DNA from: a virus
Virus record (IMG/VR): IMGVR_UViG_3300049445_000179
Span: 1 to 42,581 of that record
DNA length: 42,581 nucleotides
Strand: one strand, 5' to 3'
The translations under genes and the position numbers were made by a program. Under the pieces are notes generated by a model that worked only from the letters and a program-made list of their open reading frames with translations, had not been told where the DNA came from and did no database searches. Positions 1-42,581 of this stretch are shown one piece after another (position 1 is the first letter of the stretch; each line of letters opens with the position of its first letter).

Positions 1-51
1 CCGGCCACAGGTCAAATTTTTATGGCCGCGAAATGAGCACCGGGGGCCGCA
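1..51. other. left edge, terminase-proximal non-coding segment
   Basis: This is a short non-coding stretch before the first gene. It contains a small inverted repeat, GGCCA near base 3 and TGGCC near base 23, around an AT-rich centre. In cos-type phages the segment between the HNH gene and terS carries the packaging site, and the window ends with that HNH gene, so this edge together with 42536-42581 is the likely cos region. No cohesive-end sequence can be read directly. Confidence 0.35.
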
Positions 52-243
52 ATGTCGCTTATTGACGCTGTAACGCGCTACCAGCGCGCGTTCCAGACGC
101 TGGGGTTGCCGGATGTGTCAGCGATCCCGCCGGAGAAAGAGGGGGAAGCGATCGTCCTCCTGACGCAGGCGGTGGACCTCAACCGGCCGTTTAGAACTGA
201 CGACGATTTCCGCGCAGCCCTCGGGCTGACCGGTTCGCGATAA
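52..243 (+). CDS. small hypothetical protein upstream of terS
   Basis: A 63-residue acidic protein, not recognised. It ends 10 bases before the terS start, on the same strand, which fits the head of the packaging operon. The ATG is preceded by a G-rich stretch that could serve as a weak ribosome binding site. No motif, membrane segment or Cys cluster is visible. The region between HNH and terS often carries such small genes of unknown role. It could instead be untranslated leader overlapping the packaging site. Confidence 0.5.
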   Translation: MSLIDAVTRYQRAFQTLGLPDVSAIPPEKEGEAIVLLTQAVDLNRPFRTDDDFRAALGLTGSR

Positions 244-253
244 GGGAATAACG

Positions 254-742
254 ATGCCTGGACGGAGACCGAAGCCTAGCTATCTGAAGCTGGTTACCGG
301 CAATCCGGGCAAGCGGCCGATCAACAAGAATGAGCCGAAGCCGAGCCGTGAGAAGCTACCATCGGCGCCCGCAGAGCTTTACGAAGACGCAAAGATTGAG
401 TGGCGCCGCATCGCCCGCGAGCTTCATCGGCTCGGACTGTTGACCACGCTCGATCGCGCCGCGCTCGCCGCTTACTGCCAAGCCTGGGGGCGCTGGATCG
501 CTGCCGAGCGCGCCCTTGCGGAGATGGCGAAGCGCGACATGCTGACCCATGGGTTACTGATCAAGACGACGAACGGCAACGCAATCCAGAATCCGCTGGT
601 CGGCACAGCCAACCGAGCCATGATGGCGATGATGCGTTGCGCCCTTGAGTTCGGCATGACGCCGAGCGCGCGCAGCCGCCTGAGCAGCCCGCAGGGCGCC
701 GACATGACCAACCCCTTCGCCGAGTTCGGCGGCACCGGCTAA
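254..742 (+). CDS. terS: terminase small subunit (P27 / HK97 gp1-like)
   Basis: A 162-residue protein, normal for the P27-type small terminase family. These proteins recognise the packaging site and load the large subunit onto concatemeric DNA in the cytoplasm. The basic N-terminus (MPGRRPKP, then LVTGNPGKRP) is characteristic of the family. It is followed by a helical segment containing WRRIARELHRLGLLT, LDRAALAAYCQAWGRW, and the C-terminal SPQGADMTNPFAEFG tail. Its stop overlaps the terL start in a TAATG arrangement, so the two are translationally coupled. The family assignment rests on these motifs and on position immediately before terL. Confidence 0.9.
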   Translation: MPGRRPKPSYLKLVTGNPGKRPINKNEPKPSREKLPSAPAELYEDAKIEWRRIARELHRLGLLTTLDRAALAAYCQAWGRWIAAERALAEMAKRDMLTHGLLIKTTNGNAIQNPLVGTANRAMMAMMRCALEFGMTPSARSRLSSPQGADMTNPFAEFGGTG

Positions 743-2430
743 TGCCGAAGAAACGGGCGATCGAGCATCCGCACGTTGAGCGTGCCGAAGCTTATGTCGC
801 CGACGTTCAATCGGGCCGCCGGCCGGCTTGCCAGTGGGAACGGCTCGCCTGCGAGCGGTGGCTCCGGGATCGCCAGAGCGAGAAGGCTGGGCCCTACCGT
901 TTCGAGCCGCTGATGGCGGAGCGGGTTTGCCGGTTCATCGAGCGGCTACCGCACACCAAGGGCGCCTGGGCGGCGCGCCACGAAGCGCTCCGGCTCGAAG
1001 GCTGGCAGTGCTTTGTCCTGGCCAATGCGTACGGCTGGCTCCGTCGCTCGGACGGCAAGCGGCGCTTCCGCGAGGTCGTCACCATCGTCCCGCGCAAGAA
1101 CGGCAAAAGCATCCTCTCGGCTGGCGTCGGCCTCTACATGCTGTGCGCTGACGGCGAGCACGGGGCGGAGATTTACTCCGGCGCCGGCACCGAGAAACAA
1201 GCCTGGGAGGTCTTCCGGCCGGCGCGGATGATGGCCGAAGGTCGGCCCGATCTACGGCAGCATTTCGGCATCCAGGTCAATTCGTCGAATATCAACATCG
1301 TTGGCAATGGATCGCGGTTCACGCCGATGATCGGTAAGCCCGGTGATGGCGCGATGCCGAGTTGCGCGATCGTCGACGAATACCACGAGCACGACAGCCC
1401 CGATCAGTACGACACCATGCTGACCGGCATGGGCGCACGCGAGCAGCCGATGATGTGGGTAATCTCGACGGCGGGCGATAATCTGGCCGGTCCATGTTTC
1501 GACAAAATACTGACCTGTCGCAAGATACTTGAAGGCGTCATCGAGGACGACGAAAAGTTCTTCATTGAATACACGGTGGATCCCGAGGACGACTGGACGG
1601 CGCCCGAAGCGATCCTCAAGGCGAACCCCAATCTGGATGTGTCGGTATCAAGCGAGTTCCTACTCGCCCGCCAGCGCGAGGCGGTCCGCAACACCCGTGA
1701 GCAAGGCCGGTTCAAGACCAAGCACCTGAACCTATGGGTCAACGCCCGCGCCGCGTTCTTCAATATGCAAAGCTGGGCGGCCTGCCGGAACCCGGACTTG
1801 CAGCTTGAAGACTTCGAGGGCCAGCGTTGCAACATCGCGCTCGATCTCGCATCGAAGCAGGACATCGCGGCGATGCAAATCCTGTTCGATCTCGGCGACG
1901 GCAGCTTTGCGACGTTCGGCCGCTACTATCTCCCCGAGGAGATCGTCGAGGAAGCCGGCAAGGATCATTACCGCGGCTGGGCGCTATCCGATCCGCCGAA
2001 GCTGATCCTGACGCAAGGCAACATGATCGACTTCGAGCGGATCGAGGAAGACCTCGACGACATCCGCCGCCGCTTTACCGTCGAGGAAATCACCTTCGAC
2101 CCTGCGCAGGCGACCATGCTGATGACGCGGCTGATGGCGAAGGGCGCGAAGGTCAGCGAGTTCCAGCAGACCGCGGCGAACTTCACCGAGCCGATGAAGC
2201 AGGTTGCCGCGCTGATCGACGCCGGCCGGCTCAAGCATAACGCCGACGCCAACGATCCGATGACGTGGATGATGTCCAATGTCACCGCGCGGCTCGACGG
2301 CAAGGATCAGGTCTTCCCGCGGAAGGAGCGGCCCGAGAACAAGATCGACGGGCCGATTGCGCTGATCATGACCATGCGGCTCGCGATGATCGAGCAGCCG
2401 CAATTCAACGTCGCGACGCTGATCGGCTAA
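742..2430 (+). CDS. terL: terminase large subunit
   Basis: A 562-residue packaging motor with ATPase and nuclease domains. It pumps DNA into the prohead through the portal and cuts the concatemer. Visible ATPase motifs are a Walker A-like VPRKNGKS (residues 116-123), Walker B CAIVDEYHEH (208-217) and a coupling motif STAG (242-245). The nuclease domain begins near residue 364, with ALDLASKQDIAA supplying the first metal-binding Asp (about 368). The length and the P27-type small subunit partner place it in the HK97-like terminase group. HK97-like terminases cut at cos, so cos packaging is expected here, but that is inferred. Confidence 0.95.
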   Translation: MPKKRAIEHPHVERAEAYVADVQSGRRPACQWERLACERWLRDRQSEKAGPYRFEPLMAERVCRFIERLPHTKGAWAARHEALRLEGWQCFVLANAYGWLRRSDGKRRFREVVTIVPRKNGKSILSAGVGLYMLCADGEHGAEIYSGAGTEKQAWEVFRPARMMAEGRPDLRQHFGIQVNSSNINIVGNGSRFTPMIGKPGDGAMPSCAIVDEYHEHDSPDQYDTMLTGMGAREQPMMWVISTAGDNLAGPCFDKILTCRKILEGVIEDDEKFFIEYTVDPEDDWTAPEAILKANPNLDVSVSSEFLLARQREAVRNTREQGRFKTKHLNLWVNARAAFFNMQSWAACRNPDLQLEDFEGQRCNIALDLASKQDIAAMQILFDLGDGSFATFGRYYLPEEIVEEAGKDHYRGWALSDPPKLILTQGNMIDFERIEEDLDDIRRRFTVEEITFDPAQATMLMTRLMAKGAKVSEFQQTAANFTEPMKQVAALIDAGRLKHNADANDPMTWMMSNVTARLDGKDQVFPRKERPENKIDGPIALIMTMRLAMIEQPQFNVATLIG

Positions 2431-2445
2431 GCGGAGATCAATAAA

Positions 2446-4371
2446 ATGTCGTTGGTTCGCAAAACTGCTACCGGGAAGCAGGCGGGGACGCTTACCTATG
2501 TCCTCAGCGACGCCTCCGTTGACCGCTATGGCGATGTGATCGAGCAGAACGGCTGGCGGCTTGATTCGTTCAATCGCAATCCGATCGCGCTATTCAATCA
2601 CAATCCGAACTCGCCGATCGGTAAATGGCGCAACGTGCGCGTCGAGGACGGCCGGCTTATGGGCGACCTCGAACCGGCAGCGCGCGGCACGTCGCAGCGG
2701 GTCGATGAAATACTCAGCCTGATCGAGCAGGACATCTTGCGCGCGACCAGCGTCGGCTTTCTTTCGGTCGAGAGCGAACCGCTTGATCCGAAGAAGCCAT
2801 ACGCCGGTATGCGCTTCATGCAGCAGGAATTGCTGGAGACCAGCATCGTCTCTGTGCCAGCCAATCCGGCTGCGCTGCAAGTAGCACGATCGCTCAACAT
2901 TTCCGACGAGACGCTATCCATCGCCTTCGGCGGGCAAGCCGTAATGAGGCGAACAGGACCGACGCAAACCGGCGGGCAAGCCGTGATGAAACGCCATTCA
3001 AAGGCGCATAACCCAATGACAACCCCAACCATCTCCCGACAAATCCAAGACGTGCAGGGCAGGCTCAACGTAGCGCGTGATGCGCTGCTTGAACTTGCCA
3101 AAGACCCCGAGCACGAGGTCGACGAAGCCGATGGCTATCAGTCCGAGATCGAAGCACTGACGCAGCGGCTCGGATCGCTTGAGCGTACCGAGAGGGCGCT
3201 CGCGGCGCGCGCCGGGGACGATGACCCGACGCCGAAGCCGCAGCAGCAGCAATCGGCGGCGCTTGCCCGGCGCCCGTTTAGCATCCCAGCAAAAGAGGTC
3301 GAGCCGCGCGATCTGCTGTGGCGTGGGCTTACCGCTCTGGTCAAATCCAGGGTGCAACACATTCCGCTCACTCAAGCGCTCGAGGAGGGATACCCTGAGC
3401 ACGAGGCGACGGCGGTCGTTTGCCGTGCCGCAGTAGCCGGCGCGACGACGACAACGGCGGGATGGGCGGCCGAACTTGTCCAGTTGGCGCAGGCCGACTT
3501 CCTCGCCAACCTCGTGCCCACCTCGGTATTCCCGCGGCTGTCTGGCCTGGGTGCTTCGTTGGCATTCGGTCCGAACGCCGGGGCGATCAAGATACCGTCG
3601 CGCGCCACGACGCCCTCGATCGGCGGCTCATTCGTCGCCGAAGGCGCGCCGATCCCGGTCCGCCGGCTCGGCACGACCAGCATCACACTCTCGCCGCACA
3701 AGGTCGGCGGGCTGGCGGTGTTCTCCCGCGAGATCGCCATGTACTCGAACCCGGCGATCGAGAGCATCATCCGCGAGAACATCACGCTGGACACATCGAT
3801 CAACATCGACGGCCTGCTGATCGACAACGTCGCGGTCTCGACGACGCGGCCGGCTGGATTGACCAATGGCGTGACACCGCTCACCGCTTCGACGGCGCAC
3901 AGCTACACCGCGATCCTTGCCGATCTCCAGGCGTTGACCAACCCGTTCTACGCCGTCAACGCCGGCCGGATATTGTGCCTCCTGCTCAATCCGGCACAGG
4001 GACAACAACTGATCTTCGCGCCGGGGCCGACCGGCGTACCGTTCGGATGGACCCAACAGTTTACCGCACGGTTCAACGTGATTGAGTCAACGAGTGTGCC
4101 CTCGGGCCAAGTCTACATGATCGATGCGGCGGACTTTGTTTCGGTCTCGGGCGCACCGGAATTCGAGGTCAGCGAGGAGGCGACCCTCCACATGGAGGAC
4201 ACGACCCCGTTGAACATCGGCACCGCCGGATCGCCGGCAACCATCGCGGCTCCCACGCAGTCGATGTTCCAAACTGCGCAGATCGCGGTCCGAATGCTTG
4301 CCAACGTCACCTGGGCGATGCGGCGCGCCGGGATGGTGCAGTACATGACCGGCGTGAACTGGGGACCGTAA
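2446..4371 (+). CDS. prohead protease / major capsid protein fusion
   Basis: A 641-residue fusion. Residues 1-150 match the S78 prohead protease family (HK97 gp4-like): DRYGDVIEQNGW, then FNHNPNSPIG with the catalytic His at about 52, RATSVGF with the Ser at about 102, and ELLETSIVSVPANP. Residues 191-641 match the HK97-fold capsid: a coiled, charged delta-like domain (about 191-260), then AGWAAELVQLAQADFLANL, FVAEGAPIPVRRLG, SREIAMYSNPAIE and a C-terminal AVRMLANVTWAMRRAGMVQYMTG. The protease normally cuts the delta domain off the capsid protein during maturation. An in-frame ATG at 3016 (Met191) could give a separate capsid product. An adenine-rich leader precedes the 2446 start. Confidence 0.93.
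   Translation: MSLVRKTATGKQAGTLTYVLSDASVDRYGDVIEQNGWRLDSFNRNPIALFNHNPNSPIGKWRNVRVEDGRLMGDLEPAARGTSQRVDEILSLIEQDILRATSVGFLSVESEPLDPKKPYAGMRFMQQELLETSIVSVPANPAALQVARSLNISDETLSIAFGGQAVMRRTGPTQTGGQAVMKRHSKAHNPMTTPTISRQIQDVQGRLNVARDALLELAKDPEHEVDEADGYQSEIEALTQRLGSLERTERALAARAGDDDPTPKPQQQQSAALARRPFSIPAKEVEPRDLLWRGLTALVKSRVQHIPLTQALEEGYPEHEATAVVCRAAVAGATTTTAGWAAELVQLAQADFLANLVPTSVFPRLSGLGASLAFGPNAGAIKIPSRATTPSIGGSFVAEGAPIPVRRLGTTSITLSPHKVGGLAVFSREIAMYSNPAIESIIRENITLDTSINIDGLLIDNVAVSTTRPAGLTNGVTPLTASTAHSYTAILADLQALTNPFYAVNAGRILCLLLNPAQGQQLIFAPGPTGVPFGWTQQFTARFNVIESTSVPSGQVYMIDAADFVSVSGAPEFEVSEEATLHMEDTTPLNIGTAGSPATIAAPTQSMFQTAQIAVRMLANVTWAMRRAGMVQYMTGVNWGP
2928..2984 (+). repeat. direct repeat at the protease-capsid junction
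   Basis: The 15-mer CGGCGGGCAAGCCGT occurs at 2928-2942 and again at 2970-2984, exactly 42 bases (14 codons) apart. It encodes GGQAVMRR and then GGQAVMKR in the fusion gene. The duplication lies in the linker between the protease and the delta-like domain, which is where a cleavage site or a remnant of two separate genes would be expected. Seen directly in the sequence; its role is inference. Confidence 0.7.
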
Positions 4372-4385
4372 ACGGTTCGGGCGTA

Positions 4386-4412
4386 GGCGGGGCTTCGGCC
4401 CCGCCAATCTTT
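4386..4412 (+). terminator. UUCG-loop hairpin after the capsid gene
   Basis: A perfect 8-bp GC stem, GGCGGGGC at 4386-4393 and GCCCCGCC at 4398-4405, closes a TTCG tetraloop and is followed by AATCTTT. This is the form of an intrinsic, perhaps leaky, terminator. It sits between the capsid gene and the next gene of the same operon, so it may lower expression downstream or stabilise the capsid mRNA 3' end. Confidence 0.7.
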
Positions 4413-4425
4413 CGGAGGCGAAGAG

Positions 4426-4812
4426 ATGTCAGACAAGCCTGATGAACGTGTCGCGCCGGTTGATCAACCGACCCCGACGCAGTTGATGGCGGATGGATTC
4501 AAGATGATGGCGCACGGCAATGATCCGGAGGGAACGCCGGTCACTGGCCCGCCGGTCAATGTCGATGTCCCCTATGTGAGCGGAACGGGAGCGGTCGGGC
4601 AGGAGTTGCTGACGACGCTGGGCAACTGGAGCCAGGAGCCGACCCAGTACAGGGGCACGTGGTACAGCGACGGCACGACGCATGTAGGAGACGGCGCCAG
4701 CTATCTGATCGTGGCAAGCGATGTCGGGCACAGCATTACTTGCGTCGTGACGGCCAGCAACCCGTTCGGCTCGACCGATGCGCCGCACTCGAACGCCGTC
4801 CTAGTTTCATAG
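4426..4812 (+). CDS. Ig-like domain protein, probable capsid decoration
   Basis: A 128-residue protein. After a flexible N-terminal 45 residues it carries one Ig-like beta-sandwich module: VSGTGAVGQELLTTLGNWS, a central WYSDG, then GASYLIVASDVGHSITCVVTASNPFGSTDAP. This follows the bacterial/phage pattern in which a domain opens with VxGTxxVGQ-L and ends with DVGHxITCVVTAxN. Many tailed phages display such domains on the capsid surface, where they bind weakly to carbohydrates. Its place just after the capsid gene supports a decoration role, which is inferred. A GGAGGCGAAG ribosome binding site precedes the ATG. It could instead be a minor virion protein attached elsewhere. Confidence 0.7.
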   Translation: MSDKPDERVAPVDQPTPTQLMADGFKMMAHGNDPEGTPVTGPPVNVDVPYVSGTGAVGQELLTTLGNWSQEPTQYRGTWYSDGTTHVGDGASYLIVASDVGHSITCVVTASNPFGSTDAPHSNAVLVS

Positions 4813-4824
4813 GGAGCAAAGCAA

Positions 4825-5235
4825 ATGTCCGACAAACAGCCCAACGACAAGCGGCCCACTGATGAGCGGCCCCACGATCAGCGCCAACCTCATCAGCAGC
4901 AACCCGCCGACAAACGGCCCGCCGCCGAGCAGCGTCCGGCCGAGCAGCGCCACGCCGCACAGCATCCGGCCGACAAGCGCCCAACCGTCGATGAACGTCG
5001 CGTCGCCGGGATGCAAGTTACGCCGACGCGCGAGGAGATGGAGCAGGAGCACGCCGAGCGGCTCGAAACGGTAAACAATCCTCCGCAGCCAACGCCGACC
5101 CAGGCGGAAGCCGACGCGATGATGGAGGGCACTTACGAGCAGGGGCAGGAACCCGAAGCGGCGGCACGCGAAAGGCGGGAACGTGAGACGCGCGACATGA
5201 AGCCGCAGGCCGGCGCGGAGTATAAAACGCGCTGA
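4825..5235 (+). CDS. charged low-complexity protein between capsid and portal
   Basis: A 136-residue, extremely hydrophilic protein, not assigned to a family. Its first 60 residues are short tandem units of the type (D/A)(K/Q/E)RP, rich in Lys, Arg, Gln, His and Pro. The C-terminal half is acidic and predicted helical (REEMEQEHAERLETV, ARERRERETRDMK). It has no hydrophobic core and is probably disordered. It begins MSDK like the preceding gene. The stop overlaps the portal start (TGATG). A scaffold-like or head-internal role is possible from position only. Confidence 0.6.
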   Translation: MSDKQPNDKRPTDERPHDQRQPHQQQPADKRPAAEQRPAEQRHAAQHPADKRPTVDERRVAGMQVTPTREEMEQEHAERLETVNNPPQPTPTQAEADAMMEGTYEQGQEPEAAARERRERETRDMKPQAGAEYKTR

Positions 5236-6665
5236 TGGGCAACTGGCTCGCCCGCATCCTACCTTGGGGCCAGAAGCAGGTCGCAGCCGAAGGGCAATAC
5301 CGCCCTGGCCCCTACATGCTGTCGCAAGGCTGGCTGAGTGCCAAGGCGGGCCGGGATTGGAACTGGTGGCAGACCGGCTATCGCTTGCAGCCCTACGGCG
5401 AGCGGCGGGCGATGGTCGAGGCGTGCGTCAGCGCATACTCGCAGACCGTGCCGATGTGTCCCGGTAATCATTGGCGCAAGCTCACCAACGGTGGCCGCGA
5501 GCGCGTCGTCAATTCGGCGCTGACCCGCATCCTCCGCCAGCCAAACGATTACCAGAGTATCAGCGACTTCCTGTTAAACCTGACGCGGCGCCTTTATGAG
5601 CATGGCGAGGCGTTCGCGTTGGTTGCCAGAAACAACCGCGCCGAGATCGCCGAGCTTCACCTGATGCGGTTCGGTCGCGCACAAATCGCCGGGGATGGGT
5701 CCGTTTTCTACTCGTTGAGCGGCAACGAGATCGTCGATCGGCGGCTTGATCTCACGTTGTCGGAGCCTACCCCGGCGCGCGACGTCCTCCACGTCCGGTT
5801 GCATACACCGCGGCATCCGCTGCGTGGCGAAAGCCCGATCCTCTCCGCAACGCTCGACCTTGCGATGTCGGGCGCCGCGCTCAACCAGCAAATCGCGTTC
5901 TATCTCAACCAAGCGCGGCCGAGCTTTACGCTGGAAACCGATTTAGTAATGACGCCGGAGCAGATCGAGCAGACCCGGCAAAAGTGGAATGAGGTCAGCC
6001 AGGGCGAGAACGCCGGACTGACCGCGGTCCTGGCCAACGGGTTTAAGGCAAAAGCCATCGAGACCAGCGCGGTCGACGCTCAGCTTGCCGAAATGCTCAA
6101 GATGACCGACCAGAACATCGCGCTGGCGATGCGCGTCCCGTTGCAGATTCTCGGCATCGGCGGCCCGACCTACGCTTCGACCGAACTCCTGATGCAATCG
6201 TGGATTGCGAGCGGCCTGGGCTTCACGCTCAACCACATCGAGGAAGCGATCGGGAATCTGTTCGGTCTCTACGGCCAGCCCGACGAATATCTGGAATTCG
6301 ACACCCGCGCGTTGCTCCGCAGCGCATACCGCGAGCGGATCGAAGCTCTCGCGCGCGGCGTCATCAGCGGCATTTACTCGCCCGACGAGGCGCGGGCGGA
6401 GGAGGACTTGCCGGCGGTCGAGGATGGCTACGGCGCGATGCCGCGCGTCCAGCAGCAGGTCGTCCCGCTGTCCTACGGCGCGGACCTCAAGCCACCGTCA
6501 GCCACACCGCCAGCGCAGTCATCCGCGCACGGGTCAGCAGGCGACGGTTCGTCCGCCGATGATGGCTCGTCTGCCGATGGGAGTGGCGATGGCGCAGATC
6601 AATCTAGCAAGCTCGCGGACTACATCCTGTGTCACGCAGATGACCAAAGCCGAACTTTACACTGA
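5235..6665 (+). CDS. portal protein (HK97 family)
   Basis: A 476-residue protein. Portals form a dodecameric ring at one capsid vertex through which DNA enters and leaves, and which joins head to tail. Family features include [64 protein letters not shown], and [20 protein letters not shown] near residues 300-320. The last 50 residues are a low-complexity Ser/Gly/Asp tail ([20 protein letters not shown]). The gene lies after the capsid gene, whereas the usual order is portal, protease, capsid. Its 3' end overlaps the next gene by 26 bases. Confidence 0.93.
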
Positions 6666-7515
6666 CGGCCTGACTGAGGCGCTCGGCCGGGTGGTTGCCA
6701 TCGAGCGGCGCGAGTGGCAGCGCGAGCGCGAGCTAGCGACCTCAGAACACCGCCGCATCGTCGCCGAGCTGCAGGCCGAGGTCGCCGCCGCCAAGCTTGA
6801 ATTGCACCAGACATTCGCCGAGAAGCTCGCGACGCTGCGAGACGGCCCGCCGGGGCCGCCCGGAGAGCGCGGAGAGCCGGGCGAGCGCGGTGAAGCTATC
6901 CAAGGGCCGGCCGGCGACCCGGGGCTTCCTGGGCCTCCCGGAGAGCGCGGAGAGCAGGGTTGGCCGGGCGAGTCCGGACCGCCCGGCGAAATCGGTCCTG
7001 CAGGACCTCGTGGCGAACCCGGCCCAACCGGCAAGTTCGCTCCGCCGAAGGCCTGGGCGAAAGGGATCCACTACGAGGCCGCGCTCGTGACGCATGACGG
7101 CTCGACCTATTGCGCGGCACGCGATACCGCGGAGGCGCCCCCGCATGAGGATTGGATTTGTCTCGCCGCGGCGGGCGCGGCCGGCATCGATGGGCAATCG
7201 CTGACCATCCGCGGCATGTGGAACGCGACGATCGTCTACAGGACGATGGACGTCGTCGCGATCAATGGGTCGTCATTCGTCGCGCGCGCCGATGATCCGG
7301 GGCCATGCCCTGGCGAAGGCTGGCGCCTAATCGCGTCACAGGGCAATCGCGGCAAGCCTGGGGAACAGGGGCCCAGGGGCGAGCGCGGGCCGCCAGGGCG
7401 TGGCGTAGCGGCGGCGGCGATCGACGACCAGGGCGTGCTGACGCTGACCCACGACGACGGCTCGACCGTCTCGTGCGACTTCTATCCACTATTGGCCCGG
7501 TTGCGCCGCTCGTGA
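6640..7515 (+). CDS. collagen-like virion protein with paired carbohydrate-binding-like modules
   Basis: A 291-residue protein starting at the ATG at 6640, inside the end of the portal gene. Residues 1-65 are helical and charged. About 65-130 are Gly-X-Y collagen repeats ([17 protein letters not shown] and on), and a second short Gly-X-Y run lies near 235-255. Between them are two modules resembling CBM5/12: [22 protein letters not shown] followed by DW, and [23 protein letters not shown] followed by GW. Collagen-like phage proteins usually form trimeric fibres. Its place between portal and connector suggests a head- or neck-attached fibre, but a whisker or tail fibre is equally possible. The end overlaps the next start (GTGA). 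Confidence 0.8.
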
Positions 7516-8162
7516 GGCGACCGGCCGGCTACACCATCACCCGCGTTATCACGCCGGCCGAGAGTCTGGCGTTGATGAGTCTCGACCAAGCCAAGACCGC
7601 GCTTGGCATCGACCCGGCCGACACGTCACAGGATGCCGCGATCCAGCAGGAGATCGACGCGGTGTCAGCCGCAATCAATCAGTATTGCGCCCGCATTTTT
7701 GTGCGGCAGACCTATCGCGACCAAATCCGCCGCGTCTGCGATTGGCTCGGTCAGGGCCGGCCGCTCGAAACGCGGCAGTGGCCGATCCCGCTGGACGAAG
7801 CCGGCGTGCCGGTGCTGACGGTGACAGAGGACGGCACGCTGCTCGATCCGGCGCTATGGGAGATCGAGATCGAGACCGGTTCGATCTATCGGCTCGATAG
7901 CTCGGCGATGATCTATTCGTGGGCGGCTATGGTGACCTTGATCGATTACGATGCGGGGTATGATGTCATTCCGCCGGACGTGCAGGGCGCCGCGCTCGAA
8001 TATCTAACCTCCCGCTGGGCGGCGCGCGGTCGCGATCCGGCGCTGCGTCGCGAGTCGATCCCCGATGTCATCCAGCAGGACTGGTACACCGATGCGACGA
8101 CGCCTTCGATGTCGAGCACCGTCCGCGACTGGCTCGCGCCCTACAGGAAGTGGGTCGTATGA
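7512..8162 (+). CDS. head-tail connector (gp6-like)
   Basis: A 216-residue protein from a GTG at 7512 that overlaps the previous stop. After about 20 residues comes [46 protein letters not shown]-type sequence, characteristic of the HK97 gp6-like connector family, which docks as a ring beneath the portal. The middle ([26 protein letters not shown]) and the C-terminus ([22 protein letters not shown]) agree with longer members of that family. The position fits. The exact start is uncertain because upstream in-frame codons run into the collagen gene. Confidence 0.85.
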
Positions 8163-8503
8163 CGCCGCGGACGATCATAGCGGGCCTCGACCGCGCGCTC
8201 GCCTACACCGGCGAAAACGTCACCTTGCAGCATACAACGATCGACGGCTCGACCGGCGGGATTACCGTCAGCGCTGAGATCACTTGTCCGGCGCAAATCC
8301 GTTCCTATGCGCCGCAGGACCTCTCTGCCGGCGACATACAGGATATCCGGGTCGTTCTCAGCCCGACAGGCCTCGGCGCCTTTGGCATTCCGAGCCGAGA
8401 CGATCGAATTGTCATCAAAGGCAATCCGTCCAACATCGAGCAGATCGGCCCAATCTACTACGGCGGGCAACTCGTGCGCGTGAACCTGCTGTGTCGCGGC
8501 TAG
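8159..8503 (+). CDS. head closure / head-tail joining protein
   Basis: A 114-residue beta-rich protein starting MTPRTI, with its ATG overlapping the previous stop (ATGA). The order (connector, this gene, tail terminator) and the size match head-closure proteins that cap the connector. The sequence has no strong signature; YYGGQLVRVNLLCRG near the end resembles the final beta strands of such proteins. The call rests mainly on synteny, and a generic neck protein is the alternative. Confidence 0.65.
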   Translation: MTPRTIIAGLDRALAYTGENVTLQHTTIDGSTGGITVSAEITCPAQIRSYAPQDLSAGDIQDIRVVLSPTGLGAFGIPSRDDRIVIKGNPSNIEQIGPIYYGGQLVRVNLLCRG

Positions 8504-8521
8504 GTTGAGGGAGGCGACGGA

Positions 8522-8695
8522 ATGAGCCTGCTGCTGCTCGTCCTGCTCATCGTGATCCTGTTCGGTGGCCTCGGGGGCGGTTATTACGGCTATCGAGGTG
8601 GCTACTATGGCCCAGCCGGTTACGGCGGCATCGGGCTGATTGTAATTGTGCTGCTAATTATCCTGTTGTTCGGCTACGGCCCGCGGTTCTGGTAG
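8522..8695 (+). CDS. tiny glycine-rich two-helix membrane protein (DUF3309-like)
   Basis: A 57-residue protein with two hydrophobic helices (LLLLVLLIVILFGG near residues 3-16 and IGLIVIVLLIILLFG near 37-51) joined by a Gly/Tyr-rich loop (GGGYYGYRGGYYGPAGYGG). This layout matches the small DUF3309 membrane proteins common in alphaproteobacteria. A good ribosome binding site (GAGGGAGGCG) precedes the ATG. The stop overlaps the next gene's GTG (TAGTG). A membrane protein is unexpected in the middle of the neck genes; holin-like or host-derived roles are possible. Confidence 0.75.
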   Translation: MSLLLLVLLIVILFGGLGGGYYGYRGGYYGPAGYGGIGLIVIVLLIILLFGYGPRFW

Positions 8696-9150
8696 TGGCC
8701 GACCAACGCGAAGCCATCCTGTCGCGGCTGGTCGAGGTCTGCGGTTCGGTTGAGGGCGTCAACGCGGCCGACCGTAACCGGCTCGATGTCTCTGGTATGC
8801 TACGCCCGGCCGTAATCGTCCTCGACGGAACGGAACGCCTCGTCACCGCGCAGCCGACAAGCTCAGCGCAAGCGACCGTATCCGCAAAGCAGCGCATGGA
8901 ATTGCAGCCGCAGGTTATCATCGCGCTGCGCGGCAATAGCGGCGCCGAGGCCGGCACGCTCTTGACGCTCTACCGCAACCGGGTTGTCGCCGCGATCCTC
9001 ACCGACACGGCGCTGCTGGCGAGCGTCACCGTCAACGGCGGCATTCGCTACGAAGGCTGCGCCGTTCCGCCACCGGATGCGGAGGCGCTTGAATACCGGA
9101 TCGATCTCAACCTCGTGTTTACCTACATCTTCAGCTTGAGCGATCTCTGA
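8695..9150 (+). CDS. tail terminator / tail completion protein
   Basis: A 151-residue protein using a GTG start that overlaps the upstream stop. Features fit tail terminators that cap the tail tube and join it to the head: an N-terminal helix (REAILSRLVEVCGSV), a central beta segment with QPQVIIALRG, a helix LLTLYRNRVVAAILTD, and a C-terminal hydrophobic strand (YRIDLNLVFTYIF). It precedes an HK97 gp10-like gene and the tail tube gene. Assigned by secondary-structure pattern and synteny. Confidence 0.7.
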   Translation: MADQREAILSRLVEVCGSVEGVNAADRNRLDVSGMLRPAVIVLDGTERLVTAQPTSSAQATVSAKQRMELQPQVIIALRGNSGAEAGTLLTLYRNRVVAAILTDTALLASVTVNGGIRYEGCAVPPPDAEALEYRIDLNLVFTYIFSLSDL

Positions 9151-9659
9151 TGGCGCTGTTCAACGCGCGGATCGACGCGACACGCCTCAATTTGTCCTTC
9201 GATAAATTACCGGACGCTCTGCGCGACCGCCTCGCTGTCACGATCCGCGCGCTGACCGACGAATTACTGGCCGAGGTCAGGGCCGGCGAACCGGTGCGCA
9301 CCGGGCGGCTGCGGGCAATGACGCGCTCGTTCGTCGACGTTCAGGAAGACTCGGTGCGTGGCCGGGTTCGCGTGCTGAGGAATGAAAGCGCAAATTTTGC
9401 CGCCTCCGCCGGGGCGCTGGAATACGGCGCGCCGGGCCGGCGTGGCGCCTTCCGCGTGCGGTCGTATCGTCGGAGTCTGACGCAGGTATTCGGTCACGCG
9501 ACGCAGAGCGGCCAGTCGGTCTTGGTCAGTAGCTACACGCGCAAGGCGCATATCCGTGAGATGCGTTTCCTGCGCGACCCGGCCGCTGCAATGCTGCCGC
9601 GGGCGCGTGATGCGCTCGAAGCCGCCGTCGCCGACGCCATCAAAGACAGCACGAAATAG
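9150..9659 (+). CDS. HK97 gp10-like tail component
   Basis: A 169-residue protein. Members of the gp10-like family lie between the neck genes and the tail tube and are needed for tail completion. The signature GEPVRTGRLRAMTRSF (residues about 48-63) is the familiar P-x-R-T-G-x-L-R motif. A middle EYGAPGRRGAF and a C-terminal amphipathic helix (DALEAAVADAIKDS) follow. The start overlaps the previous stop (TGATG). Confidence 0.85.
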   Translation: MALFNARIDATRLNLSFDKLPDALRDRLAVTIRALTDELLAEVRAGEPVRTGRLRAMTRSFVDVQEDSVRGRVRVLRNESANFAASAGALEYGAPGRRGAFRVRSYRRSLTQVFGHATQSGQSVLVSSYTRKAHIREMRFLRDPAAAMLPRARDALEAAVADAIKDSTK

Positions 9660-9670
9660 GAGCATCACCG

Positions 9671-10204
9671 ATGTCCGAACCGTCTCACCGCACCCCGACT
9701 CCCGGCACCTTCAATGTCTTCGGCGCCGACCAAGTCATCGCCAAGGTCAAGTTCACCGGGGCTAATGCCATCGGCCCGTCGATCACGATGGAGCTTACCA
9801 ACGTCATGTTTCGGCCGAACGCCGCGGTCGGCCTGATCCACGATGAATGGGGACAATTGACCCTGACCGGGGAAGTGCTCGCAGACGATACCGGGATATT
9901 TGGAACCGTCACGCATCCCGACACCAGCTTGGTCTCGCCGCTGGTTGATATGTACTACATCGGCAAGGGCGTGGTCGAGATTCAGACCGAGACCGATGTC
10001 GCCTATCGCGACGTTGGCAACGTCCCGACCTTTGAATTCACGCCCGCCGTCACGACGCTCGCACACTACACGTCGCGCCACGGCGTGAAGGTCAAGGACT
10101 TGGAGGTGATCCACGAAAAGTCCGCCAGCCTCAACATCGTCATGGATGAATTCACCTATGACAACCTGATGCTTGCCTTGCTCGGTGCGCCGACGGGCGG
10201 CTGA
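9671..10204 (+). CDS. major tail tube protein
   Basis: A 177-residue protein with a ribosome binding site (AGGAGCATC). It lies between the gp10-like gene and the tail chaperone pair, where the tail tube subunit belongs, and its size matches. Beta-strand-rich segments such as SITMELTNVMFRP, WGQLTLTGEVLADD and KGVVEIQTETDVAYRDVG fit the tube fold. These subunits stack as hexamers around the tape measure protein. Identification is from synteny and composition. Confidence 0.75.
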   Translation: MSEPSHRTPTPGTFNVFGADQVIAKVKFTGANAIGPSITMELTNVMFRPNAAVGLIHDEWGQLTLTGEVLADDTGIFGTVTHPDTSLVSPLVDMYYIGKGVVEIQTETDVAYRDVGNVPTFEFTPAVTTLAHYTSRHGVKVKDLEVIHEKSASLNIVMDEFTYDNLMLALLGAPTGG

Positions 10205-10205
10205 C

Positions 10206-10658
10206 ATGGTATCGCTGGTCGACATCGTTCCACAGAAGCGAACCGTGCAGATCGCGGGTGGCGAGATCGAATTGCGCGGCCTCGGCCTCCGGCAGATCGC
10301 CGACCTGCTGGTGCGCTTTCCCGAGTTGCGCAAGCTGCTGGTCGAAGGCGCCCCGGCGATCGAGGTCGATACGTTGCTTGCGGACGCTCCTGCGGCGATC
10401 GGGACCATCGTCGCTCAGTCGGCCGGCCAGCCCGAGGCCGCGGAGACGATCGCCGACGCGCTCTCGCTCGACGATCTAGTGGATTGTCTGATCGCAATCC
10501 GTGACCTGACGATGCCGAACGGTGTCGCCCCTTTCATGGACCGGATCACGCGGCTCGTCAGCGGCGCAGGCGGCGCCCCGCTTGGCAAGGGTCCGGATAT
10601 GAATACGCCGCCGCGGCCGAACGGCTCATCGCCGCCGGTCATAGCGTCCGCGACGTGA
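10206..10658 (+). CDS. tail assembly chaperone, N-terminal product
   Basis: A 150-residue protein located between tail tube and tape measure, the conserved site of the gpG/gpGT-type tail assembly chaperones. These bind the tape measure protein and recruit tail tube subunits. The N-terminal part is mixed helix and strand (RTVQIAGGEIELRGLGLRQIADLLVRFPEL). The C-terminal third (NTPPRPNGSSPPVIASAT) is low complexity, as expected for an unslipped product. A second reading frame, -1 relative to this one, stays open from about 10505 to the tape measure gene. See the slippery heptamer at 10529. Confidence 0.75.
   Translation: MVSLVDIVPQKRTVQIAGGEIELRGLGLRQIADLLVRFPELRKLLVEGAPAIEVDTLLADAPAAIGTIVAQSAGQPEAAETIADALSLDDLVDCLIAIRDLTMPNGVAPFMDRITRLVSGAGGAPLGKGPDMNTPPRPNGSSPPVIASAT
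10529..10535 (+). promoter_or_regulatory. candidate -1 frameshift heptamer CCCTTTC
   Basis: Read in the frame of the 10206 gene this is C CCT TTC, the X XXY YYZ form that allows both ribosomal tRNAs to re-pair one base back. The shift would move into the frame ending at 10810 and give a fusion of about 200 residues. Programmed -1 shifting in tail chaperone genes is widespread. The heptamer was the only canonical one seen in the overlap. The spliced stretch just after it is Arg-rich, so slippage at a later non-canonical site is possible. Confidence 0.45.
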
Positions 10659-10810
10659 TGGAGTACACGCCGCGTCAGTTGCAGGCATTGCTTGCGATCT
10701 CCGGCGACCGCAAGCGGCAGGAGATGGTCGACCTGCTGAGCCTGCACGCGCTTGCCGCCCAAGGCGAGCCGAAGGCGATCCGCGAGCAATTGAAGAAGTG
10801 GGACACCTAA
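10658..10810 (+). CDS. tail assembly chaperone, C-terminal frameshift part or separate small gene
   Basis: From an ATG overlapping the preceding stop (TGATG) this encodes 50 residues, MEYTPRQLQALLAISGDRKR and onward, ending KAIREQLKKWDT. It is helical and ends directly at the tape measure start. The same frame is open upstream and would read AAAAERLIAAGHSVRDVMEYTPRQ, which looks like real protein, so this is more likely the T-domain of a frameshifted chaperone than an independent gene. Both readings are possible, since the ATG could support coupled translation. Confidence 0.65.
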   Translation: MEYTPRQLQALLAISGDRKRQEMVDLLSLHALAAQGEPKAIREQLKKWDT

Positions 10811-12697
10811 GTGGCCGATAATCTGACCGTCACCATCGGCGCTGATAGTTCCAAGCTGCGCGCCGAGTTGGCGATCGTCAGCCAAGCCACCAAAGCAGCC
10901 ACCAAAGAACTCAATACGCTGGCGGCGACTTTCAACAAGACGGGCCAGAGTGCCGATCGGATAGCGCTCGACGCCAAGGCGCGGCAACTCGATCAATACA
11001 AACGATCGGCGGCGGCGCTCAATACCGAGATCGCCAAGCTATCGCCGACCTTTGACCGCGCGGGGCGCAGCGCCGAACACGCGGCGTCGGGCTTGCAGGA
11101 GTTCATCCATCAAGGTCGCGGCCTCGGCCGGGTCGTTGCCGAGTTTTCGAGCCTAACCCGGAGCGTTGAGAGCTTCGGCGGTATCTTCGGCAGGATCACG
11201 GGCGGATTTGCCGGCGGTCTTTTCGGCGTCACCGTTGGCAGGGCGTTCAGTGCGATTGGCGAGCAGATCAACAAGGTTCGGGAAAATCTGCTTGAGCTTC
11301 AAAAAACGGCTGGCGGGATCGGGCAAAAGCCGATCGTCCTCCAAGCAGCGCGAGAGATAGCAGCGCAGACTGGTCAGAGCGCCGACGACGCAACCAAACT
11401 GCTGCAAGGACTCAATCGCGAAATCGAGGAAGTGCGCAAGAACTCGACCCAGCGACCGACAGACGTGATACCCGTCATGCGCGGCGGCCAGGATGGTGGC
11501 CAGACCGGCGCGCGCATGATCCAACTGAGCGGCGCTTTCAACACGATGACGACCGTTATCCGGGGCGGTAAGCAGGACGCGACGGATTTTAGTGGGTTCC
11601 TTAAGGCGCTCAAAGTCGACCTGTCGAATATCCCGGTCGGCAAGCTTGGCGATCTAACGCTCCAAATCAGAGCACTCCAAACCTTTATGGAGGCGACCAA
11701 GACGTGGGACACCACAGCGCTTAACCTCGTGGCAAAGAATCTGGACCAGACGGCCGAGTCATTAAAGAAACTCGCGCCGGCTTACATCGCCAACCTACAA
11801 AAGCAGATCGACGCGCTTCAGAAGGCGCCACGCGGCGCCACGGACCCAGCGGTAAAGGCGGCCGAGGATTTGGCGGCAGAGCAGGCCCGGCTGAAGCAGG
11901 CATTAGACGACTCGGCGGCCGCTGCCAATACAGCACTAACCCCGTTTCAGAAGTGGCTCGATGCTCTGGAAACGCAGGCTATAACTAATTTCAACAACAA
12001 TCTGGTTAGCACGATCAATTATATCAAAGCCTTTGGGACGGCCGCGAACGACGCATGGCAAAGCTACGGCAAGGGCGCAGTTGGCGCGTTGCAGGCATTC
12101 AACCCAACGTGGAATGAGTTCCTTGCGGGACTGACAAGCAAATCGACCTCCGCCTGGGCAGCCTTTCTTGCGGGGACGCAGACGGCGGCTGACACCTTCA
12201 AGTCGATATGGCAGAGCACGCTCGAATGGTTATCGAATGCCATATCGACCGTTGGCTCGGCGGTAAAGTCCGCCGTATCAGCGACGGCAAATGCCATCGG
12301 CACCGCGGCGGCCAGCGGCGTTCCGTTCGCTGCCGGCGGCATGGTCCGCGGCAGCGGCACTGGCACCAGCGACAGCATCCTGGCGCGGCTTTCCAACGGC
12401 GAGTTCGTCATGAGCACTAAGGCCGTGCAGCATTGGGGGCCGCAACTGCTCGCCTCGCTCAACAGCTTGCGCAATCCCGGTTTCGCGCTCGGCGGGCTGG
12501 TCTCGCCGCCGCATTTCGCCGAAGGCGGCCCGGTGACGGCCGGCGGAACACCCGTGCACCTCCATCTCGGCGGCAACTCCTTTGCGCTCTCCGGCCATGA
12601 CAACGTGGTCAACGCATTGGTCGTCGAGGCGCATCGCCAGCAGATGCGATCCGCTGGAACCAAGCCGTCATGGTTCGCGGCGAGGCCAAACGGCTGA
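10811..12697 (+). CDS. tail tape measure protein
   Basis: A 628-residue protein from a GTG directly after the previous stop. Tape measure proteins set tail length and are expelled during DNA entry. The N-terminal 90 residues are coiled-coil-like (LRAELAIVSQATKAATKELNTLAATFNKTGQS). A Gly/Phe-rich hydrophobic stretch (IFGRITGGFAGGLFGVTVG) lies near 125-145. The C-terminus has the typical FAAGGMVRGSGTGTSDSILA and SNGEFVMSTKAVQHWG. At about 1.5 angstrom per residue the tail would be near 95 nm, consistent with a siphovirus. Confidence 0.92.
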   Translation: MADNLTVTIGADSSKLRAELAIVSQATKAATKELNTLAATFNKTGQSADRIALDAKARQLDQYKRSAAALNTEIAKLSPTFDRAGRSAEHAASGLQEFIHQGRGLGRVVAEFSSLTRSVESFGGIFGRITGGFAGGLFGVTVGRAFSAIGEQINKVRENLLELQKTAGGIGQKPIVLQAAREIAAQTGQSADDATKLLQGLNREIEEVRKNSTQRPTDVIPVMRGGQDGGQTGARMIQLSGAFNTMTTVIRGGKQDATDFSGFLKALKVDLSNIPVGKLGDLTLQIRALQTFMEATKTWDTTALNLVAKNLDQTAESLKKLAPAYIANLQKQIDALQKAPRGATDPAVKAAEDLAAEQARLKQALDDSAAAANTALTPFQKWLDALETQAITNFNNNLVSTINYIKAFGTAANDAWQSYGKGAVGALQAFNPTWNEFLAGLTSKSTSAWAAFLAGTQTAADTFKSIWQSTLEWLSNAISTVGSAVKSAVSATANAIGTAAASGVPFAAGGMVRGSGTGTSDSILARLSNGEFVMSTKAVQHWGPQLLASLNSLRNPGFALGGLVSPPHFAEGGPVTAGGTPVHLHLGGNSFALSGHDNVVNALVVEAHRQQMRSAGTKPSWFAARPNG

Positions 12698-13155
12698 TGA
12701 GCTTCTCGACCTCGCTCGATATCCGGTTCGATCTCTCGGCTCCCGCGCCTGGGGTGAACCCCTATTCGGCGCGCGGCCTACAAGGGACGCTCATGCCGAT
12801 CGACGCCGCCAAGGGCACCGACAAGCTCGCCCGCACGGTCAACGGCACCCTGGTCGATATCTCCGCGCCGCAGATGCGCAAGTATCGGCTTGAGGTCAGC
12901 GGCAACGATCAAGCACCGGCAGCGCTCGACGGATTGTGGGTCGGGATGATCGTCGTCGTCAGTTCGCTGGTCGAGCTTGCCTATCTTACCGCGACCGGAT
13001 TTTCCGGCCGCACCGCGGTTGCCGGCAGCGCTCGCGTCGAGGGCGCCTTCACCTATTACCGGCCGCAACTCACCATGATGGTCGTCGAGCATCAGATCGC
13101 GCGACAGGAGTGGGAGCAGGCCGTTTCATGGTCCCTCGCGCTGGAGGAAGTCTAG
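12697..13155 (+). CDS. distal tail protein, unassigned
   Basis: A 152-residue protein beginning MSFSTSLDIRFDLS, with its ATG overlapping the tape measure stop (TGATG). It follows the tape measure, where distal tail or tail-tip adaptor proteins are encoded. It looks beta rich (LWVGMIVVVSSLVELAYLTATGFS, FTYYRPQLTMMVVEH). No family signature was recognised. The position and coupled translation support a structural tail component. Confidence 0.6.
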   Translation: MSFSTSLDIRFDLSAPAPGVNPYSARGLQGTLMPIDAAKGTDKLARTVNGTLVDISAPQMRKYRLEVSGNDQAPAALDGLWVGMIVVVSSLVELAYLTATGFSGRTAVAGSARVEGAFTYYRPQLTMMVVEHQIARQEWEQAVSWSLALEEV

Positions 13156-15930
13156 GTGGCGGGGCCGTTCTATTTCGCCTGGGCTGGCGGCGCGATCGAG
13201 CCGCAGATAACGCTTGCGACCAATGGAACGACGCATGGCGCGCGGATAGAGACGGCAACGCTTGTCGGCACGCTCGGCGATGCCGGCGCGCGGCAACTGA
13301 CCGACATCGCAAGCACGTCGGGGCTAACGACCGGCGCGTTCTATTCGCTCATCGGTGATGGGATCGACACTCATTTTATTTTCGACGATAGCGTTCTGAC
13401 CGGCCTCCCTGGATCGATCAATCTGATTGACGCAGCGAGTGCTGCGGCTACGCCGGGGCAGTTTGTCGCAACGAAGTCGGTCAGCATCGGGACGGTTCTC
13501 GGCACCGTCACTCAGGGCAGCAATGCCATAACGCTCGCCGCCGGCAGTCTGCCCGCTGGACTCTATGGCATCGCCGGAACCGCGATCGGCGAAACAGATA
13601 TCCCGATCGGCACGATCGATGGAACGTCGCTCACGACCGGCGGCGGCATCCTGACCGTCGTCTCGGCTTTCCTCGACTATTCCGGCGGCGGGATCGGCCA
13701 GTTGTTCATCCTTGCCGCCACACCGCACACCGAGACGGTTACCGGCGGTCTAGGCGACACTGAAGGCGTCACGACCTATACCGTCGCCGCGCAGCATGTC
13801 AGGGCGTCGGCGAGCGGTCAGTTTCCCTTCGTGATCAGCGGCTTTCCGACCGAGAATCCCAAGCTCGTCGATGACATGCCATCCGGCGCGCTGATGGGCC
13901 TAACGCCGGGGCTGGTCTATAACATCACCGGCAACGGCATTCCGGTGGGGGCAACCTTCCTCGCGCCAATGGGCGGGACCTCGATCACGCTCGATCTCAA
14001 TGCGACCACCTCCGAGATCAACGCCATCCTGACCATCACCGGACCGCGCACGCCGAATGCGCCCTTCGACGCCTCGGTGCACAATCGCTTTGATGAGGAC
14101 ATTGTCAGTCTTGAGATCGCGCAAGAGGAGGGCGGACTTGCAACGCTGACGATCAGGATCAAGAACCCTGGCGTCGGCCTGCTGGCGACCGGACGTAGCT
14201 TGTGGTGCTGGCTCAGTTGGGACCGCGCCTGGAACCCGGCCGGGAACACGCCCGACATTCAACCGCTGTTCAACGGTCGACTGATCGGCGTGCCGCGCCT
14301 TCAGGCTGGCGAGTTGGTCGAGTTGCAATTCCTCGCCCGTCCGGATGATCTCAATGCGCAAAAGACCGCGTTGGCGGACTCACTCAAAGTGCTGCCCTAT
14401 TACGATCCGGTATGGTTCGTGAGCAGCAGCAGCACGGTAAGCAACGATACCGTGCTCGAGGCATACTCGGCGCTCTGGCATATCGATCGCGTTACGCTAG
14501 CGCTGACCATCAGCGACGTGCTCGAGGGCGAGGATGGCATCGTCGATATCGGCGAGGATGCCTCCATCTACAGCAATTTCTCCCTGTCCTACGGACCGCC
14601 TCCCTTGGTGGCGACGACGGTAACGGGGACGGTAAGCTGGCAGCAGCAGGCATCCGGCACGATCGACGTGACCGACGAGATCGTTTCCGCATTTAATCAT
14701 GCCGGGTCGTATTGGACGCGCGGATTCTCGCGGACGCCCTTCAGCGAAGGCGGCGGAGGTCTGATCCAGGTGATGCTCGGCGACGGGCTGAAATCAGACT
14801 GGCCCCGTCCTGGCACTTCTATCGGCAGCGGATGGTCACTGGCCACGGGCGCCGATCCGTCCGGCCAGCCTCTCTGCTATATTTTCGAAACGCAATGGTT
14901 CAAGCCGACCGCTTACGAAGTCACCTACAATGGAACCTATGCCCGGGCGATCGATGTCGGCAGCACGTTGGATGAGTCAAACCTCGCCGTCTATTTCAAT
15001 CCGGTCACCACGTTTACCGTCGACTTTGATATCCGGGTCTACAAAATTCGCATGGCCCTTCAGTATGAGGCCGACCGCAAGCGGACGGAGACCGTAACGG
15101 CGGTCATGATGGCGGGACTGCAATCAACGCTGTCTGATCCCGCGGAGCAGGATCGGGAGGCGATCAGCTTCGCATCCGAATACGTCGGGCAGAGCATCGA
15201 TATCGACGGCAGCATCCCGATCGGCAACGTCGCTTATCGTTCATACTTCCAGACCGCGCGAGGCGCATCGTCGTTTGAATATCTCCTGCTCGCGGCGCGG
15301 GCAAAGATGCGCGCGCGCGCGCGGGCGGTCGATGTCACGTTCTCTGTGCCGTGGCGTCAGGCGCTCGATATCAGCCTGCGACATAGCGTGAGCCTGACCG
15401 ATCGCCGGCTTCCCGGCGGAATGGCGACGGGCAAGGTCAAGAGCTACAAGCTCACTTGCAGCGATAGCGGGACCATGCTCGGTGAATTTACGCTCGGCTG
15501 CTCGATCGGAACCGGCGATGGCGTAGCGCCGCGTGTCGGCGTGCCTGTGTATGTCGACGCCGGGTATGTCAATTCCGGTTATGAGGTGATGGCAGGCGGG
15601 CAAACCGCTGTCGGCTCGGACGCCGATTTCGCTTATGAGACGCTCGATAACTTCGTAGTCGCCGACGACCATCTCGACCTGACGAACCTAACCGCGAGCG
15701 AGGCGGTCATCGATTGCACTGTGTTAAATGGTCTGCTGGCGCAGGTTACCGCGCTGTCGTTTTACCAGAACGCCACGAGCGGCGATCCGCGATCCGCGAT
15801 GGCAGACGCGAGCACTCAGGTGACGCTCAATTTGCACCCGCTTCAGGGTTCCGAATTCCATACCGATTTTTACCCGGCGATTACGCCGCTGCTGCTGCCA
15901 AAGACCATTGATCTCTCTGCGGGGGAATAA
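13156..15930 (+). CDS. large tail-tip / baseplate hub candidate
   Basis: A 924-residue protein from a GTG directly after the upstream stop. Residues 1-300 contain repeated beta modules of the kind LTTGAFYSLIGDGI, LPAGLYGIAGTAI and LTPGLVYNITGNGIPVGATFLAP, which look like degenerate copies of one unit. From about residue 310 a second part begins (RFDEDIVSLEIAQEEGGLATLTIRIKNPG, LFNGRLIGVPRLQAGELVELQFLA) that resembles hub or tail-associated proteins of siphoviruses. The C-terminal 350 residues are a mixed domain with RHSVSLTDRRLPGGMATGKV. Its size and site fit the tail hub. No lysin or protease motif was seen. Confidence 0.65.
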   Translation: MAGPFYFAWAGGAIEPQITLATNGTTHGARIETATLVGTLGDAGARQLTDIASTSGLTTGAFYSLIGDGIDTHFIFDDSVLTGLPGSINLIDAASAAATPGQFVATKSVSIGTVLGTVTQGSNAITLAAGSLPAGLYGIAGTAIGETDIPIGTIDGTSLTTGGGILTVVSAFLDYSGGGIGQLFILAATPHTETVTGGLGDTEGVTTYTVAAQHVRASASGQFPFVISGFPTENPKLVDDMPSGALMGLTPGLVYNITGNGIPVGATFLAPMGGTSITLDLNATTSEINAILTITGPRTPNAPFDASVHNRFDEDIVSLEIAQEEGGLATLTIRIKNPGVGLLATGRSLWCWLSWDRAWNPAGNTPDIQPLFNGRLIGVPRLQAGELVELQFLARPDDLNAQKTALADSLKVLPYYDPVWFVSSSSTVSNDTVLEAYSALWHIDRVTLALTISDVLEGEDGIVDIGEDASIYSNFSLSYGPPPLVATTVTGTVSWQQQASGTIDVTDEIVSAFNHAGSYWTRGFSRTPFSEGGGGLIQVMLGDGLKSDWPRPGTSIGSGWSLATGADPSGQPLCYIFETQWFKPTAYEVTYNGTYARAIDVGSTLDESNLAVYFNPVTTFTVDFDIRVYKIRMALQYEADRKRTETVTAVMMAGLQSTLSDPAEQDREAISFASEYVGQSIDIDGSIPIGNVAYRSYFQTARGASSFEYLLLAARAKMRARARAVDVTFSVPWRQALDISLRHSVSLTDRRLPGGMATGKVKSYKLTCSDSGTMLGEFTLGCSIGTGDGVAPRVGVPVYVDAGYVNSGYEVMAGGQTAVGSDADFAYETLDNFVVADDHLDLTNLTASEAVIDCTVLNGLLAQVTALSFYQNATSGDPRSAMADASTQVTLNLHPLQGSEFHTDFYPAITPLLLPKTIDLSAGE

Positions 15931-15933
15931 ACG

Positions 15934-16383
15934 ATGGCGAACCTCGAATATGTCATCCGGCCTTATCAGTCGCCCAACCCGTTCGGGACGATCCTCATTC
16001 CGTCCACGCCGACGCAGGCGGATCGCGCGACGCTGACGTGGGGCGCGACGGCGCAAGGCACGATGCCGCCGGCGCAGGCGAAACCAACGCCGATGACCTA
16101 CCAGTTCCAATGCTGTCAGGAGAAGCTGAACGAGCAGAGCCGCGTCAATGACAGTGTGCGTATCACGGGAAACGATGGCGAAAGCTATGTCGACGTGGAT
16201 CGGCCGAGAGTTGTGAAGTTGCAGAAAAACACGGCGCAGAGCTGCGCCAGTCCGCTCGAACAAATCTCCGATGTCTTCCAGGGCATCAATCAAGTCCTCG
16301 ACGAGTTTGCCAATGATATCAAGTACGGAGATACGACCCGCATCCCCGATGAATGCCATACGGAGTGGGACCTGTCGCCGTGA
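15934..16383 (+). CDS. tail-associated hypothetical protein
   Basis: A 149-residue protein starting MANLEYVIRPYQSPNPFGT. The N-terminal half is polar and Pro rich (PTQADRATLTWGATAQGTMPPAQAKPTPMTYQF). The C-terminal half contains Cys residues (CCQEKLNEQ, QSCASPLEQ). No family was recognised. It is on the same strand as the hub candidate and overlaps the next gene by four bases (GTGA), so it belongs to the tail-tip operon. Confidence 0.55.
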   Translation: MANLEYVIRPYQSPNPFGTILIPSTPTQADRATLTWGATAQGTMPPAQAKPTPMTYQFQCCQEKLNEQSRVNDSVRITGNDGESYVDVDRPRVVKLQKNTAQSCASPLEQISDVFQGINQVLDEFANDIKYGDTTRIPDECHTEWDLSP

Positions 16384-17111
16384 GCTATTACGCCGAATCG
16401 CCGTTCGACCGCATTGTCAACGTCCACTGGAAGAAGAAGGACGACGGGGGCGGTGGCCCGGGTACTTGGCATTGCGACGGCGACTGTGGCAGCGGCTGGT
16501 TCCCTATGGCCAATTTCTTTCCAGGCGGCGACGGTTTTCCGCCGCAGCTAGGTCTAGGCAACGCCGATCTGTTTGTCGGCCCGAATGTTCAGTGGAACCC
16601 ACATTACATTACCGAGGGCGCCATCCAACTCTTTGGCCTCAATCAGTTCGTCGTGCCAGGCTGCGGCGCGACCAGTGTGACCATATCCGTCGTCTGGGCT
16701 TCCAATGACAGTGTTGGGTTGATCGTGGGGATATGGGACATGCCTGGACATAACCCCTTTCCTCCATACCTCGATAGCAACGGACATCCTCCGGCCAATG
16801 CGCCGCCGTCAAATCCGACCGTGAGCATAGACGTTGGCGGGCATGGCGGACGCTTCGGTTATACGATCGCCGCGCCTATAGAAACGACACTGAGCATCGG
16901 GTTTGCTGCAAGCGGCCTCGGCGCTAGAAGCTCAATTGCTCGGCCTCTGTCTCCCACGGACTTTGCCGCGTCGCCTCGCGATACGCATTACGGCTGGCCA
17001 GGGGCGCCGCCGACCGACTCCGGAATATATATCCAAGTCGATTATGCGTGCAGCACCGGAAGGTCGTCAGGCGGTCTAGGCATGCCGTCTCGCATAAGGC
17101 GCCGCAGGTAA
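16380..17111 (+). CDS. tail-associated glycine-rich hypothetical protein
   Basis: A 243-residue protein from a GTG overlapping the previous stop. The N-terminus has a Gly/Asp/Cys stretch (KKKDDGGGGPGTWHCDGDCGSGW) that could bind metal. The remainder is beta and Gly/Pro rich and ends in a basic tail (GLGMPSRIRRRR). It may be a tail-tip or adhesin component by position. No domain was recognised. Its stop lies three bases before the ATG of the long fibre gene. Confidence 0.5.
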   Translation: MSYYAESPFDRIVNVHWKKKDDGGGGPGTWHCDGDCGSGWFPMANFFPGGDGFPPQLGLGNADLFVGPNVQWNPHYITEGAIQLFGLNQFVVPGCGATSVTISVVWASNDSVGLIVGIWDMPGHNPFPPYLDSNGHPPANAPPSNPTVSIDVGGHGGRFGYTIAAPIETTLSIGFAASGLGARSSIARPLSPTDFAASPRDTHYGWPGAPPTDSGIYIQVDYACSTGRSSGGLGMPSRIRRRR

Positions 17112-17113
17112 GC

Positions 17114-20100
17114 ATGGACATCACCTTTCGCACGCTGGGGGCTTGGGGCGCCGGCAAGGGCACGAACCTAGAGGCGTCGGAAGTCGATAACAATTTCTGG
17201 TCGCTCGCCGAGGCGATCATCGCGCTTCAGAACAACCCACCGCTACCGAACGGCATCGCCTCGATTACCGTCTCGGGAACTCAGATGACCATCACCCTCA
17301 CCGATGGCACGGTGATGGGGCCATTTACGCTGCCGGTCCTGACATTCCGCTGGCGCGGCGAATACTCCGCGGGCACGGCTTATGCTGCGCTCGACGTATT
17401 CACCGTCAGCACGGGCAATCCTTTCATCGATCCGGCGACGGTGCGTTACGGCATTTTTCTGGTGCAGATCGCCGGGGCCTACGGAACTTTTGATCCGGAC
17501 CTGACTGACACCGGCGGTTCGCCGGTCTTCCTGCAACTGTTCGGTTCGGTCGATACGCTGCTGAGCACTTTGGCGGACGTCCAGATTTCCTCGGGCGGCC
17601 CGTTCTCCGGTGACGCGCTCGTCTGGGACGACACTGCAGGCACGGCGGGGACGGGCGCCTGGATCAACGAGAACCTCGGGGACATGGCGTTCCAGTTCTC
17701 CGACAGCGTCAACATTACCGGCGGCCACGTCGGCGGGCTGGTCGCTCCGATCCTGCCGGGTGACGCCGCCACCAAAGCCTACGTCGACGCGCTGCCGGCC
17801 GGTATGACCGTCGCCGACCGCACGATGATGTCGAACATTTCCGGCCTCGTCGGTCCGGCCCTCGGCAATACCCTGTCGGACTTCCTCGACTACGTGCTGA
17901 CCACGACGCGCGGCGCGCTGCTCTATCGCGGCGGGGCCGGGTGGATCGCACTGCCGCCCGGCTCGGATGGATTGTTCCTTCAGACGCACGACGCCGGGGC
18001 CGACCCGACCTGGGCGGTCGGCGCGTCGGGCGTCACGTCGATCGCGGCGGGAACAGGGATCGATACCGGCGGCGCGGCGATCACCGCCACTGGCGTTGTC
18101 TCGCTCGCGACTGTCGCCGATAGCCGGTTGCTGGCCAATGTCAGCGGCGCGACGGCTGCACCGACGCCGCAGACGCTATCGGCCATCCTCGATCATATCC
18201 TGACCAACGCCCGCGGCACCGTGCTTGTCCGCAATATCAGCGGTTGGGTCGGTCTCGCACCGGGCACCAGCGGCTACTACCTCAAGACGCAAGGCGCTGG
18301 CGCCGACGTGCTGTGGGACGCGCCAGCCGGAACGGGGACGGTGACCTCGATCAGCGCGGGCGCCGGCATCTCAACCGGCGGCTCGGCGATCACCGGGACT
18401 GGCGTCGTCTCGCTCGCTACGATATCGGCGAACACGATCCTGGCGAACAACACCGGAAGCGCCGCGGTTCCGACCGGCACGACGCTGACGCTGATCATGG
18501 ATGCGGTGATCGGAGCAACCCAGGGGTCAGTTGCCTACCGTTCGGCGTCCGCCTGGGTGGCGCTGGCGCCAGGAACTACAGGGCAAATCCTGACCACGGG
18601 AGGCACCGCGGCAAACCCGTCCTGGCAGAATGCGCCGACGACCGGCGGCTCGATCAACAACGGCCAGATCATCGCGAACATCGCCGGCCATACCGCGGTC
18701 CCGATCGGCAATACGCTCACCAACATTCTCGACTCGGTCATCAGCAGCAGTCGCGGCACGCTCCTTTACCGGGGCGCCGGCGGTTGGGTCGGTCTTGCAC
18801 CGGGATCCACCGGTAACTTTCTAAAAACCCAAGGCGCCGGGGCGGACCCGATCTGGGCTGTCGCTGCCGGGTCGGGCACCGTTACGATGGTGACGACCAC
18901 TGGCGCCGGCATCAGCGGCGGTCCGATCACCACAACCGGCACGCTCGCCGTGCAATGGAACGCCGGCACGGTCAGCAATCTCGGCAGCGGGCTATCGTTG
19001 ACGACCGGAACGCTGGCAGTCTCAGGCGTAGCGCCTACCGGGGCTGCCGGCGGGGATTTAAGCGGGACATACCCGAACCCGTCGCTGGCCGCGACAGCGG
19101 TCAAAGCCGGGGCGTATGGCGATGCTACGCACGTCCCGACGTTTACGGTCGATGCCAAGGGGCGGCTGATTGCGGCGGCCTCCGTAACCCTCTTGAGCGG
19201 CCCGCCATCGGGTGCGGCCGGCGGCGACTTGAGCGGGACTTTCCCAAACCCGACAGTCAGCAAGACAGGCGGCACTGCGTTCGCTGCGAGTGCCACGACT
19301 GACACGACCAACGCCAGCAACATTACCATCGGCACGCTGCCCGCTGCGCGCCTTCCAGCAACGACGATCACCGCAGGCAGCTATGGCGACAGTACGCATG
19401 TCGGGCAGTTTACCGTCGATGCGGCGGGACGGCTGACGGCCGCGTCGTCAGTAACCATCACGGGTGCGGCGCCGTCGGGTGCGGCGGGCGGGGATTTGAG
19501 CGGGACGTACCCCAACCCGACAGTCAGCAAGACCGGCGGCGTTGCGTTCGCTGCCAGCGCGACAACGGACACCACGAGCGCGACCAATATCACAACAGGC
19601 ACGTTGCCGGCCGCTAGGCTGCCCACGACGGCGGTGACGCCGGGAAGCTACACGCTAGCCAGCCTCACGGTGGACGCCGCTGGCAGGCTCACAGCGGCTA
19701 GCAACGGCACGGCCGGGGTCGGCAGCGTCACCTCGGTGGCGACGACCGGCGCCGGCATCACGGGCGGCCCGATCACCACCACCGGGACATTGTCGGTGCA
19801 ATGGAACGCGGGGGCCGTATCGTCGCTCACCGGGCTATCGCTCGCGGCCGGTGTGCTGTCGGCGGTCCCGGCGTTTTCGGCGGTGACGGGGACTGCCACG
19901 TACGCCCAGCTGCCCACCGAAGTGCAGCAGCTGCCGATCTCGTTCCCGTTCGCCGGGCAGCCGCCAGCGGCAGGCGTGGTCAACGTGCCGATGGCGTTTG
20001 CTGTGACGGTGGCAGCGTCGCTCGCCGGGACTGTGGTGTATTACACCACCCAGCCCACCAGCAGCGCTGTTTTCACCGTCAACAAGATCAGCGGCGCCAC

Positions 20101-20278
20101 CACGACGGCGCTCGGCACCGTCACCGTGTCCACGTCTGGCACATCGCACACCAATGCTGCGCTGGCAGGGGCGGGCGGGTCGCTGGCGATCGGTGACGTG
20201 CTGCAGATCGTGGCGCCCACGGTGCAGGACGCGGCGCTTGCGGACGTTGGAATTTCAGTGCTCTGCGCGAGGGTGTGA
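17114..20278 (+). CDS. long repetitive tail fibre
   Basis: A 1054-residue protein from the ATG at 17114. The first 200 residues form the tail-attachment part, with FTLPVLTFRWRGEYSAGTAYAAL-type sequence in the middle. About residues 230-580 carry four units of roughly 80-100 residues, each with an SGWVGLAPGTSGYYLKTQGAGAD-like stretch and a LLANVSG / ILD / RGTLLYR partner. About 630-880 contain three GGDLSGTYPNP units with linked DTTNASNITIGTLPAARLP stretches, a motif common in phage fibres. The C-terminal 120 residues are unique and probably form the receptor-binding tip. Repeats are also visible at the DNA level. Confidence 0.85.
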   Translation: MDITFRTLGAWGAGKGTNLEASEVDNNFWSLAEAIIALQNNPPLPNGIASITVSGTQMTITLTDGTVMGPFTLPVLTFRWRGEYSAGTAYAALDVFTVSTGNPFIDPATVRYGIFLVQIAGAYGTFDPDLTDTGGSPVFLQLFGSVDTLLSTLADVQISSGGPFSGDALVWDDTAGTAGTGAWINENLGDMAFQFSDSVNITGGHVGGLVAPILPGDAATKAYVDALPAGMTVADRTMMSNISGLVGPALGNTLSDFLDYVLTTTRGALLYRGGAGWIALPPGSDGLFLQTHDAGADPTWAVGASGVTSIAAGTGIDTGGAAITATGVVSLATVADSRLLANVSGATAAPTPQTLSAILDHILTNARGTVLVRNISGWVGLAPGTSGYYLKTQGAGADVLWDAPAGTGTVTSISAGAGISTGGSAITGTGVVSLATISANTILANNTGSAAVPTGTTLTLIMDAVIGATQGSVAYRSASAWVALAPGTTGQILTTGGTAANPSWQNAPTTGGSINNGQIIANIAGHTAVPIGNTLTNILDSVISSSRGTLLYRGAGGWVGLAPGSTGNFLKTQGAGADPIWAVAAGSGTVTMVTTTGAGISGGPITTTGTLAVQWNAGTVSNLGSGLSLTTGTLAVSGVAPTGAAGGDLSGTYPNPSLAATAVKAGAYGDATHVPTFTVDAKGRLIAAASVTLLSGPPSGAAGGDLSGTFPNPTVSKTGGTAFAASATTDTTNASNITIGTLPAARLPATTITAGSYGDSTHVGQFTVDAAGRLTAASSVTITGAAPSGAAGGDLSGTYPNPTVSKTGGVAFAASATTDTTSATNITTGTLPAARLPTTAVTPGSYTLASLTVDAAGRLTAASNGTAGVGSVTSVATTGAGITGGPITTTGTLSVQWNAGAVSSLTGLSLAAGVLSAVPAFSAVTGTATYAQLPTEVQQLPISFPFAGQPPAAGVVNVPMAFAVTVAASLAGTVVYYTTQPTSSAVFTVNKISGATTTALGTVTVSTSGTSHTNAALAGAGGSLAIGDVLQIVAPTVQDAALADVGISVLCARV
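17925..18860 (+). repeat. four ~80-100-residue coding repeats in the tail fibre
   Basis: Related units have a GW-(V/I)-(G/A)-L-x-PG core near 17935, 18243, 18555 and 18783. Spacing is about 305, 310 and 230 bases. Each is followed by an L-K-T-Q-G-A-G-A-D-like stretch. Such internal repeats allow fibre length to change by recombination. Confidence 0.7.
19030..19720 (+). repeat. GDLSGTYPNP coding repeats in the tail fibre
   Basis: Three copies of GGDLSG(T)(Y/F)PNP are encoded near 19048, 19216 and 19486. The second and third are long and closely similar at the nucleotide level, about 270 bases apart, and include the shared stretch CCCGACAGTCAGCAAGAC. Confidence 0.75.
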
Positions 20279-20281
20279 GCG

Positions 20282-21760
20282 ATGGCCTACATCTTCGGCG
20301 ACTCGTTCGACCTGTACTCTACGCCAGCAGACATGACCGCTGGCTATTGGGACAGCGGCGCTCTGACTAACTTCACGCTACCCGCTGGAAGATTTACCGG
20401 CAGTCAATGCCTGAACTTCAACACCGCCAGCCAAAACATAGTGAAGTCCAGCGCGGTTAATGATGCAGTGCATCACATCGTTTGCGCGTTCCGGCAGACC
20501 GCCCCGCTTACTGGCACAACGCTCGGGGTATTCTTCCAGTTCACAGACAACGTAACGAACCAGTGCTGCATAGTGTTTCGCAGCGATGGCACGATCCTGC
20601 TAACCTCAGCCACACCCGGCGGCACAACGTTGGCGACCTACTCCAGCGCAGTGACAGCAACCAACACTTGGTTCGCCTTCGAGTTCGAGATCATCATCAG
20701 CAACACGGTCGGCCGCTTCCGTGCGCGCAAGAATGGCAACACCGTGGATGATTTCGACAGCGGAGCCACACTAAACACACGCCCCGGCACGAACAGCTAC
20801 GCGAACAAGCTGACGATGCAGATGTCCAGCGTCGTGAATGCCCAACAGATCGATGACCTGCTCTGGCGCAGCGATGCGTCGAGCGTGGCGTGGGCGGGGG
20901 ATATCCGTTGCTACACCCGCATGCCTGCGAGCACTGTCGGAACGCCGCAGTTCGCGGTCAGTCCATCTACGAGCGTCAACTCAATCACAGCGACGACGAC
21001 ATCAAGCGATCCGACCGGGACATCAAAATATGTGACATTCACCCCCGCTTATAGCGGCACTATCGGCAGCGGCACCGTGGGTATCAATACCGGCTTCACC
21101 GGCAATCTTAAAGCCACGATCTTTGCGGATGCGTCCGGGGTTCCAGGCGGTGTGCTTGGTTCAGCCACCACGATTACGAACCCCGCAACTGGCGTTAATG
21201 CTCTGGTCTTTGGCACCCCGGTCGCTGTCACTAAGGGCACGCCTTACTGGATCGGGTTCAGCCATGATGTGACCACGGTTTTATCGGTCGGCGCCGGCAC
21301 GGCTGGACGATCCAGCACTACGGTAGCCTACGCGTCGTTTCCGACCGCGTCGCCTACGACTCTCGGTGGTGCTGGTCCTGTTTCGTATAGCGTCACGGTA
21401 ACAGCCACCAACAACAACGCCGAGTTCGTCAGCGAACCGCAGCAGGACGGCACCACGAGCTACGTCTACGACAGCACCGTCAACGACGTGGACTTCTACG
21501 CCATCGCCTCACTCTCGCCAGCGCCAGCATCCGTGGTCGCGGTGACCACGCGCGGTTTCATCGAGAAGTCCGACGCGGGCACCCGCACCGGCAGCATCCA
21601 GATCAAGTCCGGCTCGACCACCGTGGCGACGCCGACCATCTCGCTCTCCACGAGCTTCGGCTGGGCGTGGCGCACCGACACGACGGACCCGAACACCGGA
21701 TCGGCGTGGACGGCATCGGCGGTCAACGCCGCGCAGATCGGCCCGAAGATGGTCAGCTAG
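20282..21760 (+). CDS. fibre-associated adhesin-like protein
   Basis: A 492-residue protein. The N-terminal 210 residues (FGDSFDLYSTPADMTAGYWD, TLGVFFQFTDNVTNQCCIVF, GRFRARKNGNTVDDFDSG, QIDDLLWRSD) have the strand pattern of a concanavalin-like jelly-roll, as in LamG-type carbohydrate-binding domains of phages. A Thr/Ser-rich middle (TATTTSSDPTGTSKYVTF) and a further beta domain with FVSEPQQDGTTSYVYDSTVNDVDFYAIA follow. It lies directly after the long fibre, so host-surface binding is likely. Domain naming is by pattern only. Confidence 0.65.
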   Translation: MAYIFGDSFDLYSTPADMTAGYWDSGALTNFTLPAGRFTGSQCLNFNTASQNIVKSSAVNDAVHHIVCAFRQTAPLTGTTLGVFFQFTDNVTNQCCIVFRSDGTILLTSATPGGTTLATYSSAVTATNTWFAFEFEIIISNTVGRFRARKNGNTVDDFDSGATLNTRPGTNSYANKLTMQMSSVVNAQQIDDLLWRSDASSVAWAGDIRCYTRMPASTVGTPQFAVSPSTSVNSITATTTSSDPTGTSKYVTFTPAYSGTIGSGTVGINTGFTGNLKATIFADASGVPGGVLGSATTITNPATGVNALVFGTPVAVTKGTPYWIGFSHDVTTVLSVGAGTAGRSSTTVAYASFPTASPTTLGGAGPVSYSVTVTATNNNAEFVSEPQQDGTTSYVYDSTVNDVDFYAIASLSPAPASVVAVTTRGFIEKSDAGTRTGSIQIKSGSTTVATPTISLSTSFGWAWRTDTTDPNTGSAWTASAVNAAQIGPKMVS

Positions 21761-22519
21761 ATGGCCGCTTCAACCTGGAGCACGACGGACAAGACAGCCA
21801 GCCTGACGCTGAGCGGCAGCAATCTGATTGCTACCGCTGCGGCTGCCAACCAGGGCGTGCGCGGCAAAGACCCGAAGCGCACCGGCAAGTATTATCTCGA
21901 GTACACCAGCACGACGACGCAGAACAATTCCAACCTGTTTGGGTTCGCCGCAGCGAAGGCGGTCCTTGGTACGAGCGTAGCCACTCCCTCTGTCATCGCC
22001 CCCCAAGCCCAAACCGGCATCATTATCTGCTACGACGCTTTCGGCGTGCAGATATCGGCACTGGGCACCATCGGCGCAATCACCACAAGCTCGATCGTCT
22101 GCGCCGCCATCGATCTCGATAATCAACTGAGTTGGTTTCGCCTTGGTGCTGCGGGCAATTGGAATGGCTCGGCGACCGCCAACCCAGCAACGGCAGTTGG
22201 CGGCAGCAGTCTTGCGCGGGTCGGTATCGGTCAGGGCATCGACTGCTTTCCGTTCCTGTATCTTGCTGCGTCCGGCCCCTCGATCACCGCCAATTTCGGC
22301 GGCAGCGCCTTCACCGGCACGGTGCCGTCGGGCTTCACCTCGGGCTGGGACGATAGCGTCAGCGCGCTGTCCAACATGGTGGCCACGCAAGTCGCGATCG
22401 AGGAATGGGGCGTCGGCACGCCAGCGATGAATGTCACCCAGATCGCGATCGAGGAGTGGGCGACGGTCGCAGCTGCGCCGGCTATCACGACCCAGGCCCG
22501 CGTCATGGTGCTGGCCTGA
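21761..22519 (+). CDS. SPRY-like receptor-binding candidate
   Basis: A 252-residue protein whose ATG follows the previous stop directly. Residues 10-180 show the B30.2/SPRY-like order used by some phage surface proteins: KYYLEYTSTT, NLFGFAAAKAVLG, IDLDNQLSWFRLGAAGNWNGS, GGSSLARVGIGQGIDCFPFLYLAAS and ITANFGGSAFTGTVPSGF. The C-terminus has two copies of an (A/T)QIAIEEW-type stretch (VATQVAIEEWGVG, VTQIAIEEWATV). The position at the end of the structural operon suggests a terminal receptor-binding protein. Confidence 0.7.
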   Translation: MAASTWSTTDKTASLTLSGSNLIATAAAANQGVRGKDPKRTGKYYLEYTSTTTQNNSNLFGFAAAKAVLGTSVATPSVIAPQAQTGIIICYDAFGVQISALGTIGAITTSSIVCAAIDLDNQLSWFRLGAAGNWNGSATANPATAVGGSSLARVGIGQGIDCFPFLYLAASGPSITANFGGSAFTGTVPSGFTSGWDDSVSALSNMVATQVAIEEWGVGTPAMNVTQIAIEEWATVAAAPAITTQARVMVLA

Positions 22520-22752
22520 TGTCGGACAAGCCGCACGATCCGCCGCCGCCGACTGATACCGGCGGCACGCTGGTCAGGATCAGCGAGAGATTGATCCGCG
22601 TCTTGCCGCCCGCGTTCCTACTCCTGATCGTCATGAACTGCCTGTTCCTCGGCGCGATCACTTGGCAATACGACCACAATGCGGAAGCGCGGAATGTGCT
22701 CCTGACCAAGATCGTCGAGCGGTGCCTGCTCGCGCCGAGCGGTCGGCCGTAG
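22519..22752 (+). CDS. single-helix membrane protein (holin or spanin-like candidate)
   Basis: A 77-residue protein whose ATG overlaps the previous stop (TGATG). It has a polar Pro-rich start (MSDKPHDPPPPTD), one hydrophobic helix (LPPAFLLLIVMNCLFLGAITW, about residues 32-52) and a short amphipathic C-terminus. It is the last gene of the structural operon, a common place for lysis genes. It could be a holin or an Rz-like protein, but no endolysin accompanies it, so the role is unproven. Confidence 0.6.
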   Translation: MSDKPHDPPPPTDTGGTLVRISERLIRVLPPAFLLLIVMNCLFLGAITWQYDHNAEARNVLLTKIVERCLLAPSGRP

Positions 22753-22807
22753 CTACCGCCGCGTAGCGCGCGCCTGCGTGGCGCTGGGGCGCCGTTCGCT
22801 TGTCGGG

Positions 22808-23479
22808 TCAGTTGGGCTTCGCTGGCTTCGCCGTGGCTCCGGTCGGAAATCGATCGCAAATTAAGTACGCGGTTGGGTGGCACTCCGCCCTGGGAGCAGC
22901 TTGTGCTTGATCCTTGCGCGCCTGCTCCTCCCGCGCCTGCTCCTCCCGCAATTTGCCCCGCAATTTGGCAAGGTCCTCGTCCGTGACTCGAAGCAGGTCG
23001 CTCTCCGAAATTGACACGTCGGTGACCTGGTCATTGGCGAGATCATAGGAACACTCGACCCGAACGTGGACCATTGCACCGAAGCGGTTTTGGAATTGGG
23101 CGTCAGGTTCGAGCAGGACGGCTTTCCCTTCCTTCACGAAAGATGCGTCTTTGCGCATGTAACTGCCGAAGTTTCCGTACCAGTGTGGCCATTTCGGTTC
23201 GCCATATTTTGCATGGGCGCTGGCGGCGCGTTCGCACTCGAACCTTAGGCCCGACCAGCCGTGCCAGTTGTTTGCGACTTCCTCGTCGCTGGCGCACGAA
23301 CGCCAGTTAGCCTCGCAGGTCGGTGGCTTCGGCGGCGGTGGTGGCATCAGTGGCGTCGCTAGCGTCGGTCCTATCAGCGGCGTCAATGGCGTGAGTGGCG
23401 GCGTCGGGCGGTTGGCGGCAACAGCGCCCCAGACAGTGAGGCCAGCCGCCAGGATGAAAGCTGTCGCTCCCCAGCGCAT
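22808..23479 (-). CDS. secreted or membrane-anchored hypothetical protein
   Basis: A 223-residue protein from the ATG complementing 23477-23479. The N-terminus is a signal-like hydrophobic segment (MRWGATAFILAAGLTVWGAVAA) followed by a Pro/Thr-rich linker (PTPPLTPLTPLIGPT, PPPPPKPP). The folded part has Cys residues (CEANWRSCASDEE, ECERAAS) and WHGWSGLRF. Near the end is a tandem EEQAREEQARKDQ. It converges on the late operon and may be expressed in lysogens. Longer upstream in-frame starts exist, but this one puts the signal at the N-terminus. No enzyme family was recognised. Confidence 0.6.
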   Translation of the reverse strand: MRWGATAFILAAGLTVWGAVAANRPTPPLTPLTPLIGPTLATPLMPPPPPKPPTCEANWRSCASDEEVANNWHGWSGLRFECERAASAHAKYGEPKWPHWYGNFGSYMRKDASFVKEGKAVLLEPDAQFQNRFGAMVHVRVECSYDLANDQVTDVSISESDLLRVTDEDLAKLRGKLREEQAREEQARKDQAQAAPRAECHPTAYLICDRFPTGATAKPAKPN

Positions 23480-23736
23480 CACGCAGCCCTCCGCAGCGCG
23501 ACCGGGAGTGGCCGCACCAGTGCGGGTTTTGGTATGGTGTGCGTAGCCATGATCGAAGGTTCCTTCTTCGGTTAGGTCAGGACCGTCGCTGTGTTCACGC
23601 ACGGCGACGGTCCGCTTTTGCTCCGTATCCCAGTCGCGCTGGCGATTGCAAGCCCGGATCAACTCGGTTGCGGAATACAAGGCCCGTTACAACCAGAACG
23701 AGGGCTGACATGGCTCCGCGCCGTCTAGGCCCCGTC
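23480..23736. other. intergenic segment with hairpin and mini-ORF
   Basis: No convincing gene is seen here. The + strand holds an 8-codon ORF (MIEGSFFG, about 23550-23576) just before a strong hairpin at 23580-23613. A short stretch ending near 23710 reads NSVAEYKARYNQNEG in one + frame and looks protein-like, but it has no start. The promoter of the - strand gene at 22808-23479 should lie in this interval. Confidence 0.35.
23580..23613 (+). terminator. 10-bp perfect hairpin
   Basis: GGACCGTCGC at 23580-23589 pairs perfectly with GCGACGGTCC at 23604-23613 around a 14-base loop. On the + strand it is followed by GCTTTTGC, so it could terminate rightward transcription coming from the late operon. 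The T tract is short, so an attenuator or another RNA element is possible. Confidence 0.5.
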
Positions 23737-24264
23737 CTAGCTGGCTAGTCGTTCGGCGAATTGCTCCAGCAACGCTCGAGCTTCCGCCTGGGCGTCCGGG
23801 TCGGGCCGGCGTGATGGCACAACCTTCGACATCGTTCCGCTGAAGTCGCCGGCCGGCGTCGCGGTCGGCTTCACGCGCTCAGGTCCGAGGCCGGTGATCC
23901 TGCCCTCCGCGTCGCGCAAGATTTCCCGCATCGAGCAGAGCGCTTCATCGAGCGTCACCAGTTGCACCGCGATGACCTCGATGCGCCGTTCTGACTTGGA
24001 CGGCAGCAAGTTCGGCATCGTTGCTTCCGGTGGCAATGTCCATGCCTCCGATATGCAACTGACCGCCTCCGCGTCATGCGCGACGGCGGCGATTTGCACC
24101 ATGCGATAGGCGTCGGCCTTCTCCCCGCCGGCAACCATGATGGGGATCACCTGCCCGTCATGGCCCCGGATAACGAACATCGTGCGGAAGAAGCCTTGGA
24201 GCTTGAGATGCTTCGCCGCGAAGTCGCAGTCCCGCCGGAACGCCTTCAAGAGCTTCGGCTTCAT
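23737..24264 (-). CDS. hypothetical protein in the integrase-side operon
   Basis: A 175-residue protein starting MKPKLLKAFRRDCDFAAKHL. A central segment reads FVIRGHDGQVIPIMVAGGEKADAY and looks alpha/beta. The C-terminus is a charged helix (DAQAEARALLEQFAERLAS). No family was recognised. It overlaps the YkgJ-type gene upstream by four bases, so the two are co-translated. Confidence 0.6.
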   Translation of the reverse strand: MKPKLLKAFRRDCDFAAKHLKLQGFFRTMFVIRGHDGQVIPIMVAGGEKADAYRMVQIAAVAHDAEAVSCISEAWTLPPEATMPNLLPSKSERRIEVIAVQLVTLDEALCSMREILRDAEGRITGLGPERVKPTATPAGDFSGTMSKVVPSRRPDPDAQAEARALLEQFAERLAS

Positions 24265-24914
24265 GGCTCGCCCTCCAATCCGATCTCATACCGGGCGAGG
24301 TCCTCCATCACCGTTTGGTCAGTCTTGTCGCGGCTGACAATCGTTCCGTCGCCGCGCTCATGCCATTGCCCGTCGCTGGACAGCGGTGGCGGGAATACCG
24401 TGATCGCCTCGCGACTGCTCAACCGGATGATGGTGGCGTAACGGTGGAGCTCCGCCATGCGCAGCATGTAGGCGCGCAGGTGGGGTTCGCGGTGGGCGTC
24501 CTGGAAGGCTGGATCGATCCAAACCTGGATTACACCGATACGCTGCCTTGTGCCGTCCTCATAGACCATCTCAAGATAGTCATCCTTGATGTCGATCACG
24601 TAATGCACACGGTCCGGGCGCGGCATGCCGGCCGTCTCGTGATCGATCAACCAGCGGCACGCCCAGGTGCGGCAGGCGAAGGGACGCTCATCGTAAATCG
24701 CGCAGCCCTTGCCGGTGCGCTGGTATTTGCAGCGGACGCCGGCCGGCTTGTGCAGGGGCGGGCCGGGTACTGGCGTAACCTTGCAGCAGAGCGTACAGCC
24801 GCCGCACTCGCGTCCGGTGCCTTTGTCGCCGAAGGTTAGCACGTCTTTATCGCCCTCATGCGTGAGAACCATCTTGTCCCCGGCGAGGTCGTAGACATCG
24901 CGCGCGACGCTCAT
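24261..24914 (-). CDS. YkgJ-family cysteine-cluster protein
   Basis: A 217-residue protein. It has the CxxCxxCC signature (ECGGCTLCCKV, about residues 36-46), then CKYQRTGKGCAIYDERPFAC and CRTWACRW, which together give the eight-Cys cluster of the YkgJ family (putative zinc or iron binding, function poorly known). The second half (DRVHYVIDIKDDYLEMVYEDGTRQ, IQVWIDPAFQDAH) is typical of longer phage and plasmid members. It overlaps the next gene downstream by four bases. YkgJ proteins are frequent in alphaproteobacterial genomes, so this may be an acquired accessory gene. Confidence 0.8.
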   Translation of the reverse strand: MSVARDVYDLAGDKMVLTHEGDKDVLTFGDKGTGRECGGCTLCCKVTPVPGPPLHKPAGVRCKYQRTGKGCAIYDERPFACRTWACRWLIDHETAGMPRPDRVHYVIDIKDDYLEMVYEDGTRQRIGVIQVWIDPAFQDAHREPHLRAYMLRMAELHRYATIIRLSSREAITVFPPPLSSDGQWHERGDGTIVSRDKTDQTVMEDLARYEIGLEGEP

Positions 24915-24917
24915 GGC

Positions 24918-25181
24918 TCAGTCCTCCCCCGCGAGCCGCACAAAGTGCAGGTTCCTTGAACCCACCATCTCCACGCGATTGACCGTGAAAAAACTAATCG
25001 TGCGGCGGCACTTGGGGCGGTCCCCGTCCATGCTTTCGACCGAGACGTTGATAATGGTCGAGGCAGGCCCCGGCCTTATGCCGGTCACCCGGTAAGTCTG
25101 GTCACGTCGACGCTGATAATTGATCCGCATGATGTAAACGTCGCCGGGGACAAGCTGGCCGGCTTCCTTGTATTCAACCAT
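24918..25181 (-). CDS. small beta-rich hypothetical protein
   Basis: An 87-residue protein starting MVEYKEAGQLVPGDVYIMRI. Alternating strands (TYRVTGIRPGPASTIINVSVES, TISFFTVNRVEMV) suggest an SH3- or OB-like barrel. It ends three bases before the YkgJ-type gene and starts 40 bases downstream of the integrase stop, so it may be co-transcribed with int. Not recognised. Confidence 0.55.
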   Translation of the reverse strand: MVEYKEAGQLVPGDVYIMRINYQRRRDQTYRVTGIRPGPASTIINVSVESMDGDRPKCRRTISFFTVNRVEMVGSRNLHFVRLAGED

Positions 25182-25215
25182 TGACTGAGCCTCCCGACCT
25201 GGAGGCTATGCCTGG

Positions 25216-25232
25216 GTTGCCTAAACGGCAAC
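25216..25232. promoter_or_regulatory. operator-like palindrome at the integrase stop
   Basis: GTTGCC-TAAAC-GGCAAC, extended to 8-bp arms (GGGTTGCC and GGCAACCC, 25214-25234). It overlaps the integrase stop codon. It matches the 17-bp palindrome found at the repressor/cro region, so repressor binding is plausible; it may also act as a small hairpin at the int 3' end. Confidence 0.6.
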
Positions 25233-26582
25233 CCGTCCGCGCGGGGGCTGGGCGCCGCGCTGGGGCAGCCGCACCACGTTGCTGGGCGTTACTGCCTCCT
25301 GAACCGCCTCGGCCTCCAGGCCGATTAGGGCGCGCGCGGCGGGGGCGCCCTGCATCAGCATGTCAGCCCATGCGCAGGCCACCCGGCGCCGTTCCTCGAT
25401 CAATTCCGCATGGTCATAGACCATCGCAGCGTGGGACACCCCGACGGGCTTGTGTGCCAGCATGGCATCGACCACCGGCTTGTCACGGAAGTTCGCCTCG
25501 ACCATCAGCGTGGCGAACGTGTGGCGCCAGCCGTGCACCGTGTGGATGGGGCCTAGGCCCGCGCGCGCCAGCGACGACGCCATCATGACGTTCAGCACGG
25601 AGCGAGCAGCCTGCCGCTTGCCGGCATACATCGACGGGAAGATGAATTCGTTGCGGGTCAGCGCGCGCGCCGCGGCAAGCACGTCAAGCGCCTGGGGTGA
25701 CAGCGCCACGATGTGGGCCCGCCGCTTGCCCGCCTTGCCCTTCATCCGCTCCGCCGGGATCGTCCAGATGCCGCGCTCACGGTCAATCTCACGCCACTGC
25801 GCGCCAATAGCTTCGAGCTTACGCACGGCGGTCAACGCGATGAACCGATGGCACAACAGCGTATAGGGCGAAGGAGCGCGCCGGCCGGAAGCATCCGCCT
25901 CCATTGCCGCCAGGACAGCGCGGGCCTGATCCATGCTGCGGACGTGCGCGCGATGCTCGCGCCTTTCAGCGCTGTGCGTGGGTAGATCGACCGCGACCTG
26001 GGTGACGGGGTTAAACGGCACCATGCGGTGACGGAGCGCATAATCGAAAATGCCACCGAGATATTGCTTGACGCAGGTCGCCGTGGCGGGCGCGCGTCGA
26101 TAGAGGGCGAAGATCAGCGCCTCGACGTTCTCCATCGTGACATCGGCCACCGGCAGGTCGCCCAGCTTCGGATAGACGAACCGGGCGAGGCGAGAGCGCA
26201 TGGCCGCATCGTGGTCATCGGTCCATTCCGTCCTGATCCGCGCGCGTTCGGCCCATAGCTCGGCGATTGCGCGCAGCGTGTTCGCCTCGCCGGCCAGCCG
26301 GGAGGTGACGACCTCGCGCCGGATCGACTTCGGGTTGCTGCCTTGGCGGACCTGCTCGCGGATTGCCGCTCTGGCAACCTGGGCGTCCACGATCGACATC
26401 TCGGGGAAGCGTCCCAGCACGACGGTCGTCTCGGCACCGCCGCGGGGCTGATACTTGCAGCGCCAGGACTTGGTGCCGTTGGGCGTCACCCAGAGGAACA
26501 GGCCTTCGCCGAACCGAAGCGCGATCGGCTTGCCGGTGGCCTTCGCTGCCTTGGCCTCGGCGAACGTGGCGTGGCGTTGCAT
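25221..26582 (-). CDS. int: tyrosine recombinase integrase
   Basis: A 453-residue phage integrase that recombines attP with a chromosomal attB. The N-terminal arm-binding domain has the familiar GEGLFLWVTPNGTKSWRCKY (about residues 26-44). A core-binding SAM-like domain spans roughly 100-200. Catalytic residues are visible: Arg254 (ALTAVRKLEAI), His350-xx-Arg353 (HGWRHTFATLM), His377 (LAHKP) and Tyr389 (MVYDHAEL). The start at 26582 (MQRHATFAEAK) was chosen because the family begins close to this motif. A start 23 codons upstream (26651) would run into repeats and an operator. Confidence 0.95.
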   Translation of the reverse strand: MQRHATFAEAKAAKATGKPIALRFGEGLFLWVTPNGTKSWRCKYQPRGGAETTVVLGRFPEMSIVDAQVARAAIREQVRQGSNPKSIRREVVTSRLAGEANTLRAIAELWAERARIRTEWTDDHDAAMRSRLARFVYPKLGDLPVADVTMENVEALIFALYRRAPATATCVKQYLGGIFDYALRHRMVPFNPVTQVAVDLPTHSAERREHRAHVRSMDQARAVLAAMEADASGRRAPSPYTLLCHRFIALTAVRKLEAIGAQWREIDRERGIWTIPAERMKGKAGKRRAHIVALSPQALDVLAAARALTRNEFIFPSMYAGKRQAARSVLNVMMASSLARAGLGPIHTVHGWRHTFATLMVEANFRDKPVVDAMLAHKPVGVSHAAMVYDHAELIEERRRVACAWADMLMQGAPAARALIGLEAEAVQEAVTPSNVVRLPQRGAQPPRGRVAV

Positions 26583-26602
26583 CGTGGTTATTCTCCCGTT
26601 TT

Positions 26603-26636
26603 GGTACCCGGAAAATACCCGGTGACTCCGGGTACC
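26603..26636. repeat. inverted repeat GGTACCCGG / CCGGGTACC
   Basis: Perfect 9-bp arms at 26603-26611 and 26628-26636, with a further TACCCGG copy between them. It lies about 20 bases upstream of the integrase start, so it could be an integrase arm site, an Xis site or an operator for int. Confidence 0.6.
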
Positions 26637-26643
26637 AGGGCAC

Positions 26644-26660
26644 ATTGCCATAACGGCAAC
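26644..26660. promoter_or_regulatory. operator-like palindrome upstream of int
   Basis: ATTGCC-ATAAC-GGCAAC, one mismatch from the GTTGCC-N5-GGCAAC consensus. It is centred about 70 bases upstream of the chosen integrase start and would place int under control of the same repressor. Confidence 0.6.
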
Positions 26661-26734
26661 CTAACCCTTATGTCCGGAAACCCTTGGAAAATCAACGTTT
26701 CTTCCATACGGGTTAGGACACGTTATCCCCCCTC

Positions 26735-26753
26735 ATGTTGTGCGGGACAACAT
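26735..26753. repeat. perfect palindrome ATGTTGT-N5-ACAACAT
   Basis: Seven-base perfect arms around GCGGG, in the middle of the attP candidate region. It differs from the repressor-type palindrome and is a candidate core or accessory-protein site. Confidence 0.6.
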
Positions 26754-26780
26754 CTTTCCACACCTTAACCCGTTGTAATG

Positions 26781-26797
26781 GTTGCCATTTTGGCAAC
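26781..26797. promoter_or_regulatory. operator-like palindrome in the attP region
   Basis: GTTGCC-ATTTT-GGCAAC, an exact consensus match with an AT-rich spacer. It lies about 200 bases upstream of int and 67 bases after the end of the leftward early operon. Confidence 0.65.
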
Positions 26798-26863
26798 TCG
26801 ACGTCAGGCAATACCCGGTTGATACCCGGCGACTACAACGCTGCTATGCTGACGCGATGGGGT

Positions 26864-27250
26864 TTAGAGCGATGACTTGTTGGCTCCGCCGGGAACATGC
26901 TCGCGGGCAACATCCTCGGTCACTTCCTGGCGAAGGTCCGGAAATCGCAACAGAGAACGCAACCAATCGCTCAGTAACCGCGCATCCTCGCGGGTCAAGG
27001 TGAAATCCACGCCCCACATTTCAGCAGCGGCGCGAGCCTTCTGCTCGTCAGTGGCCGATACACGGATATGGGGGGAAAGCGATACGCTAATGGGAGTTTT
27101 CCACATTGACGCATCCGCCCGCGAAATCGTCCATGACACCTTCAATTCAAGCGACTCTGCGCAAGTGCCCTCAACGGTCAACGTCATTGTCGGCTCACCC
27201 ACTCCGGGGATGAATTTCTGCTCCCAACTGTCCTCTGGCGCCGGTCCCAT
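26864..27250 (-). CDS. hypothetical protein, last gene of leftward operon
   Basis: A 128-residue protein starting MGPAPEDSWEQKFIPGVGEP. Beta segments (TMTLTVEGTCAESLELKVSWTI, TPISVSLSPHIRVSA) precede a helical end (EDARLLSDWLRSLLRFPDLRQE). The ATG overlaps the upstream stop (TGATG), which decides the start against longer frames. Not recognised. Confidence 0.6.
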   Translation of the reverse strand: MGPAPEDSWEQKFIPGVGEPTMTLTVEGTCAESLELKVSWTISRADASMWKTPISVSLSPHIRVSATDEQKARAAAEMWGVDFTLTREDARLLSDWLRSLLRFPDLRQEVTEDVAREHVPGGANKSSL

Positions 27251-27558
27251 CAGTGCACCGTATGCCGACCCGGCATATGGACGAGCGCCTCGACCAGCGC
27301 GCTGCCGAGCAACGAGGTTGCTCGATCGTCGCCGAGTTCTGGCACGGCGCACACCATCGCCGCCAACGAACGCAACACCGCCTCGGCCTGCTTGGTCGTC
27401 AGGATCACCCGGAAGTCGCGATCGGTCAGCAGGATCACGTAATGGCCCTGCGCGGTATGTCCGAGCTCGACCATCAAGGTGTCTACCTCCGCGTCGTGCA
27501 GACGACCGAATAGCTCCGCGACTGCCCTGGAGCCGCTGTAGCCGGTGAACGTTCTCAT
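27250..27558 (-). CDS. hypothetical protein of the leftward operon
   Basis: A 102-residue protein starting MRTFTGYSGSRAVAELFGRL. It continues with HYVILLTDRDFRVILTTKQAEAVLRSL, a strand-strand-helix pattern. The start overlaps the end of the preceding gene by four bases and its stop overlaps the next start. No family was recognised. Confidence 0.6.
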   Translation of the reverse strand: MRTFTGYSGSRAVAELFGRLHDAEVDTLMVELGHTAQGHYVILLTDRDFRVILTTKQAEAVLRSLAAMVCAVPELGDDRATSLLGSALVEALVHMPGRHTVH

Positions 27559-27878
27559 CGATCGTCGAACCAACCGAATTTCGCCACCTCGTTCTCGACC
27601 GCATCCCAAGCCTCCTGAAGCAGGCCATACGCCTCGATGCGATATTCGGCGCGCCCCGTCACCTTGCCGGATGCTTCGTCGTACTCTTCGCGTTCCACCG
27701 TCACATTGTAGCGTGTCGACATCGGTCCCTTCCCTTTCGCTCGCGCGGGCTTGCTTCGCCTTCGTTTGTAGGCTTTGCGTGCAGCAAGCCTGCGGCGTTC
27801 GGCACAGTCGGAACAATATGAGGCCGTCCCATGCCGTAGTGTTGGCTGTCGGCAGTCTAGGCATAGGCGCAAAGACAC
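27555..27878 (-). CDS. small zinc-ribbon protein
   Basis: About 107 residues from a GTG at 27878, seven bases after the upstream stop. The N-terminus has two Cys pairs (LCLDCRQ and YCSDCAERRR), then a very basic stretch (ARKAYKRRRSKPARAKGKGP), which suggests a nucleic-acid-binding zinc ribbon. The C-terminal part (STRYNVTVEREEYDEASGKV, ending EVAKFGWFDDR) is a separate acidic domain that has its own in-frame ATG, so a shorter product is possible. Function unknown. Confidence 0.55.
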   Translation of the reverse strand: MSLRLCLDCRQPTLRHGTASYCSDCAERRRLAARKAYKRRRSKPARAKGKGPMSTRYNVTVEREEYDEASGKVTGRAEYRIEAYGLLQEAWDAVENEVAKFGWFDDR

Positions 27879-27885
27879 CGCCGTC

Positions 27886-28338
27886 TCATGGCACCTTCCG
27901 CTCGCGCAATTCGGCAAGTGCTTTGCGATGCATTAGCCGTGCGTCCTGTGCCGACTTTAGCGGCGAGGTTCCGATCCCGACCATGATGCTCGGAGGACGC
28001 GGTATCTCCTGATCGAGCGGTCGCCAAAGGTGCAGCGTATAAGGGTGAGCGTTGACATGATCGGACGGCGGAACGTGAAGCTGCATGGCGGTTTCGTCGT
28101 CGCGAAAGAATAGCCGCTTGACCTGCTCCATCTCCGTCCAGTTCGGGCAACGGTTACGCCGTGAGACCGAGACATGATCCCAGCCCTCGCCGTTGCTCGC
28201 GATCACCACCAAGTCGCCGCCGTCGATCGACGATCGGACCCTGAAGGCGCCGCAGGTATCATCGCCCTCCCAGCCATAGAATTCGACGACCTCGCGCCCA
28301 CGTAACCGATGCGCGTCAAGCAGTCTCAGATCACGCAT
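27886..28338 (-). CDS. DUF7694-type phage protein
   Basis: A 150-residue protein. The central stretch WDHVSVSRRNRCPNWTEMEQ, VKRLFFRDDETAMQLHVPPS, DHVNAHPYTLHLWRPLDQE and IPRPPSIMVG is a widely conserved phage/prophage early-region signature that I associate with DUF7694. No biochemical role is known to me. It overlaps the upstream gene by eight bases in a tight operon. Confidence 0.7.
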   Translation of the reverse strand: MRDLRLLDAHRLRGREVVEFYGWEGDDTCGAFRVRSSIDGGDLVVIASNGEGWDHVSVSRRNRCPNWTEMEQVKRLFFRDDETAMQLHVPPSDHVNAHPYTLHLWRPLDQEIPRPPSIMVGIGTSPLKSAQDARLMHRKALAELRERKVP

Positions 28339-28582
28339 TGCGCTTCCTCCTAGGCACCGACGCCTTGCCGGTTTTGCGCTGGCTACGTGGCGTGCGGCAT
28401 GCGACCGCTACGGTTGACCGCTCCGGCGCCGCAAGCCAGCCACGGGCCTCCGCGCAGGCGCGGCACCATGCCTGGGCCCTAGCACCGCGGTCGACCAGGA
28501 CATGACCCGGCGCGTAGCTCGCCTCGCCGCCCGGAGCGAACGCCATCGCCTTGCGGCCGCAGGCGCAGCGCTGGAGCGTCAC
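28331..28582 (-). CDS. small Cys-rich hypothetical protein
   Basis: An 83-residue protein from a GTG overlapping the stop of the micro-gene upstream (GTGA). Cys residues (RCACGRK, WCRACAEARGW) form two CxC/CxxC knuckles, suggesting a zinc ribbon. The C-terminus is strongly basic (SQRKTGKASVPRRKRNA). Probably nucleic-acid binding; family unknown. Confidence 0.55.
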   Translation of the reverse strand: MTLQRCACGRKAMAFAPGGEASYAPGHVLVDRGARAQAWCRACAEARGWLAAPERSTVAVACRTPRSQRKTGKASVPRRKRNA

Positions 28583-28653
28583 AGCACCAGCACGATCAGG
28601 CCGAACGCGATCCAGATCGTCCCGAGCAACGCAACCAAGCCGAGCAGCCGCAC
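28579..28653 (-). CDS. 24-residue transmembrane micro-protein
   Basis: GTG at 28653 to TGA at 28579 encodes VRLLGLVALLGTIWIAFGLI followed by VLVL, essentially one membrane helix with a basic N-terminus. It starts two bases after the stop of the upstream gene and its TGA overlaps the GTG of the next gene, so it fits exactly between its neighbours as a coupled gene would. This spacing is the main argument that it is real. No known family. Confidence 0.5.
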   Translation of the reverse strand: MRLLGLVALLGTIWIAFGLIVLVL

Positions 28654-28655
28654 GG

Positions 28656-28865
28656 TCAGCTATCCTTTGCCATCGGATACATCATATCGGCGACAAGCTG
28701 TGCGGCTCTGCTAGTCAGAAACGGCTTGTCGCAGCACGGGCACCTGTCCAGCGGCAACCGCTCGCCGGCCGGCATGATGACGAGGCCGTCGATCCCGGGG
28801 AGGATCGCCAGACCGTCGCTGCGCTTATTCTCGGTCCATCGTGTCTGTTCAAGCTGTGTGGCCAT
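28656..28865 (-). CDS. small hypothetical protein with Cys pair
   Basis: A 69-residue protein starting MATQLEQTRWTENKRSDGLA. It contains RCPCCDKPFLTSRAAQL, a CPxC-like knuckle followed by a helix, which recalls a half zinc ribbon. It overlaps the upstream gene by 17 bases. Not recognised. Confidence 0.5.
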   Translation of the reverse strand: MATQLEQTRWTENKRSDGLAILPGIDGLVIMPAGERLPLDRCPCCDKPFLTSRAAQLVADMMYPMAKDS

Positions 28866-29043
28866 TGTGCTCCTCCAGGTATTTTAAGATTGCCTCCATC
28901 ACGTCCCACTGCCGGTCGATCTGGTTGCGCTTGTTGCGGCCGGCATCGGCCTTCCATTTGGGATACAGCGTCGCGCGCATCCGCAGTTCGCGGCGCACCT
29001 CCTCAATCATGTCCTGCAGCGTGATGGGCAACAGGTCGGGCAT
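28849..29043 (-). CDS. small helical hypothetical protein
   Basis: A 64-residue protein starting MPDLLPITLQDMIEEVRREL. It is almost all helix (LRMRATLYPKWKADAGRNKR, QWDVMEAILKYLEEHN). Small early phage proteins of this form, with a YPKW motif, are frequent but have no known role. The stop of the excisionase-like gene overlaps its start. Confidence 0.6.
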   Translation of the reverse strand: MPDLLPITLQDMIEEVRRELRMRATLYPKWKADAGRNKRNQIDRQWDVMEAILKYLEEHNGHTA

Positions 29044-29288
29044 TACCGCTTGCGCCCCTTGCGCGCGGGCTGGACCTGCTGTCGCTCCGCGTGCTGCTCA
29101 ACCCAGTGATTGAAGTCCGCCACCCGCCAGCGCGTCAGCCGGCCGAGCCGCAAGGGCGGCAGGAACCGCCCGTCGCCCGACATCACCCACACGGTTTTCT
29201 CGCTGACGCCCAAGCGATCGCTGACCTGCTTCACGTCGAGCAAGCGCTCGATGTCATCTTCCTCGACGTGGCGGGCCTCGATCTGCAT
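29043..29288 (-). CDS. AlpA/excisionase-like HTH protein
   Basis: An 81-residue protein. Residues 12-62 form a winged-helix DNA-binding module of the MerR/AlpA/Xis type: ERLLDVKQVSDRLGVSEKTV, then PPLRLGRLTRWRVADFNHWV. Such proteins act as recombination directionality factors or as small regulators. Its location in the leftward operon ahead of int suggests it favours excision by bending attP. It could alternatively regulate early genes. The start overlaps the upstream stop by one base. Confidence 0.75.
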   Translation of the reverse strand: MQIEARHVEEDDIERLLDVKQVSDRLGVSEKTVWVMSGDGRFLPPLRLGRLTRWRVADFNHWVEQHAERQQVQPARKGRKR

Positions 29289-29512
29289 CAGGCAGCCGAC
29301 GCAGCGCGTTGCGCGTGCAGCGGCGGCATCTGTGACACTTCCTCGATGTCGAGTTGCTGCGGGTTGCGCGCGTCATCATCACCGGCCGGCATAGCTTCGA
29401 TCCGCGCGCCCCAATATGCCAGCACGCGTCGGCGGCCGCCGACTGACAGGACGGCGAGATCGCGTAGACCGCGCCGCATGATCTCCATCTCGTGGTCGGG
29501 TTTGTGCTTCAT
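29288..29512 (-). CDS. small hypothetical protein
   Basis: A 74-residue charged protein starting MKHKPDHEMEIMRRGLRDLA. One helix (GGRRRVLAYWGARIEAMPAG) is followed by a disordered end. It overlaps recT by four bases and the HTH gene by one, so it is part of the same co-translated run. No family recognised. Confidence 0.55.
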   Translation of the reverse strand: MKHKPDHEMEIMRRGLRDLAVLSVGGRRRVLAYWGARIEAMPAGDDDARNPQQLDIEEVSQMPPLHAQRAASAA

Positions 29513-30717
29513 TGTGTCGTGCCTCCCTTGAGTACTGCCTTGCGCAGCGCGATGGCCTCGTTGATGCGATCCATGTCAGGCGGGAACAGATCGCGCGTTT
29601 TGACCTTCCACGACGCGCTGACAGTCAGCGTGTCGAGTTCGTCGGCGTTCATCGCCTCGATCTCGGCGAGCAGTTCGCGGATCGGATCATCCGGCCAGTC
29701 GTCGTCGCTCGGCGGCGGTGGATCATCCCCGATCGGCACCTTCGGCTCGACGACGCGCTCGTGGGCTTCGCGTAGCCAGTCATTGATATTCTGGCGGATC
29801 AGCGCCGGGGCTTTTTCCAGCGCCTTCCGCACCCGCGCATGGCTCGCGATCTCATGGAATGCTGCTTCGGTCGCTACGCCCGCCAGGAGCGTCTGGACGT
29901 TCTTGATCCAACGTGAGGCATTCTGCTCCTCAAGCAGCGCGCGACCGGGCGTAGCGTCGCCAGGGGGCGACGGCGGATAGACTTGATCAGCCTGCCGGTC
30001 GCGGTCGGTGGGCGTCGACTCTTCGTGGTCAACGCGGTGCTCGATCGTAACGCCGCCCGCCTCGATCTCTCGCCCTTCCATCTCCTCGGCGGCGTATTCG
30101 TTTACATCCTCGGGGAAGCCCAGGCGCAGCGATGCCGCCAACGCGCATTTATGCAACTGACCGCGTGGCCGCTTCTCCCACATATTGTTAGGAAGCTCGG
30201 AGCGAAATGCCTGCCGGCCATACGCCTCCATCCAATAGACCGGCTGGGAGAATGACCTCCGTTCGCCACCGACTTGCCGCCAGACTTTGACGGAACACCA
30301 CTCCCGGAAGGTCACGGTTGTGCTGACCGGCTGCCCCTCGCGATCCGTCCCCTTGAACGTGTGAGTCTCCTCAGGCCCCCACTCCGGTTCATCGACGCCC
30401 GCGAACGCCTTGGAGCGAGCTGCGGTGGTCAGCAGTTCGTTGATCCCCGGCCAGACGGTCTCAACCTCCCGACGCAGCGAGCTATTGTAAACCGGAACGA
30501 TGTGCACGGGTCGCTTGAACGGGTCCAAGTGCCGCGCTGCACAATAGGACACCGCGAGCATGATCGACTCCGCTGACTTCGCCGCCGGCCAAATCGTCTC
30601 GCAGAGAACGCGCCAGCTTTGCGCGGTGCCGTGGTAATTCGGCGGCGGAAGCAACCGCAGAGCAACCGCGGTTGAATCCTGCTGTCTCGCCGCTGGCCTT
30701 GCTTGCTGCGCCATCAT
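29509..30717 (-). CDS. RecT/Bet single-strand annealing protein
   Basis: A 402-residue recombinase. The Bet/RecT signature is visible early: MLAVSYCAARHLDPFKRPVH, then IVPVYNSSLRREVETVWPGI, then NELLTTAARSKAFAGVDEPE. These proteins anneal complementary single strands during phage recombination. The C-terminal 150 residues are acidic and Pro rich, as often in larger members. A strong ribosome binding site (GGAGGA) precedes the ATG, and the start overlaps the Gp157-type gene. No YqaJ-type exonuclease gene lies beside it. Confidence 0.9.
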   Translation of the reverse strand: MMAQQARPAARQQDSTAVALRLLPPPNYHGTAQSWRVLCETIWPAAKSAESIMLAVSYCAARHLDPFKRPVHIVPVYNSSLRREVETVWPGINELLTTAARSKAFAGVDEPEWGPEETHTFKGTDREGQPVSTTVTFREWCSVKVWRQVGGERRSFSQPVYWMEAYGRQAFRSELPNNMWEKRPRGQLHKCALAASLRLGFPEDVNEYAAEEMEGREIEAGGVTIEHRVDHEESTPTDRDRQADQVYPPSPPGDATPGRALLEEQNASRWIKNVQTLLAGVATEAAFHEIASHARVRKALEKAPALIRQNINDWLREAHERVVEPKVPIGDDPPPPSDDDWPDDPIRELLAEIEAMNADELDTLTVSASWKVKTRDLFPPDMDRINEAIALRKAVLKGGTTQ

Positions 30718-31292
30718 TCCTCCGTTGTCTCGGGGTCCGTCGTCTCATCGGCAATTGCACGCGGGCGATACAGGGCGACGCTCGGTGTGCCGTTTGACAA
30801 CACTGCGCCCTCGATCACGACGCCTTGCTTCAGGTCGGCCAGTATCTTCGTCCCATCGGGTTTGCGGGTGATCCGGATATATTCATCCGGCAACGCCTCC
30901 TCATCGATGATCACAGCTGACGGCACGCCGGCCCGCAGCGTGACCGTGCCGAACGGCGCGGCGAAGCTGGGACGCTCCAGCGCCACCATCACTTGTAACA
31001 ATTCCTCGCGCAGCCATGCCGCACGGTTGGCGTAGCGGCGCTGGCGGGCTTGCAGGAGTCCGACCAGCGTTTTCGCCTCTTGCTGGCGTGCCTCGGCGAA
31101 CACCAGGGCGCGCACGATGCGTCGCAGCAATTCATCCGGACTCAAAATAGAGGGGTCGGCATCAAACGCAGACGCTATGGGTTGTTCGTCGATGGTCAAC
31201 TCATCGTCGGTTGCTATGGCCGCCTGGGCACGCTGCCATGCAGCAACGCAGCGTTCGATGGTGCTCGGCCCAGGGGATCGAATATCTGACAT
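30714..31292 (-). CDS. Siphovirus Gp157 family protein
   Basis: A 192-residue protein. The middle is a long coiled coil (ALVFAEARQQEAKTLVGLL to RRYANRAAWLREELLQVMV), and it is followed by the family's conserved end: FGTVTLRAGVPSAVIIDEEA, LPDEYIRITRKPDGTKI and ADLKQGVVIEGAVLSNG. Gp157 proteins are regularly encoded beside annealing recombinases, and a role in recombination or resistance has been suggested. It is the first gene of the leftward operon; a palindromic operator lies 54 bases upstream. Confidence 0.88.
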   Translation of the reverse strand: MSDIRSPGPSTIERCVAAWQRAQAAIATDDELTIDEQPIASAFDADPSILSPDELLRRIVRALVFAEARQQEAKTLVGLLQARQRRYANRAAWLREELLQVMVALERPSFAAPFGTVTLRAGVPSAVIIDEEALPDEYIRITRKPDGTKILADLKQGVVIEGAVLSNGTPSVALYRPRAIADETTDPETTEE

Positions 31293-31589
31293 GCGCTGTT
31301 ACCCTTACCGCTGAATCTCAGTGGGCGGGCCACGCTATGCCATAAGTTGCCTTCAAGGCAACACCTATTGTTGCGGCAAACTTGACACGAGTATAGCGCC
31401 GGGAGCACGCTTCCAGACATGCGTCGCCGATTAGGCAACAGTGGCAGCGTACGGTCAGCGACGTTTGCCGGAATTTCTTAGCTATGCCGTGCGTTTGCTA
31501 CACAGGGGATGCAACACACGAGGGAACGATGCCGAACCGGAAACGGGCTACGGTAACGCCCGAACAATCTGCGTCGCACAAGGTTTCGG
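31293..31589. other. leftward promoter region
   Basis: This interval contains the operator palindrome at 31346-31362 and an adjacent GTTGC/GGCAA half-site pair near 31370-31379, and should hold the leftward early promoter. On the - strand, TTGCCT (31361-31356) and CATAGC (31339-31334) are spaced 16 bases apart around the operator, but they match the consensus only loosely. A weak + strand ORF begins at 31529. Nothing else is seen. Confidence 0.5.
31346..31362. promoter_or_regulatory. leftward operator OL-like palindrome
   Basis: GTTGCC-TTCAA-GGCAAC, an exact match to the consensus, lies 54 bases upstream of the Gp157 start on the promoter side. Repressor binding here would shut off the leftward early operon. 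Confidence 0.75.
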
Positions 31590-31744
31590 CTATTTACGCC
31601 GCTTGCGCCCTGGCAAAGATGGCCCGGAAGGCGGATCAGTGGGCGAAAACAGCAGGAAAACATAAGGCGAGTCGCGGAAGGAATGGGCCAACGCCTCCCG
31701 AAGTTCCTGCTTCATGTCGAGGCCCACGCGACCCCGATAAATAA
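31529..31744 (+). CDS. doubtful small protein overlapping the repressor
   Basis: A 71-residue basic protein starting MPNRKRATVTPEQSASHKVS, with a good ribosome binding site (GAGGGAACG). It converges on and overlaps the 3' half of the repressor gene. The first 45 residues look protein-like (SAIYAACALAKMARKADQWA) and the rest is antisense to the repressor. It may be chance; kept only because of the strong initiation signal. Confidence 0.25.
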   Translation: MPNRKRATVTPEQSASHKVSAIYAACALAKMARKADQWAKTAGKHKASRGRNGPTPPEVPASCRGPRDPDK

Positions 31745-31955
31745 AATCCAGCGTGCATCCTGTCGACGCGCAGATCATCGTCATTACATCGATGTTGGGT
31801 TGCGCCGCGCCCTGTTCCCACTTGTTCAGAAGGTGGCGCGTTATCTTCAACGCTCGCGCCCAGTCGGCCTGGGTGTGAGAGAGAACGGCACGCACCATGC
31901 GCAGCCGCGCGCCCACACCTTCCAGGGTTTTCGCGCTAATCGTCCGCTTCGCCAT
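31590..31955 (-). CDS. XRE-family phage repressor (CI-like)
   Basis: About 121 residues from the ATG at 31955 (MAKRTIS); an ATG 13 codons upstream is also possible. Residues 14-70 form a Cro/CI-type helix-turn-helix: VGARLRMVRAVLSHTQADWA, then RALKITRHLLNKWEQGAAQP, with the recognition helix near LKITRHLLNKWE. The rest is short and lacks the Ser-Lys peptidase domain of LexA-like repressors, so RecA-driven self-cleavage is not expected. It is divergent from the Cro-like gene with two operators between them, which supports its role as lysogeny repressor. Confidence 0.8.
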   Translation of the reverse strand: MAKRTISAKTLEGVGARLRMVRAVLSHTQADWARALKITRHLLNKWEQGAAQPNIDVMTMICASTGCTLDFIYRGRVGLDMKQELREALAHSFRDSPYVFLLFSPTDPPSGPSLPGRKRRK

Positions 31956-32000
31956 AGGCCGAGGGTAACGCTTGCGCTTGCGATTCACTACCATGTCGAG

Positions 32001-32017
32001 GTTGCCATTAAGGCAAC
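32001..32017. promoter_or_regulatory. operator near the repressor promoter
   Basis: GTTGCC-ATTAA-GGCAAC, an exact consensus match. On the - strand it overlaps a plausible repressor promoter, TTGCAA (32044-32039) and TAAAGT (32021-32016) spaced by 17 bases. This allows self-control of the repressor. Confidence 0.75.
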
Positions 32018-32053
32018 TTTACAAGGCGTTTTACCGGGTTGCAAACGTTGCGT

Positions 32054-32062
32054 TGGTATAAG
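32054..32062 (+). promoter_or_regulatory. rightward early promoter, extended -10
   Basis: TGGTATAAG matches an extended -10 (TGnTATAAT) with no good -35. Transcription would begin near 32069, so the operator at 32074-32090 would cover the start site. It drives the Cro-like gene and the replication operon. Confidence 0.55.
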
Positions 32063-32073
32063 TTGGCTTGACC

Positions 32074-32090
32074 GTTGCCTTGTAGGCAAC
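32074..32090. promoter_or_regulatory. rightward operator OR-like palindrome
   Basis: GTTGCC-TTGTA-GGCAAC, an exact consensus match just downstream of the extended -10 and 14 bases before the Cro-like ATG. Binding would block rightward early transcription. Confidence 0.75.
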
Positions 32091-32104
32091 TACGATTTTG
32101 CGTC

Positions 32105-32338
32105 ATGCGCCATTCCCGGATCATCGATGAACTCGCCGACAGTTTGGGCAGTCAGGCCGAGTTGGCGCGCCGCCTCGGTGTGGACGATACCCAGGTGTGC
32201 AAGTGGAAAATCCGGGGCATCCCGGCGCGCTACTGGCCGGCCGTGCGAAAGGTCGCCACTGGCCGCATCAAACTCTCGATCAAGGACATAGAGGCCGACA
32301 GCCCGCTGCGCCCCGCCAAGCCCGCGCGTGCGGCGTAA
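32105..32338 (+). CDS. Cro-like / YdaS-type HTH regulator
   Basis: A 77-residue protein starting MRHSRIIDELADSLGSQAEL. The HTH is AELARRLGVDDTQVCKWKIR followed by GIPARYWPAVRKVATGR, the pattern of YdaS/Cro-type antirepressors, in which the second helix has a TQVCKWK recognition core. It is divergent from the repressor and first in the rightward operon. It probably competes for the same palindromes to favour lytic growth. Confidence 0.85.
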   Translation: MRHSRIIDELADSLGSQAELARRLGVDDTQVCKWKIRGIPARYWPAVRKVATGRIKLSIKDIEADSPLRPAKPARAA

Positions 32339-32344
32339 GGTGCG

Positions 32345-32803
32345 ATGCCGCGCGCTGGCATTGCTGCCCGTAGTCCGCCATTCCGTTTAACCGCGCCGGT
32401 TCCGCCCGAGGACGACTTGCACGCCGCGGTCGCCGAAGCGCTCGACCGGCTCCTGATGCCGCCGGCCCGGTGGACGACGTTCCCGGCTGGTCATGTGCCC
32501 CTACCGGCACGCTATGCGGTCAAGCTGCTGCGGCTCGGTCTCAAGCGGAACTGGCCTGATATTATTGTGCTGCACCGCAACATCTACGGGATCGAACTGA
32601 AGCGGCCGGGCGAGCGGTTGAGCATCGCGCGGTGGATCGTCAACCGGCGAACCGGCGCCCGCCGCTACGTCGAGGGCCAGCGCGAGGAGTTCCCACGATT
32701 GGAAGCGGCCGGAATGCGGATCGCGGTCTGCGAGACCGTGGTCGGCGTGCTCGACGCGCTGGCGGCTTGGCAAGTGCCGTTGAGAGGACGCGTCGCGGCA
32801 TGA
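32345..32803 (+). CDS. VRR-NUC domain nuclease
   Basis: A 152-residue protein. The PD-(D/E)xK-type core is visible as LKRNWPDIIVLHRNIYGIELKR: the Asp of WPDI and the Glu-x-Lys of IELKR are the metal-binding residues. VEGQREEFPRLEAAGMRIAV follows, as in standalone VRR-NUC (virus-type replication-repair nuclease) proteins. These are often encoded next to phage helicases and may resolve branched DNA. It begins six bases after the Cro-like stop and overlaps the HNH gene. Confidence 0.85.
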   Translation: MPRAGIAARSPPFRLTAPVPPEDDLHAAVAEALDRLLMPPARWTTFPAGHVPLPARYAVKLLRLGLKRNWPDIIVLHRNIYGIELKRPGERLSIARWIVNRRTGARRYVEGQREEFPRLEAAGMRIAVCETVVGVLDALAAWQVPLRGRVAA

Positions 32804-33027
32804 CAGGTAGCGCCCCCCAAGGTCCGCGACGGTTCACGCGCAGGCAGCGCCGATATCTATTCATTCTCGATAAAGGGATTTGCGTTGATTGTGGCCGAAG
32901 GCTGGATGCCCGGTTTCACGCAGACCACGCCACCTCATACGCAAATGGTGGCCCGACCATTCTGACAAATGGCCGGGCCGTCTGTTCGGAGTGCAACTTA
33001 CGGAAAGGAAGTAGCAATGCAACCTAA
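32800..33027 (+). CDS. small HNH endonuclease
   Basis: A 75-residue protein whose ATG overlaps the VRR-NUC stop. It has CVDCGRRLDARFHADHATSY, then ANGGPTILTNGRAVCSECNL: two CxxC pairs holding a zinc, the HADH His pair, and the final NLRKG. This is a compact HNH domain. It may nick DNA during replication or act as a homing-type element. Its 3' end overlaps the helicase start. Confidence 0.85.
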   Translation: MTGSAPQGPRRFTRRQRRYLFILDKGICVDCGRRLDARFHADHATSYANGGPTILTNGRAVCSECNLRKGSSNAT

Positions 33028-34777
33028 TAGGGCCACTCGTAGCTGGCAAATCAGCGCCATAACTAAGGTTCTTACGGCATGGCGTGAACCCGGCAGCAAA
33101 ATTCTACTTGCTGCCTGCCCTGGTGCTGGGAAAACGATCTGTGGCTGTGAGTTGATCGCGATCGCGCGCCGCGAATTCGACAGCGGCTTTTGCCTAGTCG
33201 TCGCTCCTACGGTCAATGTCAAAGAGAACTGGCACGACACGTTGCGGCTCTTTGGTCTGGAGTCAAAACACGATGTGCCGAATGAGACCTTATTGGAGCG
33301 GCTCACCTACGGTGAGAGCCTAATTGGTGAATGTGATGTTCTAGTTGTGACCTTTGCGCAACTAGCTAGGGAGCCGGACTTATTTGCCGAGATGTTGCGC
33401 CGACATCGGGGGTTGCTGGTCGCTGACGAACCGCACCACGCCGATGAAGCCGAGACGTTCGGCAAGGCGCTTAACTTTGTCTCCGAAGCCGCGTCGCTTC
33501 GGCTCGCTTTAACGGGAACTCCGTTCAATACGCGAGGGGCGCAACTTTCAATGATTGATTCGGTCGATGAAATCGACGAGGAGGGCAATCATATCCGCCG
33601 AGCACTGCCCACATTTACCTATAGCTACGGCGAGGCCATCAGCGATCAAGTCTGCCGTCCGGTCGAGTTCATAACCGTTATGGGTCGTGGGGAAGTCGAG
33701 TATCGATCCCTGCTTAATGATAGTACTTGGTCGCGCGTCACCGATCTTGCCGCCGCTCGCAAGACTGATCGGCTCGGTCCTCTCCTCGATCCCGATGGCG
33801 CGTTTATGCTCGAAATGCTGGAGACCGGGATCAAGGCACTGTTTGATCTTCGAGATCAGGCTGGCGACGAATATGCAGCGATGATGGTGATCGTCGGAAG
33901 CACGGATGAAGGCGCTGCGGTCGCTCGGGTTGTAAGGTCGCTCCTGAACGATAATCCCGCATGGTCGCGATTGACCGTAACCGAGATTTATCACGACACG
34001 CCTGATGCTCACAGAGGCATAACCAGATTCCGTGATGGCGTCGGCGACATCGTAATCGCTGTTCGCATGATTTCGGAGGGTGTTGATATTCCCCGACTTC
34101 GCGTCGGTGTCTACGCCACCAACTATCTGACGCGATTGTTCTTCATCCAACTCATCGGGCGTTTTATCCGCAGTGAAGCTCGTCTCGATAGTTACCAGTT
34201 CGCCAAGGTAATAATACCAGCACATACGTTGCTGCTTAAGTGGGGGCGTGAAATTGAGCGCATGGTCGCGAGCGCGAGGATACCTGATGAGGGAGGGGAT
34301 GGCGGCGGAGTTGACCCCTTTGAGGTCATCGGGCGCGTCAGTCAGGTAACTCTCAAAGGCGCCATTCTCCGGGGTGACGCCGAGGATGACATTAGTATAG
34401 CGCGGGATTTTTTCTTGCGCGTCCCTAGCGCTGCTGGTCGCGTTCCCGACTTCCTGGCGACAACGATCGAGCGCGCCTATCGCGAACAAATGTCACCGCC
34501 TCCACCACCCGGCGCCGGCCACACAGAGCAGGCGCGGAAGCCAGATTTGCGTAGTATCAATCGCGGATTAGTGGGGCGGATCGTTAGAATGTTGCCGCAT
34601 GATAGCGAACCGGATGAAGCCGCTTATGCGAAGGTAAACGCTTCTGCCAACAGGTTTGTCGGCATCCGTCGGATGGACAAGCTAACTACCGACGATGTGC
34701 TTGAACGTCGCGCGGCATTCCTACGGTCGTGGCTTGCTGCGCTGTATCGTGGAGAGCCGTTTAGTGAAGCTGCCTGA
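33017..34777 (+). CDS. SF2 DExH helicase
   Basis: A 586-residue ATP-dependent DNA translocase or helicase. Motif I is ACPGAGKT (33-40), motif Ia VVAPTVNVKENW (61-72), motif II VADEPHH (135-141), motif III LTGTP (165-169), motif V EGVDIP (354-359) and motif VI QLIGRFIR (378-385). The C-terminal 190 residues are specific and Pro rich (MSPPPPPGAGHTEQARKPD). A good ribosome binding site (GGAAGTAG) sets the start. Sampled codons are AT-richer than the structural genes, suggesting a different origin. It sits between VRR-NUC/HNH and a partner gene and probably opens DNA for replication or recombination. A replicative DnaB-type helicase is not seen. Confidence 0.9.
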   Translation: MQPNRATRSWQISAITKVLTAWREPGSKILLAACPGAGKTICGCELIAIARREFDSGFCLVVAPTVNVKENWHDTLRLFGLESKHDVPNETLLERLTYGESLIGECDVLVVTFAQLAREPDLFAEMLRRHRGLLVADEPHHADEAETFGKALNFVSEAASLRLALTGTPFNTRGAQLSMIDSVDEIDEEGNHIRRALPTFTYSYGEAISDQVCRPVEFITVMGRGEVEYRSLLNDSTWSRVTDLAAARKTDRLGPLLDPDGAFMLEMLETGIKALFDLRDQAGDEYAAMMVIVGSTDEGAAVARVVRSLLNDNPAWSRLTVTEIYHDTPDAHRGITRFRDGVGDIVIAVRMISEGVDIPRLRVGVYATNYLTRLFFIQLIGRFIRSEARLDSYQFAKVIIPAHTLLLKWGREIERMVASARIPDEGGDGGGVDPFEVIGRVSQVTLKGAILRGDAEDDISIARDFFLRVPSAAGRVPDFLATTIERAYREQMSPPPPPGAGHTEQARKPDLRSINRGLVGRIVRMLPHDSEPDEAAYAKVNASANRFVGIRRMDKLTTDDVLERRAAFLRSWLAALYRGEPFSEAA

Positions 34778-35429
34778 AGTCATAGCGGGCGAGTTGTGCC
34801 GTGATATGCACTCCAGTTTCGCAGGCAGCGACTGGACCGCAGAACTACCGCGGCACATTCGCATCATGCTTGGCAAAAATGAATGGCAGCAGCCGTTATG
34901 GCAGGACCGCGCTATGCCGCCAAACGGCCAGCGGTTCGTACTGCAACGGTTTGAAGATTACCTTATGCGGCCGTTTCGCGAGGGGTTGGGCTTTGGTAGC
35001 TGGTGGACGATTCATGCTGCACTAGAAACACAAGGGCGGGAAGGGATCGAAGTGATTAACATGATCCGCGGCGAAGTCCCTGCCTACGATCTAAAAGTGC
35101 GGCGTGACCGTCTGCGCACGACCGGCGAGAGTTGGGACGAAGCACGGAAAGAACGGCACGCAGGTCCGGGGCGTGGGCATAAAACGGTGGATGACATACA
35201 CCGTTTACCGAAGGGTACGAGCGCAGCACGGATCGTCGCTCGCCTAAAGCGCGATGCGCCCAAAATCGCCGAACGTCTTGAGGCCGGCGAGTTCGAGTCT
35301 GCGCGTGCCGCCGCGCGTGCTGCCGGGTTCAAGGTCGATACGCCTCTGCTGACGATCGTCCGCCGCGCTTGGAAGCGGATGTCGCCCGAGGATCGCGCCA
35401 CCTTCCGCGCCGAGATCGAGGAAAACTAG
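34764..35429 (+). CDS. helicase partner protein, possible DNA-binding C-terminus
   Basis: A 221-residue protein from a GTG at 34764, with GGAGA upstream, overlapping the helicase end by 14 bases. The N-terminal 110 residues (VLQRFEDYLMRPFREGLGFG) are unrecognised. The C-terminus, ARIVARLKRDAPKIAERLEA, then GEFESARAAARAAGFKVDTP, resembles the helix-turn-helix segment found in ParB- and methylase-associated phage proteins. This suggests a DNA-bound adaptor for the helicase. The assignment is inference. Confidence 0.6.
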   Translation: MKLPEVIAGELCRDMHSSFAGSDWTAELPRHIRIMLGKNEWQQPLWQDRAMPPNGQRFVLQRFEDYLMRPFREGLGFGSWWTIHAALETQGREGIEVINMIRGEVPAYDLKVRRDRLRTTGESWDEARKERHAGPGRGHKTVDDIHRLPKGTSAARIVARLKRDAPKIAERLEAGEFESARAAARAAGFKVDTPLLTIVRRAWKRMSPEDRATFRAEIEEN

Positions 35430-35431
35430 CG

Positions 35432-35638
35432 ATGCCATACGACCACGACTTGAGATATCGGTTCGCCTGCCCGCGATGCGAGCGGGACGATTTTACCGAT
35501 ATGCCGGAACCAAGTCCGGGATTGTGCGCGCGTTGTCGGCTGCCATTGATTCCAACCGGTCGGTTTCTCGTGGTCTTGAACGAAGATGGCAGGATCGTCG
35601 ACAAAGAACCCTTTCCCCTTACCTCGGCTGACAAATGA
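35432..35638 (+). CDS. small zinc-ribbon protein
   Basis: A 68-residue protein starting MPYDHDLRYRFACPRCERDD. It has CPRC near the start and CARC in the middle (GLCARCRLPLIPTG), giving a four-Cys zinc ribbon. The ATG follows the previous stop by two bases, and its end overlaps the replication gene by four. Likely a nucleic-acid-binding accessory protein; function unknown. Confidence 0.65.
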   Translation: MPYDHDLRYRFACPRCERDDFTDMPEPSPGLCARCRLPLIPTGRFLVVLNEDGRIVDKEPFPLTSADK

Positions 35639-36297
35639 GCGGCCTGCCCTGGGGCAAGTTCTTCTGGAAAGACTGGCTGACTGATCCGGCCTTGTCCGTC
35701 TGCTCGCTCGCCGCCCAGGGCCTATGGATGCGGATGCTGTGCATCATGTCGATGTCGAACCCACCCGGCCATCTGACGCTGCCGCCGACCCGCCGCAACG
35801 AGACCGAGGCGAAGCAGATAGCCCGCATGTGTCATGCAGATGCAAGGCAAGTGCGCCCTCTCGTGGATGAGCTTGAAACGAGGGGGGTATTTGACCGCGA
35901 TAATGAGGGGAACATCGTTAGCAGACGCATGGTCAAAGACGCCGAACTTTCTGCGTCGGGCCGCCATGCAGCTACGGAAGGATGGAAAAAACGCAAAGGC
36001 CGACCCAATGGCCTACCCAATGCGCAGCGACCCAATGGGGAAGCCAAAGGCTCACACGAGCGTGACCCAATGCCTAGAACAGATACAGATGCAGAATCCC
36101 CCCCCAGAGGGCGCCCCCATAAATCTCGCTCGCGTCACAGGAAGGAAACAACGGCGGCCCCTTTCCGTAGCGGTTTCTCGGAAAGCGCGGCCGGCGACAT
36201 GCAGGAGACCGACGATCATGCAGACAAAGCGAACCCACGTTCCGGTGGTGCGGCAGTGGTGCCAATCGCTGGGCATCTTGTCCGCCGTCAGCATTAG
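35635..36297 (+). CDS. replication initiator-like winged-helix protein
   Basis: A 220-residue protein. The N-terminus, WGKFFWKDWLTDPALSVCSL, then AAQGLWMRMLCIM, and LVDELETRGVFDRDNEGNIV with SRRMVKD, is the pattern of DUF1376-like/replisome organiser proteins that bind phage origins. The C-terminal half is Arg/Pro/Asn rich and disordered, and contains origin-like repeats at the DNA level. It overlaps the next gene by 80 bases in another frame, so the true C-terminus may be shorter or may vary. Confidence 0.7.
   Translation: MSGLPWGKFFWKDWLTDPALSVCSLAAQGLWMRMLCIMSMSNPPGHLTLPPTRRNETEAKQIARMCHADARQVRPLVDELETRGVFDRDNEGNIVSRRMVKDAELSASGRHAATEGWKKRKGRPNGLPNAQRPNGEAKGSHERDPMPRTDTDAESPPRGRPHKSRSRHRKETTAAPFRSGFSESAAGDMQETDDHADKANPRSGGAAVVPIAGHLVRRQH
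36002..36072 (+). repeat. CCCAATG iterons inside the initiator gene
   Basis: The 9-mer (G/T)ACCCAATG occurs at 36002-36010, 36014-36022, 36029-36037 and 36064-36072. The first three are in one reading frame and the fourth is in another, so the conservation is at the DNA level. Lambda-type phages carry the origin as iterons inside the initiator gene, so this is a candidate replication origin. Confidence 0.55.
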
Positions 36298-36775
36298 CCG
36301 TCAGGAAGCCGAGATGAAGCTCGCGGCGTACGTCCCGATGCTGCTGGAGCGCTTCCCCGACGCCGCCTTTACCACCGCGTCGCTGGAATACGTCGCCGCC
36401 CAGGCGGTCAAGGGCTTCCCGACCTACGGCGAGCTTGCGGCGTGGCTCGGCGACTGGTGGCGCGCCAACCGACCGGCATTGCCCGCGCTGCCACCGCCGC
36501 CGCCGATCCGGCAGCGCGGCGAGCCGACGCCGGAGGAGATCGAGCATGTGACGCGGGTTGTCGCCGAGACGATCGCCGCGTTGCGAGCGAGCGCGCAGCC
36601 AGTCGAGGAGTGGCGCACGGCACGCACGCCGAAGCCGAGCTATCTCTCGCCCGAGCAACTCGACCGGATCAATCCGCTGCCCAACGGGAGGAAACGCCAT
36701 GCGCCATCAGCCAACGACACCGCCGCGTCCGCCGCTGAACCACGCGCCGCGCCTGTCGGTCCCGACGCCGCCTAG
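36218..36775 (+). CDS. replication-module hypothetical protein
   Basis: A 185-residue protein from the ATG at 36218. The N-terminal 85 residues are helical (LAAYVPMLLERFPDAAFTTA, KGFPTYGELAAWLGDWWRAN), and a Pro-rich C-terminus (PALPALPPPPPIRQRGEPTP) follows. Its place directly after the initiator suggests a helicase-loader-type accessory, but no ATPase motif is present. An in-frame extension upstream overlaps the initiator, so the start is uncertain. Confidence 0.6.
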   Translation: MQTKRTHVPVVRQWCQSLGILSAVSISRQEAEMKLAAYVPMLLERFPDAAFTTASLEYVAAQAVKGFPTYGELAAWLGDWWRANRPALPALPPPPPIRQRGEPTPEEIEHVTRVVAETIAALRASAQPVEEWRTARTPKPSYLSPEQLDRINPLPNGRKRHAPSANDTAASAAEPRAAPVGPDAA

Positions 36776-36890
36776 CGCGTGGCGCGGACCGGCCGCGCAG
36801 GTCCAGCGTCCGAAGCCGCCGATCGCCAGCAAGCCGTGCGGCTTCTGCGGCCGCGTGCGGGCATGGGTCGTGCGGAAGGTTGGGCGGTGA
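36699..36890 (+). CDS. small basic proline-rich protein
   Basis: A 63-residue protein with an excellent ribosome binding site (GGGAGGAAACGCC) before the ATG, which lies inside the end of the previous gene. It is Pro and Arg rich (TPPRPPLNHAPRLSVPTPPS) and ends with KPCGFCGRVRAWVVRKVGR, a single CxxC knuckle. It overlaps the next frame through GTGA. Function unknown. Confidence 0.5.
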   Translation: MRHQPTTPPRPPLNHAPRLSVPTPPSAWRGPAAQVQRPKPPIASKPCGFCGRVRAWVVRKVGR

Positions 36891-37234
36891 ACCGCGCGCG
36901 GGCCGGCAGGGTTGAATCTGGGGGCGGATCGGCGCTAAATTCCCAGCAACCGGACGCCGCTATCAACGACGCCCGGCCGCCGGTTAGGTCCGGAAACGGA
37001 ACACGATTGCTAGGCGTATCCGTTTCCGACCCACCCGGATCACGACTCGGATGTAGAACATCCTCGCGCTCTCCGGTGCGATCGTTACCCTGTCTGGGCG
37101 GACCCTTCGAGGAGTTGCCCAGACTCGCGGGCAACCGATCGCACACGGAAACTACCACAACTCCACCAACTACTGAAACGAAACCGGCCTGGAACGGCGT
37201 CGGCTGGCCATCGCCGGAGGACTTCTGGCCGTGA
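36887..37234 (+). CDS. weak coding region, possibly mostly structured RNA
   Basis: A 115-residue frame from a GTG overlapping the previous stop. The sequence is low complexity and basic (SRLGCRTSSRSPVRSLPCLG, TETTTTPPTTETK), and only the final GVGWPSPEDFWP looks protein-like. The same DNA holds several perfect inverted repeats (36911-37144), which argues that part of it is selected as RNA or DNA structure. Its stop overlaps the GTG of the next gene. It may be a real but unusual protein. Confidence 0.35.
   Translation: MNRARAGRVESGGGSALNSQQPDAAINDARPPVRSGNGTRLLGVSVSDPPGSRLGCRTSSRSPVRSLPCLGGPFEELPRLAGNRSHTETTTTPPTTETKPAWNGVGWPSPEDFWP
36911..37144. repeat. cluster of inverted repeats, candidate structured RNA
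   Basis: In order: GTTG-aat-CTGGG (36911-36922) with CCCAG-CAAC (36942-36950); CGGAAACGGA (36991-37000) with TCCGTTTCCG (37019-37028); and a 69-base element with outer arms GTGCGATCG (37076-37084) and CGATCGCAC (37136-37144). The element encloses GTCTGGGC (37092-37099)/GCCCAGAC (37117-37124) and the competing GTTGCCC (37114-37120)/GGGCAAC (37129-37135). The last two share bases and cannot form together, as in a regulatory switch. They lie just upstream of the sigma-like regulator gene. Confidence 0.55.
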
Positions 37235-37818
37235 CCAGCAACGCGCCGTCGCTCGACCGACTCCGCCATGCCGAGGCGATCGAGGCGCCGCGCGTCGATG
37301 CGGCGAGCTTCCGTCAGGGCTGGCGCGTCCGCTCGCGGCTCGACCGGTTGCTCGCCGATCGCCGGATCACGGGCGAGGTCTGGCAGGCCGCGGTCGAGTA
37401 TCGCGACGCCTGGGCGCGCGTCCTGGCCGGCGGCGGCGTCGAGCTTGGCGGCACGCGGATCAGCGGCGGCGCCGACGCGCACGACCGGCAGATCGCTTTG
37501 GTCGGCACGCTCGCGGTCTTGGTCGAGATCGAGCGGCGGCTCGGCCGTCTCCCGACCGCGCTCTGCGTCGCCTGCGTCGTCGAGGACCTGTCATGGCCCG
37601 AGATCGGCCGTCGGTGCGGCCGGAGCAATCACACCGCGGTGACCTGGACCGTCTATGCCCTCCGCGCGCTGGCCGGCGCCTGGGCTACGCGGCGGGAAGG
37701 CGGTCCGGACGGGGACTTGGGGCGGCGGGACGCTCCGCGCCGTGTACGGGCCTCCCAGGGCCGGGACGGACCATGTGGCAAATCGGCAACATTGCTCAAA
37801 ACCCCGTCCGAGTTTTGA
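37231..37818 (+). CDS. sigma-like HTH protein, possible late regulator
   Basis: A 195-residue protein from a GTG overlapping the previous frame. The N-terminal half is helical (SFRQGWRVRSRLDRLLADRR, WQAAVEYRDAWARVLAGGGV). Residues about 120-155, CVVEDLSWPEIGRRCGRSNH followed by TAVTWTVYALRALAGAW, form a helix-turn-helix close to sigma region 4 or Q-type antiterminators. It is the last gene of the rightward early operon, ahead of the accessory and late genes, the usual site of a late-gene activator. The role is inferred. Confidence 0.6.
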   Translation: MTSNAPSLDRLRHAEAIEAPRVDAASFRQGWRVRSRLDRLLADRRITGEVWQAAVEYRDAWARVLAGGGVELGGTRISGGADAHDRQIALVGTLAVLVEIERRLGRLPTALCVACVVEDLSWPEIGRRCGRSNHTAVTWTVYALRALAGAWATRREGGPDGDLGRRDAPRRVRASQGRDGPCGKSATLLKTPSEF

Positions 37819-37822
37819 GCAA
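37792..37822 (+). repeat. perfect 11-bp hairpin at the regulator gene end
   Basis: TTGCTCAAAAC (37792-37802) and GTTTTGAGCAA (37812-37822) flank a 9-base loop and overlap the stop codon of the sigma-like gene. No T tract follows, so it is not a simple intrinsic terminator. A CCCCG/CGGGG pair offers an alternative fold. Confidence 0.6.
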
Positions 37823-37873
37823 CGGGGCGAATCGGGAACGCTACCGAGTCGTGACCTTCGGTTAGCGAGGTGT

Positions 37874-37893
37874 GACATTTTAGGAAAAATGTC
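37874..37893. repeat. palindrome GACATTTT-N4-AAAATGTC
   Basis: Perfect 8-bp AT-rich arms around AGGA in the gap before the next gene. It could be an operator, for example for the sigma-like protein, or a small hairpin. A start at 37968 follows with a good ribosome binding site. Confidence 0.55.
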
Positions 37894-37967
37894 GCTCGAT
37901 TGTGGCAACTGCCCGCTTGCTCCGTATCAGGCACGGAAAGGGGCATTTTGAAGAGTGGGAGGGCTTC

Positions 37968-38168
37968 ATGACTGCTTGGGAACGCCGGATGCAGGCCGCA
38001 TTGCTAGACGCCGCCGATGTGTTCTCGCGGTATGCCGACCACCATCTGGCAAAGGAGCCGCCGGATCGCGAGAAGGCACAGCGTAACGTCGAGTGCGCAG
38101 CGGTCTGCCGAGAAGCCGCAACGGAACTGAAACCCGGGTTCGGCACGCTGACACGGGTGGGTCCATGA
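37968..38168 (+). CDS. small helical hypothetical protein
   Basis: A 66-residue protein starting MTAWERRMQAALLDAADVFS, with GTGGGAGGGC as ribosome binding site. It is mostly helix with two Cys (ECAAVCREAATEL). Not recognised. The next gene's ATG overlaps its end by four bases. Confidence 0.6.
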   Translation: MTAWERRMQAALLDAADVFSRYADHHLAKEPPDREKAQRNVECAAVCREAATELKPGFGTLTRVGP

Positions 38169-38323
38169 GCGCTTGGGTGCCTCACGCTATCGCCGCCGCG
38201 TTCGTCTTCGGTGTCGCTCTCGGCATGTGCATATCGTGGGGCGCCGACCGTGCCGAGCTTGCGGCTTACCGGCGCATCTCGCGCATGGCATCCGAGAGGG
38301 CCGAGGGGCAGGTTGATGAGTAG
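38165..38323 (+). CDS. small single-helix membrane protein
   Basis: A 52-residue protein: one transmembrane helix (HAIAAAFVFGVALGMCISWG, about residues 7-26) then a charged amphipathic C-terminal helix (AELAAYRRISRMASERAEGQ). The ATG overlaps the preceding stop. The layout would suit an Rz-type spanin or a small holin partner, but no lysis gene is adjacent. Confidence 0.55.
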   Translation: MSAWVPHAIAAAFVFGVALGMCISWGADRAELAAYRRISRMASERAEGQVDE

Positions 38324-38332
38324 GAGGCGGGT

Positions 38333-38521
38333 ATGGGCAACGACCAAGAGGCCGCATGGCTGGCGTTTCAGGAGAACCTCGGCAACCGCACGGTCGGCGA
38401 GGAGGCCCTGGCCGAGCGATCGTTCAAGGCTGGTTGGACGGCCCTCGCTCAACTGCTGGAGGCGCGGGCGGCGGCACGGCCCCCGATGGGGCCATACTGG
38501 CACCCGGGAGATGAGGCATGA
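38333..38521 (+). CDS. small hypothetical protein
   Basis: A 62-residue protein starting MGNDQEAAWLAFQENLGNRT, with a strong AGGAGG ribosome binding site nine bases after the upstream stop. Helical, with FKAGWTALAQLLEARAAARP. The sequence AERSFKAGWTA recalls short phage proteins common in early operons. Its end overlaps the next ATG. Confidence 0.6.
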   Translation: MGNDQEAAWLAFQENLGNRTVGEEALAERSFKAGWTALAQLLEARAAARPPMGPYWHPGDEA

Positions 38522-38760
38522 GCCAAGACCTAACCGATATCGTCACCATGATGCTGAAGGTCGACGCCAACCACGACCCGTCGGAGGCGAACGAGCTGCT
38601 GTCGGCAGGAGCACGAGAGATTGAGCGGCTCCGCGCCCGTGAGCGTGTGGCGAACCCTCTGTTGGCGGCTGGGGCGCAGGAGATCAAGCGGCTTCGCACG
38701 GCTCTCGCTGAGATAGCAGAGGGGATGAACGCACCGATCGTGCTTCGTGGCAGGGCGTGA
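38518..38760 (+). CDS. small hypothetical protein with internal repeat
   Basis: An 80-residue protein. Two related helical repeats are visible: LLSAGAREIERLRARERVAN and PLLAAGAQEIKRLRTALAEI, about 22 residues apart, suggesting duplication or a coiled coil. The ATG overlaps the upstream stop (ATGA). A 26-codon GTG frame (VRKIFYHPEAENAA) overlaps its end and may or may not be used. Confidence 0.55.
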   Translation: MSQDLTDIVTMMLKVDANHDPSEANELLSAGAREIERLRARERVANPLLAAGAQEIKRLRTALAEIAEGMNAPIVLRGRA

Positions 38761-39061
38761 GAAAGATTTTCTACCACCCGGAGGCCGAAAACGCGGCCCG
38801 CTCAGATCGGTCCCGAACAACCCTCTTTTTGGGTTAACTGGGCGCGTCCCACGCTACGATCGTTCTCCGCACCCCCGCCAAAAGCTGCCCAGACGGCAGA
38901 ATTATGTTGTGGTCCTCTACTCTCCAAAATCAGCCTTCTGAAGCCTAGCTCACGCGATCCGGCGCACGATTATTGCGTGGGCTTCCAATCGGTGGTAGCG
39001 ATTCTGTCAGCCTCGCAGCCGTTGCGTGCAACGCCCCGGCCAGCGAACGCCCTTTCGTCCC
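38761..39061. other. 301-base gap between accessory operons
   Basis: No convincing gene is seen. It contains AACCC-TCTTTTT-GGGTT (38819-38835), a weak hairpin whose T-rich run lies in the loop, and a palindrome CTGCC-CAGAC-GGCAG (38885-38899). This is a likely place for the promoter of the accessory genes that follow and perhaps for late genes. Confidence 0.4.
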
Positions 39062-39379
39062 ATGAAGCGAGAACACTTCGAGCGCGGCGCAGTCGTCGCA
39101 TCCCTCGGTCGAAACTGGGTCGTCTGGTCCTATCCGCGCGCCCGTTACGCCGAGCCGCTGGCACTGCCGATCGTCCCACAAACTGGCCCACGTCATCGCT
39201 CGCATGTCCGTATCGATCTGCGCAAACGTGCCTGCGTAATCCACACGCTCGACCTCGTGCCGCTGGTGTCGGCGGAATGCCTGCTGCTTGAGCAACTGCC
39301 GTTCGGTGTCATCGCCGAGATCGAACTGACGATGCGTCGCGCGGCCCATGCGCGCGATGCCGAGCGCGCCAGCGCCTAG
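39062..39379 (+). CDS. hypothetical beta-barrel protein, remotely PemK/MazF-like
   Basis: A 105-residue protein starting MKREHFERGAVVASLGRNWV. Successive strands (AVVASLGRNWVVWSYPRARY, LALPIVPQTG, HVRIDLRKRACVIHTLDLVP) and a final LEQLPFGVIAEIELTMRRAA helix follow the order of MazF/PemK folds, including a V-x-x-L-D-L-V segment. The family's usual N-terminal GxxRP element is absent, and no antitoxin is adjacent. The similarity is suggestive only. Confidence 0.45.
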   Translation: MKREHFERGAVVASLGRNWVVWSYPRARYAEPLALPIVPQTGPRHRSHVRIDLRKRACVIHTLDLVPLVSAECLLLEQLPFGVIAEIELTMRRAAHARDAERASA

Positions 39380-39402
39380 ACATCAACACATGGAGACATC
39401 TG

Positions 39403-39858
39403 ATGCCGACATTTCGCGTGACCAGCGGCGCCCTGACGCTCGATAGCGTCGGGGGCAATTACCCAGACCAAGGCCTGCCGGGCGATCAGCCTGGCATCGA
39501 CAATTCGCTGCCAATTCCTCCACCGCCACCGGGGATTTGGCCGCCGCCTGTGCCGGCGCACCCAATAGTGCCGATTCCGCCGGGAGGCTCGCAGCCGCCG
39601 CCCGGCACGATCTGGCCCAGTCCTGGCCATCCAGCGCACCCGATTGCGCCTGGTGGCTCCGGTGGCTCGCCGCCGCGGCCCGATCAGGGATTGCCGCCGA
39701 CAGGCATGGACCCGCATCCGTCGCACCCGATCGCGTCAGGCACGTACTGGTGCCTCGTGTATCTGCCTGGGTTCGGTTGGAAGTATGTAGTCATCGATCC
39801 ATCGCTGCATGTCGACGCCTCGCCGCCGGCCCCGCAGCCAGAGCCGACTCCGCACTGA
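39403..39858 (+). CDS. proline-rich virion or surface protein
   Basis: A 151-residue protein. Residues 1-25 begin MPTFRVTSGALTLDSVGGNY, about 35-115 are dominated by Pro, Gly and His (SLPIPPPPPGIWPPPVPAHP, HPIVPIPPGG, GHPAHPIAPGG), and a folded end contains ASGTYWCLVYLPGFGWKYVV. The Pro/Gly zone is probably an extended spacer. Not recognised; a structural role is possible. Confidence 0.55.
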   Translation: MPTFRVTSGALTLDSVGGNYPDQGLPGDQPGIDNSLPIPPPPPGIWPPPVPAHPIVPIPPGGSQPPPGTIWPSPGHPAHPIAPGGSGGSPPRPDQGLPPTGMDPHPSHPIASGTYWCLVYLPGFGWKYVVIDPSLHVDASPPAPQPEPTPH

Positions 39859-39984
39859 CTATTCGTGTCGATGCTGAGCCATAGGTGTGAGAAGGCGACG
39901 CGCGACAGGTCTGGATACGCAACCAGACTACTCACTGAAGCCGGTGGAAGCCCGGCACACAACACATCCCAGGGGCTTCACGTC

Positions 39985-40626
39985 ATGAGATGCTTACTCG
40001 CAACGACTGCCATCATCGCCGGCGCCATATTCTTCCACGCACCAGCCTATGCCACGGTCATCCTGTCGTTCGGCCAGAGCGCTAGCAATCAGGCGATCAC
40101 TGCCACTGAGAACGGCGCACAGACTGCAACCACACTGAGTGCAGTCGACGTGCCGATTGGCATTACTCAGATCGAGAACGGCGTGGCGACGAATGCGTTC
40201 TTCGACCTGAGTGCATCCAGTAACGGCAGTGCCGTGCCGATCCTCGGTGGCACCGCTCAGAAATTCAGTGGCTCGTTCTCCATCAACTCGGCAGCCAACA
40301 ACACCGGCACCAACTTCCTCAGTGGCACGTTCACTGACGTGACGTTCGGCACTGGTCCGGGCGGGGCACTGTCGGTTGGCGCACCGCCTGATGCGCTGGT
40401 GTTCACCAGTGCGGTGATCACGACACTGGACTTGCCTGCTGCCATTGGCCTTGGCTTTGCCAACGTGCTGCCTGCATTCACCCAAGTCGGTGACAGTATC
40501 GGCTCGTTCACCTCGTCGGTGAGCGGCACGTTCAGTGCCAGCGCGGTGCCCGAGCCTGTCTCGCTTGCGTTGCTATGCACCGGCTTGGCCGGTCTGGTCT
40601 TCGTCAAGCGGCGCAATGCCCGCTAG
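39985..40626 (+). CDS. secreted PEP-CTERM sorting-signal protein
   Basis: A 213-residue protein. It has an N-terminal signal peptide (MRCLLATTAIIAGAIFFHAP then AYA) and a Thr/Ser/Asn-rich beta domain (FSGSFSINSAANNTGTNFLS, FTDVTFGTGPGGALSVGAPP). The C-terminus is VPEP, a hydrophobic helix (VSLALLCTGLAGLVFV) and a basic tail (KRRNAR). That tripartite end is the PEP-CTERM signal, which exosortase recognises for cleavage and sorting to the cell surface or matrix in bacteria that make exopolysaccharide. The gene's last codons overlap the ParB-like start. It is probably host-acquired and displayed on the lysogen or infected cell; function unknown. Confidence 0.8.
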   Translation: MRCLLATTAIIAGAIFFHAPAYATVILSFGQSASNQAITATENGAQTATTLSAVDVPIGITQIENGVATNAFFDLSASSNGSAVPILGGTAQKFSGSFSINSAANNTGTNFLSGTFTDVTFGTGPGGALSVGAPPDALVFTSAVITTLDLPAAIGLGFANVLPAFTQVGDSIGSFTSSVSGTFSASAVPEPVSLALLCTGLAGLVFVKRRNAR

Positions 40627-41293
40627 TCGCAAGACGACATCCAAGCCGTCGCCGCCCAAGATCGAATGGCCGGCGGATCAGGTCGAGCGGCGACCGATCG
40701 CCGAGCTTGTGCCGTATGCGCGCAACGCCCGACTACATTCCGACGCGCAGATCGCGCAGATCGCCGCGTCTATACGCGAGTGGGGCTGGACGATCCCGGT
40801 ACTGGTCGATGAGACCGGCGCGTTGATCGCCGGCCACGGTCGCGTGCTCGCGGCGCGGCAATTGGAGATCGAGCACGTTCCGACGATGACGGCGCGCGGC
40901 TGGTCGGACGCGAAAATCAGAGCATACCGGATCGCCGACAATAAACTCAGCCTCAACGCCGGCTGGGATACCGGGATGCTCAAGCTCGAAATGCAAGACC
41001 TGATCGACCTGGGCGCCGACCTGGGATTGACCGGATTTCAGGACTTCGAGTTGCAGTCCCTTATGGCGCTCGGCGTAGAGGACTCCGAAGACGAATGGCA
41101 AGGAATGCCCGAATTCGACAATCAGGATAAAACTGCATTCCGCACCATAACCATGCATTTTGCTGATCAAGACGCCGTTGACGAATTCCAGGAACGGCTC
41201 GGCATACCAGTGCCTGCCAAGGCTCGTTACCTGTGGTTTCCCGAGGTCGAACTGGAGCCGAGCCACGGTAAGGTGTTTGTCAGTGAATCCTAG
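40616..41293 (+). CDS. ParB/Srx-like DNA-modification partner
   Basis: A 225-residue protein from the ATG at 40616, inside the end of the PEP-CTERM gene. Residues 25-115 are a ParB N-terminal-like domain: PIAELVPYARNARLHSDAQI, ASIREWGWTIPVLVDETGAL and the signature IAGHGRVLAARQLEI. LGLTGFQDFELQSLM and a C-terminal domain with TITMHFADQDAVDEFQERLG then KARYLWFPEVE follow. In phages this domain is regularly fused or adjacent to DNA methylases and to TET-associated glycosyltransferases. No methylase is fused here. It overlaps the glycosyltransferase by 11 bases. Role inferred from family association. Confidence 0.85.
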   Translation: MPASRKTTSKPSPPKIEWPADQVERRPIAELVPYARNARLHSDAQIAQIAASIREWGWTIPVLVDETGALIAGHGRVLAARQLEIEHVPTMTARGWSDAKIRAYRIADNKLSLNAGWDTGMLKLEMQDLIDLGADLGLTGFQDFELQSLMALGVEDSEDEWQGMPEFDNQDKTAFRTITMHFADQDAVDEFQERLGIPVPAKARYLWFPEVELEPSHGKVFVSES

Positions 41294-42167
41294 GTTTCCG
41301 GTCTACATCCCCTCCAAGGGCCGGCACGATACCAGGATCACGATGCGCTACCTCGACACGATGGGCGTGCCGTACCGCGTCGTTGTGGAGGAGCAGCAAT
41401 ATGCAGCCTACGCGGCTGTGATCCCAAAGGCCCAGCTCCTCGTTCTCGATAAGGAATATCAGCGCCGATACGATACCTGCGACGACTGGCCTGATGATCG
41501 CAGCAAGGGATCGGGACCGGCGCGGAATTTTATCTGGGACCACGCAATTGCCGAGGGTGCGCGGTGGCACTGGATCATGGATGACAACATTTCCGGGTTT
41601 TTCCGGCTGCGCGCGAACAGCAAGGCGATGTTCGGCGACGGCACGGGCTTTCGCTGCATGGAGGATTTTTGTCTGCGATACGAGAACGTCGGCATGGCAG
41701 GACCGAATTACGATTTCTTCGTGCCGCGCAAGGAGCGCAAGAACCCGTTCACGCTGAATACCCGCATTTACTCGTGCATCCTGATACGCAACGACCTGCC
41801 GTTCCGCTGGCGTGCGCGATACAACGAGGACACCGACCTATCGCTCAGGATGCTCAAGGCCGGTCTGTGCACCGTGCTGTTCAACGCGTTTCTGCAAAAG
41901 AAAATCACGACGCAGGTTCTGTCGGGCGGCAACACGACGGAGCTATACCGCAACGGCACGCTCGCCAAGTCGAACATGATCGTCGCGTTGCACCCCGATG
42001 TCTGCAAGCTGGCCTGGAAATACGGACGCCATCACCATCACATCGACTATCGGCCATTCGCGTGCAATCGGCTGGTGCGCAAGCCCGACCTGGACGTGAT
42101 CCCACCGGGCGCTAACGAATACGGTATGACGATCAGACCTAAGCCCACCACATGGCTGGCTGCATGA
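41283..42167 (+). CDS. TET-associated glycosyltransferase (TAGT, GREB1-like)
   Basis: A 294-residue predicted DNA-base glycosyltransferase from a GTG inside the ParB-like gene. Family features in order: VYIPSKGRHDTRITMRYLDT (7-26), GPARNFIWDHAI (78-89), HWIMDDNISGFFRLR (96-110) with the DxD-type metal motif MDDN, FTLNTRIYSCILIRNDLPFR (156-175), the acidic YNEDTDLSLR (180-189) and HHHIDYRPFACNRL (251-264). TAGT proteins are thought to add sugar to hydroxymethylated pyrimidines in phage DNA. It shares no similarity with T4 alpha/beta glucosyltransferases. The acceptor-making enzyme is not identified in this window. Confidence 0.9.
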   Translation: MNPRFPVYIPSKGRHDTRITMRYLDTMGVPYRVVVEEQQYAAYAAVIPKAQLLVLDKEYQRRYDTCDDWPDDRSKGSGPARNFIWDHAIAEGARWHWIMDDNISGFFRLRANSKAMFGDGTGFRCMEDFCLRYENVGMAGPNYDFFVPRKERKNPFTLNTRIYSCILIRNDLPFRWRARYNEDTDLSLRMLKAGLCTVLFNAFLQKKITTQVLSGGNTTELYRNGTLAKSNMIVALHPDVCKLAWKYGRHHHHIDYRPFACNRLVRKPDLDVIPPGANEYGMTIRPKPTTWLAA

Positions 42168-42202
42168 TGCGAGCACCCTCCTTTTGGGTCCTCCTTTAGC
42201 GA

Positions 42203-42535
42203 ATGCCGCGGCGTCCGCCGGTCCACATTTCGCCGCACAGCAAGCGTGCTGCATGGTCTCACCCACGTGGCAAGGAGACCGCTGCAGCGCGTGGGTATGG
42301 CAAGGAATGGAGCACCATTCGCGCTCATGTTCTCGCCGAAGAACCGTGCTGCCGCTACTGCCTCACGCAAGGCAAGCACACCAGGGCAACGACGGTCGAC
42401 CACATCCGCCCAAAGGCACGAGGCGGCACCGATGCGAGGTCGAACCTTTGCGGTTGCTGCGATCAGCATCAGCGAACGAAGGCGGCGCGAGAAGGCGCGC
42501 AGGGCTACCGGCTGGCAGCCCTGGCCTTCAAATGA
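42203..42535 (+). CDS. HNH endonuclease, terminase-associated
   Basis: A 110-residue protein. It has HPRGKETAAARGYGKEWSTI, then CCRYCLTQGKHTRATTVDHI, RPKARGGTDARSNLCGCCDQ: zinc-binding CxxC pairs, the VDHI active-site Asp-His and the NL-x-CxxC end. This is the HK97 gp74-type HNH family, which is encoded beside cos and stimulates terminase cleavage in several siphoviruses. If the window is circular it lies directly upstream of terS, as expected. A weak T-rich stem precedes it. Confidence 0.9.
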   Translation: MPRRPPVHISPHSKRAAWSHPRGKETAAARGYGKEWSTIRAHVLAEEPCCRYCLTQGKHTRATTVDHIRPKARGGTDARSNLCGCCDQHQRTKAAREGAQGYRLAALAFK

Positions 42536-42581
42536 AGGCGGGGGGGGAGGGCCAAAAATCGCCAGGAGGCCCCGGAGCGAC
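42536..42581. other. right edge, G-run and probable cos vicinity
   Basis: A run of eight G at 42540-42547, followed by AGGGCC and GGCCCC segments, lies between the HNH stop and the window end. Joined to base 1 it would form the HNH-terS gap where packaging sites lie in this phage type. The cohesive ends themselves cannot be read from the sequence. Confidence 0.35.

What the first reader, a model, noticed from the sequence alone, without database searches (positions are those of the whole stretch)
39985..42167. PEP-CTERM, ParB-like and TAGT genes form one overlapping cassette
The PEP-CTERM gene, the ParB-like gene and the TAGT gene overlap end to start (40616 inside the first; 41283 inside the second). 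The TAGT motifs (MDDN, YNEDTDL) are intact. The families are known: TAGT and ParB-like domains are associated with phage DNA hypermodification, and PEP-CTERM with surface sorting. Their physical coupling suggests co-expression of a surface protein and a DNA-sugar system, which I do not recognise as a described set.
Basis: partly seen in the sequence, partly recalled or inferred. Interest (0 to 1): 0.75.

Follow-up and report, generated by a model that had tools for sequence, protein, structure and literature searches.

The report
Phage sugar-transferase with obligate partner domain
A soil phage carries a probable DNA sugar-adding enzyme that, in every phage where it could be checked, is encoded with the same small uncatalogued protein domain (here the tail of a ParB-like protein), while the neighbouring cell-surface gene is only a passenger.

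Summary
In detail: PEP-CTERM (39985-40626), ParB-like (40616-41293) and TAGT glycosyltransferase (41283-42167) genes overlap by 11 nt at each junction in a temperate phage. PEP-CTERM is a passenger: upstream in 1 of 99 testable TAGT relatives, and elsewhere in other phages.

The real unit is smaller. The last ~64 residues of the ParB-like protein (41090-41281, W-x-G-M-P-E-F...HF...K-x-x-W-F-P) form a domain with no Pfam, PHROG or NCBIfam match. Fetched by this domain alone, 79 of 80 IMG/VR loci have TAGT; the 80th ends 47 bp past it. None of 65 ParB loci without TAGT carries it. In isolate phages (Aeh1, POP12, PTm1, Kuja, two Vibrio phages) it is fused to TAGT, and its divergence follows TAGT, not the ParB domain it is attached to. 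The ParB partner sits in a pre-terminase slot that otherwise holds DNA methyltransferases or Mom (37 of 40 loci), which points to DNA as target. T6-type and TET-type TAGTs, beside a hydroxymethylase or TET, lack the domain; domain-bearing phages mostly lack both enzymes.

Best reading: a two-part DNA glycosyltransferase with unknown acceptor base. DNA modification is inferred, not shown.

The parts
39985..40626 (+). PEP-CTERM protein, 213 aa (signal-peptide-like N terminus; sorting motif 40543-40614); probable passenger, not part of the module
   Evidence: rare upstream of TAGT
40616..41293 (+). ParB-like protein, 225 aa
   Evidence: phrog_620 1.6e-49; model matches Noc/ParB CTPase domains
40679..41068 (+). 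ParB N domain (residues 22-151), adaptor shared with phage DNA-methyltransferase and Mom partners
41090..41281 (+). 64-aa TAGT-partner domain (W-x-G-M-P-E-F ... HF ... K-x-x-W-F-P) at the C terminus of the ParB-like protein
41283..42167 (+). TAGT glycosyltransferase, 294 aa (GTG start), GT-A fold, DXD-like MDDN at 41577-41588, YNEDTDL at 41820-41840
   Evidence: PF20691 7e-46, phrog_842, fold search of a relative, conserved columns
42203..42535 (+). HNH endonuclease between the module and TerS (wraps to record start)
   Evidence: same order in L004 and L082
254..742 (+). terminase small subunit, next gene after HNH if the record ends are adjacent
   Evidence: PF05119 5e-29; L004 shows HNH-TerS-TerL contiguous
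742..2430 (+). terminase large subunit

Best explanation
The functional unit is a two-part glycosyltransferase: a GT-A-fold TAGT plus a dedicated 64-aa partner domain. In this phage the partner domain is carried on the C terminus of a ParB-like DNA-adaptor protein translated from an overlapping gene. The ParB domain probably brings the enzyme to phage DNA, as the same ParB family does for methyltransferases and Mom in the same pre-terminase slot; the partner domain docks on TAGT and orients it or supplies acceptor recognition; TAGT moves a sugar from a nucleotide-sugar donor onto the DNA before packaging, shielding it from restriction. Shown: the gene order, the coupling of domain and TAGT, fusion, co-divergence, slot sharing. 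Inferred: action on DNA, docking, protection. The acceptor base is unknown; the usual hydroxymethyl sources were not found in most of these phages. PEP-CTERM is an independent surface-protein passenger.
For: Coupling: all 84 domain-bearing loci of the first 165 are TAGT loci, and 0 of 65 ParB loci without TAGT have the domain (L165 is a TAGT locus). Loci fetched by the domain alone: 79 of 80 have TAGT, the other ends 47 bp past the domain; 8 of the 80 repeat earlier contigs. Among 50,697 isolate phage records, 19 carry the domain and all are among the 24 TAGT records. Fusion: the domain is N-terminal on TAGT in Aeh1, POP12, PTm1, Kuja (two copies), Vibrio 1.076.O and 1.124.O. Domain end to TAGT match: median 11 nt over 163 loci. 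Divergence: domain tracks TAGT (rho 0.51, partial 0.45) rather than the attached ParB domain (rho 0.29, partial 0.14). DNA as target: the ParB slot holds N6/N4 MTase 19, Mom 9, C5 MTase 8, other TAGT 1 of 40 loci. Sugar chemistry: genes inserted between domain and TAGT include an NAD-dependent epimerase, SAM methyltransferases, radical-SAM enzymes and TAGT paralogues. Nothing else is universal: among 18 long TAGT records only these two proteins occur in all.
Against: No nucleoside or biochemical data exist here. Many TAGT loci lack a ParB domain (the partner domain stands alone), so the ParB adaptor is optional; the GxxR motif of ParB is absent in one subgroup. No acceptor-producing enzyme was found, so the reaction is undefined and a non-DNA acceptor is not excluded. 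Tenacibaculum phage PTm1 has an annotated pyrimidine hydroxymethylase, so the absence of a hydroxymethyl source is not general. The partner domain is only moderately confident in the ParB model, and docking was not read out from the fused model.
Confidence: 0.7

Rival explanations
1. Conventional TAGT: it glycosylates 5-hydroxymethyl-C or -U made by an unrecognised phage or host enzyme; the small domain only aids folding or replisome recruitment.
For: T6-type TAGT lies directly beside dCMP hydroxymethylase and Nonlabens P12024L TAGT beside a TET/JBP; PTm1 has an annotated hydroxymethylase.
Against: Tet_JBP: 0 of 50 records and 0 of 7 domain-TAGT isolates, with the model ringing in P12024L (2.8e-29). 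Thymidylate synthase family: 0 of 50 records. No third gene is universal in 18 long records. Many IMG/VR records are fragments.
Confidence: 0.35
2. The enzyme glycosylates a protein or surface molecule rather than DNA, perhaps together with the PEP-CTERM surface protein.
For: GT-A folds resembling protein glycosyltransferases such as COLGALT1; a surface protein gene is next door.
Against: PEP-CTERM linkage is rare; the ParB slot is otherwise DNA-modification enzymes in 37 of 40 loci.
Confidence: 0.1
3. The domain-TAGT association is shared ancestry without functional dependence.
For: All domain-linked TAGTs form one group in the tree (support 85/88, long branches).
Against: The domain appears in different architectures (alone, on ParB, fused to TAGT, once downstream, with inserted genes), yet is absent from no TAGT of this group with adequate upstream sequence (L018, with 251 nt upstream, is undecided); it diverges with TAGT rather than with its own polypeptide.
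Confidence: 0.07
4. PEP-CTERM, ParB-like and TAGT form one functional three-gene cassette.
For: Overlapping genes here and in L082; the same order in L004, and PEP-ParB-other TAGT in L132.
Against: 1 of 99 testable TAGT loci; the PEP gene body is replaced between the window and L082 while ParB stays 89% identical in DNA.
Confidence: 0.04

Closest known systems
T6-type beta-glucosyl-HMC-alpha-glucosyltransferase (TAGT, PF20691)
   Same: Same Pfam family, same PHROG (842) and GT-A fold
   Different: Sits beside dCMP hydroxymethylase and lacks the partner domain (PKO111 tested); the window type has the domain, and no hydroxymethylase was found with it
TET/JBP-TAGT-methyltransferase operon (Nonlabens phage P12024L)
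   Same: TAGT in a phage DNA-modification operon
   Different: About 22% identical to the window TAGT, has TET/JBP, no partner domain
Solitary TAGTs of phages such as Aeromonas phage Aeh1
   Same: Same TAGT subfamily (50% identity) with the partner domain fused; base recorded as unknown in PMC8056088; solitary TAGTs noted as possible novel transferases in PMC13216743
   Different: In the window the domain is on a ParB-like protein in a separate overlapping gene
Phage ParB-methyltransferase fusions (phrog_498) and ParB-Mom pairs
   Same: Same ParB N domain in the same slot before the terminase
   Different: The partner enzyme is a glycosyltransferase and the ParB has the extra C-terminal domain

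Membership tests
TAGT (PF20691) glycosyltransferase | Match to the family model over its cut-off | tested here: met
   157 bits against a cut-off of 27.5, E=7e-46
TAGT (PF20691) glycosyltransferase | GT-A fold and DXD-like motif intact | tested here: met
   MDDN and other conserved columns intact; a fused relative models as GT-A
TAGT (PF20691) glycosyltransferase | TET/JBP or hydroxymethylase source of the acceptor in the genome | tested here: not met
   No Tet_JBP, C5 MTase or thymidylate-synthase-family match in the window record; this is context, not sequence membership
TAGT (PF20691) glycosyltransferase | Glycosyl transfer to DNA | not testable with these tools
   Needs LC-MS or an enzyme assay
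ParB/Srx superfamily, phage ParB-like | ParB N domain fold and GxxR box | tested here: met
   Foldseek to Noc/ParB 1.4e-6; GHGR present; Pfam ParB_N 21.6 bits, below its cut-off of 26.3
ParB chromosome/plasmid partition protein | Partition operon with ParA and parS | not tested
   No ParA seen among the ORFs scanned; context is DNA modification and packaging
PEP-CTERM protein | C-terminal sorting motif and signal peptide | tested here: met
   PF07589 at cut-off, TIGR02595 over cut-off; signal peptide judged by eye
PEP-CTERM protein | Cognate exosortase | tested here: not met
   None in 18 PEP-bearing phage records; it would have to come from the host, which is unknown

The most novel reading that the evidence does not exclude
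Domain-coupled TAGTs are self-sufficient DNA glycosyltransferases: with the 64-aa partner they glycosylate a base that is not pre-hydroxymethylated by any TET or pyrimidine hydroxymethylase, giving a DNA modification not yet described, delivered by a swappable ParB adaptor.
Probability: 0.25. Interest if true: 0.85.

Novelty: new variant of a known kind. Interest (0 to 1): 0.6.

Why it matters
Solitary TAGTs were flagged in 2026 as an unexplained group (288 of 753 GT-encoding phage genomes, PMC13216743), and the Aeh1 enzyme is listed with an unknown base (PMC8056088). A near-deterministic partner domain, a map of where it sits and a DNA-modification slot turn this into a direct experiment: express TAGT with and without the domain and analyse the DNA. 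It also separates three TAGT contexts (hydroxymethylase-linked, TET-linked, domain-linked) that database names such as 'beta-glucosyl-HMC-alpha-glucosyltransferase' now blur, and it suggests that ParB-like proteins serve phages as general adaptors for DNA-modifying enzymes.

Tried and rejected
Three-gene cassette: rejected from relatives. Search for a hidden base hydroxylase: Tet_JBP, thymidylate synthase family and C5 methylase models across 50 records, gene-family clustering near TAGT and in 18 long records: no consistent third component. Partner domain against PDB sequences (best E 0.085), PHROGs, NCBIfam: no match. Its fold could not be assigned: only moderate confidence in the ParB model. 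Plasmids: no TAGT relative. Bacterial genomes: one relative only, a FCB-group MAG, so the host of the window phage stays unknown; no tRNA in the window. Literature: no paper found linking ParB with TAGT or glycosyltransferase hypermodification, nor a phage-encoded PEP-CTERM protein (titles and abstracts only); Iyer et al. 2013, where TAGT was described, is not held, so prior mention of the domain there cannot be excluded.

Full report
Setting. The window is a 42,581-base IMG/VR virus record. It is a temperate phage by content: integrase 25221-26651 (-), RecT 29509-30717 (-), Gp157, an HTH repressor-like gene, TerS 254-742, TerL 742-2430, a protease-capsid fusion 2446-4371 and a portal 5235-6665. 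GC is 63%. No similar phage is found in the phage collection at DNA level (first 25 kb).

Observation. The three genes and their two 11-nt overlaps are real. TAGT matches PF20691 at 7e-46; the ParB-like protein matches phrog_620 at 1.6e-49 and models as a ParB/Noc N domain; the PEP-CTERM motif is just over the Pfam cut-off and over the TIGR02595 cut-off. Near-invariant TAGT residues are intact. An HNH gene follows; L004 shows HNH-TerS-TerL contiguous, so in the window the block probably continues across the record ends into the packaging genes.

PEP-CTERM is a passenger. Its closest relatives (68-85% identical; L156-L164) lie in phages without ParB or TAGT nearby. Of 99 TAGT loci with at least 3 kb upstream, one (L082) has a PEP-CTERM-like end upstream; L004 is another, with less upstream DNA. 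Between the window and L082 the DNA is 89% identical from the PEP-CTERM motif (40548) to about 41019, inside ParB, but the PEP body is not alignable, i.e. it has been swapped. PEP-CTERM genes occur in 18 of 49 phage records examined (nine of them fetched by PEP itself), at various places; no exosortase is encoded.

A partner domain of TAGT. TAGT-upstream ORFs share a C-terminal 64-residue domain; in the window it is 41090-41281. Invariant in 30 sequences: M6, P7, F24, F33, P51; nearly invariant W3, Q39, W49. In the first 165 loci, 84 had the domain; 83 were recognised as TAGT loci in the table and the last, L165, is the genome-contig TAGT hit. The TAGT loci without it are those whose TAGT starts within 252 bases of a contig end. 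None of the 65 ParB loci without TAGT has it.

Reverse test. Fetching loci with the domain alone gave 80 loci (513 or more relatives exist); 79 have TAGT, and L234 ends 47 bp after the domain. Eight of the 80 contigs had been fetched before, so about 71 are independent confirmations. In the isolate phage collection the domain consensus finds 19 records, all among the 24 TAGT records; the five others are Kuja (two records) and Vibrio 1.124.O, where a profile finds the domain, and P12024L (two records), which is the TET type and lacks it.

Architectures. Stand-alone gene of about 75-95 aa, C-terminal tail of ParB, N-terminal fusion to TAGT (isolates; L039, L152, L245), once downstream (L064). 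The gap from domain to TAGT is 0-40 nt in 123 of 163 loci; in 17 a gene lies between. Inserted genes include an NAD-dependent epimerase, SAM methyltransferases, radical-SAM proteins, an N6/N4 methylase and TAGT paralogues.

Co-divergence. Over 35 loci (595 pairs), domain identity follows TAGT identity (Spearman 0.51, partial 0.45, 0 of 2000 Mantel permutations) more than identity of the ParB N domain on the same polypeptide (0.29, partial 0.14). Window against L082: ParB N 85%, domain 45%, TAGT 65%. The domain therefore belongs to TAGT.

The ParB slot. In ParB loci without TAGT, 37 of 40 dereplicated loci have a DNA-modification enzyme as fusion or next genes: N6/N4 methylase 19, Mom 9, C5 methylase 8, a T6-like TAGT 1. 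The last (L129/L130/L132) has ParB and a TAGT of another subfamily, and no domain. This shared slot is the main reason to think that the window TAGT acts on DNA.

Acceptor. T6-type TAGT overlaps dCMP hydroxymethylase in PKO111, and P12024L has TET-TAGT-methyltransferase; neither has the domain. In 50 domain-TAGT records there is no Tet_JBP and no thymidylate-synthase-family protein, and C5 methylase in 4; the Tet_JBP model works, since it finds P12024L at 2.8e-29. Among isolates, Vibrio 1.076.O and 1.124.O have neither; Aeh1, POP12, henriette and Kuja have a protein annotated thymidylate synthase; PTm1 has in addition one annotated as pyrimidine hydroxymethylase. Annotation alone cannot separate synthase from hydroxymethylase, so Kuja in particular stays open. 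In 18 long records only the ParB/domain protein and TAGT are universal. Hence the acceptor is unknown. One paper lists the Aeh1 enzyme with an unknown base (PMC8056088); another notes solitary TAGTs in 288 of 753 phage genomes as potential novel transferases and does not mention ParB (PMC13216743).

Tree. All domain-linked TAGTs group apart from T6-type, TET-type and other TAGTs (85/88), with long-branch warnings.

Limits. IMG/VR records are mostly fragments; the host is unknown; no chemistry is shown; the docking of the domain is inferred from fusion, adjacency and co-divergence.

Noticed in passing
window 39985-40626; L004, L082, L087, L132, L156-L164; L084 about 2655-2726: Phages encode PEP-CTERM (exosortase-sorted) proteins, in 18 of 49 records examined, at varied positions (between TerS and TerL in L084), without an exosortase; no literature found on this.
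   Followed up: partly
L099, L118, L125, L128, L131, L133, L145, L146, L149: Phage Mom proteins (PF25680) recur next to the same ParB-like gene before the terminase, as do C5 methylases; ParB looks like a general adaptor in a swappable DNA-modification slot.
   Followed up: partly
L190 703-1644; L151, L198, L228; L052, L227: NAD-dependent epimerase, radical-SAM and SAM-methyltransferase genes inserted between the partner domain and TAGT suggest elaborated sugars in some phages.
   Followed up: partly
L169 (Vibrio phage Kuja): Two tandem domain-TAGT fusions; N termini also weakly match a second copy of the domain.
   Followed up: no
L035 9442-9981: A 179-aa protein between domain and TAGT that looked by eye like a 2OG-Fe oxygenase (H-x-D pattern); no Pfam match.
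   Followed up: partly
window 39403-39858: Proline-rich 151-aa protein upstream of the PEP-CTERM gene, with relatives beside PEP-CTERM genes in L156, L157, L160, L161, L164.
   Followed up: no
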